A stretch of DNA of 64,000 nucleotides. Source: Psychrobacter proteolyticus. Its GTDB lineage: Bacteria; Pseudomonadota; Gammaproteobacteria; Pseudomonadales; Moraxellaceae. The translations under genes and the position numbers were made by a program. Positions within the stretch are counted from its first letter, which is position 1. Each line of letters begins with the position of its first letter. The notes below the pieces were generated by a model, which worked only from the letters and a program-made list of their open reading frames with translations, did not search any database and had not been told where the DNA came from. Shown piece by piece: positions 1-64,000 of this stretch. The stretch spans positions 229,946-293,945 of the forward strand of contig NZ_QLKS01000001.1 in NCBI RefSeq assembly GCF_003350005.1. Direction: 5' to 3'.

Positions 1-486
1 ACCTTGAGCACCAGTTTCACCTTTAGCGCCAGTCAAACCTTGAAGACCTTGCTCACCTTGAGCGCCAGTATCGCCTTTAACACCAGTCAGACCTTGCTCG
101 CCTTGAGCGCCAGTATCGCCTTTGGCACCAGTCAGACCGATGTCGCCTTGAGCGCCAGTATCGCCTTTGGCACCAGTCAGACCGATGTCGCCTGTATCAC
201 CCTTAGCGCCAGTATCGCCCTTGGGGCCTGTCTCACCTTGTATACCTTGATTAGTTGTCAGTTCTGCCAATTGTGCGTCACAATTAGAATAGCCCCCATA
301 AGAATCTACACAGTTGGCAATAGTTGTCCAATCTGCTGCTACGGCTTCTGCTGTTAGACATATACCACTAATAGCTAACATACTGATTGCCAAATATGAT
401 GCTTTCTTACTTGCTTTGTGATCTTCTTTACAAGTAGAAATAGCTGTTGTTGCAGATGCAACCATACCTTGTGATTTTTTCAACAT
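1..486 (-). CDS. Collagen-like repeat secreted protein, N-terminal part (runs off the left edge)
   Basis: Only the first 162 codons lie in the window; the frame is open to base 1 and the 3' end is outside. The ATG at 486 follows a good ribosome site (GAAGGACG, about 7 bases upstream). The N-terminus has a long charged stretch ([11 protein letters not shown]), then a hydrophobic segment ([13 protein letters not shown]) and an AEA-VAA-like cleavage region, so an unusually long signal peptide is likely. A short Cys-containing segment (C59 and C68 by my count) follows. From about residue 82 the protein is a continuous Gly-X-Y collagen-like repeat such as [15 protein letters not shown]. Bacterial collagen-like proteins usually form surface triple helices with a globular or anchoring C-terminus, which cannot be seen here. 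Function is unknown; adhesin or surface filament is an inference. Confidence 0.8.
56..190. repeat. 45-bp tandem repeat encoding 15-residue collagen-like unit
   Basis: Bases 101-145 and 146-190 are identical 45-bp units, and 56-100 is a third, slightly diverged unit. Each encodes five Gly-X-Y triplets on the minus strand. Identity at the DNA level suggests recent duplication or slippage, so repeat number may vary between strains. Confidence 0.85.
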
Positions 487-634
487 AGCTTGCGTCCTTC
501 GAAGTAGTTTCACGATTAGTAACAGAAACTTTGATTACAAAATTAACTAAAATTGTACATTACAGTAATTATATTACACAAAAAACCTCAAAAGAACATT
601 TTTAAATACTATTAGCAATATTATTATAAATAAC

Positions 635-682
635 AAAAAAACGCTCACTATGCCGTCTAGACAATAGTGAGCGTTTTTTTAT
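635..682. terminator. Bidirectional rho-independent terminator
   Basis: A perfect 12-bp stem (640-651 with 664-675, AACGCTCACTAT) has a 12-base loop, an A-run on the left and a T-run on the right. On the minus strand it ends the msrAB transcript, and it separates that gene from the collagen-like gene. Confidence 0.9.
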
Positions 683-700
683 TTAATAAATCAATATTAA

Positions 701-1915
701 TTAACCAACTGGTCTAACCTCGTCGATCCAATCGCCATAACCAGCAGCTTCCATATCTGCAAGTGGAATAAAGCGCAGTGCTGCTGAATTCATGCAATAA
801 CGCTTGCCTGTCGGTGCTGGACCGTCATCAAACACATGACCCACGTGTGAGTCCGCGTAACGGCTACGAATTTCAGTACGGGTTCCAAATATCCCTCGAT
901 CTGGCTTTTCAACCACTAAGCTCGTATCCAATGGACGAGTAAAGCTCGGCCAACCCGTACCAGACTTATATTTATCACGCGAAGAATACAGTGGCTCACC
1001 AGATACGACGTCTACATATAATCCAGGTTCTTTATTATCCCAGTACTCATTATCAAAGGCACGCTCAGTACCTTCTTTTTGAGTGACTTTGTACTGAATA
1101 TCATTAAGCGACTTCTTTAGCGCATCTTGTGAAGGTTTTACGAATGTATCTGGGTTAAAACCTTTGCCTACATTACTATCCGATGTGTTATTTGACGTCA
1201 CTTGCTGTGTGCTATCTGCTTCAGGCGTAAACTTACTAAAATCAAGCTCATAGTTTTTACCATAGACACTCTCGATAAACTGATAACGACCAGAATTGAA
1301 GGTATAAGCTTTGTAGCGTATTGGGTTCTTTTTATAATAATCTTGATGATACTCTTCAGCAGGATAAAAAGTGCTAGCAGGAACAATCTCGATCACTACT
1401 GGTTTGTCATACACACCAGATGCTTGCAGTGATTGCTTGGCCGCTTCTGCGATTTGCTTTTCTTGCGCATTGTTGTAAAAAATTGCTGGACGATACTGTG
1501 TGCCGCGATCAACATACTGCCCTTTATCATCAGTAGGATCAGCGATTCTCCATAGCGCCTGTACTATGCCATTGTAAGTAATTTTCTTAGGATCATAATA
1601 CACCTGCGCTGCCTCTGTATGCCCAGTACCACCTGCTGATACTTGCTTGTAGGTTGGGTTCTCAGCGGTGCCACCCGTATAGCCAGATACGACTTCTACC
1701 ACGCCAGGGATTTTTTCATAACCTGCTTCAACACACCAAAAACACCCACCGGCTACCGTGGCTACTGCCAATCCTGGTGTAGTCGGTGCATATGGATTAG
1801 CGGCAGTTGTGTTCTTTACAGTAGAGCTGTTTTCAGTTGATGCACAGCCTGCGTAAATCGCACTACTCGCTATGATAACTAACCCTATAATTTTAGATGG
1901 TAATATGCGATTCAT
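701..1915 (-). CDS. msrAB: Lipoprotein methionine sulfoxide reductase, MsrA-MsrB fusion
   Basis: A 404-residue fusion enzyme that repairs both diastereomers of oxidised methionine. An N-terminal hydrophobic signal ends in a lipobox (Y21-A-G-C24), so the protein is probably an envelope lipoprotein. The MsrA domain starts near residue 50 with GCFWC at 57-61 (catalytic Cys58). The MsrB domain occupies roughly residues 265-400, with GTGWPSF and the RYCMNS catalytic motif (Cys374). The zinc CxxC pair of many MsrB proteins is replaced (SGEPLYSS), as in other fused forms. Neisseria PilB has an MsrA-MsrB fusion behind a thioredoxin-like domain; here that electron-donor domain is absent, so reduction must come from another protein. 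It is a single gene closed by the terminator at 635-682. Confidence 0.95.
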
Positions 1916-2130
1916 AAAAATCTCCTAAGCGTAATGTCCTTTAAGTATCCTAACGCTTTTGTATCACTGAAACATTCCTACACTGTTATATATTTACAGT
2001 TTATTAAGATATTTTTTATCAACTGAGTGTAATCACAAGATAAATTAAACGATTATTTGATAATGGTTATATATTTTAGTATGAGTTAACTATAGAAATA
2101 AGACGAAAACTTTATTACCTCAATGCATTA

Positions 2131-2166
2131 AAAAAGCCCATTATCAAAAAAGTAATGGGCTTTTAT
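2131..2166. terminator. Rho-independent terminator
   Basis: A stem of GCCCATTA with TAATGGGC (2136-2143 and 2153-2160) is flanked by an A-run and a T-run. It can serve the alcohol dehydrogenase gene on the minus strand. Confidence 0.85.
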
Positions 2167-2209
2167 TTATCGTAAGGTTGTCAATGTAAACATAGGGTCA
2201 TGAAGATTT

Positions 2210-3502
2210 TTAGCTATCTTTATTAGAACGTTCGTCACTTGCCTGCTTAATCTTCGTTAGAATTTCTTTGATTTCAGCTGCTGACAGATAGGTTGGCACG
2301 GCATAGGTGTCACTGACTTCTTTTGCTGCTGCCTTTGCGATATCATTAAAGTCGCTGGTTTGCATACCATTGACAGTTGGATCAATATTTAGATCTGCAA
2401 TCAAGTCTCTAACTTGCGCAATCAGGTTATCTGCTATCTCACTATCGCCATTAGCTGCTTGACCATCCTGTACCATACCGGTTCTTTTAGCCAATGCAGC
2501 CAGTCTCTTTTCGCTCGCTTTACGATTGACGTCGAGCACATAAGGCAACACGATGGCATTGGCACGACCATGAGGAATACTATAGTAAGCGCCTAACTGA
2601 TGCGCGATAGCATGCACATAGCCTAGACCTGCTTTGTTAAAGGCAATCCCGCCATAATGAGCAGCGATACCCATCTCTTCTCTTGCTTTTAGATTGCTAC
2701 CGTCTTTATAAGCTAGCGGTAGATAATGCATGACAGATTTTACGGCAGAGGCTGCATAATAATCTGTCTCTACGCTGGCATTGGCACTCATCCACGCTTC
2801 TAGTGCATGGGTCAATACATCAATACCAGTATCTGCGGTGATATGGGCTGGCATGCCTTTCATGATAACTGGGTCAATCGCTGCAGCTAGTGGTACCATT
2901 CTTGGGTCGATAGACAATGCTTTTTGATGCGTTTTATCATCCGATACTACTGCGCCAAGTGTTGCCTCTGAACCCGTGCCAGCCGTCGTTGGTACGCAGT
3001 ATAACGGCGTCGCGGGCTTTCTTGCTTTAAGAATACCGATTAGCTGCTTTGGCTTGCACTTGTTGCCTTGAGACATGGCAATCATTTTGGCCGCATCGAT
3101 CACTGAACCGCCACCAATAGCTACGATAGAGTCACAATTGGCCTCTATAGACTGACGGAGCCCTTCTTCAACTACTTTAAAAGTAGGATCTGGCGTAATA
3201 CCGTCATAGATGTGATAATTGATATTTTTCGCATCTAGATAATCGGTAACTTTTGCAGGTATGCCCAGTTTGTTGAGCACCGTATCCGTGACAATAAACA
3301 CATTGGTATTGCCTTCATTGATAAGCATATCGCATAGCTCATCACAGGCAGTCTCACCAATGAATAACATCGGTCTTCTGATAGGTATCACATAAGACAC
3401 TGCTTTTAATACCTTCGCCCGAGTTTTAGCGACAGCCAAATAACCAGCATGCTGCAAGCTGTTGTTCTTTACCAATTTAGTAATACTGTTTTGTGTTTTC
3501 AT
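2210..3502 (-). CDS. Iron-containing alcohol dehydrogenase
   Basis: A 430-residue protein of the group III (iron-activated) alcohol dehydrogenase family, which interconverts alcohols and aldehydes with NAD(P). Visible family features are the GGGSVIDAAK nucleotide-binding motif, DTGIDVLTHALEAW, and the metal-ligand histidines in HAIAHQLG and SIPHGRANAIVLPY. The frame extends upstream to a TTG, but the ATG at 3502 has an AAGGA 11 bases upstream and matches the family N-terminus, so I chose it. It sits alone between a terminator and a 270-base spacer. The substrate cannot be deduced; YiaY/AdhB-like short-chain alcohols are possible. Codon use resembles the neighbours. Confidence 0.9.
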   Translation of the reverse strand: MKTQNSITKLVKNNSLQHAGYLAVAKTRAKVLKAVSYVIPIRRPMLFIGETACDELCDMLINEGNTNVFIVTDTVLNKLGIPAKVTDYLDAKNINYHIYDGITPDPTFKVVEEGLRQSIEANCDSIVAIGGGSVIDAAKMIAMSQGNKCKPKQLIGILKARKPATPLYCVPTTAGTGSEATLGAVVSDDKTHQKALSIDPRMVPLAAAIDPVIMKGMPAHITADTGIDVLTHALEAWMSANASVETDYYAASAVKSVMHYLPLAYKDGSNLKAREEMGIAAHYGGIAFNKAGLGYVHAIAHQLGAYYSIPHGRANAIVLPYVLDVNRKASEKRLAALAKRTGMVQDGQAANGDSEIADNLIAQVRDLIADLNIDPTVNGMQTSDFNDIAKAAAKEVSDTYAVPTYLSAAEIKEILTKIKQASDERSNKDS

Positions 3503-3775
3503 GAGCACAAAAATCCTTTTTAATGATGGTTTTAACGGCAATAAAGACCGTTTTGGGCAGCCAGTTAAATATTACTAATTTACGAGCGCCAGAATGTATA
3601 AAGATACGTATCACAGCATTATAAAATGGGCAGCTCTCTAAAATTATTGTACCACTGCTCTTTTCAATATGTCGCTATTATTATGAACTGCGATGTGTCA
3701 GTTTTATACCAAGCCGCTTATTTTAGTCGCTTAATTTGATTGATCAGTCTGAGTGGCTACAGTAAGTCGTTTAAA

Positions 3776-5455
3776 CTAGTCAGTACTTGCCTTTAACAGT
3801 TGCTGAGTGTAAGTATGTTGTGGGTGATTAAAGAGATCTTCGGTACGTCCAGACTCTACGCAAGTGCCTTGTTTCAAAACCATGATATGCTGACACAGTG
3901 CACGTACTACCTTGAGATCATGACTGATAAAGACATAGCTGACTTGCAGTCTTTCTTGAATTTCACGTAATAATCTAACTACTGTTACCTGTGTGGTACT
4001 GTCGAGCGCAGAGGTCGGCTCATCCAATATAAGTAAGCTTGGTTTCATAATGAGGGCACGCGCCAGTGCCACGCGTTGACGCTGACCACCTGACAGCTCA
4101 TGAGGATAACGCTGCGCAAATGCTAAAGGCAAATGTACCGTAGCAAGACTATCTAGCACCGCTTGCTGACGGGCGACCTTAGCTACGCCTTGTACTAACA
4201 ATCCTTCTTCCACGATTTGCATGACCGTCATACGCGGATTAATACTGGCAAATGGATCTTGAAATACCATCTGTATCTGCGAGCGGAAGTTACGTAGCGC
4301 TTTTTTGGACAATGCTGAGATATCTTGATCATTGACCACTATCTGCCCATTCACACGTGTTTGGTTGCTCAGTAGTTGACTAAGCGCCAGTGCAATGGTG
4401 GTTTTTCCAGAGCCAGACTCACCGACAATACCCAATGCCTGACCTTTTTGCAGTGTCATATCGACATTTTTGACCGCATCGAACCAGCGCTTGGTACCAC
4501 CAAACAGACCTTTTTCAATTGGGAACTGTACGTTAAGGCGCTGCACTTCTAGTACGCTTGGTTGCTTATCTACGTTATCGTCTTCTATGGTTAATGCTTG
4601 CCCAAAGTCTTGCTTGATAAGTGTGCGAGTATAATCGGCCTTAGGCTGATCGAATACCGAAGATGTTTTACCCTGTTCAATCGTTTGACCTTGGCGCATA
4701 ACGATGACCTCATCACTATAGCGCCTAACCAGATTGAGATCGTGACTGATTAATATCATCGCCATATTGTGCTTGCGTTTGAGATCATCTAGTAGCGCCA
4801 AAATCTCATGCTGCAAGGTAACATCGAGCGCAGTCGTTGGCTCATCAGCAATTAGAATATCAGGCTGCTGAGCCAATGCCATGGCAATCATCACTCGCTG
4901 ACGCTGACCACCCGATAACTCATGCGGGTAACGGTTCAACTTGTCAGCAGGATCTGCAATATTGACATCATCTAGCAAATCGATGCTAGTGTCTCTCCAT
5001 TGCTTCTTAGGTACGCCGCTTAGACGCAACGATTCAGCAATTTGTTTAGCGACTGTATGCAACGGATTTAATGCAGTCATCGGCTCCTGAAATACCATAC
5101 CGATACGCTGTCCACGAATAGACCGTAGTGCAGCATTACGCGCCTTATCATTCACTATGGGCAAGGTAGACATACCTGCCGTACTTGCCAAATGAACTTC
5201 ACCAGTAATCGTTAAACTATCTGGTAACAGGCCTAGTAGCGCAAGACTGGCAATCGATTTACCAGAGCCTGACTCACCAACGATAGCCAAAGTTTGCCCT
5301 TGTCTTAGCTCATAAGACAGCGCATCGACCAACTGGATGCCTGTAGTCGTCGTGATAGTTAATCTATCTACGGTTAGCATGAGCTTATCTTGTGCACGAT
5401 TAGGGCTTTGACTTGGTGCGCTGTTTTGCTTGGTGGCGACAATATTTTTAGTCAT
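3776..5455 (-). CDS. yejF: Peptide ABC transporter, duplicated ATP-binding protein (YejF-like)
   Basis: A 559-residue double ATPase that powers the YejABEF-type oligopeptide importer. Two complete ABC domains are visible. Each has a Walker A (GESGSGKS and GESGSGKT), a signature (LSGGQRQRVMIAMA and LSGGQRQRVALARA) and a Walker B (ADEPTTALD and LDEPTSALD). Both appear catalytically competent. The frame is open further upstream, but the ATG at 5455 lies one base after the yejE stop, with GAGG upstream, so translational coupling is likely. In enterobacteria this transporter takes up peptides, including the microcin C type. That substrate is only an analogy here. Confidence 0.93.
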   Translation of the reverse strand: MTKNIVATKQNSAPSQSPNRAQDKLMLTVDRLTITTTTGIQLVDALSYELRQGQTLAIVGESGSGKSIASLALLGLLPDSLTITGEVHLASTAGMSTLPIVNDKARNAALRSIRGQRIGMVFQEPMTALNPLHTVAKQIAESLRLSGVPKKQWRDTSIDLLDDVNIADPADKLNRYPHELSGGQRQRVMIAMALAQQPDILIADEPTTALDVTLQHEILALLDDLKRKHNMAMILISHDLNLVRRYSDEVIVMRQGQTIEQGKTSSVFDQPKADYTRTLIKQDFGQALTIEDDNVDKQPSVLEVQRLNVQFPIEKGLFGGTKRWFDAVKNVDMTLQKGQALGIVGESGSGKTTIALALSQLLSNQTRVNGQIVVNDQDISALSKKALRNFRSQIQMVFQDPFASINPRMTVMQIVEEGLLVQGVAKVARQQAVLDSLATVHLPLAFAQRYPHELSGGQRQRVALARALIMKPSLLILDEPTSALDSTTQVTVVRLLREIQERLQVSYVFISHDLKVVRALCQHIMVLKQGTCVESGRTEDLFNHPQHTYTQQLLKASTD

Positions 5456-5456
5456 G

Positions 5457-6569
5457 TTAAGAACGCCTCGGATCAAATGCATCACGCAGCGCTTCGCCGA
5501 CGAAGATGAGCAATGACAAAATAAAGGTCAAACTAAAGAATCCTGACAAAGCAAGCCAAGGTGCATCAAGGTTGTTCTTTCCTTGTACCATTAGCTCACC
5601 AAGAGACGGCGAGCCAGGTGGCAATCCATATCCCAAAAAATCCAGCGCAGTCAAAGCGATAATATTAGCCGTTAGAATAAATGGTAACTGCGACAAGCTA
5701 GAAGCTAATGCATTGGGTAAGATATGTCTGAGCATGATTTGGCTGTCCGAAACGCCCAAATTGCGTGCAGCTCGCACATAGTCAAAGTTGCGAGCTCGCA
5801 AAAACTCTGCCCGTACCAAACCAACCAAACCCATCCAACCAAACAGTAGCATCATAGCGAACAACATAATGATGCTGGGACTAAACAGACTGACCAAAAT
5901 AATAATCATAAATAGCTGAGGCATACCGCCCCACACTTCCATAAAGCGCTGTCCTGCCAGATCAACCCAGCCGCCGTAATAGCCTTGTACCGCACCGACG
6001 ATAATCCCAATCAGTGCGCCTGCAAGCGTCAAGGCCAGACCAAACAGTAACGACACTCGCATACCATAAAGTATCCGTGCCAGCACATCACGCCCCATAT
6101 CATCAGTACCAAGCCAGTTCTGGGCATTGGGCGCTGCTGGATAAGGCAAACCAAGCTCGACATTGGGCGTCTGATCAGCAAACGGAATAGGCGGCATTAT
6201 ATAAAACCCTTGCTCATCAATCAGCGACTGCACTGCAGGGTCTTTATAATTGGTTTCGGTTTCAAATACACCGCCAAACGTCGTTTCAGGATAGGCCTTT
6301 AATACCGGAAAGTAATAATTGTCTTGATACTGCACTAGTAAGGGTTTGTCATTGGCAATGACATTCGCGGCCATGCAGATAACAAATATTACAGCGAAAA
6401 CAAGCAGCGATATCACCCCAAGTCGATTTTGGCGAAAGCGATTGAGTCGTGCTTGCCATATAGGGTTTAAGCGTTGCTTTTTTATGGTAGATATCTGCTC
6501 AGGCATTGGCGCTTTATCTGGTTCGCTATTAATAGGACTGCTCTTTGATGAAGGTTGATTATTTGACAT
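5457..6569 (-). CDS. yejE: Peptide ABC transporter permease (YejE-like)
   Basis: A 370-residue inner-membrane permease with a cytoplasmic polar N-terminus of about 45 residues, a first membrane helix (LGVISLLVFAVIFVICMAA), a large periplasmic segment and a cluster of five C-terminal helices. The EAA-type loop (RAARNLGVSDSQIMLRHILPN in part) that contacts the ATPase is present. Its ATG overlaps the yejB stop in a TAATG and it is followed at once by yejF, so the three genes form one coupled operon. The insertion between helix 1 and the core is normal for YejE. Confidence 0.93.
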   Translation of the reverse strand: MSNNQPSSKSSPINSEPDKAPMPEQISTIKKQRLNPIWQARLNRFRQNRLGVISLLVFAVIFVICMAANVIANDKPLLVQYQDNYYFPVLKAYPETTFGGVFETETNYKDPAVQSLIDEQGFYIMPPIPFADQTPNVELGLPYPAAPNAQNWLGTDDMGRDVLARILYGMRVSLLFGLALTLAGALIGIIVGAVQGYYGGWVDLAGQRFMEVWGGMPQLFMIIILVSLFSPSIIMLFAMMLLFGWMGLVGLVRAEFLRARNFDYVRAARNLGVSDSQIMLRHILPNALASSLSQLPFILTANIIALTALDFLGYGLPPGSPSLGELMVQGKNNLDAPWLALSGFFSLTFILSLLIFVGEALRDAFDPRRS

Positions 6570-7639
6570 TAGCGGCCCTCAAAATCAATACGAGGATCAA
6601 TTAAGTGATAACTCAAATCACTGATTAATTGCAGTAGCAGCCCCACTAAGGTAAAGATAAATAGCGTGCCAAATATCACTGGATAATCGCGTTGTTGAAT
6701 GGCTTCAAACCCTAACAAACCCAAGCCATCTAGTTTAAAGATAATCTCAATCAAAAAGTTACCCGCAAAGAAGATACCAACGATTGCGGCTGGAATACCG
6801 GCAATGATAATCAACATTGCATTGCGAAACACATGGCCATATAGCACCTGACGCTCACCTAGGCCTTTAGCACGAGCGGTCAGTACATACTGCTTGCCCA
6901 GTTCCTCTAAAAAGCTGAACTTAGTCAGATAAGTCAAACCTGCAAAACCGCCTACGGTACTCGCCAGCAGCGGTAACGCCAAATGCCAAAAATAATCTTT
7001 TACTTTACCAAGCGCGCTTAGCTGATCAAAATTTTCGGACGTTAATCCCTGTAATGGAAAGATATTCCAATAGCTGCCACCCGCAAAAAACACCAATAAA
7101 ATCACAGCAAAGACAAATACAGGTATCGCATGTCCGATCGCCAGCAGCATAGCCGTGGCTTTATCAATGCCTGAGCCATGATGCATCGCTTTATAGACGC
7201 CTAGCGGAATAGCGATCATATAGATGAGCAACGTACTCCACAGCCCAAGCGATATCGAGACTGGTAACTTCTTTACGATAAGATCGGTCACCGACTGCCC
7301 TTTAAAAAACGACTCACCAAAATCTAGCTGAGCGTAGTTCTTTAACATGAGCCAAAATCGCTCTGGGGCAGATTTATCAAAGCCATATTGGGCATTGATT
7401 GCGGCGACCATCTCTTCAGAGAGACCACGCGTGCCTTGATAAGTGCTGCCATTGCCACCTGCACTGCCAGCGCCGATATTACCGCCAAGCGCATTGTCTT
7501 TTGCGCCCTGCTCGATAAGTGCCAGCTGCTGCTCAACAGGCCCGCCAGGTGCTGCTTGTACGATCACAAAGTTGGCAAGCAAGATCAAAAATAGTGTCGG
7601 CAATATAAGTAGTAGTCTTTTTAAGATATAACGACCCAT
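6569..7639 (-). CDS. yejB: Peptide ABC transporter permease (YejB-like)
   Basis: A 356-residue inner-membrane permease partner of YejE. It begins with the short family N-terminus (MGRYILKRLL) and a membrane helix, followed by a periplasmic loop with a Gly/Ala-rich stretch (residues about 47-65), then five helices and the EAA loop (TARAKGLGERQVLYGHVFRN). The ATG at 7639 has AGGAAG upstream. The Gly-rich insertion in the loop looks local to this lineage. It lies downstream of gloB, separated by about 100 bases, and is coupled to yejE. Confidence 0.93.
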   Translation of the reverse strand: MGRYILKRLLLILPTLFLILLANFVIVQAAPGGPVEQQLALIEQGAKDNALGGNIGAGSAGGNGSTYQGTRGLSEEMVAAINAQYGFDKSAPERFWLMLKNYAQLDFGESFFKGQSVTDLIVKKLPVSISLGLWSTLLIYMIAIPLGVYKAMHHGSGIDKATAMLLAIGHAIPVFVFAVILLVFFAGGSYWNIFPLQGLTSENFDQLSALGKVKDYFWHLALPLLASTVGGFAGLTYLTKFSFLEELGKQYVLTARAKGLGERQVLYGHVFRNAMLIIIAGIPAAIVGIFFAGNFLIEIIFKLDGLGLLGFEAIQQRDYPVIFGTLFIFTLVGLLLQLISDLSYHLIDPRIDFEGR

Positions 7640-7741
7640 AATGGCGACTTCCTAAGTAAAGAGAGATAACAATGACGTTCAGCAGCGAATTGCTTGTGTT
7701 AAAGAGATGCTTGAAAGCAAACTATTTGTTCAACATCTGCT

Positions 7742-8521
7742 TTAAAAGTTGTTTTTTAGCTCACGTAACGCTGCAAATACCGTCAATGACTTCTCATCAT
7801 CGATAGGCATTTTTGATTTAACCCCTGCGATTACACTCGGCTCTTGTGTACGTAAAAACACATTTACCGCGCGCTCATGCTCTAGTGTCACTGGTAGCGT
7901 TGCCATGCCTTGCTCAGTTTGCACCTCTGCTCGTGCTAATGCTTGTTGCATCGCTTCGTTGTCAGGTTCAATAGACAGGCCAAAACGCAGATTACTCGCT
8001 GTATATTCATGCGCAGGATACAGCAGTGTCTCACTAGGCAAGCCGTTCAAACGTTTAAAGCTCTCATGCAATTGATCAATCGTACCAGTAAACACACGCC
8101 CGCAACCTGCACTAAACAACGTATCACCGCAAAAGCAGTGCTTTTGCCCATCGATATCTAAGATATAGGCCATATGGCTAGCGGTATGCCCTGAAACATC
8201 CCAGACTTGCGCAGAGCAGCCCCATGCGCTTACCGTGCTACCGTCTTTGATAGTTTGATCCTCATCGACACCATGCTCACTATGCGCAACCAGATGAGTC
8301 ATCGGATACGATTCCTGTAACTCTGCGACGCCGCCGATATGATCATGATGATGGTGAGTCGTCCAAATCGAGGTTAGCTCAAGCTCATGCGTCTCTAGAT
8401 AATCAATGACCGGCTGGGCTTGACCTGGATCAATGACAATCGCCTGCTTATTATTTTCATTGATCAATGTCCAGATATAGTTATCGCTAAATGCTTTGAT
8501 TGGGTGAATACGAATACTCAT
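7742..8521 (-). CDS. gloB: Hydroxyacylglutathione hydrolase (glyoxalase II)
   Basis: A 259-residue metallo-beta-lactamase-fold enzyme that hydrolyses S-lactoylglutathione to lactate and glutathione, the second step of methylglyoxal detoxification in the cytosol. The binuclear metal motif THHHHDHIGG is intact, and further ligands lie in the SGHTASH and CGDTLFSAGCGR regions. The C-terminal HxGH-type substrate domain (PAHEYTASNL, then FLRTQEPS) fits GloB. The ATG at 8521 has AAGGA. It sits between the yejA-like gene and yejB, an unusual guest within a transporter cluster. Confidence 0.95.
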   Translation of the reverse strand: MSIRIHPIKAFSDNYIWTLINENNKQAIVIDPGQAQPVIDYLETHELELTSIWTTHHHHDHIGGVAELQESYPMTHLVAHSEHGVDEDQTIKDGSTVSAWGCSAQVWDVSGHTASHMAYILDIDGQKHCFCGDTLFSAGCGRVFTGTIDQLHESFKRLNGLPSETLLYPAHEYTASNLRFGLSIEPDNEAMQQALARAEVQTEQGMATLPVTLEHERAVNVFLRTQEPSVIAGVKSKMPIDDEKSLTVFAALRELKNNF

Positions 8522-8571
8522 GTTAAATCCTTACCGGTAGTTATTTTTGTTACGTGTTATTTTGAGTTATC

Positions 8572-8745
8572 TAGGGCGTGTCCTCAATTCAATCGAGTGT
8601 CCTCTAAATGGGCTAAAAACAGCTAAATTTTGCCAAACATCGTCAAATAGTTGGTCAATATCTCGATATTATCTGCACTATTTTCCTCGTTTGACGGCAA
8701 TTTATCTCATTTTTATCACCATTTTTAAAATGAGGACACGCCCTA
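8572..8745. mobile_element. 170-bp MITE, copy 1, with TA target duplication
   Basis: A non-coding element bounded by GGGCGTGTC and its inverted complement GACACGCCC (8574-8743), flanked on both sides by TA. A second copy in the opposite orientation lies at 19121-19294 and has exactly the same length. The centre contains the palindrome AATATCTCGATATT. There is no ORF for a transposase, so it would be mobilised in trans. The TA duplication and ends suggest an IS630- or IS5/IS427-type parent, but this cannot be settled here. Confidence 0.85.
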
Positions 8746-8825
8746 ATCTAACTGTTATTTGATAGCAATATCATATAGGCTCAGCTGTCCGTTGTTACAA
8801 GGTAAAACCTTATAGTAAATACTGT

Positions 8826-10661
8826 CTACTGCTTTAAATACTTATTGATACGCCCTTCTGCCTCTTTATCGACCCACCAATAATCAATACCAACAGCATT
8901 GGTGGGTAGTTTTTCGGTATGGCGATACTGATCCCAATAGGCGACATTGGTACCAGACTTGCCGTATAGCGGTACGACATAATGCCCTGCGCGCAACAAC
9001 CGATCTAGCACCTGCGTATACAGTACAATCTCGTCACGATTTTTAGCATTACCAAGGGCAGCAACGACCTTATCGACAGCTGCATTCTTGATACCAGCAC
9101 TGTTATGATTACCCGGCTCGTCAGCAGCAGCGCTCCCCCAGAATGCCGCTTGCTCAGCACCAGGAGATAGACTTTGAGCAAATACATCCACGACCATATC
9201 ATAATCGAAACGGCGCATACGCTCATAATATTGCGGCCCATCGACTTGGCGCAATGTTGCATCAAATCCCAAGCGTTTTAGATTACGAATATAAGGCAAC
9301 AAGACACGACCCATGGTCTCGCCTGTCATCAAAATCTCAATCTGGGCAAGCGATCCATCAGGTTGATATAGTTTCATATCCTCATAATAAAACCCAGCCT
9401 CTAACAATAGCTTACGCGCCTCTAATAACCCTTGACGATTAAAGCCGTTCCCATCACTGGTGGGCAGCTGCCATTCTGCTAATGTTGCTTTACGCTGAGT
9501 CGGTTCAAGCTCAGACAATAACGGCGTCAATACCTGCATTTCTGCGTCAGATGGCGTACCCATTGCGGCGAGCTCTGAGCCATGAAAAAAGCTTTGCAAG
9601 CGTTCATATTGCCCATGAAATAAGGTTTTATTCATCCATTCAAAATCATAAGCAGCTGTCAGTGCTTGGCGAACTTTGATATCTTGAAAGATTGGGCGAC
9701 GCATATTCATCACCAACGCTTGCATCGGTACTGGATTTTGGCTGGTTATCGTCTCTTTTTGGATAAGCCCTGCTTTCACGGCAGGGAAATTATACCCAGT
9801 CACCCAGTTAGATGCTTTATTTTCGGGGCGAAAGCGGTATTGACCGGATTTAAAACCTTCAAAGGCAATCTCATCACTTTGATAATAAACAAACTTGATC
9901 ATATCAAAATTGTAGCGGCCACGATTGACCATCAAATCATGACCCCAATAATTGGGATCACGTATATAACTTACCGAACGTCCCGCATCGACGCGACCCA
10001 ATTTATAAGGACCACTACCCATTAATGGTGACAGACTGATTTTTTCAAAATCGGTATCAATGGAAGATTTGGCAAATATAGGGAACTGGCCAACGGTCAG
10101 TAAAATCTCTTTGTTTTCAGCAGATGTAAAGACAAACTTTACTTGTTGATCATCAATGATTTGAATGTCTTTAATATCGCTAAGATAGCTGCGAATATAC
10201 ATGGGGCCTTTATTTAGTATCGCCTCAAAAGTCGCTTTGACATCGCGACTGGTCACAGCAGACCCGTCCCAGAAACGAGCATTAGGATTGAGATGATAGA
10301 TAATCCAGCTTGTATTATCTGGATCATATGTCACTTTACTTGCCAGCTGTGGATACATGGTAAATGCTTCATTTAATGAACCAGTCATTAAAGTATCATA
10401 CAGATAGTCTGTACCAATCATCGCGACGCCTGTGGTCATCCATTTGTTGGCGCTATTAAACGTACCGCGAGCATCTAGAGACAGCGTCCCCCCTGATGGC
10501 GCTTTTGGATTGGCATAAGGTAAGTAAGGTGCATTGATGTACTCAGTAGGGCTATTGTGACCAAGCGCGGTCGTCGTGATAGGTGCAGCGATACTGCTCG
10601 GTATCCAGCTGACGGTGATGGTTAGCAATATAGCTTTTAACAGGGCATTTTTTATTATCAT
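8826..10661 (-). CDS. yejA: Periplasmic peptide-binding protein of an ABC importer (YejA-like, SBP family 5)
   Basis: About 611 residues, a family 5 extracellular solute-binding protein that captures peptides for the YejBEF transporter. A signal peptide is visible (MIIKNALLK, hydrophobic core, cleavage after SIA). The mature protein has the family hallmarks PxxLASKVTYDPDNTSWIIYHLNPNA and RFWDGSAVTSRDVKATFE (both typical of the N-terminal lobe), and an N-terminal YejA-like segment (GHNSPTEYINAPYLPYANP). The ATG at 10661 is preferred over an upstream TTG because it gives a proper signal peptide. Transcription runs on toward gloB and yejBEF, although a MITE lies in between. A distinct promoter for yejB cannot be excluded. 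Confidence 0.92.
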   Translation of the reverse strand: MIIKNALLKAILLTITVSWIPSSIAAPITTTALGHNSPTEYINAPYLPYANPKAPSGGTLSLDARGTFNSANKWMTTGVAMIGTDYLYDTLMTGSLNEAFTMYPQLASKVTYDPDNTSWIIYHLNPNARFWDGSAVTSRDVKATFEAILNKGPMYIRSYLSDIKDIQIIDDQQVKFVFTSAENKEILLTVGQFPIFAKSSIDTDFEKISLSPLMGSGPYKLGRVDAGRSVSYIRDPNYWGHDLMVNRGRYNFDMIKFVYYQSDEIAFEGFKSGQYRFRPENKASNWVTGYNFPAVKAGLIQKETITSQNPVPMQALVMNMRRPIFQDIKVRQALTAAYDFEWMNKTLFHGQYERLQSFFHGSELAAMGTPSDAEMQVLTPLLSELEPTQRKATLAEWQLPTSDGNGFNRQGLLEARKLLLEAGFYYEDMKLYQPDGSLAQIEILMTGETMGRVLLPYIRNLKRLGFDATLRQVDGPQYYERMRRFDYDMVVDVFAQSLSPGAEQAAFWGSAAADEPGNHNSAGIKNAAVDKVVAALGNAKNRDEIVLYTQVLDRLLRAGHYVVPLYGKSGTNVAYWDQYRHTEKLPTNAVGIDYWWVDKEAEGRINKYLKQ

Positions 10662-10864
10662 GACGTTATAACAAACCTCTATGCTAACCAATATAAATAT
10701 CAAAACGTAAAGCCTGACAGCAAAACAGCGTTATAGCAAAATTTTATCATAACAAACTTAGGTTTTTTAACCTAATGCTTTGCCATGGATATCGTTTAAT
10801 GGTGATAGCATTGCTCTATTATTACTACGCGCTAGCATGACCAAACTGTCTGTTTATAAATATA

Positions 10865-10899
10865 AAAAAGGCGCAACCATGATTAGTTACGCCTTTCTT
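10865..10899 (-). terminator. Rho-independent terminator of serC
   Basis: An imperfect stem AAAGGCGcAAC / GTTaCGCCTTT has one mismatch and is followed on the minus strand by a T-run. It lies about 50 bases beyond the serC stop. Confidence 0.75.
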
Positions 10900-10950
10900 G
10901 ATTTACATTTTATATAGCAAGACTTTATACGCTATCAGTTATTATCTTGC

Positions 10951-12078
10951 TTAAGCGTGCTTTTTTTCAAAAGCAATCATAAAGTCAACCAGCTGCTGTA
11001 CCCACTCAAGTGGCACTGCATTGTAGATACTGGCTCGCATACCGCCTACGTCACGATGACCTTTTAGATTTAACAAGCCAGCTTTCTCTGACTCTTCTAA
11101 GAATACTTTATCAAGGCTGCTGTCTGCTAAAGTAAACGGCACGTTCATGATAGAACGATACTTAGAATCTATAGGATTATTATAAAAACTGCTCTCATCG
11201 ATTGTCTTATAAAGTAAGTCGGCTTTTTGCTGATTGATTTTACCGATAGCAGCCACACCGCCCTGCTCTTCCAACCAATCAAACACCAGCCCTGCTAAGT
11301 ACCAAGAGTACGTCGCTGGCGTGTTAGACATAGACTCTTTGTCAGCTTGATGCTCATAGTTCAGCAGCATAGGACACCATTCACTTGCTTGCCCCATCAA
11401 ATCATCACGGATGATGACAATGACCAGACCTGCAGGACCGATGTTTTTCTGCGCACCCGCGTAGATCATGCCAAATTTAGACACATCTATCGGCTGTGAC
11501 AAGATACAAGATGACATATCAGCAATGATTGGCGCATCTACTTGTGGCGGCTCAAATATCTGTAGACCATGAATCGTTTCATTGGCACAATAATGAAAAT
11601 AAGCCGCGTCTTTACTAATGTTCCAATCGCTTTGCGCTGGTACGTCAGTAAAGTTATTCTCTTTACCAGTTGCAACTAAGTTAATCTCGCCCAAACCCAA
11701 TGCTTCATAGCGCTTGGCTTCTTTGATTGCTTTGCCTGACCACGCGCCTGTCGTCAAATAGTCACCGCGTCCACCATTTAACAGGTTCAATGGAATCGCA
11801 GAAAACTGCAAACTTGCGCCACCTTGCAAAAACAGCACTTTATAGTTATCTGGTATTTCCATAAGCGTGCGTAGCTTAGCTTCTGCTTTGTCAGTAATGG
11901 CCATATACTCTTTACTACGATGGCTGACTTCCATGACCGATAGGCCGCGACCTTGCCAATCAAGCAGTTCACTCTGTGCGCGCTCTAATACGGCTGTTGG
12001 CATGGTAGCAGGGCCAGCACAAAAATTTGGCAAGCGATGCGGTGTTGCAGTTGCTGTAGACGTTGGGGTTGTAGGCAT
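10951..12078 (-). CDS. serC: Phosphoserine aminotransferase
   Basis: 375 residues. A PLP enzyme that converts 3-phosphohydroxypyruvate and glutamate to phosphoserine (serine synthesis) and also serves pyridoxal phosphate synthesis. Family motifs are NFCAGPATMP at the N-terminus, FLQGGASLQF, the PLP lysine in YAGAQKNIGPAG, and GGMRASIYNA near the end. A GTG lies two codons upstream, but the ATG at 12078 is 8 bases after AGGA, so I chose it. The first about 15 residues are a Thr/Ala-rich extension. It is the last gene of the minus-strand group lemA-M48-holD-serC. pdxA, another PLP synthesis gene, is elsewhere in the window. Confidence 0.95.
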   Translation of the reverse strand: MPTTPTSTATATPHRLPNFCAGPATMPTAVLERAQSELLDWQGRGLSVMEVSHRSKEYMAITDKAEAKLRTLMEIPDNYKVLFLQGGASLQFSAIPLNLLNGGRGDYLTTGAWSGKAIKEAKRYEALGLGEINLVATGKENNFTDVPAQSDWNISKDAAYFHYCANETIHGLQIFEPPQVDAPIIADMSSCILSQPIDVSKFGMIYAGAQKNIGPAGLVIVIIRDDLMGQASEWCPMLLNYEHQADKESMSNTPATYSWYLAGLVFDWLEEQGGVAAIGKINQQKADLLYKTIDESSFYNNPIDSKYRSIMNVPFTLADSSLDKVFLEESEKAGLLNLKGHRDVGGMRASIYNAVPLEWVQQLVDFMIAFEKKHA

Positions 12079-12169
12079 AATCACAGTCCTAGGTATGATG
12101 AAATAAAAGGATTTTTTTATTTCAGTTTGTTGATAAAGGCATTGGTATCGATGTTAGTTTTTATACAAC

Positions 12170-13078
12170 TCAATGAGATATCTGCTCCCATAGCTGACGT
12201 TTAGCATCACTGTCTGCGAGCATTTCTTCTAATGTCGGCACAGCGGTCAGATTGTGATGTTGGAGGCCGTCAGGTAACGCTGTCAGTGCAGCAACTTTTA
12301 TCTCTTCGCTTCGGCCAATTCGAAAGATATATCCTGCAAGACTGGCATTGGCAAGCTCAGCAGTATCCATACCATCACAAATCGGGAATGATGTTGTCTC
12401 GCAAGTGATTGATAGCGCTTGAGTGATGTTTTGCCATAGTTTTTGACTGTCACTATTTAGCGCTTTGATATCAACCAATATTACCCAGTCATTATAGCGG
12501 CCACCTTGCAGGTCAAATGGTGCTACTTTTTTTAAGCTATCATCATTTATGCTGTCATCACTAGTACTCTGCAGAAAATTACTCTGCGCAAATTGAGGTT
12601 GCTCAATAGGGGCATTAGTCGAGACTGCAACAGTTTGGTTCGATGCAGTACTTGGGATGTCATGATAGATAGACCCAGCACTTGAACTAACAGCATCTGA
12701 ACTGACCGTATTTGAGTCAACGGAATCAAAGCTATAAGTAACAGGGCTTTGCTCGCTAGCCGTCTGTTCAGTGGTAGCTTGTAAATCAGTATCATACTCA
12801 TCGGCAACATAGCCGTTAGCATTATAATTACTGATATCATAACCATCAGTCGGTTGATCAACTGTCCCTACAGCTTTAGCGCTCACTACTTCATTGTTAT
12901 TAGACTCAATATCAATAGAGTTAGCATTTGATTGCTCCACCGAAGCTGTCGCAATATCAGCCATATTGATGGTTTTTGACTCAGGCTGCACCCACTGATT
13001 GATACCCATCATCGCTAGAATTTGGCGTTGCTGCACTCGGCGCTGTAATACACTTAGCGGGTCTTGGGTATCACTCAT
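12170..13078 (-). CDS. holD: Probable DNA polymerase III psi subunit with a long low-complexity insert
   Basis: 302 residues with no obvious annotation at first sight, but both ends resemble the E. coli psi subunit of the clamp-loader. The N-terminus has RQILAMMGINQW (residues 18-29), matching LQQLGITQW of E. coli, which binds the DnaX collar. The C-terminus has VPTLEEMLADSDAKRQLWEQI, matching the E. coli segment that ends in RAALWQQI, preceded by an FRIGRSEE segment like its WRLGTDEP. Between them (about residues 35-190) lies an acidic Ser/Thr/Asp/Asn-rich low-complexity stretch, so it is about twice the usual psi length. Psi links the clamp loader to chi and SSB. The match is by eye and rests on short conserved blocks. 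It lies between the M48 protease and serC, with 100-base gaps. Confidence 0.62.
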   Translation of the reverse strand: MSDTQDPLSVLQRRVQQRQILAMMGINQWVQPESKTINMADIATASVEQSNANSIDIESNNNEVVSAKAVGTVDQPTDGYDISNYNANGYVADEYDTDLQATTEQTASEQSPVTYSFDSVDSNTVSSDAVSSSAGSIYHDIPSTASNQTVAVSTNAPIEQPQFAQSNFLQSTSDDSINDDSLKKVAPFDLQGGRYNDWVILVDIKALNSDSQKLWQNITQALSITCETTSFPICDGMDTAELANASLAGYIFRIGRSEEIKVAALTALPDGLQHHNLTAVPTLEEMLADSDAKRQLWEQISH

Positions 13079-13192
13079 TCGACTCTACTATCCTACTAAT
13101 TTTGTTTATATCATTTATAGATGTTTTTATTATTTTGGCAGCTTTTATTAAGCATTCGTCATACTATCAATTAAGTACTAAGTACATACCCA

Positions 13193-16126
13193 TCAAAACA
13201 GCTGTCGAATGCCTAGCCAACGCTCTGATATTGCCAGCAAACAATCGTATTCATCTTGGCTGATTATCGTATCGTGTAACATTACCGTATGCAACGTACT
13301 TAGCCATTGGCGATACTCATTATGAGTAGGCTGGTTCATCTCACTTTCATTATAATCTATTTGGCTACCATCCTGTTGCTTCTCTCGATAATTATCAGCA
13401 TTCTGATCACCTACCAAGCGCTTGATAGAGTGATTGGCAGAGACAGGAACCGCAGAAATAATCGCCAATAACTGAATGCTATTCAAGTGCTGTGCGGTCA
13501 ATAATAGCCACTGCAAATTAACATCCCTTGCTGTCACGAGATCAATATCAATCAAGCGCGCATGCCGTCTCAAATCTACAATATAATGCGCCACACTGTC
13601 ATTACCCTCACTCAATAACGATCGGTCATGCATTGAGATCATCTGGCCTTTGGCATCTTTTGATAGTCTATAAGCCAATAAGACAACAACTGATACTTCT
13701 GATTTACTAAGTCCTGTAAACACCTGACTTGAAGGATCTAGTTGCGATTTTACGTCTTCCATACCAGTCTTCAGTATTTGCGGCCATAGAGACTGCGCGT
13801 CTGTATCTTGTAAAACTTTAGACAATATCGGTAGTAACTGCTGCAAATGTAACGCTTGCCATAGTGATAATATTGGCGATTTTTGAAGTGTTAAAGCTAA
13901 CGGGGTATTCAGAGCAATAGCATTAGAGTTGTCACTAGGTATATTTTGATCTGATGAATCGTAGGCTAAGTTTTTGGTTAAGTCAGATGCCAGCTGTTGG
14001 TTAAATAACTCAAATATTCCCTGCTGATAACGCAACAACATCGTACGGCATTTCTCTTGTTTTTTATAGTACTGATGACTGTCGTGACTATGATCGTCTT
14101 TACTTTTGAGCTTTAGATTTTCGATACATAGTTCAGATAAACTCTTTTGATGCAATTGGTTTAAGGCGAGCTCAATCAAAGCGCTGTCTAAACGCCTGTC
14201 CAAACTGGCTACTACTGTCATCAGCTTAGTATCTATCTTATGTGGCAATACTTGCTCATGGGAAGTCGAGTCAGTCGCAGCAGGGAAGCCATCATTCCAA
14301 ATATCATTCAAACTATAAGTGGCAGTCGTTGATAATGGTTGATGCTGATGACAAAGCAAGACAGCTTCGACTAATGCTAGCGCACCTAGAGGATGATAAC
14401 TATGGTTTAGTATGTACTGAGGTAGTGATACCTTTTGAATATCATTAAATCCAATTAGTGTGTTTTCTGGTAGGTCAGCGTCAGGTTTGGACTGCCACGG
14501 TTTTAATAGCTGATGAACGCCAACGTCTTCGGCCTGTACTTGAAGCCGCCCATCGACCACCACATCAGCTTCTACGGCAAACTCTAAACCGTCATCAATC
14601 TCTGATTCGCCATTATCTTTATTACGATTTTCGCTTATAGATTCAGCAAGAACTTTTCTATCATTTGGCTGTTTAGTGTCACCTGTATTAATCGTTGCAG
14701 CTGTTTGCGTCTCAAATACTGACGAGTGCCGCGTATTTTTTTCTGGGAAATCTTTACTTAGGCTATTTTCTTTTGTTGCGCCCCAATTACCTAAGCGTCG
14801 TTGCCTATATATTTCTTTGACCTTTTGCTGATTTATTCGCTTTTCTTTGGCGACTTGTACCGCGAACTGATGATAAGCATCCGCATTAATAGCGCTCATA
14901 CGCTCAGTCAAGCTTGGATGGGTGGCAAACCACGACACATCACCTAAGTCTGCCCCACTACTAGCAAAGAAAAAATGACTGAGCCCATTGATATCAGCGA
15001 TGCTAGACAAACGTGAGCCGAGCGAGTCTTGATGAATGGCTTTTAAGCTTTCTATAATCGCAGGCGTACGTGTTAACTGAACACTGGTGGCATCAGCAAG
15101 TAGCTCACGCTCACGATTAAAACTGTGCTTAATCAACTGCGCGCTTGCCATGCTAGAGAAGCTTAAACCATGCAGTAGCAATGTCCAGACGCTACGTGGG
15201 GCTTGACGATCTATTATAGGTGACGTTTGCACCCATTTAGACTGACGCTTGGCTGAGGACTGCTGTTGTTGTGATTGCTGCTGCCAGTAGGCGACCCATT
15301 CACTATGCGTGTTGAAATTGTCCGTTTGCGCTTCTGTATTGCGTGCCAGCATATCAACCTGTCTTTGTGATAAAGACTTTTGGGAGATATTATCGCTATC
15401 AAAGTGACTATAATTAGAGATATGATTGGATATTGGGTCACTCCAGTCGTATAGTATCTGCAAGCCTGCCAATACCACCATCAGCTGTAAATTGAACGTA
15501 GCATCGCCGTGCAATATATGACCATATTCATGACCGATGAGCCCGTATAGCGCCTCATCAGACAGTTTATCTAGCGCACCTTGGGTAACGACAAGTACCA
15601 TATCTTGACTATGGCGACCAGCGACAAAACCATTGATACCCTGCTCGTCAGGTAGCACGTACAAAATAGGGGTTTGTAAACCTGAAGCAATGGCCAGTTG
15701 CTGTGCAATTTCATAATAGCGACGATAAACGGGCGGAAAATCGCGCTCGTCACGTACTGCTATATGACGTGAACGATAGCGAACCTTTTCTTCAGCTTCA
15801 TATTGATGAGCGACTCCTTGACTGTGCTCCCATGCTTCTTGACTTTTATCAATGAACAGCCTAACTGCTCCTACTCGCTGGGCAATAGCGCGGCCACCTG
15901 CTCGCAGGCGTCGATACTCTAAAAAACTACCACCAACGAAACTGCCTAACGTCAAGACAGTGACCAGAACCAATGCCCAATGATATATACCGCCTGTAAA
16001 TACTGTCAGCATTATAGACATGACAGCCAGTCCTACAGCCATATGAGCAAGTACAATCAGGAAAAACAGTCCATAGAGTAATAGACTGAGCCGCGTACGT
16101 ATCCGCTGTTCACCAAAAAAATCCAT
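13193..16126 (-). CDS. Large membrane M48-family metalloprotease
   Basis: 977 residues. N-terminal membrane helices (about residues 15-75) are followed by a cytoplasmic or periplasmic M48 domain with the zinc motif HEYGHILHGD and the downstream Glu in FNRERELLADA. A low-complexity linker follows, then a roughly 400-residue helical C-terminal region that I do not recognise. The catalytic residues are intact. The frame is open to a TTG at 16153, but the ATG at 16126 gives the typical family start (MDFFGEQ). It lies 40 bases after lemA. LemA-M48 pairs are common and are thought to act on membrane or envelope proteins. It is much longer than HtpX (about 290 residues). The substrate is unknown. 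Confidence 0.85.
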   Translation of the reverse strand: MDFFGEQRIRTRLSLLLYGLFFLIVLAHMAVGLAVMSIMLTVFTGGIYHWALVLVTVLTLGSFVGGSFLEYRRLRAGGRAIAQRVGAVRLFIDKSQEAWEHSQGVAHQYEAEEKVRYRSRHIAVRDERDFPPVYRRYYEIAQQLAIASGLQTPILYVLPDEQGINGFVAGRHSQDMVLVVTQGALDKLSDEALYGLIGHEYGHILHGDATFNLQLMVVLAGLQILYDWSDPISNHISNYSHFDSDNISQKSLSQRQVDMLARNTEAQTDNFNTHSEWVAYWQQQSQQQQSSAKRQSKWVQTSPIIDRQAPRSVWTLLLHGLSFSSMASAQLIKHSFNRERELLADATSVQLTRTPAIIESLKAIHQDSLGSRLSSIADINGLSHFFFASSGADLGDVSWFATHPSLTERMSAINADAYHQFAVQVAKEKRINQQKVKEIYRQRRLGNWGATKENSLSKDFPEKNTRHSSVFETQTAATINTGDTKQPNDRKVLAESISENRNKDNGESEIDDGLEFAVEADVVVDGRLQVQAEDVGVHQLLKPWQSKPDADLPENTLIGFNDIQKVSLPQYILNHSYHPLGALALVEAVLLCHQHQPLSTTATYSLNDIWNDGFPAATDSTSHEQVLPHKIDTKLMTVVASLDRRLDSALIELALNQLHQKSLSELCIENLKLKSKDDHSHDSHQYYKKQEKCRTMLLRYQQGIFELFNQQLASDLTKNLAYDSSDQNIPSDNSNAIALNTPLALTLQKSPILSLWQALHLQQLLPILSKVLQDTDAQSLWPQILKTGMEDVKSQLDPSSQVFTGLSKSEVSVVVLLAYRLSKDAKGQMISMHDRSLLSEGNDSVAHYIVDLRRHARLIDIDLVTARDVNLQWLLLTAQHLNSIQLLAIISAVPVSANHSIKRLVGDQNADNYREKQQDGSQIDYNESEMNQPTHNEYRQWLSTLHTVMLHDTIISQDEYDCLLAISERWLGIRQLF

Positions 16127-16166
16127 TAGATTAGGCTGCCTAGAGTTCGCCAAAATTATCTAAACC

Positions 16167-16763
16167 TTAGCCCATATTGACAATCGGTGCCTGAGCAATC
16201 GCTTCTCTATCTTCGAATACCAACTGACTGAGTGGACGAAAGCCAAAAGTCGTACTAACGAGATTATTCGGGAATACTTCGCGATCGTTATTATAAAACA
16301 TCACGCTGTCATTATAATGCTGACGCGCAAATCCAATGCGATTTTCCGTATTGGTTAATTCGTCCATGAGCTCCTTAATCATACTATCGGCTTTTAGCTC
16401 TGGGTAGGCTTCGACGACAGCGGAGAATTGACTCAACGCTTTGGACAACATACCTTCTGCTTTTGCAAATAGTGCCATATGCTCTAGTGAGTCTGGCTGA
16501 TGCTTATTTGAGTCTTGTAGATCTTGGGCATGATTACGCGCGCTAATGACGCGAGTGAGTGTTTCTTCTTCATAACTCAAATAACGCTTGGCGGTTTTGA
16601 CCAAGTTTGGAATCAGATCATGACGACGCTTTAATTGCACATCTATTTGAGCAAAGCCATTCTTTGCTTGGTTACGTGCGCGTACCAATTTATTAAAAAT
16701 GGATACCCCAAACACAACTACTAACACCACAAATGCAATGAATAACCAAACAAACATCTTCAT
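16167..16763 (-). CDS. lemA: LemA family membrane protein
   Basis: 198 residues. One N-terminal membrane helix (MFVWLFIAFVVLVVVFG), then a cytoplasmic or extracytoplasmic helical domain with the family signature region NKLVRARNQAKNGFAQIDVQLKRR, VKTAKRYLSYEEETLTRV, and a C-terminal NNDREVFPNNLVSTTFGF. The ATG at 16763 has GGAG 7 bases upstream; a TTG two codons earlier is worse placed. It forms an operon with the M48 protease directly downstream. The biochemical role of LemA is not established, and the partnership with M48 is inferred from the pairing. Confidence 0.93.
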   Translation of the reverse strand: MKMFVWLFIAFVVLVVVFGVSIFNKLVRARNQAKNGFAQIDVQLKRRHDLIPNLVKTAKRYLSYEEETLTRVISARNHAQDLQDSNKHQPDSLEHMALFAKAEGMLSKALSQFSAVVEAYPELKADSMIKELMDELTNTENRIGFARQHYNDSVMFYNNDREVFPNNLVSTTFGFRPLSQLVFEDREAIAQAPIVNMG

Positions 16764-16933
16764 AATCAAACTCCAAGGTGTCTAGAATCTTAATAAAAAG
16801 TTAATACATTGTATTTTAACTCATATTAATCAATAAAACCTTGAACTAGATCGGAACTACAAAGGAAATCGAACCGGAAATTAAATTGAAAAATACATAA
16901 GCAAATAGATAATAATCAGACAAAATTTTGACC

Positions 16934-16962
16934 AAAAAAAAGCCCTTTACAATGAAGGGCTT
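16934..16962 (-). terminator. Rho-independent terminator
   Basis: A stem AAGCCCTT / AAGGGCTT with a 7-base loop is followed on the minus strand by about eight Ts. It lies between the SRP RNA gene and lemA, so it would stop read-through from the SRP RNA. Confidence 0.8.
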
Positions 16963-17026
16963 AATACATCACAAATAGATATTTCGTACTTTATAAATAT
17001 AATGATCAAATTTTAGGCAAAAAAAA

Positions 17027-17135
17027 GCGACTCCATCAGCACATCCTCGGCACACACTATAACTATTACCGTTGCTACCTTCCGGTCCTGGCGGGATTCA
17101 TAGAACAATGTTGCGAGGCTACCAATGGAGCCACC
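17027..17135 (-). ncRNA. ffs: Bacterial small signal recognition particle RNA (4.5S)
   Basis: About 109 bases that fold into the SRP hairpin. The diagnostic core is on the minus strand, with the Ffh-binding motif in GCCAGGACCGGAAGGTAGCA, whose GGAA-type loop caps the stem. The ends pair (GTGGCTCCAT with ATGGAGTCGC), and a T-run of eight follows. It targets membrane proteins to the translocon together with Ffh. The ends are estimated from the pairing and the promoter position. It lies in a 670-base stretch with no coding gene on either side. Confidence 0.95.
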
Positions 17136-17143
17136 AGTCGCAA

Positions 17144-17171
17144 ATTATACAAGAAATTTTTAATTTTACAA
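17144..17171 (-). promoter_or_regulatory. Sigma-70 promoter of ffs
   Basis: On the minus strand TTGTAA (17166-17171) and TATAAT (17144-17149) are separated by 16 bases, placing the start about 7-9 bases downstream, at the 5' end of the SRP RNA. Confidence 0.75.
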
Positions 17172-17435
17172 CCCCTATCTTAAAACTGTTTGCTTTAGAC
17201 CCTAAATAGCACTGTCATTTAGTTCATTAGCTCATGTCAGCAATGTATGAGCACAAATTATATCAGTAACTTAGGTCACAAAATTCTCACAGCAACTTAT
17301 ATAAATTTTGCTATTTTAGTGAATGAAGTTGTACCCATGTCGATTTCTAGAGAACAATAGGGACAACTTTTCATGTATAAATGAGCGTTGATAATTGTCA
17401 TTTGTATATTATTAGAATCAACTGAGGAGATAATA

Positions 17436-18152
17436 ATGAAAAATACTTTATTGAGTAAAGCAGCACTAGCTTCTGGCACGGTTTGTCTTATGACAGCGAT
17501 GATGGGTAGCGCCCATGCAGAGCCAACAGGCTATGATCAACTGACGTTTCAAACAGAAATAAAAGAAGAGATTCAGAACGACGAAGTACGCGCCAGCTTG
17601 TACAAAAAAGCACAGGCCACTGACTCTAAGACTTTAGCCACAATGCTTAACACCTCAATCAACAATGCCATGAAAATTGCCAAGCGCTACCCTAGCGTGA
17701 CCGTGAGCACAGGGCAACAGCGCACCTATCCACGCTACGACAAAAACGATAAAATCATTGGCTGGACAGGTCAAGCAAACATAGACTTAAAAAGCACAGA
17801 CTTTTCAGCGACTAGCCAACTCATTGCTGACTTGCAAGAAACCTTAGTGATGGATAATCTTAACTTTGGTGTATCAGATACCAAAAAAGACGCGCTAGAG
17901 CAAAAGCTAATGACCGAAGCTTCTCGCGCTTTTCAGCAGCAAGCTAAGAGCCTTACCCGTGCTTGGGATGCTCGTGGCTATCGCGTCGTCAATGTTAACC
18001 TAAACACAGGTAGCAACTATCCACGTCCGATGTATAGCGCTATGAGCATGAAATCAGGAATGGCAGACGAATCAGTACCAAGCCAAAGCTTTGAGTCTGG
18101 TAATAGCACTATTTCCGTGACTGCTAACGGTACTATCGAGTTAACTAAATAA
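17436..18152 (+). CDS. Periplasmic SIMPL-domain (DUF541) protein
   Basis: 238 residues. A clear signal peptide (MKNTLLSK, hydrophobic core, cleavage after AHA) is followed by a SIMPL/DUF541-type domain, with alternating polar strands (SVTVSTGQQRTYPRYDKNDK, WTGQANIDLKS) and a C-terminal TISVTANGTIEL motif. E. coli YggE is the best-known member and has been linked to oxidative stress tolerance. That role is not proven here. ATG at 17436 with GAGGAGA upstream; the open frame further upstream has no ribosome site. It is a single gene with its own terminator. Confidence 0.8.
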   Translation: MKNTLLSKAALASGTVCLMTAMMGSAHAEPTGYDQLTFQTEIKEEIQNDEVRASLYKKAQATDSKTLATMLNTSINNAMKIAKRYPSVTVSTGQQRTYPRYDKNDKIIGWTGQANIDLKSTDFSATSQLIADLQETLVMDNLNFGVSDTKKDALEQKLMTEASRAFQQQAKSLTRAWDARGYRVVNVNLNTGSNYPRPMYSAMSMKSGMADESVPSQSFESGNSTISVTANGTIELTK

Positions 18153-18191
18153 GACAGCTTATAGTTAAACTAAAATAAGTGATTTACATTA

Positions 18192-18230
18192 AAAAAGGCA
18201 AGCATCGTTAACGGTGCTTGCCTTTTTATT
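18192..18230 (+). terminator. Rho-independent terminator
   Basis: A 12-bp stem AAAAAGGCAAGC / GCTTGCCTTTTT with a 13-base loop follows the SIMPL gene. The A/T flanks let it work also for the convergent DUF4124 gene. Confidence 0.9.
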
Positions 18231-18275
18231 TTGCTAGCGATATCTATCCATTATATTCAATCATTATTGAGACCA

Positions 18276-19043
18276 TTATTGTGACTGAGCAACTTCCTGT
18301 TGACGCAGTTTTAGCATCAATTTTTGATACCAAGCTAGTTTTTGATAAGCCAACAACTGCGCTGCCTTTCTTTTGTTGTCTTGCAATGTGGTTGTATTTT
18401 GAATCACATATATAGTACGTGTGATTTGCTCAAGTGTTTGGCCAGTTTCGCTTTGTACAACCGCCTTGATTGTATGAGCACCTGGCAATACATCTATAGT
18501 GCCAATCGATGTACTCAGCCCTTGTGCCACTTCTTTGTCGTCCAGATAAATACTCACGTTATCGCCTGCTTGTAAAGATGGCTTTACTTGTACATTTACA
18601 GCGATATTTTGGGCAGGACGACGATAAGCGCGCTCTTCGCTTGGTTCAGTGATCGTAAGCTGATAATTGACCGCGGTTTTGACGGTTGAACTATCAGCAT
18701 CAGGTGTAATCGTCGTCTCTGTGCTGGCAGCTTGCGCAGTACTGCTAGACTGACCACTCGTATTGCTATTGTTACTTGAGTTAAGCGTATCATTTCTAGT
18801 CATCACGCTGGTCTGAGTGACTTGCTTGTCTGCTTGCTGTTCATAGTTCTGTGGACGGTCGGTAAAGGTCACTTGACCTGTCTTTTCATCAACGACTTTG
18901 TAAATAGCAGAGGCATTTGCCAAAGGGGCGTAGAGACTGGCTGTGAAGATGAGCAAGCCTGTAAATAATACCTTATTTTTTGTATGACTGCGTATGGTCA
19001 TGGCGGTCTGAATCAAACGGGAATGTTTTGAGAGTGAGTGCAT
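18276..19043 (-). CDS. Secreted DUF4124-domain protein
   Basis: 255 residues. A hydrophobic signal segment (VLFTGLLIFTASLYAPLANASA) is followed directly by a DUF4124 motif (IYKVVDEKTGQVTFTDRPQ), whose function is unknown but which is common in exported gamma-proteobacterial proteins. A Ser/Thr/Asn-rich linker, then an Ig-like segment (about residues 130-215; TITEPSEERAYRRPAQNIAV) and a basic Lys/Gln-rich tail follow. The start at 19043 gives a long positively charged N-region. The ATG at 19001 is a possible alternative with a more ordinary signal. It is a single gene flanked by a shared terminator and a MITE. Confidence 0.75.
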   Translation of the reverse strand: MHSLSKHSRLIQTAMTIRSHTKNKVLFTGLLIFTASLYAPLANASAIYKVVDEKTGQVTFTDRPQNYEQQADKQVTQTSVMTRNDTLNSSNNSNTSGQSSSTAQAASTETTITPDADSSTVKTAVNYQLTITEPSEERAYRRPAQNIAVNVQVKPSLQAGDNVSIYLDDKEVAQGLSTSIGTIDVLPGAHTIKAVVQSETGQTLEQITRTIYVIQNTTTLQDNKRKAAQLLAYQKLAWYQKLMLKLRQQEVAQSQ

Positions 19044-19120
19044 AGTCAGTCAACCTAATAAGTGCGCGTATTTAACAAATATGATAGTACCATTATGGGG
19101 TATTTTTCAGCGAATAACAC

Positions 19121-19294
19121 TAGGGCGTGTCTTCATTTTAAAAATGGTAATAAAAATGAGATAAATTGCAGTCAAACAAAGAAAATAGCGCAAATAATAT
19201 CGAGATATTAGTCAGCTATTTGACGCCGTTTGGCAAGATTTAGCCGTTTTTAACCCATTTAGATGTCTATTGATTGAATTGAAGACACGCCCTA
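19121..19294. mobile_element. 170-bp MITE, copy 2, with TA target duplication
   Basis: Same element as at 8572-8745, in the opposite orientation. The ends GGGCGTGTC / GACACGCCC (19123-19292) are flanked by TA. The two copies align end to end without length change and differ at about an eighth of positions by eye. An extra related end (GAGCGTGTCC, 19295-19304) abuts it directly, so two elements may have nested here. Confidence 0.85.
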
Positions 19295-19323
19295 GAGCGT
19301 GTCCACAATCTGAGTATTAAACA

Positions 19324-19371
19324 TTGAAAGCTTCGTAGCAGTGCCTGTTATTATAATTATGATGGTTGATT
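19324..19371 (-). pseudogene. Decayed duplicate of the 5' end of the adjacent lipoprotein gene
   Basis: 48 bases match 20168-20215 at 44 positions, the region around the start codon of the lipoprotein gene at 19386-20180. In this copy the ATG has become ACG, and after eight bases the similarity stops near a transposon-like end. It is most simply the remnant of a tandem paralogue removed by deletion or insertion. Confidence 0.7.
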
Positions 19372-19385
19372 CAAGTACTCAGCAC

Positions 19386-20180
19386 TTACTCTATCGACGA
19401 TATATTCCATGTATCTAGCAATCTCCAAATGGCAGCATCAATGGCTTGTGCTTGGTCAAGGTTCTTGCGATCAGCATACCAGTTAATTTTTACACCGTTG
19501 TAAATGGACTCTCTATATTCAACAAACATTGGAACTTGCTTAGTTATTGGAATATAAATTTCATAACCTGAAATGAGTGAGTTTTCAGATTGACCAAAAC
19601 ATTTTTGATGGTTATATTCGCCTTTTTCTCCCTTAAACCGATAACAAGTCACTCCATTGTTAGTTTCTGCAGAATCAGCCTCTAACTCTAACATTGTGTA
19701 ATTATCAAAAGACTGCTTGGTATTCCCCCCTAGAGAATAATTATTTACGACAACCTTCACCTGATCAGGATGATCTAACGTGTCGTTAGAGTAGACACTT
19801 CTATCCGACGCTTGTACCCATGAGCCATTGAGCATCAGATTAAACTCATATCTTCTGCCTGAGTGCTTAGAGATAGGCATGTCTCTTGCCTCTGACTCGC
19901 TTATCTTGTCAAATCTTGTAGGTTGATAATCAATAGGAAACTGCCCAATATAACGCTCAGACTGTGGCCGATAAAAATCTCTTTCTACTCGTTCATTGTG
20001 TGTGACAAAATGCTCTCGCCTTTCTCCGACTTCAGCCTTTAAAATAAGATGATCGTTAATCTTCCAAGTAACGATATCGCCCTCTTTATAAGGATCTTGC
20101 TTTTTATCTTGTTGCATACAACTTATTTGAAACAGTGACAAGGTGATTATTAATAAAAATCTTAACGTTGAAAGCTTCAT
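19386..20180 (-). CDS. Predicted lipoprotein of unknown function
   Basis: 264 residues. The signal peptide ends in a lipobox (FQISC), so the protein is probably lipid-anchored in the envelope. After a short Lys/Gln/Asp linker, residues 25-264 show no motif I recognise. The region is polar and aromatic-rich (many Tyr), with four Cys in the mature part that could form disulfides (CYRFKGEKG, QKCFGQSE). The ATG at 20180 is used because it starts the signal peptide; the longer frame has no ribosome site. No partner gene is evident. A fragment of a second copy lies just downstream. Confidence 0.65.
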   Translation of the reverse strand: MKLSTLRFLLIITLSLFQISCMQQDKKQDPYKEGDIVTWKINDHLILKAEVGERREHFVTHNERVERDFYRPQSERYIGQFPIDYQPTRFDKISESEARDMPISKHSGRRYEFNLMLNGSWVQASDRSVYSNDTLDHPDQVKVVVNNYSLGGNTKQSFDNYTMLELEADSAETNNGVTCYRFKGEKGEYNHQKCFGQSENSLISGYEIYIPITKQVPMFVEYRESIYNGVKINWYADRKNLDQAQAIDAAIWRLLDTWNISSIE

Positions 20181-20408
20181 AGCAGTGCCTGTTGTTATAA
20201 TCATGATGGCTGATTATGAAAAATTGAGCGTTACGACCAGTATTTACTATCGAGCATTCATTCTTATACCATTCACAAAAATTAGAGTAGCAAGGAAAAC
20301 AAGTGCAAGTACTACGCATTGTAGACTAAAAGATTTTGACGCAACTAATCGTATTTTTTGGGTTTGGTATTAATCTCTTATTTTAGGATAATTATTAGTT
20401 TAAATTCC

Positions 20409-20448
20409 ATAAAAAAACCAGCTAAGAATAACTTAGCTGGTTTTTTTG
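20409..20448. terminator. Rho-independent terminator of glnA
   Basis: A perfect 15-bp stem AAAAAACCAGCTAAG / CTTAGCTGGTTTTTT has a 5-base loop. It lies 30 bases downstream of the glnA stop and could also act on the opposite strand. Confidence 0.9.
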
Positions 20449-20479
20449 ATTCAAAATAACTGAGTGCTTTAGCGACTAA

Positions 20480-21889
20480 TTAGCAGCTGTAGTACATATC
20501 AAACTCGACTGGATGCACAGTTACATTCAGACGTTGCACTTCTTCTTCTTTCAAAGCGATAAACGCTTCTAGCATGTCTTCAGTGAATACATCGCCTTTT
20601 AATAAGAAGTCATGATCGTCACGCAGTGCTTGCAATGCAACATCTAAGCTCTCTGCAACCGTTGGGATTTGTGCTTCTTCTTCTGGTGGCAAGTCATACA
20701 AGTTTTTGTCAGCAGCTTCACCTGGATGCATTTTGTTTTGGATACCGTCAAGGCCAGCCATCAGCAATGCAGCAAATGCTAAGTATGGGTTAGCCGTTGG
20801 ATCAGGGAAACGTGCTTCTACACGTACCGCTTTCGGGCTGCTCACGTGTGGAATACGGATAGATGCTGAACGGTTAGATGCTGAATAAGCAAGTTTGATA
20901 GGCGCTTCATAATGTGGTACTAGACGCTTATAGCTGTTCGTTGATGGGTTAGTAATCGCATTCAACGCACGAGCATGCTTGATAATCCCGCCAATGAAGT
21001 ACAATGCTGTTTCAGACAGACCAGCATACTCATCACCAGAGAATGTGTTTACACCGTCTTTTGAGATTGACATATGTACGTGCATACCTGAACCGTTATC
21101 ACCAACGATTGGCTTAGGCATAAAGGTCGCTGTTTTGCCAAACTGATGCGCAACGTTATGAACAACATATTTCAATTGCTGAACTTCATCCGCTTTACGT
21201 ACCATCGTGTTGAATGCAACACCAATTTCAGACTGGCAAGAAGCAACTTCATGGTGATGAACTTCAACCGATCCTTCACCAACGATTTCTTCGATTCGTT
21301 CACACATAACAGCACGCATATCATGTGAGCTATCGATTGGTGGTACTGGGAAATAGCCGCCTTTCACACGTGGGCGATGCGCCATGTTGCCCCACTCATA
21401 AGTCTCGCCAGTCGACCATGCTGCTTCTTCAGCCGTGATTTTATGACTAACGCCAGACATATCAACTGACCATTTAACATCGTCAAATACAAAGAACTCA
21501 GGCTCTGGACCGAAGTAAGCAGTATCACCGATACCAGTAGACTTTAAATACTCTTCAGCGCGACGTGCGATAGAACGTGGGTCACGGTCATAACCTTGTA
21601 GCGTGGATGGCTCGATGATATCGCAAGTCACTACCACAGTCACCGCGTCAAAGAACGGGTCAACAAAAGCAGTTTCTGGATCAGGACGCAAGATCATATC
21701 TGACGCTTCGATACCTTTCCAACCAGCGATTGATGAGCCATCAAACATTTTGCCATCTTCCATGACATCTTCATCAACGGTATGCGCTGGGAAGCTGATG
21801 TGCTGCTCTTTGCCGCGTGTATCAGTAAAGCGAAAATCAACCCATTTAGCATTAGAGGATTGGATAAGATCTAATAGTTTATTCGACAT
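20480..21889 (-). CDS. glnA: Glutamine synthetase, type I
   Basis: 469 residues, the normal size of a dodecameric GSI. It makes glutamine from glutamate, ammonia and ATP. Motifs are DGSSIAGW near residue 50, the ATP-binding [33 protein letters not shown], and the adenylylation tyrosine in NLYDLPPEE near the C-terminus, so activity should be under GlnE control. The ATG at 21889 has GGAGA upstream. It is a single gene with its own terminator. The upstream region carries a sigma-54 promoter and an NtrC-like site. Confidence 0.97.
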
Positions 21890-22219
21890 GAATAGTCTCC
21901 GTTGTGTTGATCACGTAATTGCGATTTAAAATTATTAATATGATGTTCTTGTCCAAGAATGTCAGATGTGCTCTCAATACTAAAATAGCGCATTCGATAT
22001 TATGCTTATTATCAGCACTATTTTGCGTATTAGTCAAGATGCTCATCTAAAGCGTTTACTCAATCAGACCAATATTTGTGCACATGGTCTAACATACGCC
22101 AATTCAATCCTAACGACATTCTAGCAATATACAACTCATAATACTGAACTCTTCGGGCTCTTGTTAATAATTATTTTTAGACCAGTTTTTTGGCTTTAAA
22201 AATAATCATAACAGCAATA

Positions 22220-22237
22220 ATGCAAAGGCTATGCCAA
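22220..22237 (-). promoter_or_regulatory. Sigma-54 (RpoN) promoter of glnA
   Basis: On the minus strand the sequence TTGGCATAGCCTTTGCAT fits the -24/-12 consensus, with GG and GC exactly 10 bases apart. The start would be near 22211, giving a leader of about 320 bases before glnA. No comparable sigma-54 site was noticed on the plus strand in this gap. Confidence 0.75.
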
Positions 22238-22371
22238 TGTATTGCCACTCTGATAACAGATATAGTTATAGATAGATTTAATTATCAATATTTACAGTGA
22301 TTTATACGATTAATATCGTTATATATTAATTAATTCTCATCTAGTTCAGTTTTAAAATAGCACTTAATTAG

Positions 22372-22450
22372 AGCACCAGTTAAGAACTAAAAGCACTAAA
22401 TTGGTGCAAATACAAGTATGTTAATTATTGAAATGCTATTTTCTGGTGCT
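22372..22450. promoter_or_regulatory. NtrC-type enhancer region of glnA
   Basis: 22392-22408 (AGCACTAAATTGGTGCA) is a near match to the palindromic NtrC site of enteric glnA (TGCAC-N7-GTGCA type). Half-sites lie at 22372-22378 (GCACCAG) and 22444-22450 (TGGTGCT). They sit 160-240 bases upstream of the sigma-54 promoter, as expected of an enhancer. Confidence 0.65.
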
Positions 22451-22717
22451 ATGCTAATATCTGAATTCATGACATTATCCCTGAGCAAACTATCCTCGTG
22501 ATCGATACCATAATAAAAAATATGTTTTTACTTGGTGCTTACTTAGATAGCCTATACCCTACATTTGATAGAAAACAAAATAGTGGTAAGATAACCGCGC
22601 GCAATAACCCCCTCTGTTATAGTCATAGCTATTTATGTTTGGCAATCAAGTGACTCGATAACAGTGAGAACCAATTTTATGTTAAAAATATAATAAAACT
22701 GATAAGTTGAAGCCTTA

Positions 22718-23341
22718 ATGATTTTGATGATCGATAATTACGATAGCTTTACGTACAATATCGTACAGTACTTCGGTGAGCTAAAGCAGGACATCACTGT
22801 CTGGCGTAATGATCAGGTCAGCATTGAGCAGATTAAAACCCTCGCACCTGATGTCATTGTGATTGGCCCAGGTCCTTGCGATCCTGACCGTGCAGGTATT
22901 TCGCTGCAAGCCATTGAGACATTTAAAGGGATTATTCCTATACTGGGTATATGCTTGGGTCATCAAGCTATCGGTCAAGCCTTTGGCGGTCAAGTGGTCA
23001 AAGCTGGGGGAGTCATGCATGGCCGCTTATCCGCTATCTATCACAACAAGCAAGGTGTGTTTGCTGGATTACCTAACCCGTCACAGGTTACGCGTTATCA
23101 TTCGCTCGTCATTGATAAGATAAACCTACCAGACTGCCTTGAACTCACCGCATGGACACAAAATGCCGATGGTAGTATTGAGGAAATCATGGGTATTCGC
23201 CATAAGGCGTTTGCTGTAGAAGGTGTCCAGTTCCATCCTGAGTCCATATTGAGCGAAGCAGGTTATCAATTGCTCAATAACTTTTTACAGACTCATGGCT
23301 TGGCTACTCTGACATCCGATGAGCTACCACAAGTTGGCTAG
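22718..23341 (+). CDS. trpG: Anthranilate synthase component II (glutamine amidotransferase)
   Basis: 207 residues. Releases ammonia from glutamine for TrpE. The class I GATase triad is visible: Cys79 in [11 protein letters not shown] and the His-Glu of FHPESI. The N-terminal [14 protein letters not shown] is typical. The trpE gene does not lie next to it in this window. trpD follows 98 bases downstream. The ribosome site is weak, but the N-terminus matches the family exactly. It may also serve para-aminobenzoate synthesis, as in other species with one amidotransferase. Confidence 0.95.
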
Positions 23342-23439
23342 ATTTGACTAAAAGCACGTCGGTAAAAAACACTGCTTTCATAAGCCTATGCCAAATTTCA
23401 CACAGATTCATATAAAAAATAATAGTAAGTGAGACCATA

Positions 23440-24561
23440 ATGAGTACGACAAAAATAGAAGAAACGCACACGCCAGAGAGTATTGCAAAATTGTCTGATG
23501 ATCAAACGCATCAATTGCTAACCACAGCTTTGGGTAGAATATTTCAACACATCGATTTAACTTTTGATGAGATGTATCAAGTGATGCTCATCATCATGCA
23601 AGGTAGATGTAGCGACGCCATGATGGGCGCTATCTTGACAGGCCTACGCATGAAGGGCGAATCCATCGACGAGATTACTGCATCTGCCAGTGCCATGCGT
23701 GCACTAGCCGCCAATATTGAACCAAAGAACTGCGATTACTTGGTAGATATCGTCGGTACTGGCGGCGATGGAGCTAACTTGTTTAATGTCTCGACTGCAT
23801 CGGCATTGGTTGTTGCGGCGGCTGGTGCACAAGTTGCTAAGCACGGCAATCGCGGCGTCTCGACCAAATCTGGTAGCTCAGACTTACTTGAGCAAGCAGG
23901 TATCAGTCTTGCGCTCACGCCAGAGCAAGCAAAAGACTGTATCGAAAACCAAGGTATCGGGTTTTTATTCGCACCTAATCATCACAGCGCCATGCGTTAT
24001 GCCAACCCTGTACGCCGTGAATTAAAAGCGCGTACTATCTTTAATATATTAGGCCCATTGACCAACCCTGCTGGCACGCCAAACTTAGTCATCGGTGTGT
24101 TTACCGCGCAGTTATGTGAGCCGATTGCTAAGGTGATGAAAAACTTAGGCGCACGTCATGTCATGGTAGTAGGCGCAAAAGATGGTCTTGATGAAATCAG
24201 TCTTGCGACTTCGACCACAGTCGCTGAGCTAAAAGATGGCGAGATATCAGTTTATGACATGATGCCAGAAGATGCGGGTATCGGATCTCAAACCCTTATT
24301 GGCCTTGATGTCGACTCTCCAGCACAAAGCCTTGAGTTGATTCGTGCTGCACTATCTGGAGCCGACACTCATGACCGTGCCGTACTTAAAGCACGTGATA
24401 TGATTGCGCTAAATGCAGGTGCCGCGATATACACTGCAGGACTTGCCAGCAACTACCCTAACGGTGTTAGCCGAGCACAAAAAATTATTCAAAATGGCGA
24501 TGCTTTACTCAAACTTGAGTCTTTAGCCAACTATACCCAACAGCTAGTCGCTCAAGGTTAA
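23440..24561 (+). CDS. trpD: Anthranilate phosphoribosyltransferase
   Basis: 373 residues. Transfers phosphoribose from PRPP to anthranilate. The PRPP/anthranilate region (DIVGTGGDGANLFNVSTAS), the AKHGNRGVSTKSGSSDLLE loop and the FLFAPNHHSAMR motif are intact. The N-terminus carries about 25 extra residues compared with the shortest family members. ATG at 23440 with GTGAG upstream. It lies between trpG and trpC. The interval to trpC is enlarged by an inverted-repeat element. Confidence 0.96.
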   Translation: MSTTKIEETHTPESIAKLSDDQTHQLLTTALGRIFQHIDLTFDEMYQVMLIIMQGRCSDAMMGAILTGLRMKGESIDEITASASAMRALAANIEPKNCDYLVDIVGTGGDGANLFNVSTASALVVAAAGAQVAKHGNRGVSTKSGSSDLLEQAGISLALTPEQAKDCIENQGIGFLFAPNHHSAMRYANPVRRELKARTIFNILGPLTNPAGTPNLVIGVFTAQLCEPIAKVMKNLGARHVMVVGAKDGLDEISLATSTTVAELKDGEISVYDMMPEDAGIGSQTLIGLDVDSPAQSLELIRAALSGADTHDRAVLKARDMIALNAGAAIYTAGLASNYPNGVSRAQKIIQNGDALLKLESLANYTQQLVAQG

Positions 24562-24584
24562 CTTATAAGCACTCATATACTGTC

Positions 24585-24703
24585 TATAGTCAAAGACATC
24601 TAAAATGGATGCAAGGCAGCCAACCGCAGATTGTACAAGTCGTACATCTAGGACGGGCAACGCCGTAGCCGCTTAGTAGTTACTAATAGTTCTCTGACTA
24701 TAT
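24585..24703. mobile_element. Small inverted-repeat element (MITE-like) inside the trp cluster
   Basis: 119 bases between trpD and trpC bounded by TATAGTCAaAGA and its inverted complement TCTcTGACTATA. The interior (CAAGGCAGCCAACCGCAG, ACAAGTCGTACATCTAGGAC) is GC-richer than the flanks and non-coding. It has the shape of a MITE or REP-like element; no second copy is in this window. It could fold in the mRNA and lower expression of downstream genes. Confidence 0.6.
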
Positions 24704-24731
24704 TTACATTTAACGATATTCGGATACCAGT

Positions 24732-25601
24732 ATGACCACAACTCATTCAGACATACCGTCAGTGCTACAGCGCATTGTCGCCACCAAAGTAGAAGAAGTA
24801 AAAGCCGCTCGCGAAGCATTGTCTTTAGAGGAATTGCAAGCACAGGTCGCAGCTGATGATAAACCGCGTCGAGGTTTTGCCGCGGCATTACGTGCTGCTG
24901 GCGCTAAAGAAAATGGTATCGGTATCATTGCTGAGATTAAAAAAGCATCCCCGTCTAAAGGCATTATCAATCATAACTTTACCCCTGCTCTATTTGCGCA
25001 GCAGTATGAGCAAGCGGGCGCTAGTTGTCTGTCTGTATTGACCGATCGTGATTACTTTCAGGGTGATGACAGCTACCTGATTCAAGCAGCTAATACCTCA
25101 AGTCTACCGATATTACGTAAAGACTTTATGATTGATGTCTATCAAATTTATCAATCCTACCTAATGGGCGCTGACTGCATCCTACTCATTATGGCTTGCC
25201 TAGATGATGCCCAAGTACGAGAGCTACATGCGCTCAGTATTGAGCTTGGTATGGACGTATTGATAGAAGTACATACCCAGTCTGAGCTTGAGCGTGCGCT
25301 ACAATTGCCACGTTCAGTACACAATATCTACGGTATCAATAACCGTGATTTGAATACCTTTGATGTGGACCTACAAACCACGCTTGATCTTAAGAATATT
25401 TTAAACGACGCACTCGCTGCTAATAGCGCTGAACAAAAACCACTTATCGTGACCGAGAGTGGCATTCATAGCAGTGATGATATTCGTCTTATGCTAAATA
25501 ATGATATTCAGCACTTTTTGATCGGTGAGCAATTTATGAAAACTGATCATCCAGGGCAAGCGTTACAATCCTTACTTGCGGGCGTCGCAGCAGACGGGTA
25601 A
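24732..25601 (+). CDS. trpC: Indole-3-glycerol phosphate synthase
   Basis: 289 residues, a monofunctional TIM-barrel enzyme (no TrpF fused). It converts CdRP to indole glycerol phosphate. Visible family blocks are LQRIVATKVEEV, IIAEIKKASPSKG (catalytic Lys), FGDSYLI-type ring positions replaced here by QGDDSYL, and VTESGIHSSDDI, IGEQFMKTDHPG. ATG at 24732. An smr-domain gene follows 108 bases later. It completes the trpG-trpD-trpC unit. Confidence 0.96.
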   Translation: MTTTHSDIPSVLQRIVATKVEEVKAAREALSLEELQAQVAADDKPRRGFAAALRAAGAKENGIGIIAEIKKASPSKGIINHNFTPALFAQQYEQAGASCLSVLTDRDYFQGDDSYLIQAANTSSLPILRKDFMIDVYQIYQSYLMGADCILLIMACLDDAQVRELHALSIELGMDVLIEVHTQSELERALQLPRSVHNIYGINNRDLNTFDVDLQTTLDLKNILNDALAANSAEQKPLIVTESGIHSSDDIRLMLNNDIQHFLIGEQFMKTDHPGQALQSLLAGVAADG

Positions 25602-25709
25602 AGTAACTCAATAATTTATGCTTCAATAAATGCTCAATAGCTTGAACAATGTCTATGCTATATACATTGTTCAATCAACCATTCATCAATCAACGATACG
25701 TTAACTTTT

Positions 25710-26441
25710 ATGTCAAACTCTCTGTTTTCAAAAGAAATGCAAGACCAGCTCAAAGAACTCAAAGGCCAGCTGAGCAAGGGCCGTGATACCAATTCACCTG
25801 AAGGTGAGAATCAAAAGCCAACTGAGCCGGTGTCGCTACCGACTCAAAAGCAAGTAAAAAAGACAGTTAAGCAGCTAGATAGTGAACATATCGATGACGA
25901 TAAAGTTCTGTTTATGCAAGCCATGCACGGTGTCAATCAGCTAGAAGACAAAAATGTCCGCTCACCTGCCAGCGCAGTTAGAGCAGGCAAACCTGATGCA
26001 GCGACACTATCAAAACGTGCCGCAGCCCAAGGTAGTGAAGCCAGTGATCTAGGCGCAGGCTTGTCTGATATGCAAGCACTACTAAACCCAGTCGCTGCTG
26101 AAGCTTATTTGTCTTATAAGCAGCCTACACTGCAAAATAAAATCTTTGATCAACTTAAGAAAGGCAAGCTGCGTTGGTATGATGCGGTAGATATCCATGG
26201 CTGTACGATAGAAGAAGCACGCGAAGCGATGACTCAATTATTGAGCCAAGCCAAACAGAAAAACGAAACTATGGTAAAAATTGTCCATGGTAAAGGTAGT
26301 GAAGCAATTCTAAAAACCTGTATCAATGGCTGGTTGCGTCAATTGCCAGAAGTATTAGCTTTTTGCTCTGCGCCACCAAAAGATGGTGGTAACGGTGCTG
26401 TATTGGTACTGCTCAAAAAACCTAAAGCAGATGGTGAATAG
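25710..26441 (+). CDS. Smr-domain endonuclease-like protein
   Basis: 243 residues. The N-terminal half is polar and low in complexity. The C-terminal third (about residues 160-240) is an Smr domain as in MutS2 and YdaL/SmrB, with DIHGCTIEEAREAM, the VHGKGSEAILK motif and the CSAPPKDGGNGAVLVLLKK end. Standalone Smr proteins such as E. coli SmrB cleave mRNA at stalled, collided ribosomes. That role is a family inference here. ATG at 25710; a clear terminator follows. It is probably the last gene of the trp transcript. Confidence 0.85.
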   Translation: MSNSLFSKEMQDQLKELKGQLSKGRDTNSPEGENQKPTEPVSLPTQKQVKKTVKQLDSEHIDDDKVLFMQAMHGVNQLEDKNVRSPASAVRAGKPDAATLSKRAAAQGSEASDLGAGLSDMQALLNPVAAEAYLSYKQPTLQNKIFDQLKKGKLRWYDAVDIHGCTIEEAREAMTQLLSQAKQKNETMVKIVHGKGSEAILKTCINGWLRQLPEVLAFCSAPPKDGGNGAVLVLLKKPKADGE

Positions 26442-26470
26442 ATTTTATTGTTGATTCAACGGTATTAAAT

Positions 26471-26503
26471 AAAAAGGACTGCGAATAAGCAGTCCTTTTT
26501 TTA
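26471..26503 (+). terminator. Rho-independent terminator of the trp-smr unit
   Basis: A perfect stem AAAAAGGACTGC / GCAGTCCTTTTT with a 6-base loop and a T-run begins 30 bases after the smr stop. Confidence 0.92.
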
Positions 26504-26649
26504 TCAATCATCCATGGCTCAGACATGGACTGTAACAATGCTTCCTTCAATGAACGCTCTCTTTAATGTACATTCCATTTGATGTTAGCTTCTCATTCTG
26601 CATTAATATATTGACTTGAGCTCCTTCTAATTAGCAAAGCGAAATCACT

Positions 26650-27282
26650 ATGAGCATACAGACTATTGAAAACACTAACGAACTAGAACGGCAGATTGCT
26701 GCGTTGATCGTACTTGAACCGAGGTTCGCCCCTGTCTATAAGCAGGTTGGTACCCCTAACCTTAGGCATAACGCAGGTGGGTTTGAGCAGTTGATGAGAG
26801 CGATGGTCGGTCAGCAGTTATCAGTTGCCGCCGCTGCTAGTATTTGGAAACGGTTGGTTGATGCAGAATTGATCACCCCGCAAGCTATACGTGAAGCGAC
26901 AGACGATACCTTAAAGAAGCAAGGATTGTCTAAGCAAAAAACTCGTTATGTACGCTCTTTAGTGGATCATGATATAGACTTTGCAGTATTGGAAGCCTTG
27001 CCAAATGAAGAAGTCATAACAAATTTAACCGCTGTTACAGGCATTGGACGTTGGACAGCTGAGATGTATTTACTATTTTCGCTAAAACGTGCAGACATAC
27101 TCGCTGTCGATGATTTGGCCATTAAAGTTGCAGCCATGGAGTTGTTAGGCTTAGCAGAGCCCCCAACACCCAAGCAGCTAAAAGACTTAACTCAGCACTG
27201 GTCACCTTATCATAGTGCTGCCAGTCTATTGCTTTGGTCGTACTACGGCTCATTACGTGATAAAACCGCAGTACCTTTATAA
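26650..27282 (+). CDS. DNA-3-methyladenine glycosylase II-like (HhH-GPD) protein
   Basis: 210 residues, the compact AlkA/MagII type. It removes alkylated bases to start base excision repair. The helix-hairpin-helix region LTAVTGIGRWTAEMYLLFSL and the catalytic Asp in ILAVDDLAIKVA are intact. There is no N-terminal AlkA TBP-like domain, no iron-sulfur cluster cysteines and no Ada domain. ATG at 26650 with a weak ribosome site. The convergent mscS-type gene ends about 60 bases downstream. Confidence 0.88.
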   Translation: MSIQTIENTNELERQIAALIVLEPRFAPVYKQVGTPNLRHNAGGFEQLMRAMVGQQLSVAAAASIWKRLVDAELITPQAIREATDDTLKKQGLSKQKTRYVRSLVDHDIDFAVLEALPNEEVITNLTAVTGIGRWTAEMYLLFSLKRADILAVDDLAIKVAAMELLGLAEPPTPKQLKDLTQHWSPYHSAASLLLWSYYGSLRDKTAVPL

Positions 27283-27342
27283 CTAATTGAGCAAAAACAT
27301 AGCCAGTGTTATTCACCACTACTCATAAGAAAAGAGTCTCTT

Positions 27343-29322
27343 CTAAGGCTGATTCCATATAGAAAATCCAATTTTTCTTTTGGTATGTTTAAACTTACTT
27401 TTTCTTAGCATACGGCTTTTATGTTTTAGTGCTTTGAGTGCCCCACTTCGGCTTACTGTTGCCAGAGATGGATTATGCTGGCTTGGTGCATTGGCAGCGT
27501 TGCTATTGTCTTCTTCGTCTTTAGTGGTACCAACGTTTTTAGTGATATCAACACCGTCACCATTATCTATTCCGACGTTTGTTTCATTATTATTTGTATC
27601 GCTATTACTGTCTAGGCCACCCTCCTCTGTTTCAGTCGTGTTATTTTCCATATGATGTTCAAGTTCAGCCTGATTGACGATTAGCTGCTGAGTTGGCAAT
27701 GCGTGCTCAACCTTATATTTTGCCACTTGATTTAATACATCGACGAATACCACGTTTTGCTTATCATAAAATTCCATCACGTCATTGGCATTAATATATG
27801 CTTGTAGCTGAATCACATAACAATCTTGACGCAGCTCTAAAATATTGACCTGATTCCATTCTTGGTTTGTTAAATAGTGCTCATTTAAGAATTCATCTAA
27901 GTCTTTTACCATCTTGAAAACGACATCGATATCAGCGGTGCGCTTCAGGTATAGCTGATGGAAAAAACGGAACATATCACGAGAAGTAAAGTTTTCAATT
28001 TGCATCGATGAAAAATCACCGTTTGGCACTGTAACAATCGTCCGCGTCAAAGTACGTACACGCGATGAGCGAATACCAATGTCGATAACCGTGCCTTCAT
28101 AAGTACCAAATTTACAGTAGTCACCGATACGCACAGGTGAATCTGCGACGACGACGACACTACCAACTAAGTTTTCAATCGTCTTTTGCGCACCAAGGGC
28201 TAACGCCAAACCACCCACACCCAGTGCCGCAATACCAGTAGTCAAGTCAAAACCTAGATTGCCAAAAATGACAATCACTGCAAATATCAATAGTAGCGCT
28301 TTGACAACCTTACGTAGCAACCCCAAGATTGAAACACGCTCAGTGTAGTTTTTCTTATAGCTAAGATTTACCGCTCGGGTAAATATCGCATCGACAACTC
28401 TTAACAGTAGCCAAGTTAAGGCCAGCCAAGAGGCTATATCTGTAAAGCGATTGACTGGCTCACGCAACGTCACCGATACGCCTGCATAAACCATAACCTC
28501 TGATAGTATCAATGCCATGATGACCACAGAAAGTGGCAATATCACCTTATTGGGTAATGGCAATGGCGTACCACGCAAATATGGATAAACAATTCTTAAT
28601 AAATGGTACAGCAACCATACTGCGATATAAGTGAGTACAAAACTGGTCACAATCATGGTCAGCGCAGCGACTAAGTCAGCTAACTGATAACCAAAAACTT
28701 TTTTGCCGTCTAGCGAATCAACGGTATAGCGCGATACCAAAGTCGGCTCAGTGTCCTCTATTACTTCTGGTACTGAGGTCAGCGTATCGCTAGAGAATTG
28801 CCAATATTGTTCGTTTTGTTTTGAAACTACCCTTTCGAGTAGTAACGGAACACTTCGCTCTCCGATATTAATCACACCGACATTTTCTTGGCTAGGTGGT
28901 AGTTGATCGGTTAGATTACCCTCAGGTGAATTGCTAATCTGTAGATCCGGCTGAAAACGCCCTCCTGCATCCAGTGCCTGTTTGAACTGTCGCACAACGG
29001 TCGTTGGGTTGTCAGACTTAGATAAGTTGAGATAATTACTTGCCAGCAGATAGTCATTTTCGCCCAGCGCACTGATAAATCCTTGTACCGTATGACGCGG
29101 TGTATCTCGGCCGAATGAATCAGGCAATGGCGTACTTACTGCCTCTCCACTACTATCATTACCCACTCCAAGAGCCCCCGCCTCAACAGCATAAGCACTA
29201 TTTGGCAAGGCAATACTTAATAGCATAGCCAGTAACAGCATTGCGACTATAAATGGCATCTTAATAATATAATAGAACGAATGAGGCGAAGGACTGGGAG
29301 TCAGATTATGCTTGATAGACAA
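27343..29322 (-). CDS. MscS-family mechanosensitive channel with long N-terminal domain
   Basis: 659 residues, more than twice the length of MscS. A signal-like segment is followed by an exported globular domain of about 160 residues (DTPRHTVQGFISALGENDY). Several membrane helices follow, and the MscS core has the pore helix (GIAALGVGGLALALGAQKT) and NLVGSVVVVADSPVRIGDYC. The C-terminal tail (about residues 560-659) is Asn/Asp/Glu-rich low complexity followed by a basic end. The likely start is TTG at 29322 with AAGAGG upstream; the ATG at 29259 lacks a ribosome site. It protects against osmotic downshock by family inference. It is monocistronic and divergent from the TonB receptor. Confidence 0.88.
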   Translation of the reverse strand: MSIKHNLTPSPSPHSFYYIIKMPFIVAMLLLAMLLSIALPNSAYAVEAGALGVGNDSSGEAVSTPLPDSFGRDTPRHTVQGFISALGENDYLLASNYLNLSKSDNPTTVVRQFKQALDAGGRFQPDLQISNSPEGNLTDQLPPSQENVGVINIGERSVPLLLERVVSKQNEQYWQFSSDTLTSVPEVIEDTEPTLVSRYTVDSLDGKKVFGYQLADLVAALTMIVTSFVLTYIAVWLLYHLLRIVYPYLRGTPLPLPNKVILPLSVVIMALILSEVMVYAGVSVTLREPVNRFTDIASWLALTWLLLRVVDAIFTRAVNLSYKKNYTERVSILGLLRKVVKALLLIFAVIVIFGNLGFDLTTGIAALGVGGLALALGAQKTIENLVGSVVVVADSPVRIGDYCKFGTYEGTVIDIGIRSSRVRTLTRTIVTVPNGDFSSMQIENFTSRDMFRFFHQLYLKRTADIDVVFKMVKDLDEFLNEHYLTNQEWNQVNILELRQDCYVIQLQAYINANDVMEFYDKQNVVFVDVLNQVAKYKVEHALPTQQLIVNQAELEHHMENNTTETEEGGLDSNSDTNNNETNVGIDNGDGVDITKNVGTTKDEEDNSNAANAPSQHNPSLATVSRSGALKALKHKSRMLRKSKFKHTKRKIGFSIWNQP

Positions 29323-29723
29323 AACAAACCTCTTAATTTAGAAATGGCATGATAAATAACGAATGACGTCCATACTATAGTAACAATTATTTATAACAGC
29401 AGTACTTTTGATTACGCAATTTTGTAGCTAACTGTATTGGCATTTGGTTTCTTGATTTATAAACATCTTTAATAAAAGTGACGAGACATTCATAACCTAA
29501 TTAAATAAAATAATTTTTAACTGACTATTTGGTAAATCCTCATGAATAACATTCAGCCTATCCTGAATAAACATTAGGTTAAAGTAGTTTATAAATCAAA
29601 GGATTTTATAGATAATAAGCGCAGTCTTACTTATATGATTTTTTTTGTAATTTTTGACATCCACTACGTCATAATAGTTACTTTTTATTTCTGCATTTTC
29701 ATTTGATTACTTTGGAATCGACT
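29323..29723. other. Divergent intergenic region
   Basis: 400 AT-rich bases between the mscS-type gene and the btuB-like gene. It should hold both promoters. I looked for an adenosylcobalamin riboswitch (B12 box) and for Fur or Zur-like palindromes and saw none convincing. Confidence 0.5.
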
Positions 29724-31637
29724 ATGTCTGTATCACGTGCATCTTCACGTACCTATCTTCGTTTAAGTATTTTGAGCGCGCTTGGCTTACTTGCAGTAAA
29801 TACCGCAATGGCAGCCACCTCTGAAAACACTTCAATTGACGATAGTAACTTACCACAAGTTGAGCTTGACGAAATCGTAGTAACAGCGACTCGTACACCT
29901 ACTAAAGTTAGCAATACGATTGCGCAAACTCGTGTAGTCAATAGTGAAGAGCTAAAACACTATCAAGGTCAAAGTGCTTTTGAAGTCCTTAAGCAGCAGC
30001 CTGGTATCAGTCATTATACTAACGGAGGCATGGGTACAGCTTCAAATTTTTACATGCGCGGTTACGATAGCAAGCAAATCTTAGTCTTGATTGATGGTGT
30101 TCGCTATAGTTCTGTTAGTAATGGTGGAGCAGCACTTAACTTATTGCCTGCCGATCAAATTGACCGTATCGAAATTTTATATGGTGCATCAGGCTCTAGT
30201 ATATATGGTGCAGACGCGATGGGCGGTGTCATTCAAGTATTCACCAAAGGCGGCAATGTAGATCAAAGCAGCATGTCGGTTACTGCTGGCGTTGGCTCAA
30301 ACGATCAATATTTATATGGTGCGAGTGCGCAGTTTGCTAATGATACTGGTACCACACTGAGCTTGTCAGCCAGTCATAACGAAAGCGATGGTATTAGCGC
30401 CAAACTGCCCAATGCATCTGGTTATAATAAAGATGAAGACGGGTTTGAAAGCGACAACATGAGTATTGCTATAAATCAACGTATTAACGATCAATGGCTA
30501 GCAGGCGCCAGTGCTTTATACAGCAAGTCTACTACCGATTTTGATGATGGTGATTATGATAATGCTCATGCTGACCAAGAGAACGGTAGTGCTCAAGCCT
30601 ATGTAGACTGGAGGTATATGCCAGGTTCTTCATTGAAACTACAATATGGACATTCAATTGATAAGAGTGACTCTTCTAGTCAATATGGCGGGGTATTTGA
30701 TACCAAGCAAGACCAAATAAGTTTAATCGGTCAACATCAGATCTCGATTGGTCAAGGTTTTTATGGGGTCGAATACCTTAACCAGAGTTTGGACAGCAGT
30801 GCATATGAAATCGATGATCGTGATGTAACCAGTGCATTTTTTGGCTACATAGTTGATATCAACCAATTCGATGGCCAAGCGAACCTACGTTATGATGACA
30901 ACTCACAATACGGTGATGAAACGACTTATAACTTAGGCGGTGCTTATCATATTAGCCCTAATTGGCGTATTGGTACTAGCTATGCAAAAGGATTTCGCGC
31001 ACCTACTTTCAATGATATATATCCTGGATACGGTGGTAACCCGGATCTAAAACCTGAAACCAGTGACAACTATGAAGCCTTTGTTGAATACAGCACGCCC
31101 TTACAGTCTACACGCCTAACTGGCTACTATAATGATGTAGAAGACTTGATTTCTTTTCCTGAAGGCACAGCTGTCAACGTAGATAAAGCCAAAATTAAAG
31201 GTATGTCGTTAACATCCGACTGGATTATTAATAGCTATTTGTTTGGTGGCAGCTATGACTATCAAGATGCTAAAGATAAGAGCGATTATACTGGTAGAGT
31301 AGATTTTGATCAGAATACCATCGATTATAATGGCAATTACCTTCCTTATCGCCCTGAACATAAAGGCTTAGTATATGTCGGGTACCGTCTGCCAAGTTTG
31401 GATATTCGTGCTGAGTATCAATATGTGGGCGACTATTACAGCAGAGTTGCTAACACTAAAGCTCAATCTGTGGATAGTTATGGGTTACTGAATATTAGTG
31501 GTAGCTACGAACTGACTGACAACCTATCTATGACAGCTCGTCTAAACAATATCACTAACGAAGATTATATAACAGATATTGGTTATGATACTGACGGCAC
31601 TAACTTCTTCACCTCTTTAACTTATAACTGGTACTAA
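29724..31637 (+). CDS. btuB: TonB-dependent outer-membrane receptor, BtuB-like
   Basis: 637 residues. A signal peptide (to about residue 30, ending in AMAA) is followed by a TonB box (DEIVVTATR), a plug domain (YDSKQILVLIDGVRYSS, DRIEILYGASGSSIYGADAMGGVIQV) and a 22-strand type barrel ending in aromatic FTSLTYNWY, the outer-membrane insertion signal. The plug and the overall length fit cobalamin receptors, but siderophore or other metal uptake is also possible, since no B12 riboswitch is seen upstream. ATG at 29724, with only a weak GGA ribosome site. Terminator at 31684-31714. The gene symbol is tentative. Confidence 0.7.
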   Translation: MSVSRASSRTYLRLSILSALGLLAVNTAMAATSENTSIDDSNLPQVELDEIVVTATRTPTKVSNTIAQTRVVNSEELKHYQGQSAFEVLKQQPGISHYTNGGMGTASNFYMRGYDSKQILVLIDGVRYSSVSNGGAALNLLPADQIDRIEILYGASGSSIYGADAMGGVIQVFTKGGNVDQSSMSVTAGVGSNDQYLYGASAQFANDTGTTLSLSASHNESDGISAKLPNASGYNKDEDGFESDNMSIAINQRINDQWLAGASALYSKSTTDFDDGDYDNAHADQENGSAQAYVDWRYMPGSSLKLQYGHSIDKSDSSSQYGGVFDTKQDQISLIGQHQISIGQGFYGVEYLNQSLDSSAYEIDDRDVTSAFFGYIVDINQFDGQANLRYDDNSQYGDETTYNLGGAYHISPNWRIGTSYAKGFRAPTFNDIYPGYGGNPDLKPETSDNYEAFVEYSTPLQSTRLTGYYNDVEDLISFPEGTAVNVDKAKIKGMSLTSDWIINSYLFGGSYDYQDAKDKSDYTGRVDFDQNTIDYNGNYLPYRPEHKGLVYVGYRLPSLDIRAEYQYVGDYYSRVANTKAQSVDSYGLLNISGSYELTDNLSMTARLNNITNEDYITDIGYDTDGTNFFTSLTYNWY

Positions 31638-31683
31638 GCTTAAGCTAACTTAGCAATTAAAAACCTAGCGCTTAACTAAATAT

Positions 31684-31714
31684 AAAAGGTCATCTAAAGG
31701 TGGCCTTTTTTTTA
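31684..31714 (+). terminator. Rho-independent terminator
   Basis: Stem AAAAGGTCA / TGGCCTTTT (one G-T pair) with a T-run of eight, about 50 bases after the TonB receptor gene. Confidence 0.8.
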
Positions 31715-31810
31715 TACCTATGAAAAACATACAGGTACTTATGCCATGACTGCTTATCATTTATCTCAGTCAATAGGTGACAATTAACCACTCATCTATT
31801 ACAATAACGA

Positions 31811-31952
31811 CCTCCGAGAGGTGTTGCGCCATAACAGTGATTTACTGCATTAACATTCTATAGTTATGCAATCACAGGTTATGTTAGGCTCGGTTAACTG
31901 TCGAGAGACCATATTTTTGGTCGCTCACAGCGCAAACAACGGCACCTGCGTT
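31811..31952 (+). promoter_or_regulatory. S-adenosylhomocysteine (SAH) riboswitch
   Basis: The leader upstream of ahcY carries the conserved pieces of the SAH aptamer in order: CCGAGAGGTGTTGCG, then after a variable stem GGCTCGG, then CGCTCACAGCGCAAACAACGG and CACCT. AGGTG (31819-31823) pairs with CACCT (31943-31947), and CCGAG (31814-31818) can pair with CTCGG (31889-31893). These elements switch expression on when SAH accumulates. It lies about 45 bases before the ahcY start and would control ahcY and metF together. Confidence 0.85.
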
Positions 31953-31995
31953 TTTATTCTTTTTATCATTCGTTAACCACTGATAGGAGCATATT

Positions 31996-33420
31996 ATGGA
32001 CGCAGTGTCTACTACACCATCTGCCCATACGATCGATCCCTCTTTCACTGACTATAAAGTCGCTGACATCAGCCTTGCTGATTACGGCCGCCGTGAAATT
32101 ACCCTTGCTGAAGCCGAAATGCCTGCCCTAATGGGTTTGCGTCGTCGCTACGAAGCAGACCAGCCGCTTAAAGGCGCGAAAATCGCTGGCTGTATCCACA
32201 TGACTATTCAGACTGCCGTACTTATCGAGACACTAGTCGCGCTAGGTGCTGAAGTACGCTGGACATCATGTAACATCTTCTCAACTCAAGACCATGCTGC
32301 TGCTGCAATTGCTGCTGCTGGTATCTCTGTTTATGCTTGGAAAGGCGAAACAGAAGAAGAGTATGAATGGTGCCTACGTCAGCAAGTACATGTTGGCGGC
32401 GAAGCATCAGGCCAACTTTGGGATGCCAACCTAATTTTGGATGACGGCGGTGACTTAACTGCTTTGATTCATAATGATTATGCTGAGCTTCTTGATAGCA
32501 TTCATGGTATCTCAGAAGAGACCACTACTGGTGTACATCGTCTGGTTGAGATGCTTGCCAAAGGTACACTTAAAGTACCAGCCATCAACGTCAATGATGC
32601 GGTTACTAAGTCTAAAAATGACAACAAATACGGCTGCCGTCATAGCTTAAACGATGCTATCAAACGCGCTACCGATATGTTCCTTGCTGGCCGTCGCGCT
32701 TTGGTTATCGGTTATGGCGATGTAGGTAAAGGCTCTACACAAAGCTTACGTCAAGAAGGCATGATCGTACGTGTTTCAGAAGTTGACCCTATCTGTGCTA
32801 TGCAGGCATGTATGGACGGCTTTGAAGTCTTATCACCATACATCGACGGTGACAACACGGGCGGCGCAGCCAGCATCAACAAACGTCTGCTTGAAGATAC
32901 TGACATGATCGTCACGACTACTGGTAACTACCATGTTTGTGATAGACATATGTTAGCAGCCCTTAAGCCTGGTGCTGTTGTATGTAACATCGGTCACTTT
33001 GACACCGAAATCGACACTCAGTTTATGCGTGATAACTGGCGCTGGGTTGAGATCAAGCCACAAGTTCATCAAATCTTCCGCTCAGACGATGAGAACGATT
33101 ATTTGATCTTGCTTGCTGAAGGTCGCCTAGTAAACCTAGGTAACGCTACTGGTCACCCATCACGCGTTATGGACGGCTCATTTGCCAACCAAGTATTAGC
33201 TCAAATGTATCTGTTCGAAGAAAAATTCGCTGATTTGCCAGCTGACCAACGTACTGACAACTTATACGTAAAAGTACTGCCTAAGAAATTAGACGAAGAA
33301 GTGGCCGCTGCGATGGTTGCAGGCTTTAACGGCACTTTAACCAAGCTAACTGAAAAGCAAGCTGAGTATTTGGGTGTGCCAGTTGAAGGTCCATTCAAGC
33401 CTGACGCTTATAAATACTAA
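31996..33420 (+). CDS. ahcY: S-adenosylhomocysteine hydrolase
   Basis: 474 residues. Splits SAH into adenosine and homocysteine, removing the inhibitor of methyltransferases. The NAD-binding motif GYGDVGKG, the N-terminal [16 protein letters not shown] block, [11 protein letters not shown] and the C-terminal KPDAYKY are all intact. ATG at 31996 with GATAGGAG upstream. It is preceded by the SAH riboswitch and followed 13 bases later by metF, so the two form one transcript for homocysteine recycling. Confidence 0.97.
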
Positions 33421-33433
33421 AAGGAGCCTGACT

Positions 33434-34282
33434 GTGAGTAAGCCTGCTTTCTCCTTTGAGTTCTTTCCTGCAAAGACCGAGCAAGGTCACGAAAAGCTTC
33501 TCAGCACTTATGATGAGCTTAATAAGTTGTCACCCGCTTATTTTTCGGTAACTTATGGTGCGGGCGGTTCAACTCGTAGCCGCACCTTAGATATCGTACA
33601 GGCACTAAGTGCGCGTGGTACCACTGAAATCGCGCCGCACATGTCTTGTATTGGCGATGACAAAAGTGAAATCGCTGAATTGCTCGAGTATTATAAGACT
33701 TTAGGTATTAGACGTTTAGTAGCGCTACGCGGCGACTTGCCATCAGGTCAGGTGGGCATGGGTGAACTACCATTTGCGGTAGATTTGGTAAAGTACATTC
33801 GTGAGCATTCGGGTGATCACTTCCATATCGAAGTGGCCTCCTACCCTGAAATGCACCCACAAGCGCGTAGCTTTGAGTTTGATATCGATAACTTGGTAAA
33901 TAAATACCAAGCTGGTGCCAATGCGTCGATTACTCAGTTTTTCTACAACGCTGACAGCTATCTGTACTTGCGTGATAAGTTAGAGAAACGCGGTATTGAC
34001 ACAGTAGCTCAGCCTTTGGTCGCTGGTATCATGCCAATTACCAATTCAAGCAATCTCTTGCGTTTTGCTGATAGCTGTGGCGCCGATATTCCGCGCTATG
34101 TACGTAAGCAGTTGACGGATTTTGGTGATGATCGTAAAGCTATTCGTGAGTTTGGCTTTGATGTGGTTTATCGTTTGTGTGAACGCTTGATTGCCGAGGG
34201 CGTACCTGCCATGCATTTTTATAGCATGAACAAAGTTGAGCCAAACAAACGCTTAGTAGAAGCATTGGGATTGATTGCTTAA
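33434..34282 (+). CDS. metF: 5,10-methylenetetrahydrofolate reductase
   Basis: 282 residues. Flavoprotein that supplies methyl-THF for methionine synthesis. The N-terminal SFEFFPAKTEQG, the FFSVTYGAGGSTR-type block (SVTYGAGGST), ASYPEMHP and ITQFFYNADSYL are typical. The proper start is GTG at 33434, preceded by AAGGAG right after the ahcY stop; the frame upstream of it overlaps ahcY without a ribosome site. Together with AhcY it closes the methyl cycle, both presumably under the SAH riboswitch. Terminator at 34336-34366. Confidence 0.96.
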   Translation: MSKPAFSFEFFPAKTEQGHEKLLSTYDELNKLSPAYFSVTYGAGGSTRSRTLDIVQALSARGTTEIAPHMSCIGDDKSEIAELLEYYKTLGIRRLVALRGDLPSGQVGMGELPFAVDLVKYIREHSGDHFHIEVASYPEMHPQARSFEFDIDNLVNKYQAGANASITQFFYNADSYLYLRDKLEKRGIDTVAQPLVAGIMPITNSSNLLRFADSCGADIPRYVRKQLTDFGDDRKAIREFGFDVVYRLCERLIAEGVPAMHFYSMNKVEPNKRLVEALGLIA

Positions 34283-34335
34283 ATTTGTAAGCATTCTAAA
34301 ATACCCCTTCATCATTCCTGAATACATTATTAATG

Positions 34336-34366
34336 ACTGGCGCTTCTAGGAGCGCCAGTTTTTTAT
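34336..34366 (+). terminator. Rho-independent terminator of ahcY-metF
   Basis: Stem ACTGGCGCT / AGCGCCAGT with a 6-base loop and a T-run. The rest of the roughly 300-base gap to rsmE shows nothing else I can identify. Confidence 0.92.
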
Positions 34367-34582
34367 TGGCAGAAAATACGTTTTGACCGCTGATAACTCA
34401 TAGAACACACTCTATCTTAATTAATTTTTTATCCTTCCTTCACTATGCAATAATGTTATTTACAGAAAAAATGCTGTTGTGGCACAAGAACTCTTATAAA
34501 AGCTATACCATTAGCCAAATCAAATGATATTCTATTGCCCTAATAATAATTACACTTAATCAAATTATGGGAATAAAGCCAC

Positions 34583-35458
34583 GTGCGACGTTTTTTTTAT
34601 GCTATTAGCAATGACAATAATGATAATCGATCAATACCTAAGCTAACAGAGTTGCCTATAGGTAGCCAAGTAGACCTGCCAGACAATATTGTCCACCATT
34701 GGTGCCGAGTACTACGTGCAAATATTGGTGACCAAGGTATTTTGTTTGATGGATTTGGCGGCGAGTGTAAAGTAGAACTACAGGCTATTAGTAAAAAAAA
34801 TGCCACTGCTACTTTACTTGCTCATATAGACGATGATCGTACGGCACCTACTATCACTCAAATCGGCTTAGTAATGAGCCGAGGCGAGCGTATGGACTAT
34901 GCGATACAAAAGGCGACCGAACTTGGCGTGACTGCTATTCAGTTACTCAGTAGCCACCACGGAGAAGTTACATTAAAACCTGCACAAATTGAGAAGAAAC
35001 TGTTGCATTGGCAACAAGTGGCGATCGCAGCTTGCGAACAGTGCGGACTTAATCGTCCGCCTCTCATTTTTGCACCACAATCCATTACCCAATGGCTAAG
35101 CAATACCAACACTGACTCTACTCATAATGAGATGACTGTCAGCCCTATCGTTTCTGTGCTTAGTCAAGATCCTTATTACCAGATATTAGACGGTCTTGCA
35201 GATGTGTGTATGCAAATGAGCGTACCAGCAGCAGGGCAACCTGCCATGCCTAGTGCTCTACCTGATGTGCTTAAAAAACAAACTCCTTATATTAAACTAC
35301 TGATTGGACCTGAAGGAGGTTTAAGTAGTGATGAGTGTAAACAAGCAAATAATGTTGGCTTTATGCCGTGGCAAATTGGTACAAGAGTGTTGCGCACTGA
35401 GTCCGCACCAGTGGTTGCTTTGTCTACTATATCCGCCTTGTATAGCTGGAAACGATAA
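34583..35458 (+). CDS. rsmE: 16S rRNA m3U1498 methyltransferase
   Basis: 291 residues, a SPOUT-fold methyltransferase that modifies U1498 of 16S rRNA. Diagnostic blocks are the N-terminal MRRFFYA, LVMSRGERMDYAIQKATELG, and the knotted AdoMet site LLIGPEGGLSSDE and RVLRTESAPVVALS. The start is GTG at 34583, with no strong Shine-Dalgarno. The C-terminal half carries a long insert (about residues 170-215) before the knot that is not usual in the family. It is a single gene, about 150 bases upstream of the PAS-GGDEF-EAL gene. Confidence 0.95.
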   Translation: MRRFFYAISNDNNDNRSIPKLTELPIGSQVDLPDNIVHHWCRVLRANIGDQGILFDGFGGECKVELQAISKKNATATLLAHIDDDRTAPTITQIGLVMSRGERMDYAIQKATELGVTAIQLLSSHHGEVTLKPAQIEKKLLHWQQVAIAACEQCGLNRPPLIFAPQSITQWLSNTNTDSTHNEMTVSPIVSVLSQDPYYQILDGLADVCMQMSVPAAGQPAMPSALPDVLKKQTPYIKLLIGPEGGLSSDECKQANNVGFMPWQIGTRVLRTESAPVVALSTISALYSWKR

Positions 35459-35610
35459 CCAAGAATAATAGTCATTATCATTAATAAATTTAAAAGTAGA
35501 ACTTTTGTTTTATATTTTGTAGACTTAAAAGTGATCTTAGCTCAATGTTGAGAAGTTGAATCACCATATTTATTTTATTTTTATAAGCCATTATTTTGTG
35601 AGCCATTATT

Positions 35611-37323
35611 ATGAGCGATTTTGACACTATCCCAGCATCGATTAAGCAACGGTTAATGACCGAACTGTGTGAGAAAATTGAAGATGCCATATTTATACTA
35701 GACGAAAATCTACGTTATTTATCTGTCAATCCTAGCTATGAGCTTTTGATTGGCTACAAAGAAGAGTTTTTAATCGGTCGTCCACTTGGTATATATGCTG
35801 CTGAATTTTTATCAGAAGCAGAGCAAGTAATTTTAAAAGATATCAAGAAAAACTTAAACGAACATGGTTTTTATGAACTTGATTTTTCGATGGCCAACCG
35901 TTATGGACAGAATATTGACTGTCATATTACTTATCGCAGAATTTATATAGATCAAATGGCTTATCATATTGGTATGCTGCGTGATATGTCTGCAGTTATT
36001 AAAGATCAAAAACAGGTCGCCCATTTGCTTAATTACGATCAACTTACTGGGCTTCCCAATCGGAAAGTACTATTAAGTCAAGTAAGTGATATGCTGTTGG
36101 ATAGCTATCAAGAGGTTGTCCTTGTGCGATTAAATATTGATCGCTATCGTAATCTTACAAGCCTATTGGGAGCTGACGGTGCTAACGAATTGATCAAAAA
36201 CTTTGTAAAAGAGGTTGAGAAGCTCAAACTGGATAATTTGCGCTCTTTTTCTCACTTTGGTGGTGATGACTTTGCCCTACTCTTTGAATGCAAAGATGGC
36301 AATATGGTACGCCACCAATTAGACACACTTATGCAAATGTGTGAACGTCCCTTTTCTACTGCTAAAACCCATGTGACAAACCCAAGTATTTATTACCATG
36401 TCTCTGTCGGTGTAAGCTACTTCCCTAAAGATGATAACGAAGCAACTGGTTTATTGACTAAAGCAGAAAAGGCTCTGCAGTATGTCAAAGAACATGGTGG
36501 TGACGATATTCGTTGGTATGATGAGGCTATTGAAAGCGCCACTGCTGGTAGTTTAGAGCTAGAGTCTGAGCTTAGAGCTGCTACCACTGAAGGCCAGTTC
36601 GTTCCTTATTATCAGCCAAAATTCTCATTAGAGACTGGGGCTATCACAGGCTTTGAAGCATTGGTACGTTGGCAACACCCTACTCGTGGATTGCTCAAAC
36701 CTATTCATTTTATCAATGCCATTATCGCGCACAAGCTATCCTTTGATTTGTTTTCGCAACTTGCCATTAAAATCGTCAAACAATTATCTGTTTGGCAACA
36801 GCAAGGGTTTCATCAACATGTTTGTATCAATGCCGATGCGGCTGAGTTTAGCCACCCTGACTTCTTTGATATGGTGAGCACACTGCTAACAGAAAATAGT
36901 ATTGCTGCCCATCAATTGCATATAGAAGTGACTGAATCGTCTTTGATTCAGCGCCATGACAATGTAAAAAAACAGCTTAACTCACTCAGAGAGCTTGGCG
37001 TGCGTCTAGCGCTAGATGACTTCGGTACTGGTTATGCATCATTAAGCTACTTGCAAGAATACCCATTTGATTTTATCAAGATCGATAAGAGCTTTATTTC
37101 CAATATTGAAACCGATCGTACCCAGCGCGCGATTGTAAAAGCCATTTTAGACTTAGCAGTCGCTCTAGACATGCAAGTCGTTGCTGAAGGTATCGAAACT
37201 GAGCAGCAGCGTGATGTGTTGTTAGCTATGGGTTGCAAAAATGGTCAGGGTTATTGGTTTAGTAAACCCGTGGCTGCTGATGTCGCCACTGAGATGCTGA
37301 TTAAACAAAATGCTTCTGAGTAA
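35611..37323 (+). CDS. PAS-GGDEF-EAL cyclic-di-GMP signalling protein
   Basis: 570 residues, soluble. PAS-type sensor about residues 20-130, GGDEF domain about 135-305 and EAL domain about 325-565. The GGDEF signature reads GGDDF (217-221), with one acidic swap, and no RxxD inhibition site stands before it. The EAL site (349-351), ESSLIQ, LDDFGTGYASLSYL and EGIE motifs look complete. The protein is therefore probably a phosphodiesterase, with the GGDEF part possibly regulatory or weakly active. ATG at 35611. There is no membrane segment, so the signal is probably cytoplasmic. Which of the two activities dominates is an inference. Confidence 0.88.
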   Translation: MSDFDTIPASIKQRLMTELCEKIEDAIFILDENLRYLSVNPSYELLIGYKEEFLIGRPLGIYAAEFLSEAEQVILKDIKKNLNEHGFYELDFSMANRYGQNIDCHITYRRIYIDQMAYHIGMLRDMSAVIKDQKQVAHLLNYDQLTGLPNRKVLLSQVSDMLLDSYQEVVLVRLNIDRYRNLTSLLGADGANELIKNFVKEVEKLKLDNLRSFSHFGGDDFALLFECKDGNMVRHQLDTLMQMCERPFSTAKTHVTNPSIYYHVSVGVSYFPKDDNEATGLLTKAEKALQYVKEHGGDDIRWYDEAIESATAGSLELESELRAATTEGQFVPYYQPKFSLETGAITGFEALVRWQHPTRGLLKPIHFINAIIAHKLSFDLFSQLAIKIVKQLSVWQQQGFHQHVCINADAAEFSHPDFFDMVSTLLTENSIAAHQLHIEVTESSLIQRHDNVKKQLNSLRELGVRLALDDFGTGYASLSYLQEYPFDFIKIDKSFISNIETDRTQRAIVKAILDLAVALDMQVVAEGIETEQQRDVLLAMGCKNGQGYWFSKPVAADVATEMLIKQNASE

Positions 37324-37913
37324 ACGCTAAGCTATTCGCTATAAGCTACTATGTTAAGACTCCTAGCATATAAGCACGTTTAACGCCTATTACGGTTTAT
37401 CGCATTTATATATGTGACATTGCTTACATGCTTAGTTCTACCAAATAGTGTTGTAATTTATACTGATGCGTTTGTCTTTATGGCGAACGCTATTTTTTTG
37501 GCTGTCGTTTTTTCATGTTAATACTAATCATATAAAGGACTATTTGTCTTAGTAACGTTAGGGTTTTCATATGCTTAATGCTGCTGTTTCCTAGCGCCTA
37601 ACGTCGATTGCATAACCGATGCAAGATAGGTTCATGACTTATCAGTCCTGTCACCAAACTTGTATAATCACCTATGAAAGCCTATCTTTTATAGTGAATT
37701 TGTTAGAGCACATTTAATCTCTCATTGACTCTGACAATCACCACTCTTTTCAACACTATTTTATGTAATCGATAGCATGGTTGACCTGCTTTACTGTTTA
37801 TCTTTTATTTAGATTTTCAGATTGGCTAGGTAAGAATAACGCACTAGAGGATAGTGCAACCATATGCTCATTATTGGCTATGATCGGTTACATTCCAAAA
37901 AGGACAGGAAGTT
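37324..37913. other. Long intergenic gap with one terminator
   Basis: 590 AT-rich bases. The only clear feature is the terminator near 37468-37499. No further ORF above about 30 codons with a ribosome site was found by eye. The last 100 bases should hold the promoter of the acyl-CoA dehydrogenase gene. Confidence 0.5.
37468..37499 (+). terminator. Rho-independent terminator
   Basis: Stem GCGTTTGTC / GGCGAACGC (with G-T pairs) over a 5-base loop, followed by TATTTTTTT. It may terminate the c-di-GMP gene 145 bases upstream. Confidence 0.65.
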
Positions 37914-39707
37914 ATGCAATACAAAGCGCCCTTACGTGATATCCAATTCGTTATGCATGAACTACTCGATAGTGAAAGCCACTACAAAACTTTGCCTGCG
38001 TTCCAAGAAGCTGACCGCGAGCTAATGGACAGCCTGTTTGAAATGGCTGCAAGCTTTGCTGAAAACGAACTATCACCATTGAACCAAAGCGGTGATGCTG
38101 AAGGCTGTAAGTTTGACAATGGTAAGGTCACCACGCCAAAAGGCTTTAAAGAAGCTTATGACGCGTATTGTGAGCTTGGCTTCCCTGCTTTATCTGCTGA
38201 AGAAGATTTTGGCGGTCAAAACATGCCGTTCTCATTGTCTACTGTCATCAATGAAATGGTTGGTACGGCTAACTGGTCATTCTCTATGTACCCTGGCCTA
38301 TCACATGGTGCTATTCAAACCATCGAGCATCATGGTACTGACGAGCAAAAACAAACCTACTTAGAAAAAATGGTCACTGGCGAATGGTCAGGCACCATGT
38401 GTCTAACTGAAGCGCATGCGGGTTCTGACTTAGGTATTATCCGTACCAAAGCTGAGCCTAAAGAAGATGGTAGCTATAGCATCACAGGTCAAAAGATTTT
38501 CATCTCTGCCGGTGAGCATGACCTAACCAGCAACATCATCCACATTGTATTGGCTCGTCTACCAGGCGCACCTGCTGGTACCAAAGGTATCTCATTGTTT
38601 ATCGTTCCAAAAATGACGGTCAACGCAGATGGTAGCGTTGGCGAAAGCAACAATGTCGTTTGTGGCTCTATCGAACACAAAATGGGTATCAAAGCCTCTG
38701 CAACTTGTGTCATGAACTTCGATGGTGCAACAGGTTACTTGATTGGACCTGAAAACCGTGGCCTACAGTGTATGTTCACCTTTATGAACGTGGCACGTAT
38801 CGGTACTGCCGTGCAAGGTTTGACTGCAGCAGAGTATGCATTCCAAGGTTCATTGACTTATGCAAAAGACCGCTTAGCGATGCGTTCACTATCAGGTACG
38901 AAAGCACCAGAGAAAGCAGCTGATCCTATCATTGTACATCCAGCTGTTCGTAACATGCTATTGACGGAAAAAGCCTTTGCTGAAGGTGGTCGTGCGCTAG
39001 TGTATTATCTCTCACACTTTGCAGATACCGTCGCAAAAGGCGAAGGCGAAGAGTTGAAGTTTGCTGATCAAATGTTGTCACTACTGACACCAATTGCTAA
39101 AGCGTTCTTGACTGAAACAGGTCTAGAAGCTGCTAACCACGGTATTCAGGTTTATGGTGGTCATGGTTTCGTTAGCGAATGGGGTATGGAGCAGAACGTA
39201 CGTGATACGCGCATTTCTTGCTTATACGAAGGTACCACAGAGATTCAAGCGCTTGACTTGTTAGGTCGTAAAGTCCTAGGTTCACAAGGTAAGCTACTTG
39301 CGAACTTTGTAAACGTTATCCAAGAATTCTGTGAAGAAAACAAAGAAAATGACGAGATGGGTCAGTTCATTCGCCCACTTGCCAAGCATCTTAAAGAATG
39401 GGGCGATTTGACTGCACGCATTGGCATGCAAGCAACTGAAACGCCAGATGCTGTCGGCGGCGCTGCTGTAGACTATATGTATTTCAGCGGTTATGTCACC
39501 CTAGCCTACTTATGGGCGCGTATGGCACTGGTTGCTCAGACTGCTATCGCAAACGGTACTGGCGAAAAAGCATTCTATGACGCTAAAGTTAAAACGGCTC
39601 AGTTCTACTTTGCTAAGCTATTGCCACGTACGACTACGCACGTACAGCGTATCAGCACTGGTGTAGAGCCATACATGAGCATGGACGTTGATCAGTTTGC
39701 CTTTTAA
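37914..39707 (+). CDS. Acyl-CoA dehydrogenase (long form)
   Basis: 597 residues, the large acyl-CoA dehydrogenase type with a C-terminal extension. FAD enzyme of fatty acid beta-oxidation. Visible are the N-terminal helical block, MCLTEAHAGSDLG, the FAD/substrate block, GHGFVSEWGMEQNVRDTRI and the catalytic-Glu motif YEGTTEIQALDLLGRK. The ATG at 37914 follows AGGACAGGAAG. It is very similar to the next gene but not identical, and terminates at a UUCG-loop hairpin. Which chain lengths it prefers cannot be told. Confidence 0.93.
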   Translation: MQYKAPLRDIQFVMHELLDSESHYKTLPAFQEADRELMDSLFEMAASFAENELSPLNQSGDAEGCKFDNGKVTTPKGFKEAYDAYCELGFPALSAEEDFGGQNMPFSLSTVINEMVGTANWSFSMYPGLSHGAIQTIEHHGTDEQKQTYLEKMVTGEWSGTMCLTEAHAGSDLGIIRTKAEPKEDGSYSITGQKIFISAGEHDLTSNIIHIVLARLPGAPAGTKGISLFIVPKMTVNADGSVGESNNVVCGSIEHKMGIKASATCVMNFDGATGYLIGPENRGLQCMFTFMNVARIGTAVQGLTAAEYAFQGSLTYAKDRLAMRSLSGTKAPEKAADPIIVHPAVRNMLLTEKAFAEGGRALVYYLSHFADTVAKGEGEELKFADQMLSLLTPIAKAFLTETGLEAANHGIQVYGGHGFVSEWGMEQNVRDTRISCLYEGTTEIQALDLLGRKVLGSQGKLLANFVNVIQEFCEENKENDEMGQFIRPLAKHLKEWGDLTARIGMQATETPDAVGGAAVDYMYFSGYVTLAYLWARMALVAQTAIANGTGEKAFYDAKVKTAQFYFAKLLPRTTTHVQRISTGVEPYMSMDVDQFAF

Positions 39708-39740
39708 TTAAAGCGCTAAACTTTGCAATCGTATAATCTG

Positions 39741-39777
39741 AGCGGCAATATACTTCGGTGTGTTGCCGCTTTATTTT
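39741..39777 (+). terminator. Rho-independent terminator with UUCG loop
   Basis: Stem AGCGGCAA-TATAC / GTGTG-TTGCCGCT closes on a TTCG tetraloop, followed by TTATTTT. It lies 35 bases after the first acyl-CoA dehydrogenase gene. The remaining 270 bases before the next start show nothing recognisable. Confidence 0.85.
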
Positions 39778-40054
39778 GCGCGTGCTTATGACGACTATCA
39801 ACATAGTTTTGACTATAGCAACTGTCTATAAGTACTGACCTGTCTACCTTCTCACATTGTAGCTATCAGTGAGGTGTCTACAAGCACTTCAATAGCCGCT
39901 GCTAACTTTTGGTGTACGCACAATTCACGAAGAAATACACTCGCTCACAAGCTTATTTGTTAAACTTTGATTATTAATCGCTAAGGTTATACCAAGAGAA
40001 CAGTTGATAATCTTAACAACTTCAATTTTAATTATTTGAACCAAAGGAATGTTT

Positions 40055-41839
40055 ATGGCTGTTTACAATGCCCCTCTTAATGACATGCGCTTTATCTTAA
40101 ATGACGTATTCAAGGCGCCAGAGTTTTGGCAAAACAACGAAAACTTGGCTCATGTCGACATGGAAACTGTCGATATGATTTTAGAAGAAATGGGAAAACT
40201 GTCAAAAAACATTCTACTTCCTATTAACCGTAGCGGTGATGAAGAAGGCGCAACTTTCGAAGGTGATGGCGTCGTCACTACACCGACAGGATTCAAAGAA
40301 GCCTATAAGCAATATGCTGAATCAGGCTGGGTTGGCTTAAGCGGCAATGCTGAATACGGCGGTCAGGGCTTTCCTAAAATGGTTACCATGCTCACTGAAG
40401 AAATGGTTTTCACTGCCAACCAATCATTTGCTCTGTATCCAAACCTAACAGTCGGTGCGACGCTTTGTTTAAATGCAGCTGGCTCTGAAGAGCAAAAGCA
40501 AACTTATCTAGAAAAAATGTACAACGGCGAATGGGCGGGCACCATGTGCTTGACAGAGCCGCATGCTGGTACTGATTTGGGTATTATCAAAACCAAAGCC
40601 GTGCCTAATGATGATGGTAGCTATGATATTTCTGGTACCAAAATCTTTATCACTGGTGGTGAGCATGACCTTACTGACAATATCATTCATTTAGTATTGG
40701 CAAAAACACCTAATGCACCAGAAGGCTCAAAAGGCATCTCACTATTTGTCGTACCAAAATTCTTGGTCAATGCAGATGGTAGCTTAGGTGAGCGCAATAC
40801 ATTAGCCGTCGGTTCTATCGAACACAAAATGGGTATCAAAGCCTCTGCGACTTGTGTCATGAACTTTGATAATGCCAAAGGCTGGATGGTTGGCGCGGAA
40901 AATACTGGTCTATCATCAATGTTCATCATGATGAACTATGAGCGTGTCACTATGGGCTTGCAAGGCCTTGGTGGTTCTGAGCTTGCCTATCAAAATGCAG
41001 CGTTATATGCCAATGACCGTGGTCAAGGCCGTAGCGATACTCAGCTACAAAGCCCAGAAAAACCTGCTGACGCTATTATTCATCATGCTGACGTCCGTCG
41101 TATGCTATTGAACGCCAAAGTAAACACTGAAGCATCGCGCTGTTTTGCGATGTATGTTGCCAAAAACCTTGATGAAGAGAAATTTAGTACCGATCCTGAG
41201 TCAGCCAAAGCGGCTGCAGCTCGTGTTGCCCTACTGACACCAGTTGCTAAAGCGTTCTTGACTGATAAAGCACTGGAAGCCACTGTTGATTGTCAGCAAG
41301 TCTTTGGTGGTCATGGCTATATCCGTGAATGGGGTATGGAGCAGATCGTTCGTGATACCCGTATTGCTCAGATTTATGAAGGCACTAATGGTATTCAAGC
41401 GCTTGACTTACTAGGTCGTAAAGTTGCTCGTAACAACGGTAAGTACGTCACTCATTTCTTGGGTGAGATTCGTGACTTTGTTAACAATATGCAAGCAGAC
41501 CACGCTATCAAACAAGCTACGTTGAATGCAGCAGATACCATCGAAGAGCTAACCACAACTGTGCTTAACAACATCGGTGAACGCAAAAACGAAATCAATG
41601 GCTGTGCGGTTGACTACATGCATGCGTTTGGCTACCTCGCCTACTCGTACATGTTTGCGTTGATGGTAGAAGCTGCTAATGGCAAAGAAGGCGAGTTTTA
41701 TACCAATAAAGCTAAGCTTGCGGATTATTTCGTCGGTCGTGTCTTACCGCGTATCGATGCTCATGCACAAATGGTCAAAGCTGGTAGTGACCCAATGATG
41801 AACTTTGATCTTGCTTATTTCGACGTTCCTGCAAGCTAA
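40055..41839 (+). CDS. Acyl-CoA dehydrogenase (long form), paralogue
   Basis: 594 residues. Same architecture as the preceding gene, with MCLTEPHAGTDLG, GHGYIREWGMEQIVRDTRI and YEGTNGIQALDLLGRK. Adjacent ATGs lie at 40049 and 40055. The second is better spaced from AAAGGA and gives the MAVYNAPLND family start. The two paralogues are separately terminated, so they may be regulated apart. They differ most in the middle third and the C-terminal extension, which suggests different substrates. Confidence 0.93.
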   Translation: MAVYNAPLNDMRFILNDVFKAPEFWQNNENLAHVDMETVDMILEEMGKLSKNILLPINRSGDEEGATFEGDGVVTTPTGFKEAYKQYAESGWVGLSGNAEYGGQGFPKMVTMLTEEMVFTANQSFALYPNLTVGATLCLNAAGSEEQKQTYLEKMYNGEWAGTMCLTEPHAGTDLGIIKTKAVPNDDGSYDISGTKIFITGGEHDLTDNIIHLVLAKTPNAPEGSKGISLFVVPKFLVNADGSLGERNTLAVGSIEHKMGIKASATCVMNFDNAKGWMVGAENTGLSSMFIMMNYERVTMGLQGLGGSELAYQNAALYANDRGQGRSDTQLQSPEKPADAIIHHADVRRMLLNAKVNTEASRCFAMYVAKNLDEEKFSTDPESAKAAAARVALLTPVAKAFLTDKALEATVDCQQVFGGHGYIREWGMEQIVRDTRIAQIYEGTNGIQALDLLGRKVARNNGKYVTHFLGEIRDFVNNMQADHAIKQATLNAADTIEELTTTVLNNIGERKNEINGCAVDYMHAFGYLAYSYMFALMVEAANGKEGEFYTNKAKLADYFVGRVLPRIDAHAQMVKAGSDPMMNFDLAYFDVPAS

Positions 41840-41872
41840 GCTAGCTTTACAACTCACCTAAAATACCTTGAT

Positions 41873-41907
41873 TAAAAGGACAGTCGTGTTACTGTCCTTT
41901 TTTTTGT
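41873..41907 (+). terminator. Rho-independent terminator
   Basis: Stem AAAAGGACAGT / ACTGTCCTTTT with a 6-base loop and a T-run of eight, 35 bases after the second acyl-CoA dehydrogenase gene. Confidence 0.93.
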
Positions 41908-42076
41908 CAAAATAACTGCTAACAAAATAATTCAATATCAATTGGCAGTTCCGATTAAAATAACGCAAGACAAGATGTCGCTCGACTACAATTGAACGAT
42001 TGGTAAACATTACTCAACCACTTATACCGACTTAAATAATAAAAACGATTGAAACAACCATGATAAAGGGTGCGAC

Positions 42077-44521
42077 GTGTCAGAATTAAAACGCATTTTA
42101 CAACAGATTACTGCCTTGAGCGACGTGCCAGATCCTGCGGTACTCAAACGCTTGATTGATGAGCTACGAGTCAGTGATAAAGAACCTGCATTGGCCAACG
42201 AAAAAATTCAATCCCTTATTGATATCATACATCAGCATCCAGAATATGGAGATGGGCTGTCTAGTTTTGTACTAAAACTGATTATCCAATATCGACAAAT
42301 TGCGTTGTATACCGATACTGGTATCATGTCCGACCAAGGGTTTTTTAACAGTTTACGCCGGTTGATTGGCCATCGGTTTTTACCATTATTACCACAAGAT
42401 GACTCTGTCGTTGAACTGGTGGGCTACTTATTTAATAAACGCTCTGATGAACGCTGGCTTGCCAATATTGAAAAGGAAAAATGGGACAAACTGGTTGAGC
42501 TGGTTCGCGTAGAAGAGAAACATTTAAACCTAGTCGCTACCGCAAAAAACAGTATTTTAAACGCCATTATTATCTTATCTTACCGCATCAGCGGTATCGG
42601 CTTGCATCCTGATTTGATGGAGTCCTATCCACAAATACTGAACTACTCAGCATCTTTTGTTGCACAAAACCAAGAAGCCGTACTCTTCGTCAATCAATAT
42701 CGTCAAGCACATGAACTTGATACCTTGACAGATATTACGCCCGAGCAAGCAGTCGACCCTGCACCCCTATTGGTCATGCTTGAACAGTGCGAAGATATCG
42801 TCGCTACCGTACGCAAGCGGATTTATAAAACTGGTATCTCTATTCGTTTGACTAATATGATGCTGCGTCTAGATCAAAGCTTGCAGCGTATGCGGATTTT
42901 GACTGAGCTGGTCACAGACGATAATCAAAAGCGAGATCGCGCTGTTATCGAACTGATACAGGCGCTCATCACTACGGCCAATCAGCGCTATAGTATTGGT
43001 TATTTGATTGATAACAATACCAAACTACTCTCTCGCAAAGTCACAGAAAATGCCAGTCGCGTCGGTGAGCATTATATTAGTACCGATAAAGCTGGCTATC
43101 AAAAAATGCTCAAAAAAGCCTCTATCGGTGGCTTTATCATCGCATTTATGGCAACCATAAAAATACTGGCGTATCACTTAGCGCTCGCGCCCATGGGTCG
43201 CGCGTTCATCAACAGTATGATCTATGGTTTGGGCTTCGTATTTATTCATGTTATTCGCGGCACAGTCGCGACCAAGCAGCCAGCCATGACCGCAGCTGCA
43301 ATCGCTTCCACCATTTCTGAAGGCTCTGGTAAAAAATCACATCAGTTAACTAAGCTATCAGAATTGGTCGTCGATATTTTGCGCACCCAGTTTATCGCTA
43401 TCATGGGTAACGTCATGTTAGCCGTACCCGTCGCTTTGATTATCTCTTTTGCTTGGTTGCAATATACTGGCGCGCCAATGATCGATACTGAGAAAGCAGG
43501 ACACTTGCTACATGATCTCGACCCGTTCCACTCATTAGCACTGCCCCATGCTGCCATTGCTGGGGTTTATCTGTTCTTATCTGGTTTGATTGCCGGCTAC
43601 TACGATAACTTGGCAGTTTATAACAACGTAGGCGCACGTATACAACGTCACAGATTGTTGAAATACATATTGCCTAGTTCATGGCTTCAGCGTTTAGGCG
43701 GCTTTATAGAAGCCAACTTGGGCGCTATCATGGGTAACTTCTTATTTGGGGTGTTCTTAGGTAGTACCGCGACTATCGGCTATATCTTCGGCTTACCCAT
43801 TGATATTCGTCACATTGCCTTTGCTTCAGCAAACTTGGCACACGGACTATTCAATATATCTGCTGATGACATCAGCTGGAGCCTCATCCTAATTTCTATA
43901 CTTGGCGTGGCCCTTATTGGTCTGGTCAACTTAATCGTTAGCTTTTCACTGGCACTGTTTGTCGCCCTACGTTCTAAAGAAGTTCGCTTTTTTGAATGGA
44001 GTCGCCTCACAAAACTGGTATTTGGCCATATTATTAGCCATCCGTCTGACTTTTTCTGGCCACGTGATAAGCCAATGAAATATGCGCGCATCGATAGTCA
44101 GGGTCACATGATATTTGATGATACTTCAGCACAAAAAAATGGCAAATCTATACCAAGTAATTATGTGGTAAGGCGTCTGTCTGATGTCAGGATACTGCCT
44201 GAATCTAAACATGCTGATGCTCAACATTCCCAGACCAACACCGACATCAACTATGAAAAGCAGCCGACAGATGAGCATACGCAGCCGTACAGCTCTCCTG
44301 AAAAGGTAATGGATCTGGACGATGGATTAGTCGATGACGAACTAAACAGCGTTCCTTATACCGATGATATCCAATACGATAAGGCCACCAAAACGATAAG
44401 TGCGATTGATAGCGATGTTGTTAGTGATGAGCCACACCATACTGACTCTGATGACAAGCAAACTGGTGATGCAAAAACACCTCTACCAAAACCTAAAAAA
44501 CCACCAAAGCTGCCTAGTTAA
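42077..44521 (+). CDS. PF10136-type membrane protein, named site-specific recombinase
   Basis: 814 residues with several membrane helices in the C-terminal half (about residues 340-660) and conserved blocks GNFLFGVFLGSTATIGYIFGL, PIDIRHIAFASANLAHGLFN and RFFEWSRLTKLVFGHI. This family is called site-specific recombinase in databases after an old Neisseria report, but it has no known recombinase catalytic motif and behaves as a membrane protein. Its role is unknown. The start is GTG at 42077. The C-terminal 110 residues are acidic and low in complexity, ending in a Lys/Pro tail. It is a single gene. Confidence 0.75.
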   Translation: MSELKRILQQITALSDVPDPAVLKRLIDELRVSDKEPALANEKIQSLIDIIHQHPEYGDGLSSFVLKLIIQYRQIALYTDTGIMSDQGFFNSLRRLIGHRFLPLLPQDDSVVELVGYLFNKRSDERWLANIEKEKWDKLVELVRVEEKHLNLVATAKNSILNAIIILSYRISGIGLHPDLMESYPQILNYSASFVAQNQEAVLFVNQYRQAHELDTLTDITPEQAVDPAPLLVMLEQCEDIVATVRKRIYKTGISIRLTNMMLRLDQSLQRMRILTELVTDDNQKRDRAVIELIQALITTANQRYSIGYLIDNNTKLLSRKVTENASRVGEHYISTDKAGYQKMLKKASIGGFIIAFMATIKILAYHLALAPMGRAFINSMIYGLGFVFIHVIRGTVATKQPAMTAAAIASTISEGSGKKSHQLTKLSELVVDILRTQFIAIMGNVMLAVPVALIISFAWLQYTGAPMIDTEKAGHLLHDLDPFHSLALPHAAIAGVYLFLSGLIAGYYDNLAVYNNVGARIQRHRLLKYILPSSWLQRLGGFIEANLGAIMGNFLFGVFLGSTATIGYIFGLPIDIRHIAFASANLAHGLFNISADDISWSLILISILGVALIGLVNLIVSFSLALFVALRSKEVRFFEWSRLTKLVFGHIISHPSDFFWPRDKPMKYARIDSQGHMIFDDTSAQKNGKSIPSNYVVRRLSDVRILPESKHADAQHSQTNTDINYEKQPTDEHTQPYSSPEKVMDLDDGLVDDELNSVPYTDDIQYDKATKTISAIDSDVVSDEPHHTDSDDKQTGDAKTPLPKPKKPPKLPS

Positions 44522-44627
44522 ATAGGTAGTTGCGGTGGCTTTATGCTTGATCGACTGTTGATAATAAAGTCATTTACCATAACTTCCGTTATAAGAATAA
44601 ATAGATTTGCTAATTCAAGGAAAAAAT

Positions 44628-44813
44628 ATGAGCTTACTTGATAGTAATGATTTAAAAGAGGAACAGAAGTTAGATAAGAAACTGACCCGGCAAAAAATAC
44701 TATTGGGTGCTTCTCTTGTGGATGCTTTAGAGAATGACTCAGTAGGTGGTTTAAAGGAATATACAGCTGACAATTTGTTGGATTTTTTGACTAGCAGGGG
44801 GATAAGGATTTGA
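44628..44813 (+). CDS. Small protein, possibly a TraD/mobilisation-like fragment
   Basis: 61 residues. ATG at 44628 with AAGGA upstream. The block LTRQKILLGASLVDALEND resembles a C-terminal motif of conjugal TraD-type (PF06412) accessory proteins, but the similarity is short and by eye. It is acidic at the N-terminus, ends shortly before the next frame, and lies in an AT-rich patch. A stand-alone small antitoxin is another possibility. Confidence 0.5.
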   Translation: MSLLDSNDLKEEQKLDKKLTRQKILLGASLVDALENDSVGGLKEYTADNLLDFLTSRGIRI

Positions 44814-44834
44814 TGATAGACTTAGTAAAAGGAC

Positions 44835-45383
44835 TTGAAGGTAGAGTTGATACTAAAACAGATTATGAATCATTTCAAAAAGGGGATAAAAATTAGTAAC
44901 AACTTGGTTCCTTATCCAATCAAACTGACTTATACCGTCAAACAGCATTTCATGAATATAATTGGCTCGATATTTATATTTATGCTAGGTTGCTTTGTTG
45001 CTCCGATCGCTAAGCAAGAAGGAGATTGGATTATAGTTAGTATTGGATGGTTGCTCATAGGAGGTGGTAGCTTTGGTCTTTTACTTTTATCTTATATTTG
45101 GTTAGGTAAAAAGCCAATAGTAACGATTGAACAAGCTGGGGTCTCTTTTTTTCATGTGTTTAAGTCAAATCAGCAACACTTAATATTATGGCGGGATATC
45201 GAAAGGTTAGATTTACACCCTTTAACTCGCGGTCATACTAATCACTGGATATTGACTATCTATCTAAAAGCAGGTAGCTCTATAAGACAACCATTAAAAC
45301 CTATGCTCTACAATGGATTAATTTTAGACGAGAAGGAAGTTTTTAATCTAATCGAACTAATATTCGATCGACATGCAGTATGA
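44835..45383 (+). CDS. Small membrane protein of the STM3941 type
   Basis: Up to 182 residues. Two membrane helices (about 40-60 and 65-88 of the longest frame) are followed by a PH-like block (GKKPIVTIEQAGVSFFHVFKS, LILWRDIERLDL). This matches the STM3941 family pattern, whose role is unknown. The start is uncertain: TTG at 44835, TTG at 44847 (GAAGG upstream) or ATG at 44865. Low GC. It lies 21 bases after the small protein gene, so the two may be cotranscribed. Confidence 0.55.
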   Translation: MKVELILKQIMNHFKKGIKISNNLVPYPIKLTYTVKQHFMNIIGSIFIFMLGCFVAPIAKQEGDWIIVSIGWLLIGGGSFGLLLLSYIWLGKKPIVTIEQAGVSFFHVFKSNQQHLILWRDIERLDLHPLTRGHTNHWILTIYLKAGSSIRQPLKPMLYNGLILDEKEVFNLIELIFDRHAV

Positions 45384-45806
45384 AATTTGAATTTTTTATA
45401 GAGTGAGGTGGTAAGGCAAAAAATCCGGTACGCCCAAAAATATATGTTTAGCTCAACCTAAGGATACGGTTCCCTAGTGAGGACTTGAATCTACGGCTGT
45501 AGGCTAGTGGTAGCAATGGTTCGAGTTGTTGAATTAACAGCAGTGTACTGCATAGTGTACTTATCATATGTATTGTACTCTTGATCGATGCGCTATACAG
45601 GCATCGAAATACTAACATTAGGTATAAATTTACATACCATAAAATTGATAGTATGAGTAATTAAGCTATCTTATGTAAAATCTCGCAAGTTTAGTTATAT
45701 GTATTTGATAACAGGGGTCACTATTAGAGTACATAGCCCTAGTGGAAAAGTAAAACCTCGTCCAGCAGGCCCTGAAGAACTTCAATATGTTAAAAAGGAC
45801 CAAAAG
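45384..45806. other. Non-coding accessory spacer
   Basis: About 420 bases between two small ORFs. A short open reading on the minus strand is broken by stops, and I recognise no gene. 45712-45721 carries CAGGGGTCAC, matched inverted at 46283-46292 beyond the next ORF. The stretch may be a relic. Confidence 0.4.
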
Positions 45807-46271
45807 ATGCAGTATGCTGATAATTGGAAGTACATAAAATGGGAAGGCGAAATGAAAAAATCGCCTTACGACACAGAATATAATTTGAGAATTTACCGAA
45901 GTTTGGAAATATACCCAGAAGACATAGAAATATTCATGACAGTATTAATGCCAAAGATATTTGAAATTGATGGTAAAGTATTTTTTGATATTGACGGTGA
46001 TGGTGAGCCTCTCGTCAGAGAGGCTTATCAAAAAAAGGATCCTATAAAGCGATCGGAATGTGAAAGACAAAAAGATTGGAACTGTATTAATGTTGGAAAT
46101 ATTTTTTTTAACAATCTAGATAACTCTACTGATGAGACATTAATGAACATTTCTATGCTAATAAAACATAATTGGGAGTATTACTTAATAAAGCAATATC
46201 CTGATAGACGATTTATAGTTGAAATTATAGGAGATTCTTTCGAACCTATCGTTACCTTCTATGAAGCATAG
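45807..46271 (+). CDS. Hypothetical protein in AT-rich patch
   Basis: 154 residues. ATG at 45807 has AAAAGGACC upstream, a much better start than the ATG 36 codons upstream. Charged and aromatic with no signal peptide or membrane segment, and two Cys (ECERQKDWNC) in the middle. It is unrelated to anything I recognise. The size and codon style resemble orphan immunity or antitoxin proteins of accessory loci, but that is only an impression. A 10-base inverted repeat flanks it, and no neighbour is functionally linked. Confidence 0.5.
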   Translation: MQYADNWKYIKWEGEMKKSPYDTEYNLRIYRSLEIYPEDIEIFMTVLMPKIFEIDGKVFFDIDGDGEPLVREAYQKKDPIKRSECERQKDWNCINVGNIFFNNLDNSTDETLMNISMLIKHNWEYYLIKQYPDRRFIVEIIGDSFEPIVTFYEA

Positions 46272-46494
46272 TAGAATTCACCGTGACCCCTGCCGTCAAA
46301 TTCGTAAATATTAACTTGAGAGATTATCATTTCAGAAAAACCTAGGTTTATTTTTATTAAGGTATACCCCAAGAGAACCAGTTATTTCACTCAACAAACC
46401 CATTAACAGATCATCTAAAACAGACTGCTATAATGGAACTACTTATAACAGACTGTTTATTTAGCCTTGTATATTGAGACGCTTATAACCCTCT

Positions 46495-47331
46495 TTATGG
46501 GCTCGGGCACTGTGCGCTTGAGGTTATTACCTTGCCATCACCCAATCTATAAGCCAATAGATAATTACCCCACACGCAGCCACCGTCGAGTGCGCGCGCA
46601 TGTGGCAAATCAATCTCGCCTTTTAGCGCAGCCCAATGACCAAATAGTATCTTACGAGTGCGCGGTACTTGCCACTCAAACCAAGGTAAAAAATCGGTTG
46701 GCATAGCCTCATCTAAACCTGCTGAAAAGCTAAACTCGAGCGATCCATCCTGCCTACACAAGCGCATACGCGTAAAGTAATTAGCAATCGCCCGCATCTT
46801 AGTAAATCCTTCGATACCTGCATGCCATTCATCCGCTTCTTTGCTATATAGATTCGGCAGCAATTGGTCGAGCTGCGCCAAATTACTTTGCAGCTGAGCT
46901 TCCAATTGCTGCGCATATCCTGCGGCAGTTTCAATACTCCAATGCGGTGGGATACCCGCATGTACCAATACAGTATGCTCATCAGGATAGGCTAATATCG
47001 GCTGCCTGCGTAACCATTCGAGCAACTCATCACAGTCATCCGCAGCAAAGATAGATGCGGTTTTGTCTTTACTTTTAAGCTTGACGGCCCCGCGCCAGAC
47101 TGCTATCAAATTAAGATCATGATTGCCCAATACCGTTGCCGCAGCGCCCTGCTCACACAACGCTTTGACATGGCGCAGCGTGTTCAATGAGTCCTCGCCG
47201 CGTGCTACAAGATCACCAGCAAACCATAATTTGTCTTGGGCAGGATCGAAATCCAGTGTTTTTAGCAATTGTAGATACGCAGCATAGCAACCCTGCAAGT
47301 CACCGATAACATACTGATGGCGAAAACTCAT
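46495..47331 (-). CDS. apaH: Symmetrical bis(5'-nucleosyl)-tetraphosphatase
   Basis: 278 residues, a metallophosphatase-fold enzyme that splits Ap4A into two ADP. The metal motifs GDLQGCY, GDLVARG and GNHDLN are present, and HAGIPPHW and GHWAALKG follow. ATG at 47331 with GAGGTG. Upstream lies rsmA, but a terminator in between suggests independent transcription. The usual companion apaG is absent between rsmA and apaH. Confidence 0.94.
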   Translation of the reverse strand: MSFRHQYVIGDLQGCYAAYLQLLKTLDFDPAQDKLWFAGDLVARGEDSLNTLRHVKALCEQGAAATVLGNHDLNLIAVWRGAVKLKSKDKTASIFAADDCDELLEWLRRQPILAYPDEHTVLVHAGIPPHWSIETAAGYAQQLEAQLQSNLAQLDQLLPNLYSKEADEWHAGIEGFTKMRAIANYFTRMRLCRQDGSLEFSFSAGLDEAMPTDFLPWFEWQVPRTRKILFGHWAALKGEIDLPHARALDGGCVWGNYLLAYRLGDGKVITSSAQCPSP

Positions 47332-47414
47332 AACACCTCAACGATTTAAACACGATAGTTAAAGACAGCTCGATAAGAAATAAATACCTAAGCGCTAATC
47401 ACAAAAATAAAGCA

Positions 47415-47443
47415 TAAAAAACCGCCATTATAATTGACGGTTA
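47415..47443 (-). terminator. Rho-independent terminator of rsmA
   Basis: On the minus strand AACCGTC pairs with GGCGGTT (one G-T pair) over a 9-base loop, followed by TTTTTTA. It lies 30 bases after the rsmA stop. Confidence 0.75.
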
Positions 47444-47472
47444 GTAGCATGCTTTTATTTATCAAAAATACA

Positions 47473-48336
47473 TTATACGTCTAGCTGTTGTGAATGATTG
47501 CTTAGGTTTACAAAGTCTGTGACGCTTAATGTCTCAGGTCGTGCCTGCGGATCGATACCACAAGCCGCAAAATCGTCTTCGCTCAATGTCGGCAGCAACG
47601 TTGATTTTTTAAAGATAGCACGTAGCGTCTTGCGACGATGGTTAAAAGTCTCACGTACGACAATGGCAAAATGCTCTTCGTCATTTGCGACTACTGGTTT
47701 GTTAATATGCGGCGTCAGACGGAAGACGGCACTAGTCACCTTTGGTGGTGGATTAAACGCACCGCGAGGAACGGTCAGCAAATAATCTGTATCACAGTGG
47801 TACTGCATGATGACCGATAAGCGGCCATAAGTCTTGCTACCCACATCAGCTGTGATACGCTCGACCACTTCTTTTTGCAACATAAAATGCATATCTTGAA
47901 TCACATCGGCATAGCTAAGCAGATGAAATAAGATAGGCGTTGAGATGTTATACGGCAGGTTACCCACAACGCGCAGCTTACCGCGCTCTTCACTATATAG
48001 CTCACGGTAGTCCACATGCATCGCGTTGTCTTTGATAATCTCAAAGTTTGGATGGCTATTGGCACCGATACGAATACGCAAGCTATCTGCCAAATCGCGA
48101 TCCAGCTCCACCACGGTCATCGCATCCACTTCTGCCAATAACGGCTCGGTCAATGCGCCCATACCAGGCCCAATCTCGATCAAATTGTCATCGCGCTCTA
48201 GACGAATACTTTCGACGATTTCGCGAATAACGCTGGTATCATGCAAGAAGTTTTGGCCAAAGCGCTTACGCGGCTGGTGCTTGGCAGCACGTAAGCTGTT
48301 AGAAATAGTTTGAGCATCAAATGAAGTTTTGGACAT
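47473..48336 (-). CDS. rsmA: 16S rRNA A1518/A1519 dimethyltransferase
   Basis: 287 residues. Dimethylates the two adjacent adenines at the 3' end of 16S rRNA. The AdoMet motif [14 protein letters not shown], the [12 protein letters not shown]-terminus, the catalytic NLPYNIS and the C-terminal [12 protein letters not shown] block are complete. It lies 156 bases downstream of pdxA (same strand), in the classic pdxA-rsmA order. ATG at 48336 with a weak ribosome site. Confidence 0.96.
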
Positions 48337-48492
48337 AAAAGAGTCTTAATGTATAAAAGATAAATGGGCGATAATAATGTAATGGCAGCGATATGCTGAC
48401 TTTATAATGGCAAATTATACCACAGCTCATAATTAGGCTGTGTTTTCAGCCACTGTGTTTTTAAAAATAGTATAGCGATTCATCGGCAGTGA

Positions 48493-49581
48493 CTAATGGC
48501 TCAGGGATTTATCCGCCATCTCATTAGCCATATTTAGTGCTTGATATAGGCTGGTCGCACTCGCACCGCCGCTTCCTGCCAAGTCTAACGCCGTACCATG
48601 ATCGACAGAAGTACGAATATAAGGCAGGCCCAAAGTTAGATTGACCGTATCGCCAAAACCATGTGATTTGAGTACAGGCAATCCTTGGTCATGATACATG
48701 GCAATGACGGCATCGCAATTAGCCAAATGTCTGGTAGTAAATAGCGTATCGGCTGGCATCGCCTCTGATATATTGACACCTGCATCGATAAACTCTCTCA
48801 GAACTGGATTGATAATATCAATCTCCTCGCTCCCCAAGTGCCCACCCTCGCCTGCATGTGGATTAAGACCACAGACCAAAATACGAGGCTGCGTGAGACC
48901 AAACTTCTCTCGCATGTCATCGATGACAATTTGTACGGTTTGACGCACGTTATCCGCAGTAATCGCAGCAGGGATGTCTTTCAATGGCAAATGCGTAGTG
49001 ACAAGCGCTACTTTCATCGCTTGATTAGCAAGCATCATGACGACTTTTTCACAGCCACTTTTCTGCATAAAAAATTCAGTATGACCACTAAACATCGTCC
49101 CGTCTAACAGCTTGATACCAGCATCTATCAACGCTGATTTTTGCAATGGCCCAGTGACGATGGCAGCGACTGTATTATTTATTGCCAGTTTATGAGCAAT
49201 ATCTAACTGCTGAGCCACCATAGCTGAGTTAGCGATATTGATTTGCCCGCAGACAACTGGTGCGGCACAAGGGATATTAAGCAAAATAAAAGCACTATCA
49301 GCGTCTATATCTTGCTGCGATATCTGCTCTAAAAAGTTAACATCGACGTTATCGGCATTTATATCTGTATTGATAGTATGCCAACTAGGTATGCTTTTGA
49401 GCATGCCAGCCGCGACCAACTCCTCTGCGCGAGTTTGCATGGCTTTAGCGTCAGCAGTCACCCAAATTGGCCGAGCAAAATCTTGCAACTTACCCTCTGC
49501 TGCTAGTCCTAGTATTACGTCCATACCAATACCCGCAGGCTCACCTGTGGTGATTAATAGCGGTCGTTTTTCTTTTGTCAT
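48493..49581 (-). CDS. pdxA: 4-hydroxythreonine-4-phosphate dehydrogenase
   Basis: 362 residues. NAD-dependent enzyme of pyridoxal phosphate synthesis. Blocks ITTGEPAGIGMDV, SGHTEFF, GLNPHAGEGGHLGSEE and MYHDQGLPVLKSHGF are typical, and zinc-binding histidines are in place. ATG at 49581 with AAGG. It is the first gene of the pdxA-rsmA pair. SurA, which precedes pdxA in E. coli, is not present in this window; dnaB lies divergently. Confidence 0.96.
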   Translation of the reverse strand: MTKEKRPLLITTGEPAGIGMDVILGLAAEGKLQDFARPIWVTADAKAMQTRAEELVAAGMLKSIPSWHTINTDINADNVDVNFLEQISQQDIDADSAFILLNIPCAAPVVCGQINIANSAMVAQQLDIAHKLAINNTVAAIVTGPLQKSALIDAGIKLLDGTMFSGHTEFFMQKSGCEKVVMMLANQAMKVALVTTHLPLKDIPAAITADNVRQTVQIVIDDMREKFGLTQPRILVCGLNPHAGEGGHLGSEEIDIINPVLREFIDAGVNISEAMPADTLFTTRHLANCDAVIAMYHDQGLPVLKSHGFGDTVNLTLGLPYIRTSVDHGTALDLAGSGGASATSLYQALNMANEMADKSLSH

Positions 49582-49879
49582 AACAATAGCCTTATATTAT
49601 TCAAATTATTGATTTTATTGTATTTATAATTCACATTATAAGTTTTTATACTTAGATATTGTATGGTATCTCTTACTTCATAAAAAACAATCACTTCAGA
49701 TTTAGTTCTTTATCAAGTCTAAAAAACCACATTATGTGTTAAACTTTCGCATCTGATTGTAGCATTTACAGACAAACCTGAGACCGCGTTTTGGTACTTC
49801 TATCGTAGAGGCGCGCTACGTTTGTATTGCTCTATCATCGACATCTTTTTTCATACCCATTTTAACTCATTAGGCACTC

Positions 49880-51283
49880 ATGGCAGAAAACGACAAAACC
49901 GACGACTTACTCAATCAGACACCGCCACACAATATTGATATTGAGAAGGCATTGCTCGCGTCTTTGATGAGTATCGAAGAGGCGTACGACAAGATTGCCG
50001 ACATTGTCACCAAAGATGACTTTTATGCTGGGCGACATCAATATATTTTTGATGCCATTGCCCATTTGGCGGCAGTGAATGAGCCTTATGATACGGTCAT
50101 GGTACACGACTGGTTAGAAGCGCAAAAGTTACTCAAAGGCGCAGGTGGTGACAGTTATTTGGCTGATATTTTGAGCCAAAGTCCTGCAACATTATTTAAC
50201 CTGACTGCCTACGCCCAGCGTGTGCGTGAGCTATCAACCCTACGCCAACTGATTACCACTGGTAATGATATGTTGACGCTTGCCTATAATCCAAAAGACC
50301 AAAGCGTTAGTGACATTCTAGACAATGTCGAGGGCAAGATATTTAGTATCAATGAGCAGCACAACAAGCGCGCGGAACAGCGTGGCCCTGTCGGTATTAC
50401 TTCGGTCTTAACCAATGTTATCGATAAGATTCAAGAGTTAAAATCCAACCCTGACGGCATGATTGGTTTGCAGACACCATTTGCCGAGCTGAATAACAAA
50501 ACTCAAGGCTTACAAGCGGGTGACTTAATTATTGTTGCTGCACGTCCTTCGATGGGTAAAACCACTTTTGCGATGAACTTGGCAGAAGGGATTTTATTTA
50601 ATGAAGATTTGCCAGTCGTCGTATTTTCGATGGAGATGCCTGCTGAATCTATCGTCATGCGTCTGCTATCCTCATGGGGCGCGATTAACCAGACGCACCT
50701 GCGTTCTGGGCAAATGAATGAAGATGAATGGGCAAAGATGATGAACGCCATTCAACATCTGCAATCAAAGCATCTATATATTGATGATAGTACTGCCCTA
50801 CCGCCGTCTGAGATGCGTTCTCGCTGCCGACGTATCGCCAAAAACCATGATGGTCGTTTGGGTGCAATCGTGGTCGATTATCTTCAGCTTATGAAAGTAC
50901 CCAGTCTAGATGGTAACCGTGTTGGCGAGATTTCTGAGATTTCTCGTAGTCTAAAGGCGCTCGCACGTGAGCTTGAATGTCCCGTGATTGCATTGTCACA
51001 GCTTAACCGTAGTCTAGAAAACCGTCCGAATAAACGCCCTATTATGTCAGATCTACGTGAATCTGGTGCGATTGAGCAGGATGCCGATTTGATTATGTTC
51101 ATCTATCGTGATGAGGTTTATAATGAAAACTCGGACCATAAAGGCGTGGCGGAAATCATTATTGGTAAACAGCGTAACGGTCCTATCGGTACTATTCGTC
51201 TAGGCTTTGAAGGTCAATTTACCCGCTTTATCAATCTAACGCCAGAGTACTACCAAAGCGTGAGTTTTGAGAATGATGAGTAA
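49880..51283 (+). CDS. dnaB: Replicative DNA helicase
   Basis: 467 residues. Hexameric helicase of the replication fork. N-terminal DnaG-binding domain (PHNIDIEKALLASLM), then a RecA-like core with Walker A RPSMGKTT, Walker B VVDYLQLM and the LRESGAIEQDADLI motif. No intein interrupts it. ATG at 49880. alr follows in the usual dnaB-alr order, with an intervening hairpin. Confidence 0.97.
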   Translation: MAENDKTDDLLNQTPPHNIDIEKALLASLMSIEEAYDKIADIVTKDDFYAGRHQYIFDAIAHLAAVNEPYDTVMVHDWLEAQKLLKGAGGDSYLADILSQSPATLFNLTAYAQRVRELSTLRQLITTGNDMLTLAYNPKDQSVSDILDNVEGKIFSINEQHNKRAEQRGPVGITSVLTNVIDKIQELKSNPDGMIGLQTPFAELNNKTQGLQAGDLIIVAARPSMGKTTFAMNLAEGILFNEDLPVVVFSMEMPAESIVMRLLSSWGAINQTHLRSGQMNEDEWAKMMNAIQHLQSKHLYIDDSTALPPSEMRSRCRRIAKNHDGRLGAIVVDYLQLMKVPSLDGNRVGEISEISRSLKALARELECPVIALSQLNRSLENRPNKRPIMSDLRESGAIEQDADLIMFIYRDEVYNENSDHKGVAEIIIGKQRNGPIGTIRLGFEGQFTRFINLTPEYYQSVSFENDE

Positions 51284-51387
51284 CTAACCTTATAAAATTT
51301 AACCCTAACAAAGACTAAGCCTTATATAGACTCAGTTTCAATTATAGGTTAATGAATAATTTTATATAATCAGTTTTTAATACAATA

Positions 51388-51430
51388 GCCAGTACCGCAT
51401 CAACCCAATCGATGCAGTACTGGCTTTATA
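51388..51430 (+). terminator. Hairpin between dnaB and alr
   Basis: GCCAGTACcGCATC pairs with GATGCaGTACTGGC over a 9-base loop, followed by TTTAT. It lies about 100 bases after dnaB and 35 bases before the alr start, so it may be a terminator or a leader structure for alr. Confidence 0.7.
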
Positions 51431-51462
51431 ACTTCATAATTCTACTCATACAGAAGGCGATT

Positions 51463-52569
51463 ATGCGCACAATCACTATAAAACCAAAAGCCCTTACTCA
51501 TAACCTAAATCAAGTCAAACAACGAGCACCCCAATCTAAGGTATTGGCTATGGTCAAATCCAATGCTTATGGACACGGCGTGGCGGCAGTCTTGCCAGCC
51601 CTGCAGCAAGCAGATGGTATCGGTGTCGCTACGTTGACTGAAGCGCTAGAAGCTAGACAGTTAGGTTGGGAGAAAACCATCGGTCTAGTAGAAGGTGCAT
51701 TTACCGCTGATGAGTGGCAGCAAGCGATTGATCATGAGATTAGCTGCGTGATTCACCACAGACCACAGCTAGAATGGGCCCTGCAAAACATCCCGCCAGC
51801 TGGCAGTGCAACTAGAGTGGCTTGGCTCAAATACAATACAGGTATGAACCGTTTGGGTTTTAACGCTGAGGGTGTGCTATCAGCAGCAAAACGCCTAAAT
51901 GAAGCAGGTTATCAGCTGATCCTAGCCACGCATTTTGCCAATGCTGATGACCACGACCACCCATTAAATGCGATGCAGATTGAGCGTTTCTCAAGCGTGC
52001 TAGCGACTTTGAAAGACACCATTAGCCCAGATATCCAAGGCTCATTATGCAACTCTGCTGGTATCGTCAACTTCCCAGAGTACCATTATGACTGGGTACG
52101 TCCAGGTATTATCTTATACGGTAGCTCGCCTGTCGTCGATAAAAGCGCACAAGAATTAGACTTGCAGCCCGTAATGGAGTTTACTGCTCAAATCATTGCT
52201 CTACAAACCGTTAGCGCCAATGATGCGATCGGCTATGGTAGCCGCTGGCGTGCGCAGCAAGACACCAGAACCGCTTTGGTCAGCGTTGGATATGGCGATG
52301 GCTATCCACGTGTGGTCACGGATGATGCATATGTCACTGTCATGGATGCTAACGACAGCCAAAACTACTGCTGCCCAGTGATTGGACGCGTGGCAATGGA
52401 TATGATTGTCATTGATATCAGTAGCGCACCTGAGGGTCTTGCTATAGATAGCAAGGTCATGCTCTGGGGCGATGCGCCCCGTGTTGATGAAGTTGCAGGT
52501 CATGCTGGGACGATTAGCTATGAGCTGTTATGTCGCCTTAGCATACGTCCAAACCGTACACAGGCATAA
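51463..52569 (+). CDS. alr: Alanine racemase
   Basis: 368 residues, PLP enzyme that makes D-alanine for peptidoglycan. The PLP lysine region (VLAMVKSNAYGHG), the catalytic tyrosine in AIGYGSRW and VDKSAQELDLQPVMEF are visible. The frame is open 17 codons upstream, but the ATG at 51463 has GAAGG 6 bases upstream and matches the family N-terminus (MRTITIKPKAL). dnaB-alr is the standard order. The catabolic homologue dadX cannot be excluded, though the neighbourhood favours alr. Confidence 0.95.
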   Translation: MRTITIKPKALTHNLNQVKQRAPQSKVLAMVKSNAYGHGVAAVLPALQQADGIGVATLTEALEARQLGWEKTIGLVEGAFTADEWQQAIDHEISCVIHHRPQLEWALQNIPPAGSATRVAWLKYNTGMNRLGFNAEGVLSAAKRLNEAGYQLILATHFANADDHDHPLNAMQIERFSSVLATLKDTISPDIQGSLCNSAGIVNFPEYHYDWVRPGIILYGSSPVVDKSAQELDLQPVMEFTAQIIALQTVSANDAIGYGSRWRAQQDTRTALVSVGYGDGYPRVVTDDAYVTVMDANDSQNYCCPVIGRVAMDMIVIDISSAPEGLAIDSKVMLWGDAPRVDEVAGHAGTISYELLCRLSIRPNRTQA

Positions 52570-52666
52570 TCATTAGCGGCACAGTCATTAGCGTACAAGT
52601 TATGGTGGCTTGCTAATGTGATTTCGGTCTATTTGGCAAGCCATTTGATCTTGATAAAAATGAACG

Positions 52667-52694
52667 TTTACATTGAAAGTAAATACGCTATACT
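52667..52694 (+). promoter_or_regulatory. Putative sigma-70 promoter of argF
   Basis: TTTACA (52667-52672) and TATACT (52689-52694) are 16 bases apart, about 90 bases before the argF start. The box TTTAC-N7-GTAAA overlaps the -35 as a small inverted repeat, a possible operator. A canonical ArgR box is not evident. Confidence 0.55.
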
Positions 52695-52786
52695 AAAAGT
52701 TTGTTGTCAACCCAGTATACGCACTGACGCGATGCTATTGAAGACTGATGACGTTTCACTGACTGCGATCGACTGCTAGGATTACT

Positions 52787-53710
52787 ATGAGTTTGCGCCA
52801 TTTTTTAACCTTATCTGATTTAACCAAACAAGAACTAGAAAACTTAATCAAACGCGCAAGCGAATTGCGTAAGATGCAGCACGCAGGCGAGATCTACCAG
52901 CCTTTTGTTGGTCGTACGCTTGGCATGATATTTGAAAAATCTTCAACGCGTACCCGTATCTCATTTGAGACGGGTATGGGTCAATTTGGTGGTAACGCCA
53001 TATTTTTATCACCAAACGATACGCAGCTCGGTCGCGGTGAGCCATTAGAAGATTCAGCACGCGTGATTTCTAGCATGGTTGATATCATTATGATTCGTAC
53101 CTTCGGGCACGAAAAAGTTGAAACCTTTGCTGAATATTCCAGTGTACCGATTATCAATGCGTTGACCGATGACTATCATCCTTGCCAATTGCTTGCTGAT
53201 ATGCAAACCTATTACGAGCATCGCGGTAGTATCGAAAATAAGATCGTCACGTGGGTTGGTGATGGCAACAATATGTGTTCATCATTTATGCAAGCTGCTA
53301 ATCAGTTTGGTTTTGAACTACGCGTGGCAGCGCCTTATGGCTTTGAGCCTGATCCGAAACTTATGGAACGTTTCTCACATTGCGTCAGTTTGGTAGAAAA
53401 CGTACAAGATGCGGCAAAAGATTCTAACTTAATTGTCACCGATGTGTGGGCAAGTATGGGTCAAGAATCAGAGCAAAATACGCGTGCACGTCGTTTTGCC
53501 CCTTATCAAGTGACGCCGTCTCTATTAGACAAAGCTGACCCTGAAGTGGTGTTTATGCATTGCTTGCCAGCCCATCGCGGCGAGGAAATCTCTCATGACA
53601 TGCTTAATGACCCACGCTCTGTCGTTTGGGATGAAGCGGAAAACCGCTTACATGCACAAAAAGCATTGATGGAGTTTTTACTTAAAGACAAAATCAAGTT
53701 GCCTGCATAA
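52787..53710 (+). CDS. argF: Ornithine carbamoyltransferase
   Basis: 307 residues, anabolic OTCase that makes citrulline from ornithine and carbamoyl phosphate. Carbamoyl phosphate site [11 protein letters not shown] and [11 protein letters not shown]; ornithine-binding DVWASMGQE and catalytic [13 protein letters not shown] at 52787. It is a single gene with a promoter and a convergent terminator shared with rpiA. Confidence 0.96.
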
Positions 53711-53786
53711 CTTAGGCTATTCTATCAAAAGACAGTGAGATCAATAGTAAGATAACTTGCTAGTACACTCCTAAATAAGTTTCTAA

Positions 53787-53822
53787 ATAAAAAAGCCGTC
53801 CAGATCTGGACGGCTTTTTTGG
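53787..53822. terminator. Bidirectional terminator between argF and rpiA
   Basis: A palindromic stem AAAAAAGCCGTCCAG / CTGGACGGCTTTTTT with a 2-base centre, convergent between argF and rpiA. It should work on both strands. Confidence 0.93.
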
Positions 53823-53846
53823 TTGTACAAATAATTTAGAAATAGA

Positions 53847-54506
53847 TTAACGCGTGAGCGTTGTCACGCCATTAGCACCTGCTTTTAGCAGAACGTCTGC
53901 TTGGTTTGCCGCAAAGATACCATTACAGACCACACCTACGATATTATTTAGCTCTTTTTCGAGCGCGATTGGATTACTCACATCCAAGTCATAGGTGTCT
54001 AGAATGACATTGCCATAATCAGTGACAAAGTCTTCACGATATACTGGCTCACCGCCTAGTTTGGCCAATTGGCGAGCCACATACGAGCGTGCTTGTGGTA
54101 ATACTTCAATCGGTACTGGAAACGCGCGACCTAAGATATCAACTCTTTTACTATCATCGACCATACAGACGAACTTATTTGAAGCTGCAGCCACAATCTT
54201 TTCGCGAGTCAATGCACCGCCGCCGCCTTTGATAAGTTGCAGGTGCTCATTGACTTCATCAGCGCCATCGATATAAACATCCAATGTGCCAGCAAAGTTC
54301 AAATCGACTATTTCGATACCAAGCGCACGAAGTTTGTCTTCTGTCACCTGTGAGCTAGCGACAGCGCCAGCAAGCTTCAATTGTGGCAACAACTCAATCA
54401 AACAGTTGACCGTACTACCTGTCCCTACCCCAAGTATCATATCGTCTTCGATATAGCTTAGAGCAGCTTTGGCCGCGGCTTGCTTTTGTGCTTGCTGATC
54501 ACTCAT
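53847..54506 (-). CDS. rpiA: Ribose-5-phosphate isomerase A
   Basis: 219 residues. Interconverts ribose-5-phosphate and ribulose-5-phosphate in the pentose phosphate pathway. Motifs [20 protein letters not shown] and [14 protein letters not shown] contain the active-site Asp and Lys. Two ATGs lie in tandem; the second (54506) has the better spacing to AAGGA. It is divergent from ilvA across about 300 bases, an arrangement also known in related genomes. Confidence 0.96.
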
Positions 54507-54812
54507 CATAAATCCTTGGAAAATAAACGTATGGTCTTAAAAAAAGTAAAAGGCTAAAACAGATAAAATGCGCGGCTATTATAACCGATGATATTAACGG
54601 ATGTTAGCGCATCATGACGCTAATTTGTGAGTCCTATCGTGCCTACCTAAGACTCAACTTCGGCAAATACCTGCACTTCATGTAAATTCAAGCACGAAAT
54701 CCTAAGAAAACTGCAATTGAGTCTTGCAAGATACTAAAAATCGGCATAGGCTAATCTATTTCTTTTTTATATTCATCTACACTTTTTATATTCATTCTGT
54801 TTAGGGATTACT
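54507..54812. other. Divergent rpiA-ilvA spacer
   Basis: 306 bases that must contain both promoters. A 9-base inverted pair AAGACTCAA / TTGAGTCTT (54649-54657 and about 54717-54725) was seen, with no known function. No attenuator peptide for ilvA was found. Confidence 0.4.
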
Positions 54813-56366
54813 ATGCTGTCACACTGGGTACGAGCCATCTTACAAGCCACCGTCTATGACGTTGCTATTCAAACACCACTTGAAACGGCACCCAAGCTGA
54901 CCCAACGTTTTGCCAATGACATTCGATTTAAGCGTGAAGACTTACAACCGGTCAAATCATTTAAATTGCGCGGTGCCTATAACCGTATCAGTCAGTTGAG
55001 CGAAGAGCAAAAAGCGCGCGGTGTGATTTGTGCTTCAGCAGGGAACCATGCCCAAGGCGTGGCTTACTCTGCACGCAAATTATCATTAAATAACATCATC
55101 GTCATGCCAACCACGACTCCTGATATCAAAGTGGATGCGGTAAGAGCACTTGGTGGCAATGTAGATCTGCATGGTGATAGTTTTGATCAAGCAAACCGCT
55201 ATGCGATCGATCGTGCTGAACGCGAAGGACTGACCTTTATTCCGCCTTATGACGATGAACTGGTCATCGCAGGACAAGGTACTATCGGTCTTGAGCTGAC
55301 CCAGCAGTGGCGCAATATGGACTATGTATTTGTTGCCGTTGGTGGTGGTGGCCTGATTTCAGGCGTTGCCGCATTTTTAGGAGAAGTTGCACCGCATGTC
55401 AAAGTGATTGCGGTAGAAGCCGAGCAGTCAGCCTGCCTAAAAGCAGCGCTTGAAACAGGTGAGCGTGTCAAGCTCGAGCAAGTAGGATTGTTCGTCGATG
55501 GGGTGGCAGTCGCGCAGATTGGCGAATTGCCTTTTGACGTCGTCCGTACGCAAAAAAGCGATAACTCAGGTCCTATCGTTGAGCCTGAAGTGATCACTTG
55601 TACCAATGATGAAGTGTGTGCCGCTGTTAAAGATATCTTTGAAGAAAACCGCAGCATCGTTGAGCCTGCTGGTGCGTTGTCAGTTGCTGGTATGAAAAAA
55701 TATATCGAAGCCAATAATATCCAAGATAAAAACTGCGTCGGCATCATTTGCGGTGCCAATATGAATTTTGACCGCCTACGTTATATCGCTGAGCGTACTG
55801 AAATTGGTGAGAAAAAAGAAGCCATCTTTGGGGTTACTATTCCTGAACAAACAGGGGCTTTCTTAAATTTCTGCCGTAGTCTACATGGCCGTAATATCAC
55901 AGAGTTTAACTACCGTGCTGACAGCAAAAAGTCACCAGACTCAATGGAGCCTGCCTCAATCTTCGTCGGCATCGCTCTAAAAGAGGGCGAAAAAGAGCGT
56001 CAAACCATCAGTAACCAATTGTCAGACGATGGCTATACTGCCCACGACCTGACTGATGATGATATCGCCAAATCGCATATCCGTCATTTGATTGGTGGTC
56101 ATGCTCATGTCGAAAACGAGCAATTGCTACAAGTGGTATTCCCAGAGCGTCCAGGCGCACTACTATCTTTCTTAGAGAAATTGGGTGATGACTTCAATAT
56201 TACCTTATTCCATTACCGCAACCATGGGGCTGCTGAAGGTCGTGTACTGGTTGGCCTGCAAGCCTCTGAAGGCAATTCTCGTCAGCTACAAGACGCGCTT
56301 TTAGATATTGGTTATGACTGTGCCACGGTCAATGACAACATTGGCTATCAGTTATTTTTGAGATAG
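54813..56366 (+). CDS. ilvA: Threonine dehydratase, biosynthetic
   Basis: 517 residues, a PLP enzyme for the first step of isoleucine synthesis. The N-terminal catalytic domain has the PLP lysine in VKSFKLRGAYN, the SAGNHAQGVA loop and GGGGLISGVAAFL. The C-terminal third contains two ACT-like regulatory segments (about residues 340-415 and 435-515) expected to bind isoleucine and valine. ATG at 54813. Terminated by the hairpin at 56400-56431. Confidence 0.96.
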   Translation: MLSHWVRAILQATVYDVAIQTPLETAPKLTQRFANDIRFKREDLQPVKSFKLRGAYNRISQLSEEQKARGVICASAGNHAQGVAYSARKLSLNNIIVMPTTTPDIKVDAVRALGGNVDLHGDSFDQANRYAIDRAEREGLTFIPPYDDELVIAGQGTIGLELTQQWRNMDYVFVAVGGGGLISGVAAFLGEVAPHVKVIAVEAEQSACLKAALETGERVKLEQVGLFVDGVAVAQIGELPFDVVRTQKSDNSGPIVEPEVITCTNDEVCAAVKDIFEENRSIVEPAGALSVAGMKKYIEANNIQDKNCVGIICGANMNFDRLRYIAERTEIGEKKEAIFGVTIPEQTGAFLNFCRSLHGRNITEFNYRADSKKSPDSMEPASIFVGIALKEGEKERQTISNQLSDDGYTAHDLTDDDIAKSHIRHLIGGHAHVENEQLLQVVFPERPGALLSFLEKLGDDFNITLFHYRNHGAAEGRVLVGLQASEGNSRQLQDALLDIGYDCATVNDNIGYQLFLR

Positions 56367-56399
56367 CACGTTAATATTACATCTATAGAATCTACTATC

Positions 56400-56435
56400 A
56401 AAAGCGACTTCTCATGTGATTAGTCGCTTTTAATA
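56400..56435 (+). terminator. Rho-independent terminator of ilvA
   Basis: A 10-bp stem AAAAGCGACT / AGTCGCTTTT with a 12-base loop, 33 bases after the ilvA stop. Confidence 0.85.
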
Positions 56436-56551
56436 TAATATAACCCAAAGCTAACTCACAGTCATCAAATCTATTTGCAAATATTAAAGTTGCCCTAATA
56501 TTGTTTATATAAAACTAGATTTAATATAAAAACGAATGCAGAGTGACTCTT

Positions 56552-56974
56552 ATGAAAAAAAATACTGATAACAACAACCAAGGTTTGGTGAAAATCCGTC
56601 TCGATAAATGGCTATGGGCAGCTAGGTTTTATCGTACACGCACCCTAGCCAAACAAGCGATTGAAAGTGGACGCGTACACTATGCCGGTAGCCGGGTAAA
56701 AACCAGTAAAGAGATTTCAGTCGGAGATGAGCTAACCATTCGTCAAGGCTCAGCGACCGCGATGACCGAAAAGACTGTCGTTGTTGAGGCGCTATCTGCA
56801 CAGCGTGGCAATGCGACTGCCGCTGAGGTACTATATTCAGAGACAAAAGAGAGCGAAACCCGCCGTGCTTACTATGCCGAACAGCGCAAACTGGCCAACC
56901 TTGCTCGCCCTGACAACAAACCCAACAAAAAAGAACGCCGCGATCTACAACGTTTTAAAAGTAATCAAGATTAA
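56552..56974 (+). CDS. hslR: S4-domain RNA-binding heat-shock protein (Hsp15-like)
   Basis: 140 residues. The S4 domain (residues about 13-75) has IRLDKWLWAARFYRTRTLAKQAI and VHYAGSRVKTSKEI, followed by a highly basic C-terminal arm, as in Hsp15, which rescues blocked 50S-nascent chain complexes. The ATG at 56552 is chosen over a GTG three codons upstream. It ends at a terminator hairpin. Low-complexity Asn residues at the N-terminus are unusual but harmless. Confidence 0.93.
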   Translation: MKKNTDNNNQGLVKIRLDKWLWAARFYRTRTLAKQAIESGRVHYAGSRVKTSKEISVGDELTIRQGSATAMTEKTVVVEALSAQRGNATAAEVLYSETKESETRRAYYAEQRKLANLARPDNKPNKKERRDLQRFKSNQD

Positions 56975-56995
56975 AACCGTTTCACTATCTCACGT

Positions 56996-57024
56996 TTTGG
57001 CCATGCATCATATGGCCAAATTTT
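56996..57024 (+). terminator. Rho-independent terminator of hslR
   Basis: A 9-bp stem TTTGGCCAT / ATGGCCAAA with a 7-base loop and TTTT, about 20 bases after the hslR stop. Confidence 0.85.
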
Positions 57025-57181
57025 CATTGTTAAATGACGCTATTGTTTAGTCTCTATCCTTGCCATTCCAAGCATTAAGCGTTACGCTAGCAGCTGATTC
57101 AATCGATTGCATGCTAATAAAAGCCGCATTAACAATGCTGATCTCTTATAGCATGTTTTTTTTGTTATAGAAGGTCATATT

Positions 57182-57679
57182 ATGCTGATGAAAGCCTGTA
57201 CTCCCTCGTCTGTATTATTGGTATGTTTAGGAAATATCTGCCGCTCCCCTACTGCTGAAGAAGTTTTCCGTCAGCAAGCAGCGATTGCTGGACTATCCAT
57301 AAAAGTAGACTCAGCAGGCACCAGTGATTGGCACGTTGGCAGTGCGCCTGATGCTCGCTCACAACGTCATGCTAAGTCACACGGCTACAAAATCAATAAG
57401 CTGGTCGCTCGTCAAGTCAGTGCCAATGACTTTCGTGATTTTGATTTAATCTTAGCTATGGATTCACAGAATTTAGCTGATCTGCAAGCTATCAAAGACA
57501 GCATTACAGAGTCAGAAGATAATTTGGCAACACTAGCGCTGTTCAGTGAAGAAGACCCTACCTATTGCGGCAGTGATGTGCCAGATCCATATAAAGGCGA
57601 TAACGATGATTTCGAAGAAGTGATCGAGCGTATCGAATCAAGCGCCCAAGCTTGGATAGAAAGCTGGAAAGCCTGCTAG
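57182..57679 (+). CDS. Low-molecular-weight protein tyrosine phosphatase
   Basis: 165 residues. The P-loop CLGNICRSPT (CX5R) is intact, and the general-acid Asp lies in DVPDPYKGDNDDFEE. Members dephosphorylate tyrosine kinases (such as Wzc) or other proteins; no exopolysaccharide genes lie nearby. Two ATGs lie at the start (57182 and 57188); the first has AAGG upstream. It precedes murB with about 200 bases between. Confidence 0.93.
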   Translation: MLMKACTPSSVLLVCLGNICRSPTAEEVFRQQAAIAGLSIKVDSAGTSDWHVGSAPDARSQRHAKSHGYKINKLVARQVSANDFRDFDLILAMDSQNLADLQAIKDSITESEDNLATLALFSEEDPTYCGSDVPDPYKGDNDDFEEVIERIESSAQAWIESWKAC

Positions 57680-57877
57680 CCATACTGTCTATATTTCTGC
57701 TACTCTTGCATCCGGTATCCTCTATAATATAGTTAATCTTCTATAAAAGAGCTACAGCGTTAACCTCGCTTGAAGTATCACAGTTACGTCTGCACTCAGT
57801 TGCCTTGTATCTCTTTTAAATTGAATCAACTACAGCTACCTTATCATTTATTATCCTTTTGCCACATAGGCTATGTT

Positions 57878-59035
57878 ATGACCCAAGCTTCACGCCTTGA
57901 CCACAGTACTCCGTCTACCATCAGTTCTGATGTTTCGAATGTTTCATCGACTGCCGTAGTCAATGAAACATTTGACTTGTCACACGACAATACTATGGCA
58001 TTGGCCTGTGTTGCTGACTCTGTCGTGACATTAGAGAATGAGGCGCAGCTTGATGATTGTATGGCAGCTTATATAGAAGATACAGCAGACAAATTGCCAT
58101 TGTTTGTACTGTCTGGCGGTAGCAATGTTTTATTACCTGCCGCGTTAAAAGCCATAGTATTGCAGCCAAAGATGCGTGGTATTCATCTAACCAATCAAAC
58201 CGACGATTATGTTGATATCGAAGTAATGGCTGGCGAGAACTGGCATGATTTGGTCGTACATACGGTCAATCAAGGTTGGTATGGGTTAGAAAATCTTGCC
58301 CTAATACCGGGTCTGACGGGTGCAGCACCCATACAAAATATCGGTGCATACGGCGTACAATTAGAAGACCGCTTACAGTATGTACGCGCCTATCATTTGC
58401 CGACACAAACTTGGCACCATTTGTCAGCTGCTGATTGCCAATTTGGCTATCGTGACAGTATCTTTAAACGTACACCAAACACATGGCTTATTAGCCGTGT
58501 GGGTTTCAGATTACATACTGATTCTGCCAATATTTTAGCCAGTTATGGCGATGTACAGACTGTGGCGCAGCGCTATGCGGAGCAACAAGGGCGCGAGAAA
58601 GCAATGCCTGCTGACGTTATGCAAGCCATTATAGATATTAGACAACAAAAACTACCAGACCCAAAGCAGCTACCTAACTGTGGCAGTTTCTTTCAAAACC
58701 CTATTATCGCTCAGGAACAGTTCACGGCGCTGCAAGCAACTTATCCAGCTATCGTTGGTTACGCGATGCCTGATGCAATGGTAAAGGTGGCTGCAGGCTG
58801 GCTCATTGAGCAAGCAGGGTTAAAAGGGGGCGGCATTGCACCTATTTTTACGCATAAGCAGCAAGCACTAGTACTGACCAACCATACGCCTCAGCAAGCT
58901 AAGCAAGAGGATGTAGCCATCGCGCAGAAATATATCGCTGCTACTGTCTATGAAAAATTTGCCATTCAATTGTCACGTGAGCCAGTCTGGGTAAATGCTG
59001 ATGGCTCAATTGGATATGCTGAGCATGTGGCCTAA
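57878..59035 (+). CDS. murB: UDP-N-acetylenolpyruvoylglucosamine reductase
   Basis: 385 residues. FAD enzyme that makes UDP-MurNAc. Blocks VLSGGSNVLLP, LIPGLTGAAPIQNIGAYG, FGYRDSIFK and LPNCGSFFQNP with the catalytic Ser are typical type I MurB. The frame is open 36 codons upstream, but the ATG at 57878 is better placed. It still carries about 30 extra residues (Ser/Thr-rich) before the FAD fold. The DUF218 gene overlaps its end. Confidence 0.95.
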   Translation: MTQASRLDHSTPSTISSDVSNVSSTAVVNETFDLSHDNTMALACVADSVVTLENEAQLDDCMAAYIEDTADKLPLFVLSGGSNVLLPAALKAIVLQPKMRGIHLTNQTDDYVDIEVMAGENWHDLVVHTVNQGWYGLENLALIPGLTGAAPIQNIGAYGVQLEDRLQYVRAYHLPTQTWHHLSAADCQFGYRDSIFKRTPNTWLISRVGFRLHTDSANILASYGDVQTVAQRYAEQQGREKAMPADVMQAIIDIRQQKLPDPKQLPNCGSFFQNPIIAQEQFTALQATYPAIVGYAMPDAMVKVAAGWLIEQAGLKGGGIAPIFTHKQQALVLTNHTPQQAKQEDVAIAQKYIAATVYEKFAIQLSREPVWVNADGSIGYAEHVA

Positions 59036-59813
59036 AAAATCATGGTCTAAGCGGCTATTATCTAAACGATTATGGCGATATTACTTGCGGTTTTCTGAAC
59101 GCATGGTGACACTATTTCGCATTATCAATATTACTTTCATACTAGGCTCAACGGCTGTCATTTTAGTGATTATTAGCCTATTTACCCCGCTGTTTTCGCA
59201 AGCAATCGTTTATATCTTTTCTCTACTGCCGCTACCTGATATGCCTTCTGCTGCCATGAGCTCCCCGCCTACCGCTTATGTAGTCTTAGGCGGCGGTCTG
59301 ACCAATGACCATAACAACCAGATTATCCTCAATCGCTATAGCCTCAATCGCGCCCGTACCGCTGCAGGCGCTTACCATGACTTACCTCTACCGATCGTAC
59401 TGAGTGGTGCTGAAGCTCCATGGCTCGGTCAATGGTTGATGGAACACGGTATCGACGGACTGATCAGTGAAAATGCCAGCATGAATACATGTGAAAACGC
59501 CCGTTTTACGGCCAAACGCATTCCGCTACGCCATGTATATCTGATTACTGATAGCTATCATATGGCGCGTGCACGCAGACAGTTTGCCTTAAATGGTATC
59601 AATAGCACACCACTTCCTGCGCCATTACCAGTGAGGCGCGACTGGATGAAGCCTGCCCACAACTTAAGTCACTCACGGCGCGCTGTCTATGAGGTCGCTG
59701 CCTACCTGCGCGATGTGATACGCCCCCAGATGGACTGCCGCCATGCCAATGATGTGACTTCACAGCAGCTATTGACTCCAAGAGGCAATGCCGCAAAAAA
59801 CTCTGACGAATAA
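59025..59813 (+). CDS. DUF218 (YdcF-like) membrane protein
   Basis: About 262 residues. An N-terminal membrane helix (NITFILGSTAVILVIISLF) is followed by a DUF218 domain (AYVVLGGGLTND, LSGAEAPWLGQWLMEHG, LITDSYHMARARRQFAL). YdcF/SanA/ElyC family proteins act around the envelope; ElyC affects peptidoglycan synthesis and a role near murB is plausible but unproven. The start is uncertain; candidates are ATG at 59016 and 59025, both overlapping the murB end. Confidence 0.8.
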   Translation: MWPKKSWSKRLLSKRLWRYYLRFSERMVTLFRIINITFILGSTAVILVIISLFTPLFSQAIVYIFSLLPLPDMPSAAMSSPPTAYVVLGGGLTNDHNNQIILNRYSLNRARTAAGAYHDLPLPIVLSGAEAPWLGQWLMEHGIDGLISENASMNTCENARFTAKRIPLRHVYLITDSYHMARARRQFALNGINSTPLPAPLPVRRDWMKPAHNLSHSRRAVYEVAAYLRDVIRPQMDCRHANDVTSQQLLTPRGNAAKNSDE

Positions 59814-59928
59814 ACGTTAAAGATATATACGATACTATTGAGAGACGCATTCTAAATGCTACCGATCATCCACTACATTTGTGATGGGTGTATAATAATA
59901 AGAGACACTGCTATTTAAGAGATTTGCC

Positions 59929-60189
59929 ATGCTCAGTATATTTTTATTAATACCATTAAGTCTCATGCTGTTTGTGGTTGCTATTTGGGCAGTGCGTTAT
60001 GCGGTCAAGTCAAATCAATTCGAAGATCTGGACAATGCATCACAGCGTATTATATTGGATGACCGTCAAGAACGCCGCCAAACCATGCAAGCTCATGAAC
60101 GCGCAGCGCCTGCCCAGCAGCAAGATAAGACAGTGGCAACTGATGGAAATAACGATAATTCTGAGATAAATAAAAACTCAGAAATCTAA
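59929..60189 (+). CDS. ccoS: Cytochrome cbb3 oxidase maturation protein CcoS
   Basis: 86 residues. One N-terminal membrane helix (IFLLIPLSLMLFVVAIWAV), then the FEDLDNASQRIILDD motif typical of CcoS, and a low-complexity polar tail. It helps build the cbb3-type oxidase, with the copper ATPase CcoI. Start ATG at 59929. The SafE-like gene follows about 100 bases later, in the same order as in cco gene clusters. The other cco genes are outside this window. Confidence 0.88.
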   Translation: MLSIFLLIPLSLMLFVVAIWAVRYAVKSNQFEDLDNASQRIILDDRQERRQTMQAHERAAPAQQQDKTVATDGNNDNSEINKNSEI

Positions 60190-60287
60190 TCTTATCTACC
60201 TTATAAATGTGTAATTTATTGGTGCCGTTTTATTAAATAATTCAGCATTAGCAAGTTCGCCCTTTACTACTCTTAGGAGACGCATTC

Positions 60288-61184
60288 ATGACCATCGCTT
60301 TACTTGTGGCGGCATTACTAATGGGATTCTTTGGTTCACCGCATTGTTTAGGCATGTGTGGCGGTCTTGTGACCGCGTTTGGTCTGTCTATGAAAGATGT
60401 CAGCCCCGCCAAACGTCGTTCTTTGGTGGCTACTTACCATCTTGGGCGTTTAACGAGTTACGCATTATTGGGTTTAATCGCAGGGCTTATCGGTATTACC
60501 GTATTAAAGCCATTGATGATGGGTAATAGTACACCGCGTATTTTATTAGGATTGGTACTGGTATTCGTCGGTGTGACGATGCTTGGTGCACCGTTTTTGA
60601 CTAAGCTCGAACGTTTTGGTATGCGCTTTTGGCAATATCTTAGCCCATTGCGTCAAAAGGTATTTCCACTCAATACTTTTCCGCGCGCACTAACAGCAGG
60701 TTTGCTTTGGGGCTTTTTGCCTTGTGGTTTGGTATATGGCGCTCTACTAATTGCGGTCGTTGCTCATAATCCATTAAGCGGTGCTGCGTTGATGTTTGTC
60801 TTTGGTCTAGGAACCATACCGATGTTGGTTGCAACGCATGAAACGGTCGGTTGGCTACGTGATAAGATTGGACGTTTTCGCCTAAGGCAGTTAAATGGTG
60901 CGGTTATGGTCATATCAGGTTTGGCGGTAGCGGTCGTGCCGATGGTCATGGCAAATATGCATGGTGGCCATGGTGAGATGAACCATGGTAGCCAAGCTGC
61001 TATGATGTCTGATATGGACTCTCACGACATGAGCCAAATGAATCATGATATGGATATGGCAGAAGACATGGATCATAACATGCAGGATATGGACAACCAA
61101 GATCATAGTATGCGTGACATGAGTGATGAATCAATGGACATGAATCACCATGAGCATACTGAGATGATGGAACACGCTCAATAA
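60288..61184 (+). CDS. SafE/UreH-like membrane transporter with Met/His-rich metal-binding tail
   Basis: 298 residues. Six predicted membrane helices, with the family N-terminus FGSPHCLGMCGG (paired cysteines) and a second repeat starting at WGFLPCGLVYGAL, as in the SafE/DsbD-like group found next to ccoS. The C-terminal about 75 residues (from NMHGGHGEMN on) are almost all Met, His, Asp and Ser, in blocks such as MDSHDMSQMNHDMD. A copper or other soft-metal binding role is inferred. ATG at 60288 with AGGAGA. A terminator follows. Confidence 0.88.
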   Translation: MTIALLVAALLMGFFGSPHCLGMCGGLVTAFGLSMKDVSPAKRRSLVATYHLGRLTSYALLGLIAGLIGITVLKPLMMGNSTPRILLGLVLVFVGVTMLGAPFLTKLERFGMRFWQYLSPLRQKVFPLNTFPRALTAGLLWGFLPCGLVYGALLIAVVAHNPLSGAALMFVFGLGTIPMLVATHETVGWLRDKIGRFRLRQLNGAVMVISGLAVAVVPMVMANMHGGHGEMNHGSQAAMMSDMDSHDMSQMNHDMDMAEDMDHNMQDMDNQDHSMRDMSDESMDMNHHEHTEMMEHAQ

Positions 61185-61223
61185 AGTTATCGGTAACAGA
61201 TATTATTAACGCTTAGCATATAA

Positions 61224-61262
61224 AAAAGCCCTCAATACCATTTTTGATATTGAGGGCTTTTA
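61224..61262. terminator. Terminator between the SafE-like gene and rhlB-like gene
   Basis: A 14-bp stem AAAAGCCCTCAATA / TATTGAGGGCTTTT with a 10-base loop. It is placed between convergent genes and works for both. Confidence 0.92.
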
Positions 61263-61291
61263 TTTACTAAATAAAACTCAGTTTATAGCAA

Positions 61292-62446
61292 TTATTCCTG
61301 CCACTGCTCAAGCGTAAACTTGGTCTCTAAATGCTTTTCTAATGCTGGTATATTAAAGGCATCATCCTCACTTACAAAGCTGATACTAATACCTGTCTGG
61401 CCTGCACGGCCCGTACGACCAATGCGATGTACATAATCATCTGGTTGATCAGGCAAAGTGAAGTTGACCACATGACTGATATCATCGACATGGATACCGC
61501 GCCCTGCTACATCTGTCGCCACCAAGATAGACGCGTGACCATCTTTAAAGCGCTGTAAGTATTTCTCGCGTTTTTGCTGAATGACATCACCTGAGAGCAT
61601 CACGATATTATGCGCTTGACGCAGTTTGTGATATAGACGCTTTACTTGGTCTTTACGATTAGCAAAGACGATGACCTTCTCTACTGCTTCATCACTGATA
61701 ATACGCTGTAGGGCGTCTAGTTTTTGATCTTCTGTCAGCAAATAAAAATGCTGATCTACTAACTCGCTGGTCTTATGTTCAGGCTCAATTTCAACAAACT
61801 GAGGCTCATGTAACCAGCGGTAAGCTAAATTCATCACATCTTGGTTAAAGGTAGCAGAAAACAGCAAGCTTTGACGATCAGTATTGGCAGGCATTCGACC
61901 AACTAGGCGCTTGATATCAGGAATGAATCCCATATCTAGCATACGATCGGCTTCATCAAGTACCAGTACCTCTACTCTATCTAGATACACCATACCTTTA
62001 TTAGCAAGGTCAATTAGACGACCAGGCGTCGCTACCAAGATATCAACGTATTGACGTTCAAGCTCGTGCTGCTGAGTTTCATAGTTAGTACCGCCCATAA
62101 TACAAACACTATGTAGCGAAGTATATTTGGTTAATGCAATACAGTCGTCAAATATTTGCTGCGCCAGTTCGCGAGTTGGCGCCATGACCACAGCGCGCGG
62201 CTCACCAAGATAGCGCTCTTCGTCATTGGTAAATGGACGCTTAAGCAAGGCTTCCATAATAGTCAGTAGAAAAGTCGCTGTTTTCCCTGTGCCCGTTTGC
62301 GCTTGTCCAATAGCATCTTGATGTGCCAATGTATGCGGTAGTATCTTTGCTTGAATGGGCGTCAATTCAGTAAAGCCTAGATCACTTACTGCACGCAGGG
62401 TCGCTGTTGAAAGTGGCAAATCAGTAAACGTTGTAAAATTGCTCAA
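61292..62446 (-). CDS. rhlB: DEAD-box RNA helicase, RhlB-like
   Basis: 384 residues. ATP-dependent RNA helicase with Q-motif, Walker A AQTGTGKTAT, LVLDEADRMLDMGF, SATF, and HRIGRTGRAGQTG. The length and lack of a long basic C-terminal extension fit RhlB, a degradosome partner, better than RhlE, although CsdA/RhlE relatives cannot be excluded. Start TTG at 62446 with AAAAGGA upstream. It lies downstream of the cold-shock gene, from which it is separated by a terminator-like hairpin. Confidence 0.88.
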   Translation of the reverse strand: MSNFTTFTDLPLSTATLRAVSDLGFTELTPIQAKILPHTLAHQDAIGQAQTGTGKTATFLLTIMEALLKRPFTNDEERYLGEPRAVVMAPTRELAQQIFDDCIALTKYTSLHSVCIMGGTNYETQQHELERQYVDILVATPGRLIDLANKGMVYLDRVEVLVLDEADRMLDMGFIPDIKRLVGRMPANTDRQSLLFSATFNQDVMNLAYRWLHEPQFVEIEPEHKTSELVDQHFYLLTEDQKLDALQRIISDEAVEKVIVFANRKDQVKRLYHKLRQAHNIVMLSGDVIQQKREKYLQRFKDGHASILVATDVAGRGIHVDDISHVVNFTLPDQPDDYVHRIGRTGRAGQTGISISFVSEDDAFNIPALEKHLETKFTLEQWQE

Positions 62447-62594
62447 AAAAATATCCTTTTAAATGAATTGCTTGTATTTTATTAATTATAAATAGGTTCA
62501 AAATCAACCTTTATAGTGTCAAATGTAGCGTTTAAACCGTAATCAGTAAGAGTAGCTTTATTAAGTCTGTGGAAAACCATCAGACATACAGGCA

Positions 62595-62673
62595 TAAAAA
62601 AAGCCAAGCCCAAATCCAATCCTACCAAATATGCTGCAGTTCACTCAACATAGGTAAGATAAGATGGGCTTGA
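62595..62673 (-). terminator. Long imperfect hairpin terminator of the cold-shock gene
   Basis: On the minus strand an imperfect stem (AAGCCC, ATC, TACC blocks against GGGCTT, GAT, GGTA) encloses a 25-base loop, followed by GGCTTTTTTTATG. It lies 65 bases after csp and may be the terminator or a regulatory 3' structure. Confidence 0.65.
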
Positions 62674-62736
62674 CTCAGTAGTATATCAGTAGTTTGTACA
62701 GACATTATAACTAAACCGCTTTAATGTCTGAGTAAA

Positions 62737-62952
62737 TTACTCTTCTATCTTTCTGACTTCTTCAGCTTGCAGACCTTTGTCACCTTCTACTACGCTGAAC
62801 TCAACTTTTTCGCCATCCTTTAGAGAACGATAGCCATCACCCTGAATCGCGCGGAAATGGACAAAAATATCTTCTCCGCTGTCACGTTGAATGAAACCAA
62901 AGCCTTTTGAGTCATTAAACCACTTAACGATACCTTGCTCACGAGCTGACAT
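62737..62952 (-). CDS. Cold-shock domain protein
   Basis: 71 residues. The RNA-binding motifs RNP1 (KGFGFIQ) and RNP2 (DIFVHFRAI) are intact. It is an RNA chaperone of the CspA family; cold induction is likely but not shown. ATG at 62952 with AGGAAG. A long AT-rich spacer of about 440 bases lies upstream, consistent with the long leader typical of cold-shock mRNAs. Confidence 0.95.
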
Positions 62953-63395
62953 AATATTACTTCCTAAAAAAGTCCGCTTAGCCCTAGCTTCCTTTGCGAC
63001 ATTGCATATAAACAGGGTCTAAGATTATGAAATCGAAAATTAAGAGTATTACTACTCTACTTACCATCATATATAGTGCTTTAATTACCTACATAGTGCT
63101 TCCATAACGAATTCGCCAAACGCACTTATCGTCATGAAATTTGATGATAGCAACAAACTTGCAATATTTATTGCATAAAAAATATCATAGCACGGGTTTT
63201 TAGCAACATAAAGACTTTTAATATGCTTTTTGACATCTAAATAATTTTTTAAACAAATTTTTATAACCTAGCTGGCAAGCTGTTATGATAAAGAGCAAAA
63301 TGCGTTGAAGCTGGTTTAGTCCGGTGACTCGCACCTTAGATTATTCTTATATTATAATAAATTATTAACATCGCTCAATAGTTACCGAGACCATT
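62953..63395. other. Csp leader and divergent spacer
   Basis: 443 AT-rich bases between csp and aroQ. They should hold the csp promoter and 5' leader (minus) and the aroQ promoter (plus). Nothing firm can be called; the region near 62960-63010 is purine-rich before the csp ribosome site. Confidence 0.4.
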
Positions 63396-63932
63396 ATGAC
63401 CTCCTCTACTCCGTCAAAAACAGCCGAACAATCGACTAACGAAAATTCAAACCAAATACTGACTCATAAATTACTACTGGTAAACGGCGTAAATCTAAAT
63501 TTACTAGGCAAGCGGGAACCGCATATTTATGGTCATACGACACTTTCTGATATAGAAAAGCAACTAGTTGAGCGCGCGGCACGCCACGGTATAGAGTTAA
63601 TATGCATACAGTCCAACCATGAAGGTAAGCTAGTAGACGACATTCAACATCATGGATTATTGGCGGACAAATCTGCCCAAGTCGATGCTATCATTATCAA
63701 CCCGGCTGCATTTACGCATACTTCAGTGGCTCTACGCGACGCGCTATTGGCTACCCAAAAGCCATTTATAGAAGTACATTTATCCAATGTTCATGCCCGT
63801 GAGCCTTTCCGTCATCATTCATATTTAAGTGATGTTGCGGTCGGTGTCATTTGCGGCTTGGGACAATTGGGCTATCAAATGGCGCTTGATTACTGGTTGA
63901 GCAATATGTATGCAGTTGACAGAAACAAATGA
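63396..63932 (+). CDS. aroQ: 3-dehydroquinate dehydratase, type II
   Basis: 178 residues. Dodecameric enzyme of the shikimate pathway. The core begins at [13 protein letters not shown] (about residue 27), with the tyrosine of [16 protein letters not shown] and [15 protein letters not shown] all present. About 25 polar residues precede the usual N-terminus. ATG at 63396. In related genomes accB/accC often follow aroQ; the window ends too soon to tell. Confidence 0.96.
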
Positions 63933-64000
63933 TGTGACTGCGCTTACTTTTTTATAAATGATTACTCGCGTCTTCACACATTAGTCAAACAGTAATCTTG

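Follow-up and report, generated by a model that had tools for sequence, protein, structure and literature searches.

Introduction

Long psi subunits of DNA polymerase III are already known from Pseudomonas aeruginosa, where the protein is partly disordered, and from Acinetobacter, where it is much longer. The P. aeruginosa psi is nearly twice the length of E. coli psi (PMC3197488), and the functional form of this protein (PA4679) has 278 aa (PMC8879598). Its disorder lies between the core and a conserved peptide at the N-terminus (PMC3197488, PMC8879598), the N-terminal region having been characterised as unstructured by ultracentrifugation and SAXS and the core as having extended loops (PMC3197488). 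The same N-terminal region binds ssDNA at low salt, several positive residues in a conserved region of the linker might bind ssDNA, and the chi-psi complex of P. putida was found to bind ssDNA too (PMC3197488). A. baylyi and P. aeruginosa both have a much longer psi, encoded by an essential holD gene (PMC3290774). A psi relative of A. baumannii, GO593_00140, has phenotype links with replication genes (PMC11975115). The roles of the two ends of psi have been treated in several reports (PMC3290774, PMC3197488, PMC13213242), the last of which is on the roles of psi and chi. For the psi of Psychrobacter, no description was found among the literature matches listed, one of which was, by title, on SSB.

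The window analysed here is a stretch of 64,000 nucleotides from Psychrobacter proteolyticus (Moraxellaceae). The original prediction had placed in it a “hidden” holD gene, whose two conserved ends are split by a disordered, low-complexity insert of about 150 residues, and had offered this layout as a possible peculiarity of the Moraxellaceae.

Results

Organisation of the holD locus

The open reading frame starts with ATG and carries the predicted blocks, RQILAMMGINQW near the N-terminus and VPTLEEMLADSD...LWEQI at the C-terminus of psi. The features of the locus are given in Table 1.

Table 1. Features of the psi gene of P. proteolyticus and their positions in the window.
Feature	Position	Strand	Basis
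Very probable holD, DNA polymerase III psi subunit, 302 aa, long-linker form	12170..13078	minus	ORF; PF03603; sole genome match
N-terminal block, residues 1-29, QQRQILAMMGINQW motif, putative DnaX-binding peptide	12992..13078	minus	Matrix; AlphaFold helix; motif in relatives
Acidic low-complexity linker, residues 30-185, net charge −20	12524..12991	minus	Low pLDDT; dN/dS
YSFDS, residues 115-119, short motif kept within the linker	12722..12736	minus	18/24 Psychrobacter lineages, 61/69 sequences; suggestive
C-terminal alpha/beta domain, residues 186-302, putative chi-binding	12173..12523	minus	PF03603; pLDDT; profile-profile match

In the direction of transcription and on the same strand, the gene order is LemA, M48 peptidase, holD, a class-V aminotransferase that we take to be serC, and a solute-binding protein. 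This five-gene order was kept in 53 of the 69 named Psychrobacter loci. The remaining 16, some of which may be cut by contig ends, comprised eight without matches to LemA and M48 peptidase, five without LemA and three with other subsets. The C-terminal domain was 97% identical to named Psychrobacter records. The upstream M48 peptidase (13193-16153, 986 aa) was seen by eye to have acidic stretches of its own, and inserts of the acidic type may therefore be common in this genome. Among relatives in the order, a GNAT acetyltransferase was the next ORF in all 10 psi loci scanned, which were drawn from the 14 of 27 loci where an ORF begins between −56 and +20 bases relative to the psi stop; this resembles E. 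coli, where holD is followed by rimI.

Identity of the gene product as psi

The protein matched Pfam PF03603 (DNA_III_psi) with an E-value of 1.7e-7 and 32 bits against a gathering score of 22.2, the best stretch being residues 207-301. PF03603 matched only this gene in the genome of P. proteolyticus (99.99% complete). A profile of psi proteins from other Pseudomonadales families found the same single place at E ≤ 1, weakly (E 0.0036), and no second psi gene was found. The putative partners, chi (PF04364, 79.2 bits, at G000:C14:488182-488643) and DnaX domain III (PF12169, 87.3 bits), were each represented by a single match.

Profile-profile comparison gave further matches over the C-terminal part. 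When the C-terminal domain, as a 30-row Moraxellaceae alignment, was compared by hhalign with an alignment of six psi sequences headed by E. coli, the E-value was 2.7e-8 with a probability of 95; the full-length profile of the genus matched the E. coli-led alignment in its C-terminal part (E 1e-6, probability 91) and 17 psi proteins from other families of the order over the C-terminal domain (E 6.9e-13, probability 98). AlphaFold modelled residues 181-302 confidently (block pLDDT 79-93), and the domain alone had a mean pLDDT of 86.7. A fold comparison of the model with E. coli psi (1EM8 chain B) gave no match that stood out. Among PDB sequences, neither the protein nor its C-terminal profile found a match at E ≤ 10, and the two matches of the full profile (E 0.82 and 1.4) both fell in the low-complexity part. 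The NCBIfam psi equivalogs (PRK06856 group, TIGR00664) stayed below their cut-offs, the best scoring 19.3 bits against 162 and the other three models 14.5-16.1 bits against 150.55-201.

The N-terminal block was scored with a position-specific matrix for which psi N-termini were taken from outside Moraxellaceae (23 of 23; other families of the order contributed 17 and other Gammaproteobacteria, E. coli among them, 6); these had been selected by an expression composed with the motif already in mind. Residues 15-29 of the window protein scored 18.7 bits with this matrix. Among the 98 other stop-to-stop frames of at least 80 aa in the window the highest score was 9.9 bits, and among 5000 whole-protein shuffles it was 15.3 bits. 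Within this DnaX-binding-type peptide (xxLxxMGIxxW), Q16, Q17, R18, Q19, I20, L21, M24 and W29 were invariant in 33 rows of the genus, and A22, M23, G25, I26 and Q28 were at least 90% conserved. A helix was predicted by AlphaFold at residues 7-23, with pLDDT of 51-60 in the block. The median dS was 0.07 in the N-terminal block (12992-13078, first 29 codons) against 0.42 in the C-terminal domain, and codon entropy at conserved sites was 0.74 (13 sites) against 1.16 (68 sites; p 0.013). This low synonymous divergence at the 5′ end may reflect an ordinary start-codon effect rather than constraint at the RNA level.

The Pfam score, the N-terminal matrix and the profile-profile matches together bear out the assignment to holD. 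Of the two outcomes named in the original prediction as refuting it, a lack of psi similarity and a different holD gene elsewhere in the genome, neither was observed. The description of the gene as hidden held in part: the Pfam model exceeds its cut-off here, but the NCBIfam models remained far below theirs, and in four Acinetobacter records with an incomplete gene table the homologue is either unlisted or labelled “hypothetical protein”.

The linker is long, predicted to be disordered and acidic in most Psychrobacter

The predicted spacer was found at residues 30-185 (156 aa), and AlphaFold gave pLDDT below 50 across nearly all of residues 33-177. In 39 linkers of the genus, serine made up 14.8%, aspartate 10.4%, alanine 10.0% and threonine 9.1% of the residues. 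In 69 sequences (the window and 68 of the 69 named loci), the linker was 117-167 aa long (median 150, SD 11.8) with a net charge of −27 to −10 (median −19). A further set from the genus that included divergent lineages, with 39 of 42 loci parsed, gave 105-166 aa (median 150) and −27 to +4 (median −20). Little or no negative charge was present in L028 (−2), L107 (−5), L108 (−4) and L109 (+4), and strong acidity of the linker is thus not genus-wide in Psychrobacter. The three loci left out (L003, L009, L012) were not parsed by the expression. Also excluded from the linker statistics were L018, whose ORF is split over two frames, L116, a 198-aa frame without the N-terminal block, and L039-L068, a set of 30 in which 20 come from genomes already represented among L001-L038. 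In one Psychrobacter genome (G003:C35:244723-245076), the open frame around psi had 720 aa, far above the others.

The three parts of the gene differed in their rate of evolution: dN/dS was highest in the linker (0.41), lower in the N-terminal block (0.30) and lowest in the C-terminal domain (0.10), over 267 non-independent pairs of moderate divergence.

A short motif inside the linker

The pattern Y-x-[FI]-[DN]-[STNDHR] was present in 18 of 24 lineages (linker identity below 50%) and in 61 of 69 sequences; the window and the sequences closest to it have it in the context PVxYSFDS. This expression was broadened post hoc, on sequences already inspected, and in 2000 sets of shuffled linkers it occurred in a mean of 0.43 lineages and at most 3. 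The first, stricter expression was found in 8 of 24 lineages and 26 of 69 sequences (shuffle mean 0.09, maximum 2). An unguided pattern scan ranked Y.FD first with 14 lineages, and in 200 shuffles the top pattern, whatever its form, averaged 10.8 lineages and reached up to 15; because a shuffled pattern can reach 15 against 14 for Y.FD, the evidence for the motif is suggestive. The pLDDT was 46 at residues 111-120, as compared with 33-38 in the 11 other blocks of residues 41-160 and 43-48 at the linker ends. No motif of this type was found in 35 linkers from other genera of the family or in six divergent ones of the genus (L028, L106-L110).

Other short elements were seen in relatives. Two that follow the N-terminal block were lineage-specific: [WYF]RD was present in all 13 Acinetobacter linkers (L091-L102 and L105) and NPRxxHL in six of nine linkers of another genus, g10 (L077-L082). 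A helix-like second segment (~V..xVxPLVDxVT) was noted by eye in the linker half nearer the C-terminal domain in L136, L160, L161, L164-L166 and L168-L171.

Distribution across the genus, family and order

PF03603 found psi in 55 of 105 genomes of the genus at E 1e-3, and in 33 of 199 genomes of the family, all from Psychrobacter. A profile of 15 C-terminal domains of the genus found psi in 166 of the 199 family genomes and in 10 of 16 genera; by hand count of the listing, these were 66 genomes of the genus and 100 of other genera. The loci of 35 of these 100 genomes and of 5 divergent Psychrobacter were read, and an N-terminal motif of the same kind, a linker and the C-terminal domain were present in all 40, so that the split form recurs in all 35 loci of other Moraxellaceae genera.

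The linkers of these 35 loci were 76-141 aa long, mostly shorter than those of Psychrobacter. They were 76-113 aa in Acinetobacter (g15; median 84, charge −8 to −1, median −4, 13 loci), and the medians elsewhere were 103 aa and +1 in g10 (nine loci), 117.5 aa and −10.5 in g7 (six loci), 121 aa and −12 in g9 (three loci) and 105 aa and −2 in g11 (three loci), with 120 aa and −5 at the one g16 locus. The net-positive linkers (+1 to +11), five in number, were all from g10. A homologue was located in four Acinetobacter records; it is labelled “hypothetical protein” in one and has no gene listed at its position in the other three, the gene table being incomplete. A 135 kb record given as a plasmid of A. 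baumannii carries a psi gene annotated as “hypothetical protein” (H7, NZ_CP098797.1:104962-105609).

In samples of the order that included genomes of the genus, PF03603 found psi in 2 of 145 genomes, and the 30-row Moraxellaceae profile found it in 34 of 145 genomes and 26 of 91 genera, with no match to that profile in the other 111. Part of the apparent absence of psi is thus a matter of detection. Among 17 psi proteins from other families, seven matched PF03603 at E ≤ 10, the best at E 0.0022. Beyond the genus, 27 loci were kept, 25 of them from other families of the order and two from Moraxellaceae. The N-terminal motif was recognised by expression in 26 and by eye in the 27th (L209). The linkers at these loci were about 35-175 aa long (median 87.5) with charges of −14 to +10, the start of the C-terminal domain being estimated from the profile. 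Outside the order, PF03603 found seven loci with open frames of 133-199 aa.

An origin confined to Moraxellaceae was rejected: the layout recurs in other families of the order, and the linker of one of them (L195, about 175 aa) exceeds that of the window. The idea of a Moraxellaceae peculiarity falls with this result, and long psi proteins had in any case been published for P. aeruginosa and Acinetobacter.

Discussion

The sequence points to two conserved ends joined by a linker of about 155 residues. We consider it very probable that the gene is holD and that its product is a psi subunit with a DnaX-type N-terminal peptide, a predicted-disordered linker and a chi-type C-terminal domain, acting as a flexible tether. 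The N-terminal peptide would dock on the collar (domain III) of DnaX (tau/gamma), the C-terminal domain would hold chi, and chi would hold the SSB tail. The linker would then give this flexible tether a greater span than E. coli psi has, and owing to its length chi-SSB could reach far from the clamp loader.

How far the linker itself contributes can be read in more than one way. The expansion may have been functionally neutral, with any sufficiently long flexible stretch serving and the acidity following the composition of disordered regions in Psychrobacter. This falls only a little short of an even chance, as the linker evolves faster than the C-terminal domain, varies widely in length and charge between genera and in charge within the genus, and has no Y-x-F-D motif in 6 of 24 lineages. 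Against neutrality, its dN/dS is still below 1, the 69 sequences keep to a limited range of length with a charge that is always negative, and the motif outlasts its surroundings. The persistence of Y-x-F-D-S within a fast-evolving linker is suggestive. It could mark an active docking or regulatory element, in which the motif, the acidic stretch or both either prevent contact of the linker with DNA or bind a partner, which might be chi, the clamp loader or some other protein of the replisome. Such a role appears less likely than a neutral one: the excess over shuffled linkers in 18 lineages and the slightly raised pLDDT around the motif speak for it, but the expression was widened post hoc, the unguided scan placed Y.FD within the range of shuffled patterns, and the motif was not found in the 35 linkers of other genera or in six divergent ones of the genus. 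The passive linker therefore stands somewhat ahead of the docking-site linker. More doubtful still is the fuller proposal that in most Psychrobacter the linker has a role unlike that in Pseudomonas, as a long acidic arm held off DNA with Y-x-F-D-S as a docking motif, which would make psi a three-site adaptor for DnaX, chi and a third partner. That the protein is unrelated to psi and resembles it at the C-terminus by chance can hardly be credited: the missed NCBIfam cut-offs and the lack of a fold match that stands out would fit, but they are outweighed by the Pfam score above gathering, the N-terminal matrix, the profile-profile matches, the sole candidacy in a near-complete genome and the A. 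baumannii relative tied to replication genes by phenotype (PMC11975115).

Three points are new: the psi genes of the order that are missed by Pfam, the strongly acidic linker of most Psychrobacter as against the positive patch reported in Pseudomonas, and, suggestively, the short Y-x-F-D-S motif. The detection gap bears on the chi-bearing genomes in which psi is reported not to be found (PMC3197488).

Compared with known systems, the psi of the window shares with E. coli psi (HolD, 137 aa; 1EM8, 3SXU, 3GLI) the N-terminal LGITQW-type motif and the C-terminal block, which ends in LWQQI in E. coli, but E. coli psi is without the long linker. Acinetobacter psi has the same succession of N-terminal motif, linker and C-terminal domain, with a linker that is shorter, less charged and marked by [WYF]RD, as against 156 aa and −20 in the window. 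The P. aeruginosa psi is like that of the window in having a disordered stretch between the N-terminal peptide and the core, but it has positive residues in its linker and an N-terminal region that binds ssDNA, whereas the linker here is acidic. A positive linker of the pseudomonad type was not found, as judged by net charge alone (−20 in the window, −27 to −10 in the 69 sequences), and a Pseudomonas-like DNA-binding arm became less probable on account of the charge of −20. With so acidic a linker, DNA binding by this part of the protein is unlikely, in contrast to Pseudomonas, and the opposition between positive residues in the linker of Pseudomonas, as reported, and an acidic linker in the window makes it testable whether linker charge sets the DNA binding of chi-psi.
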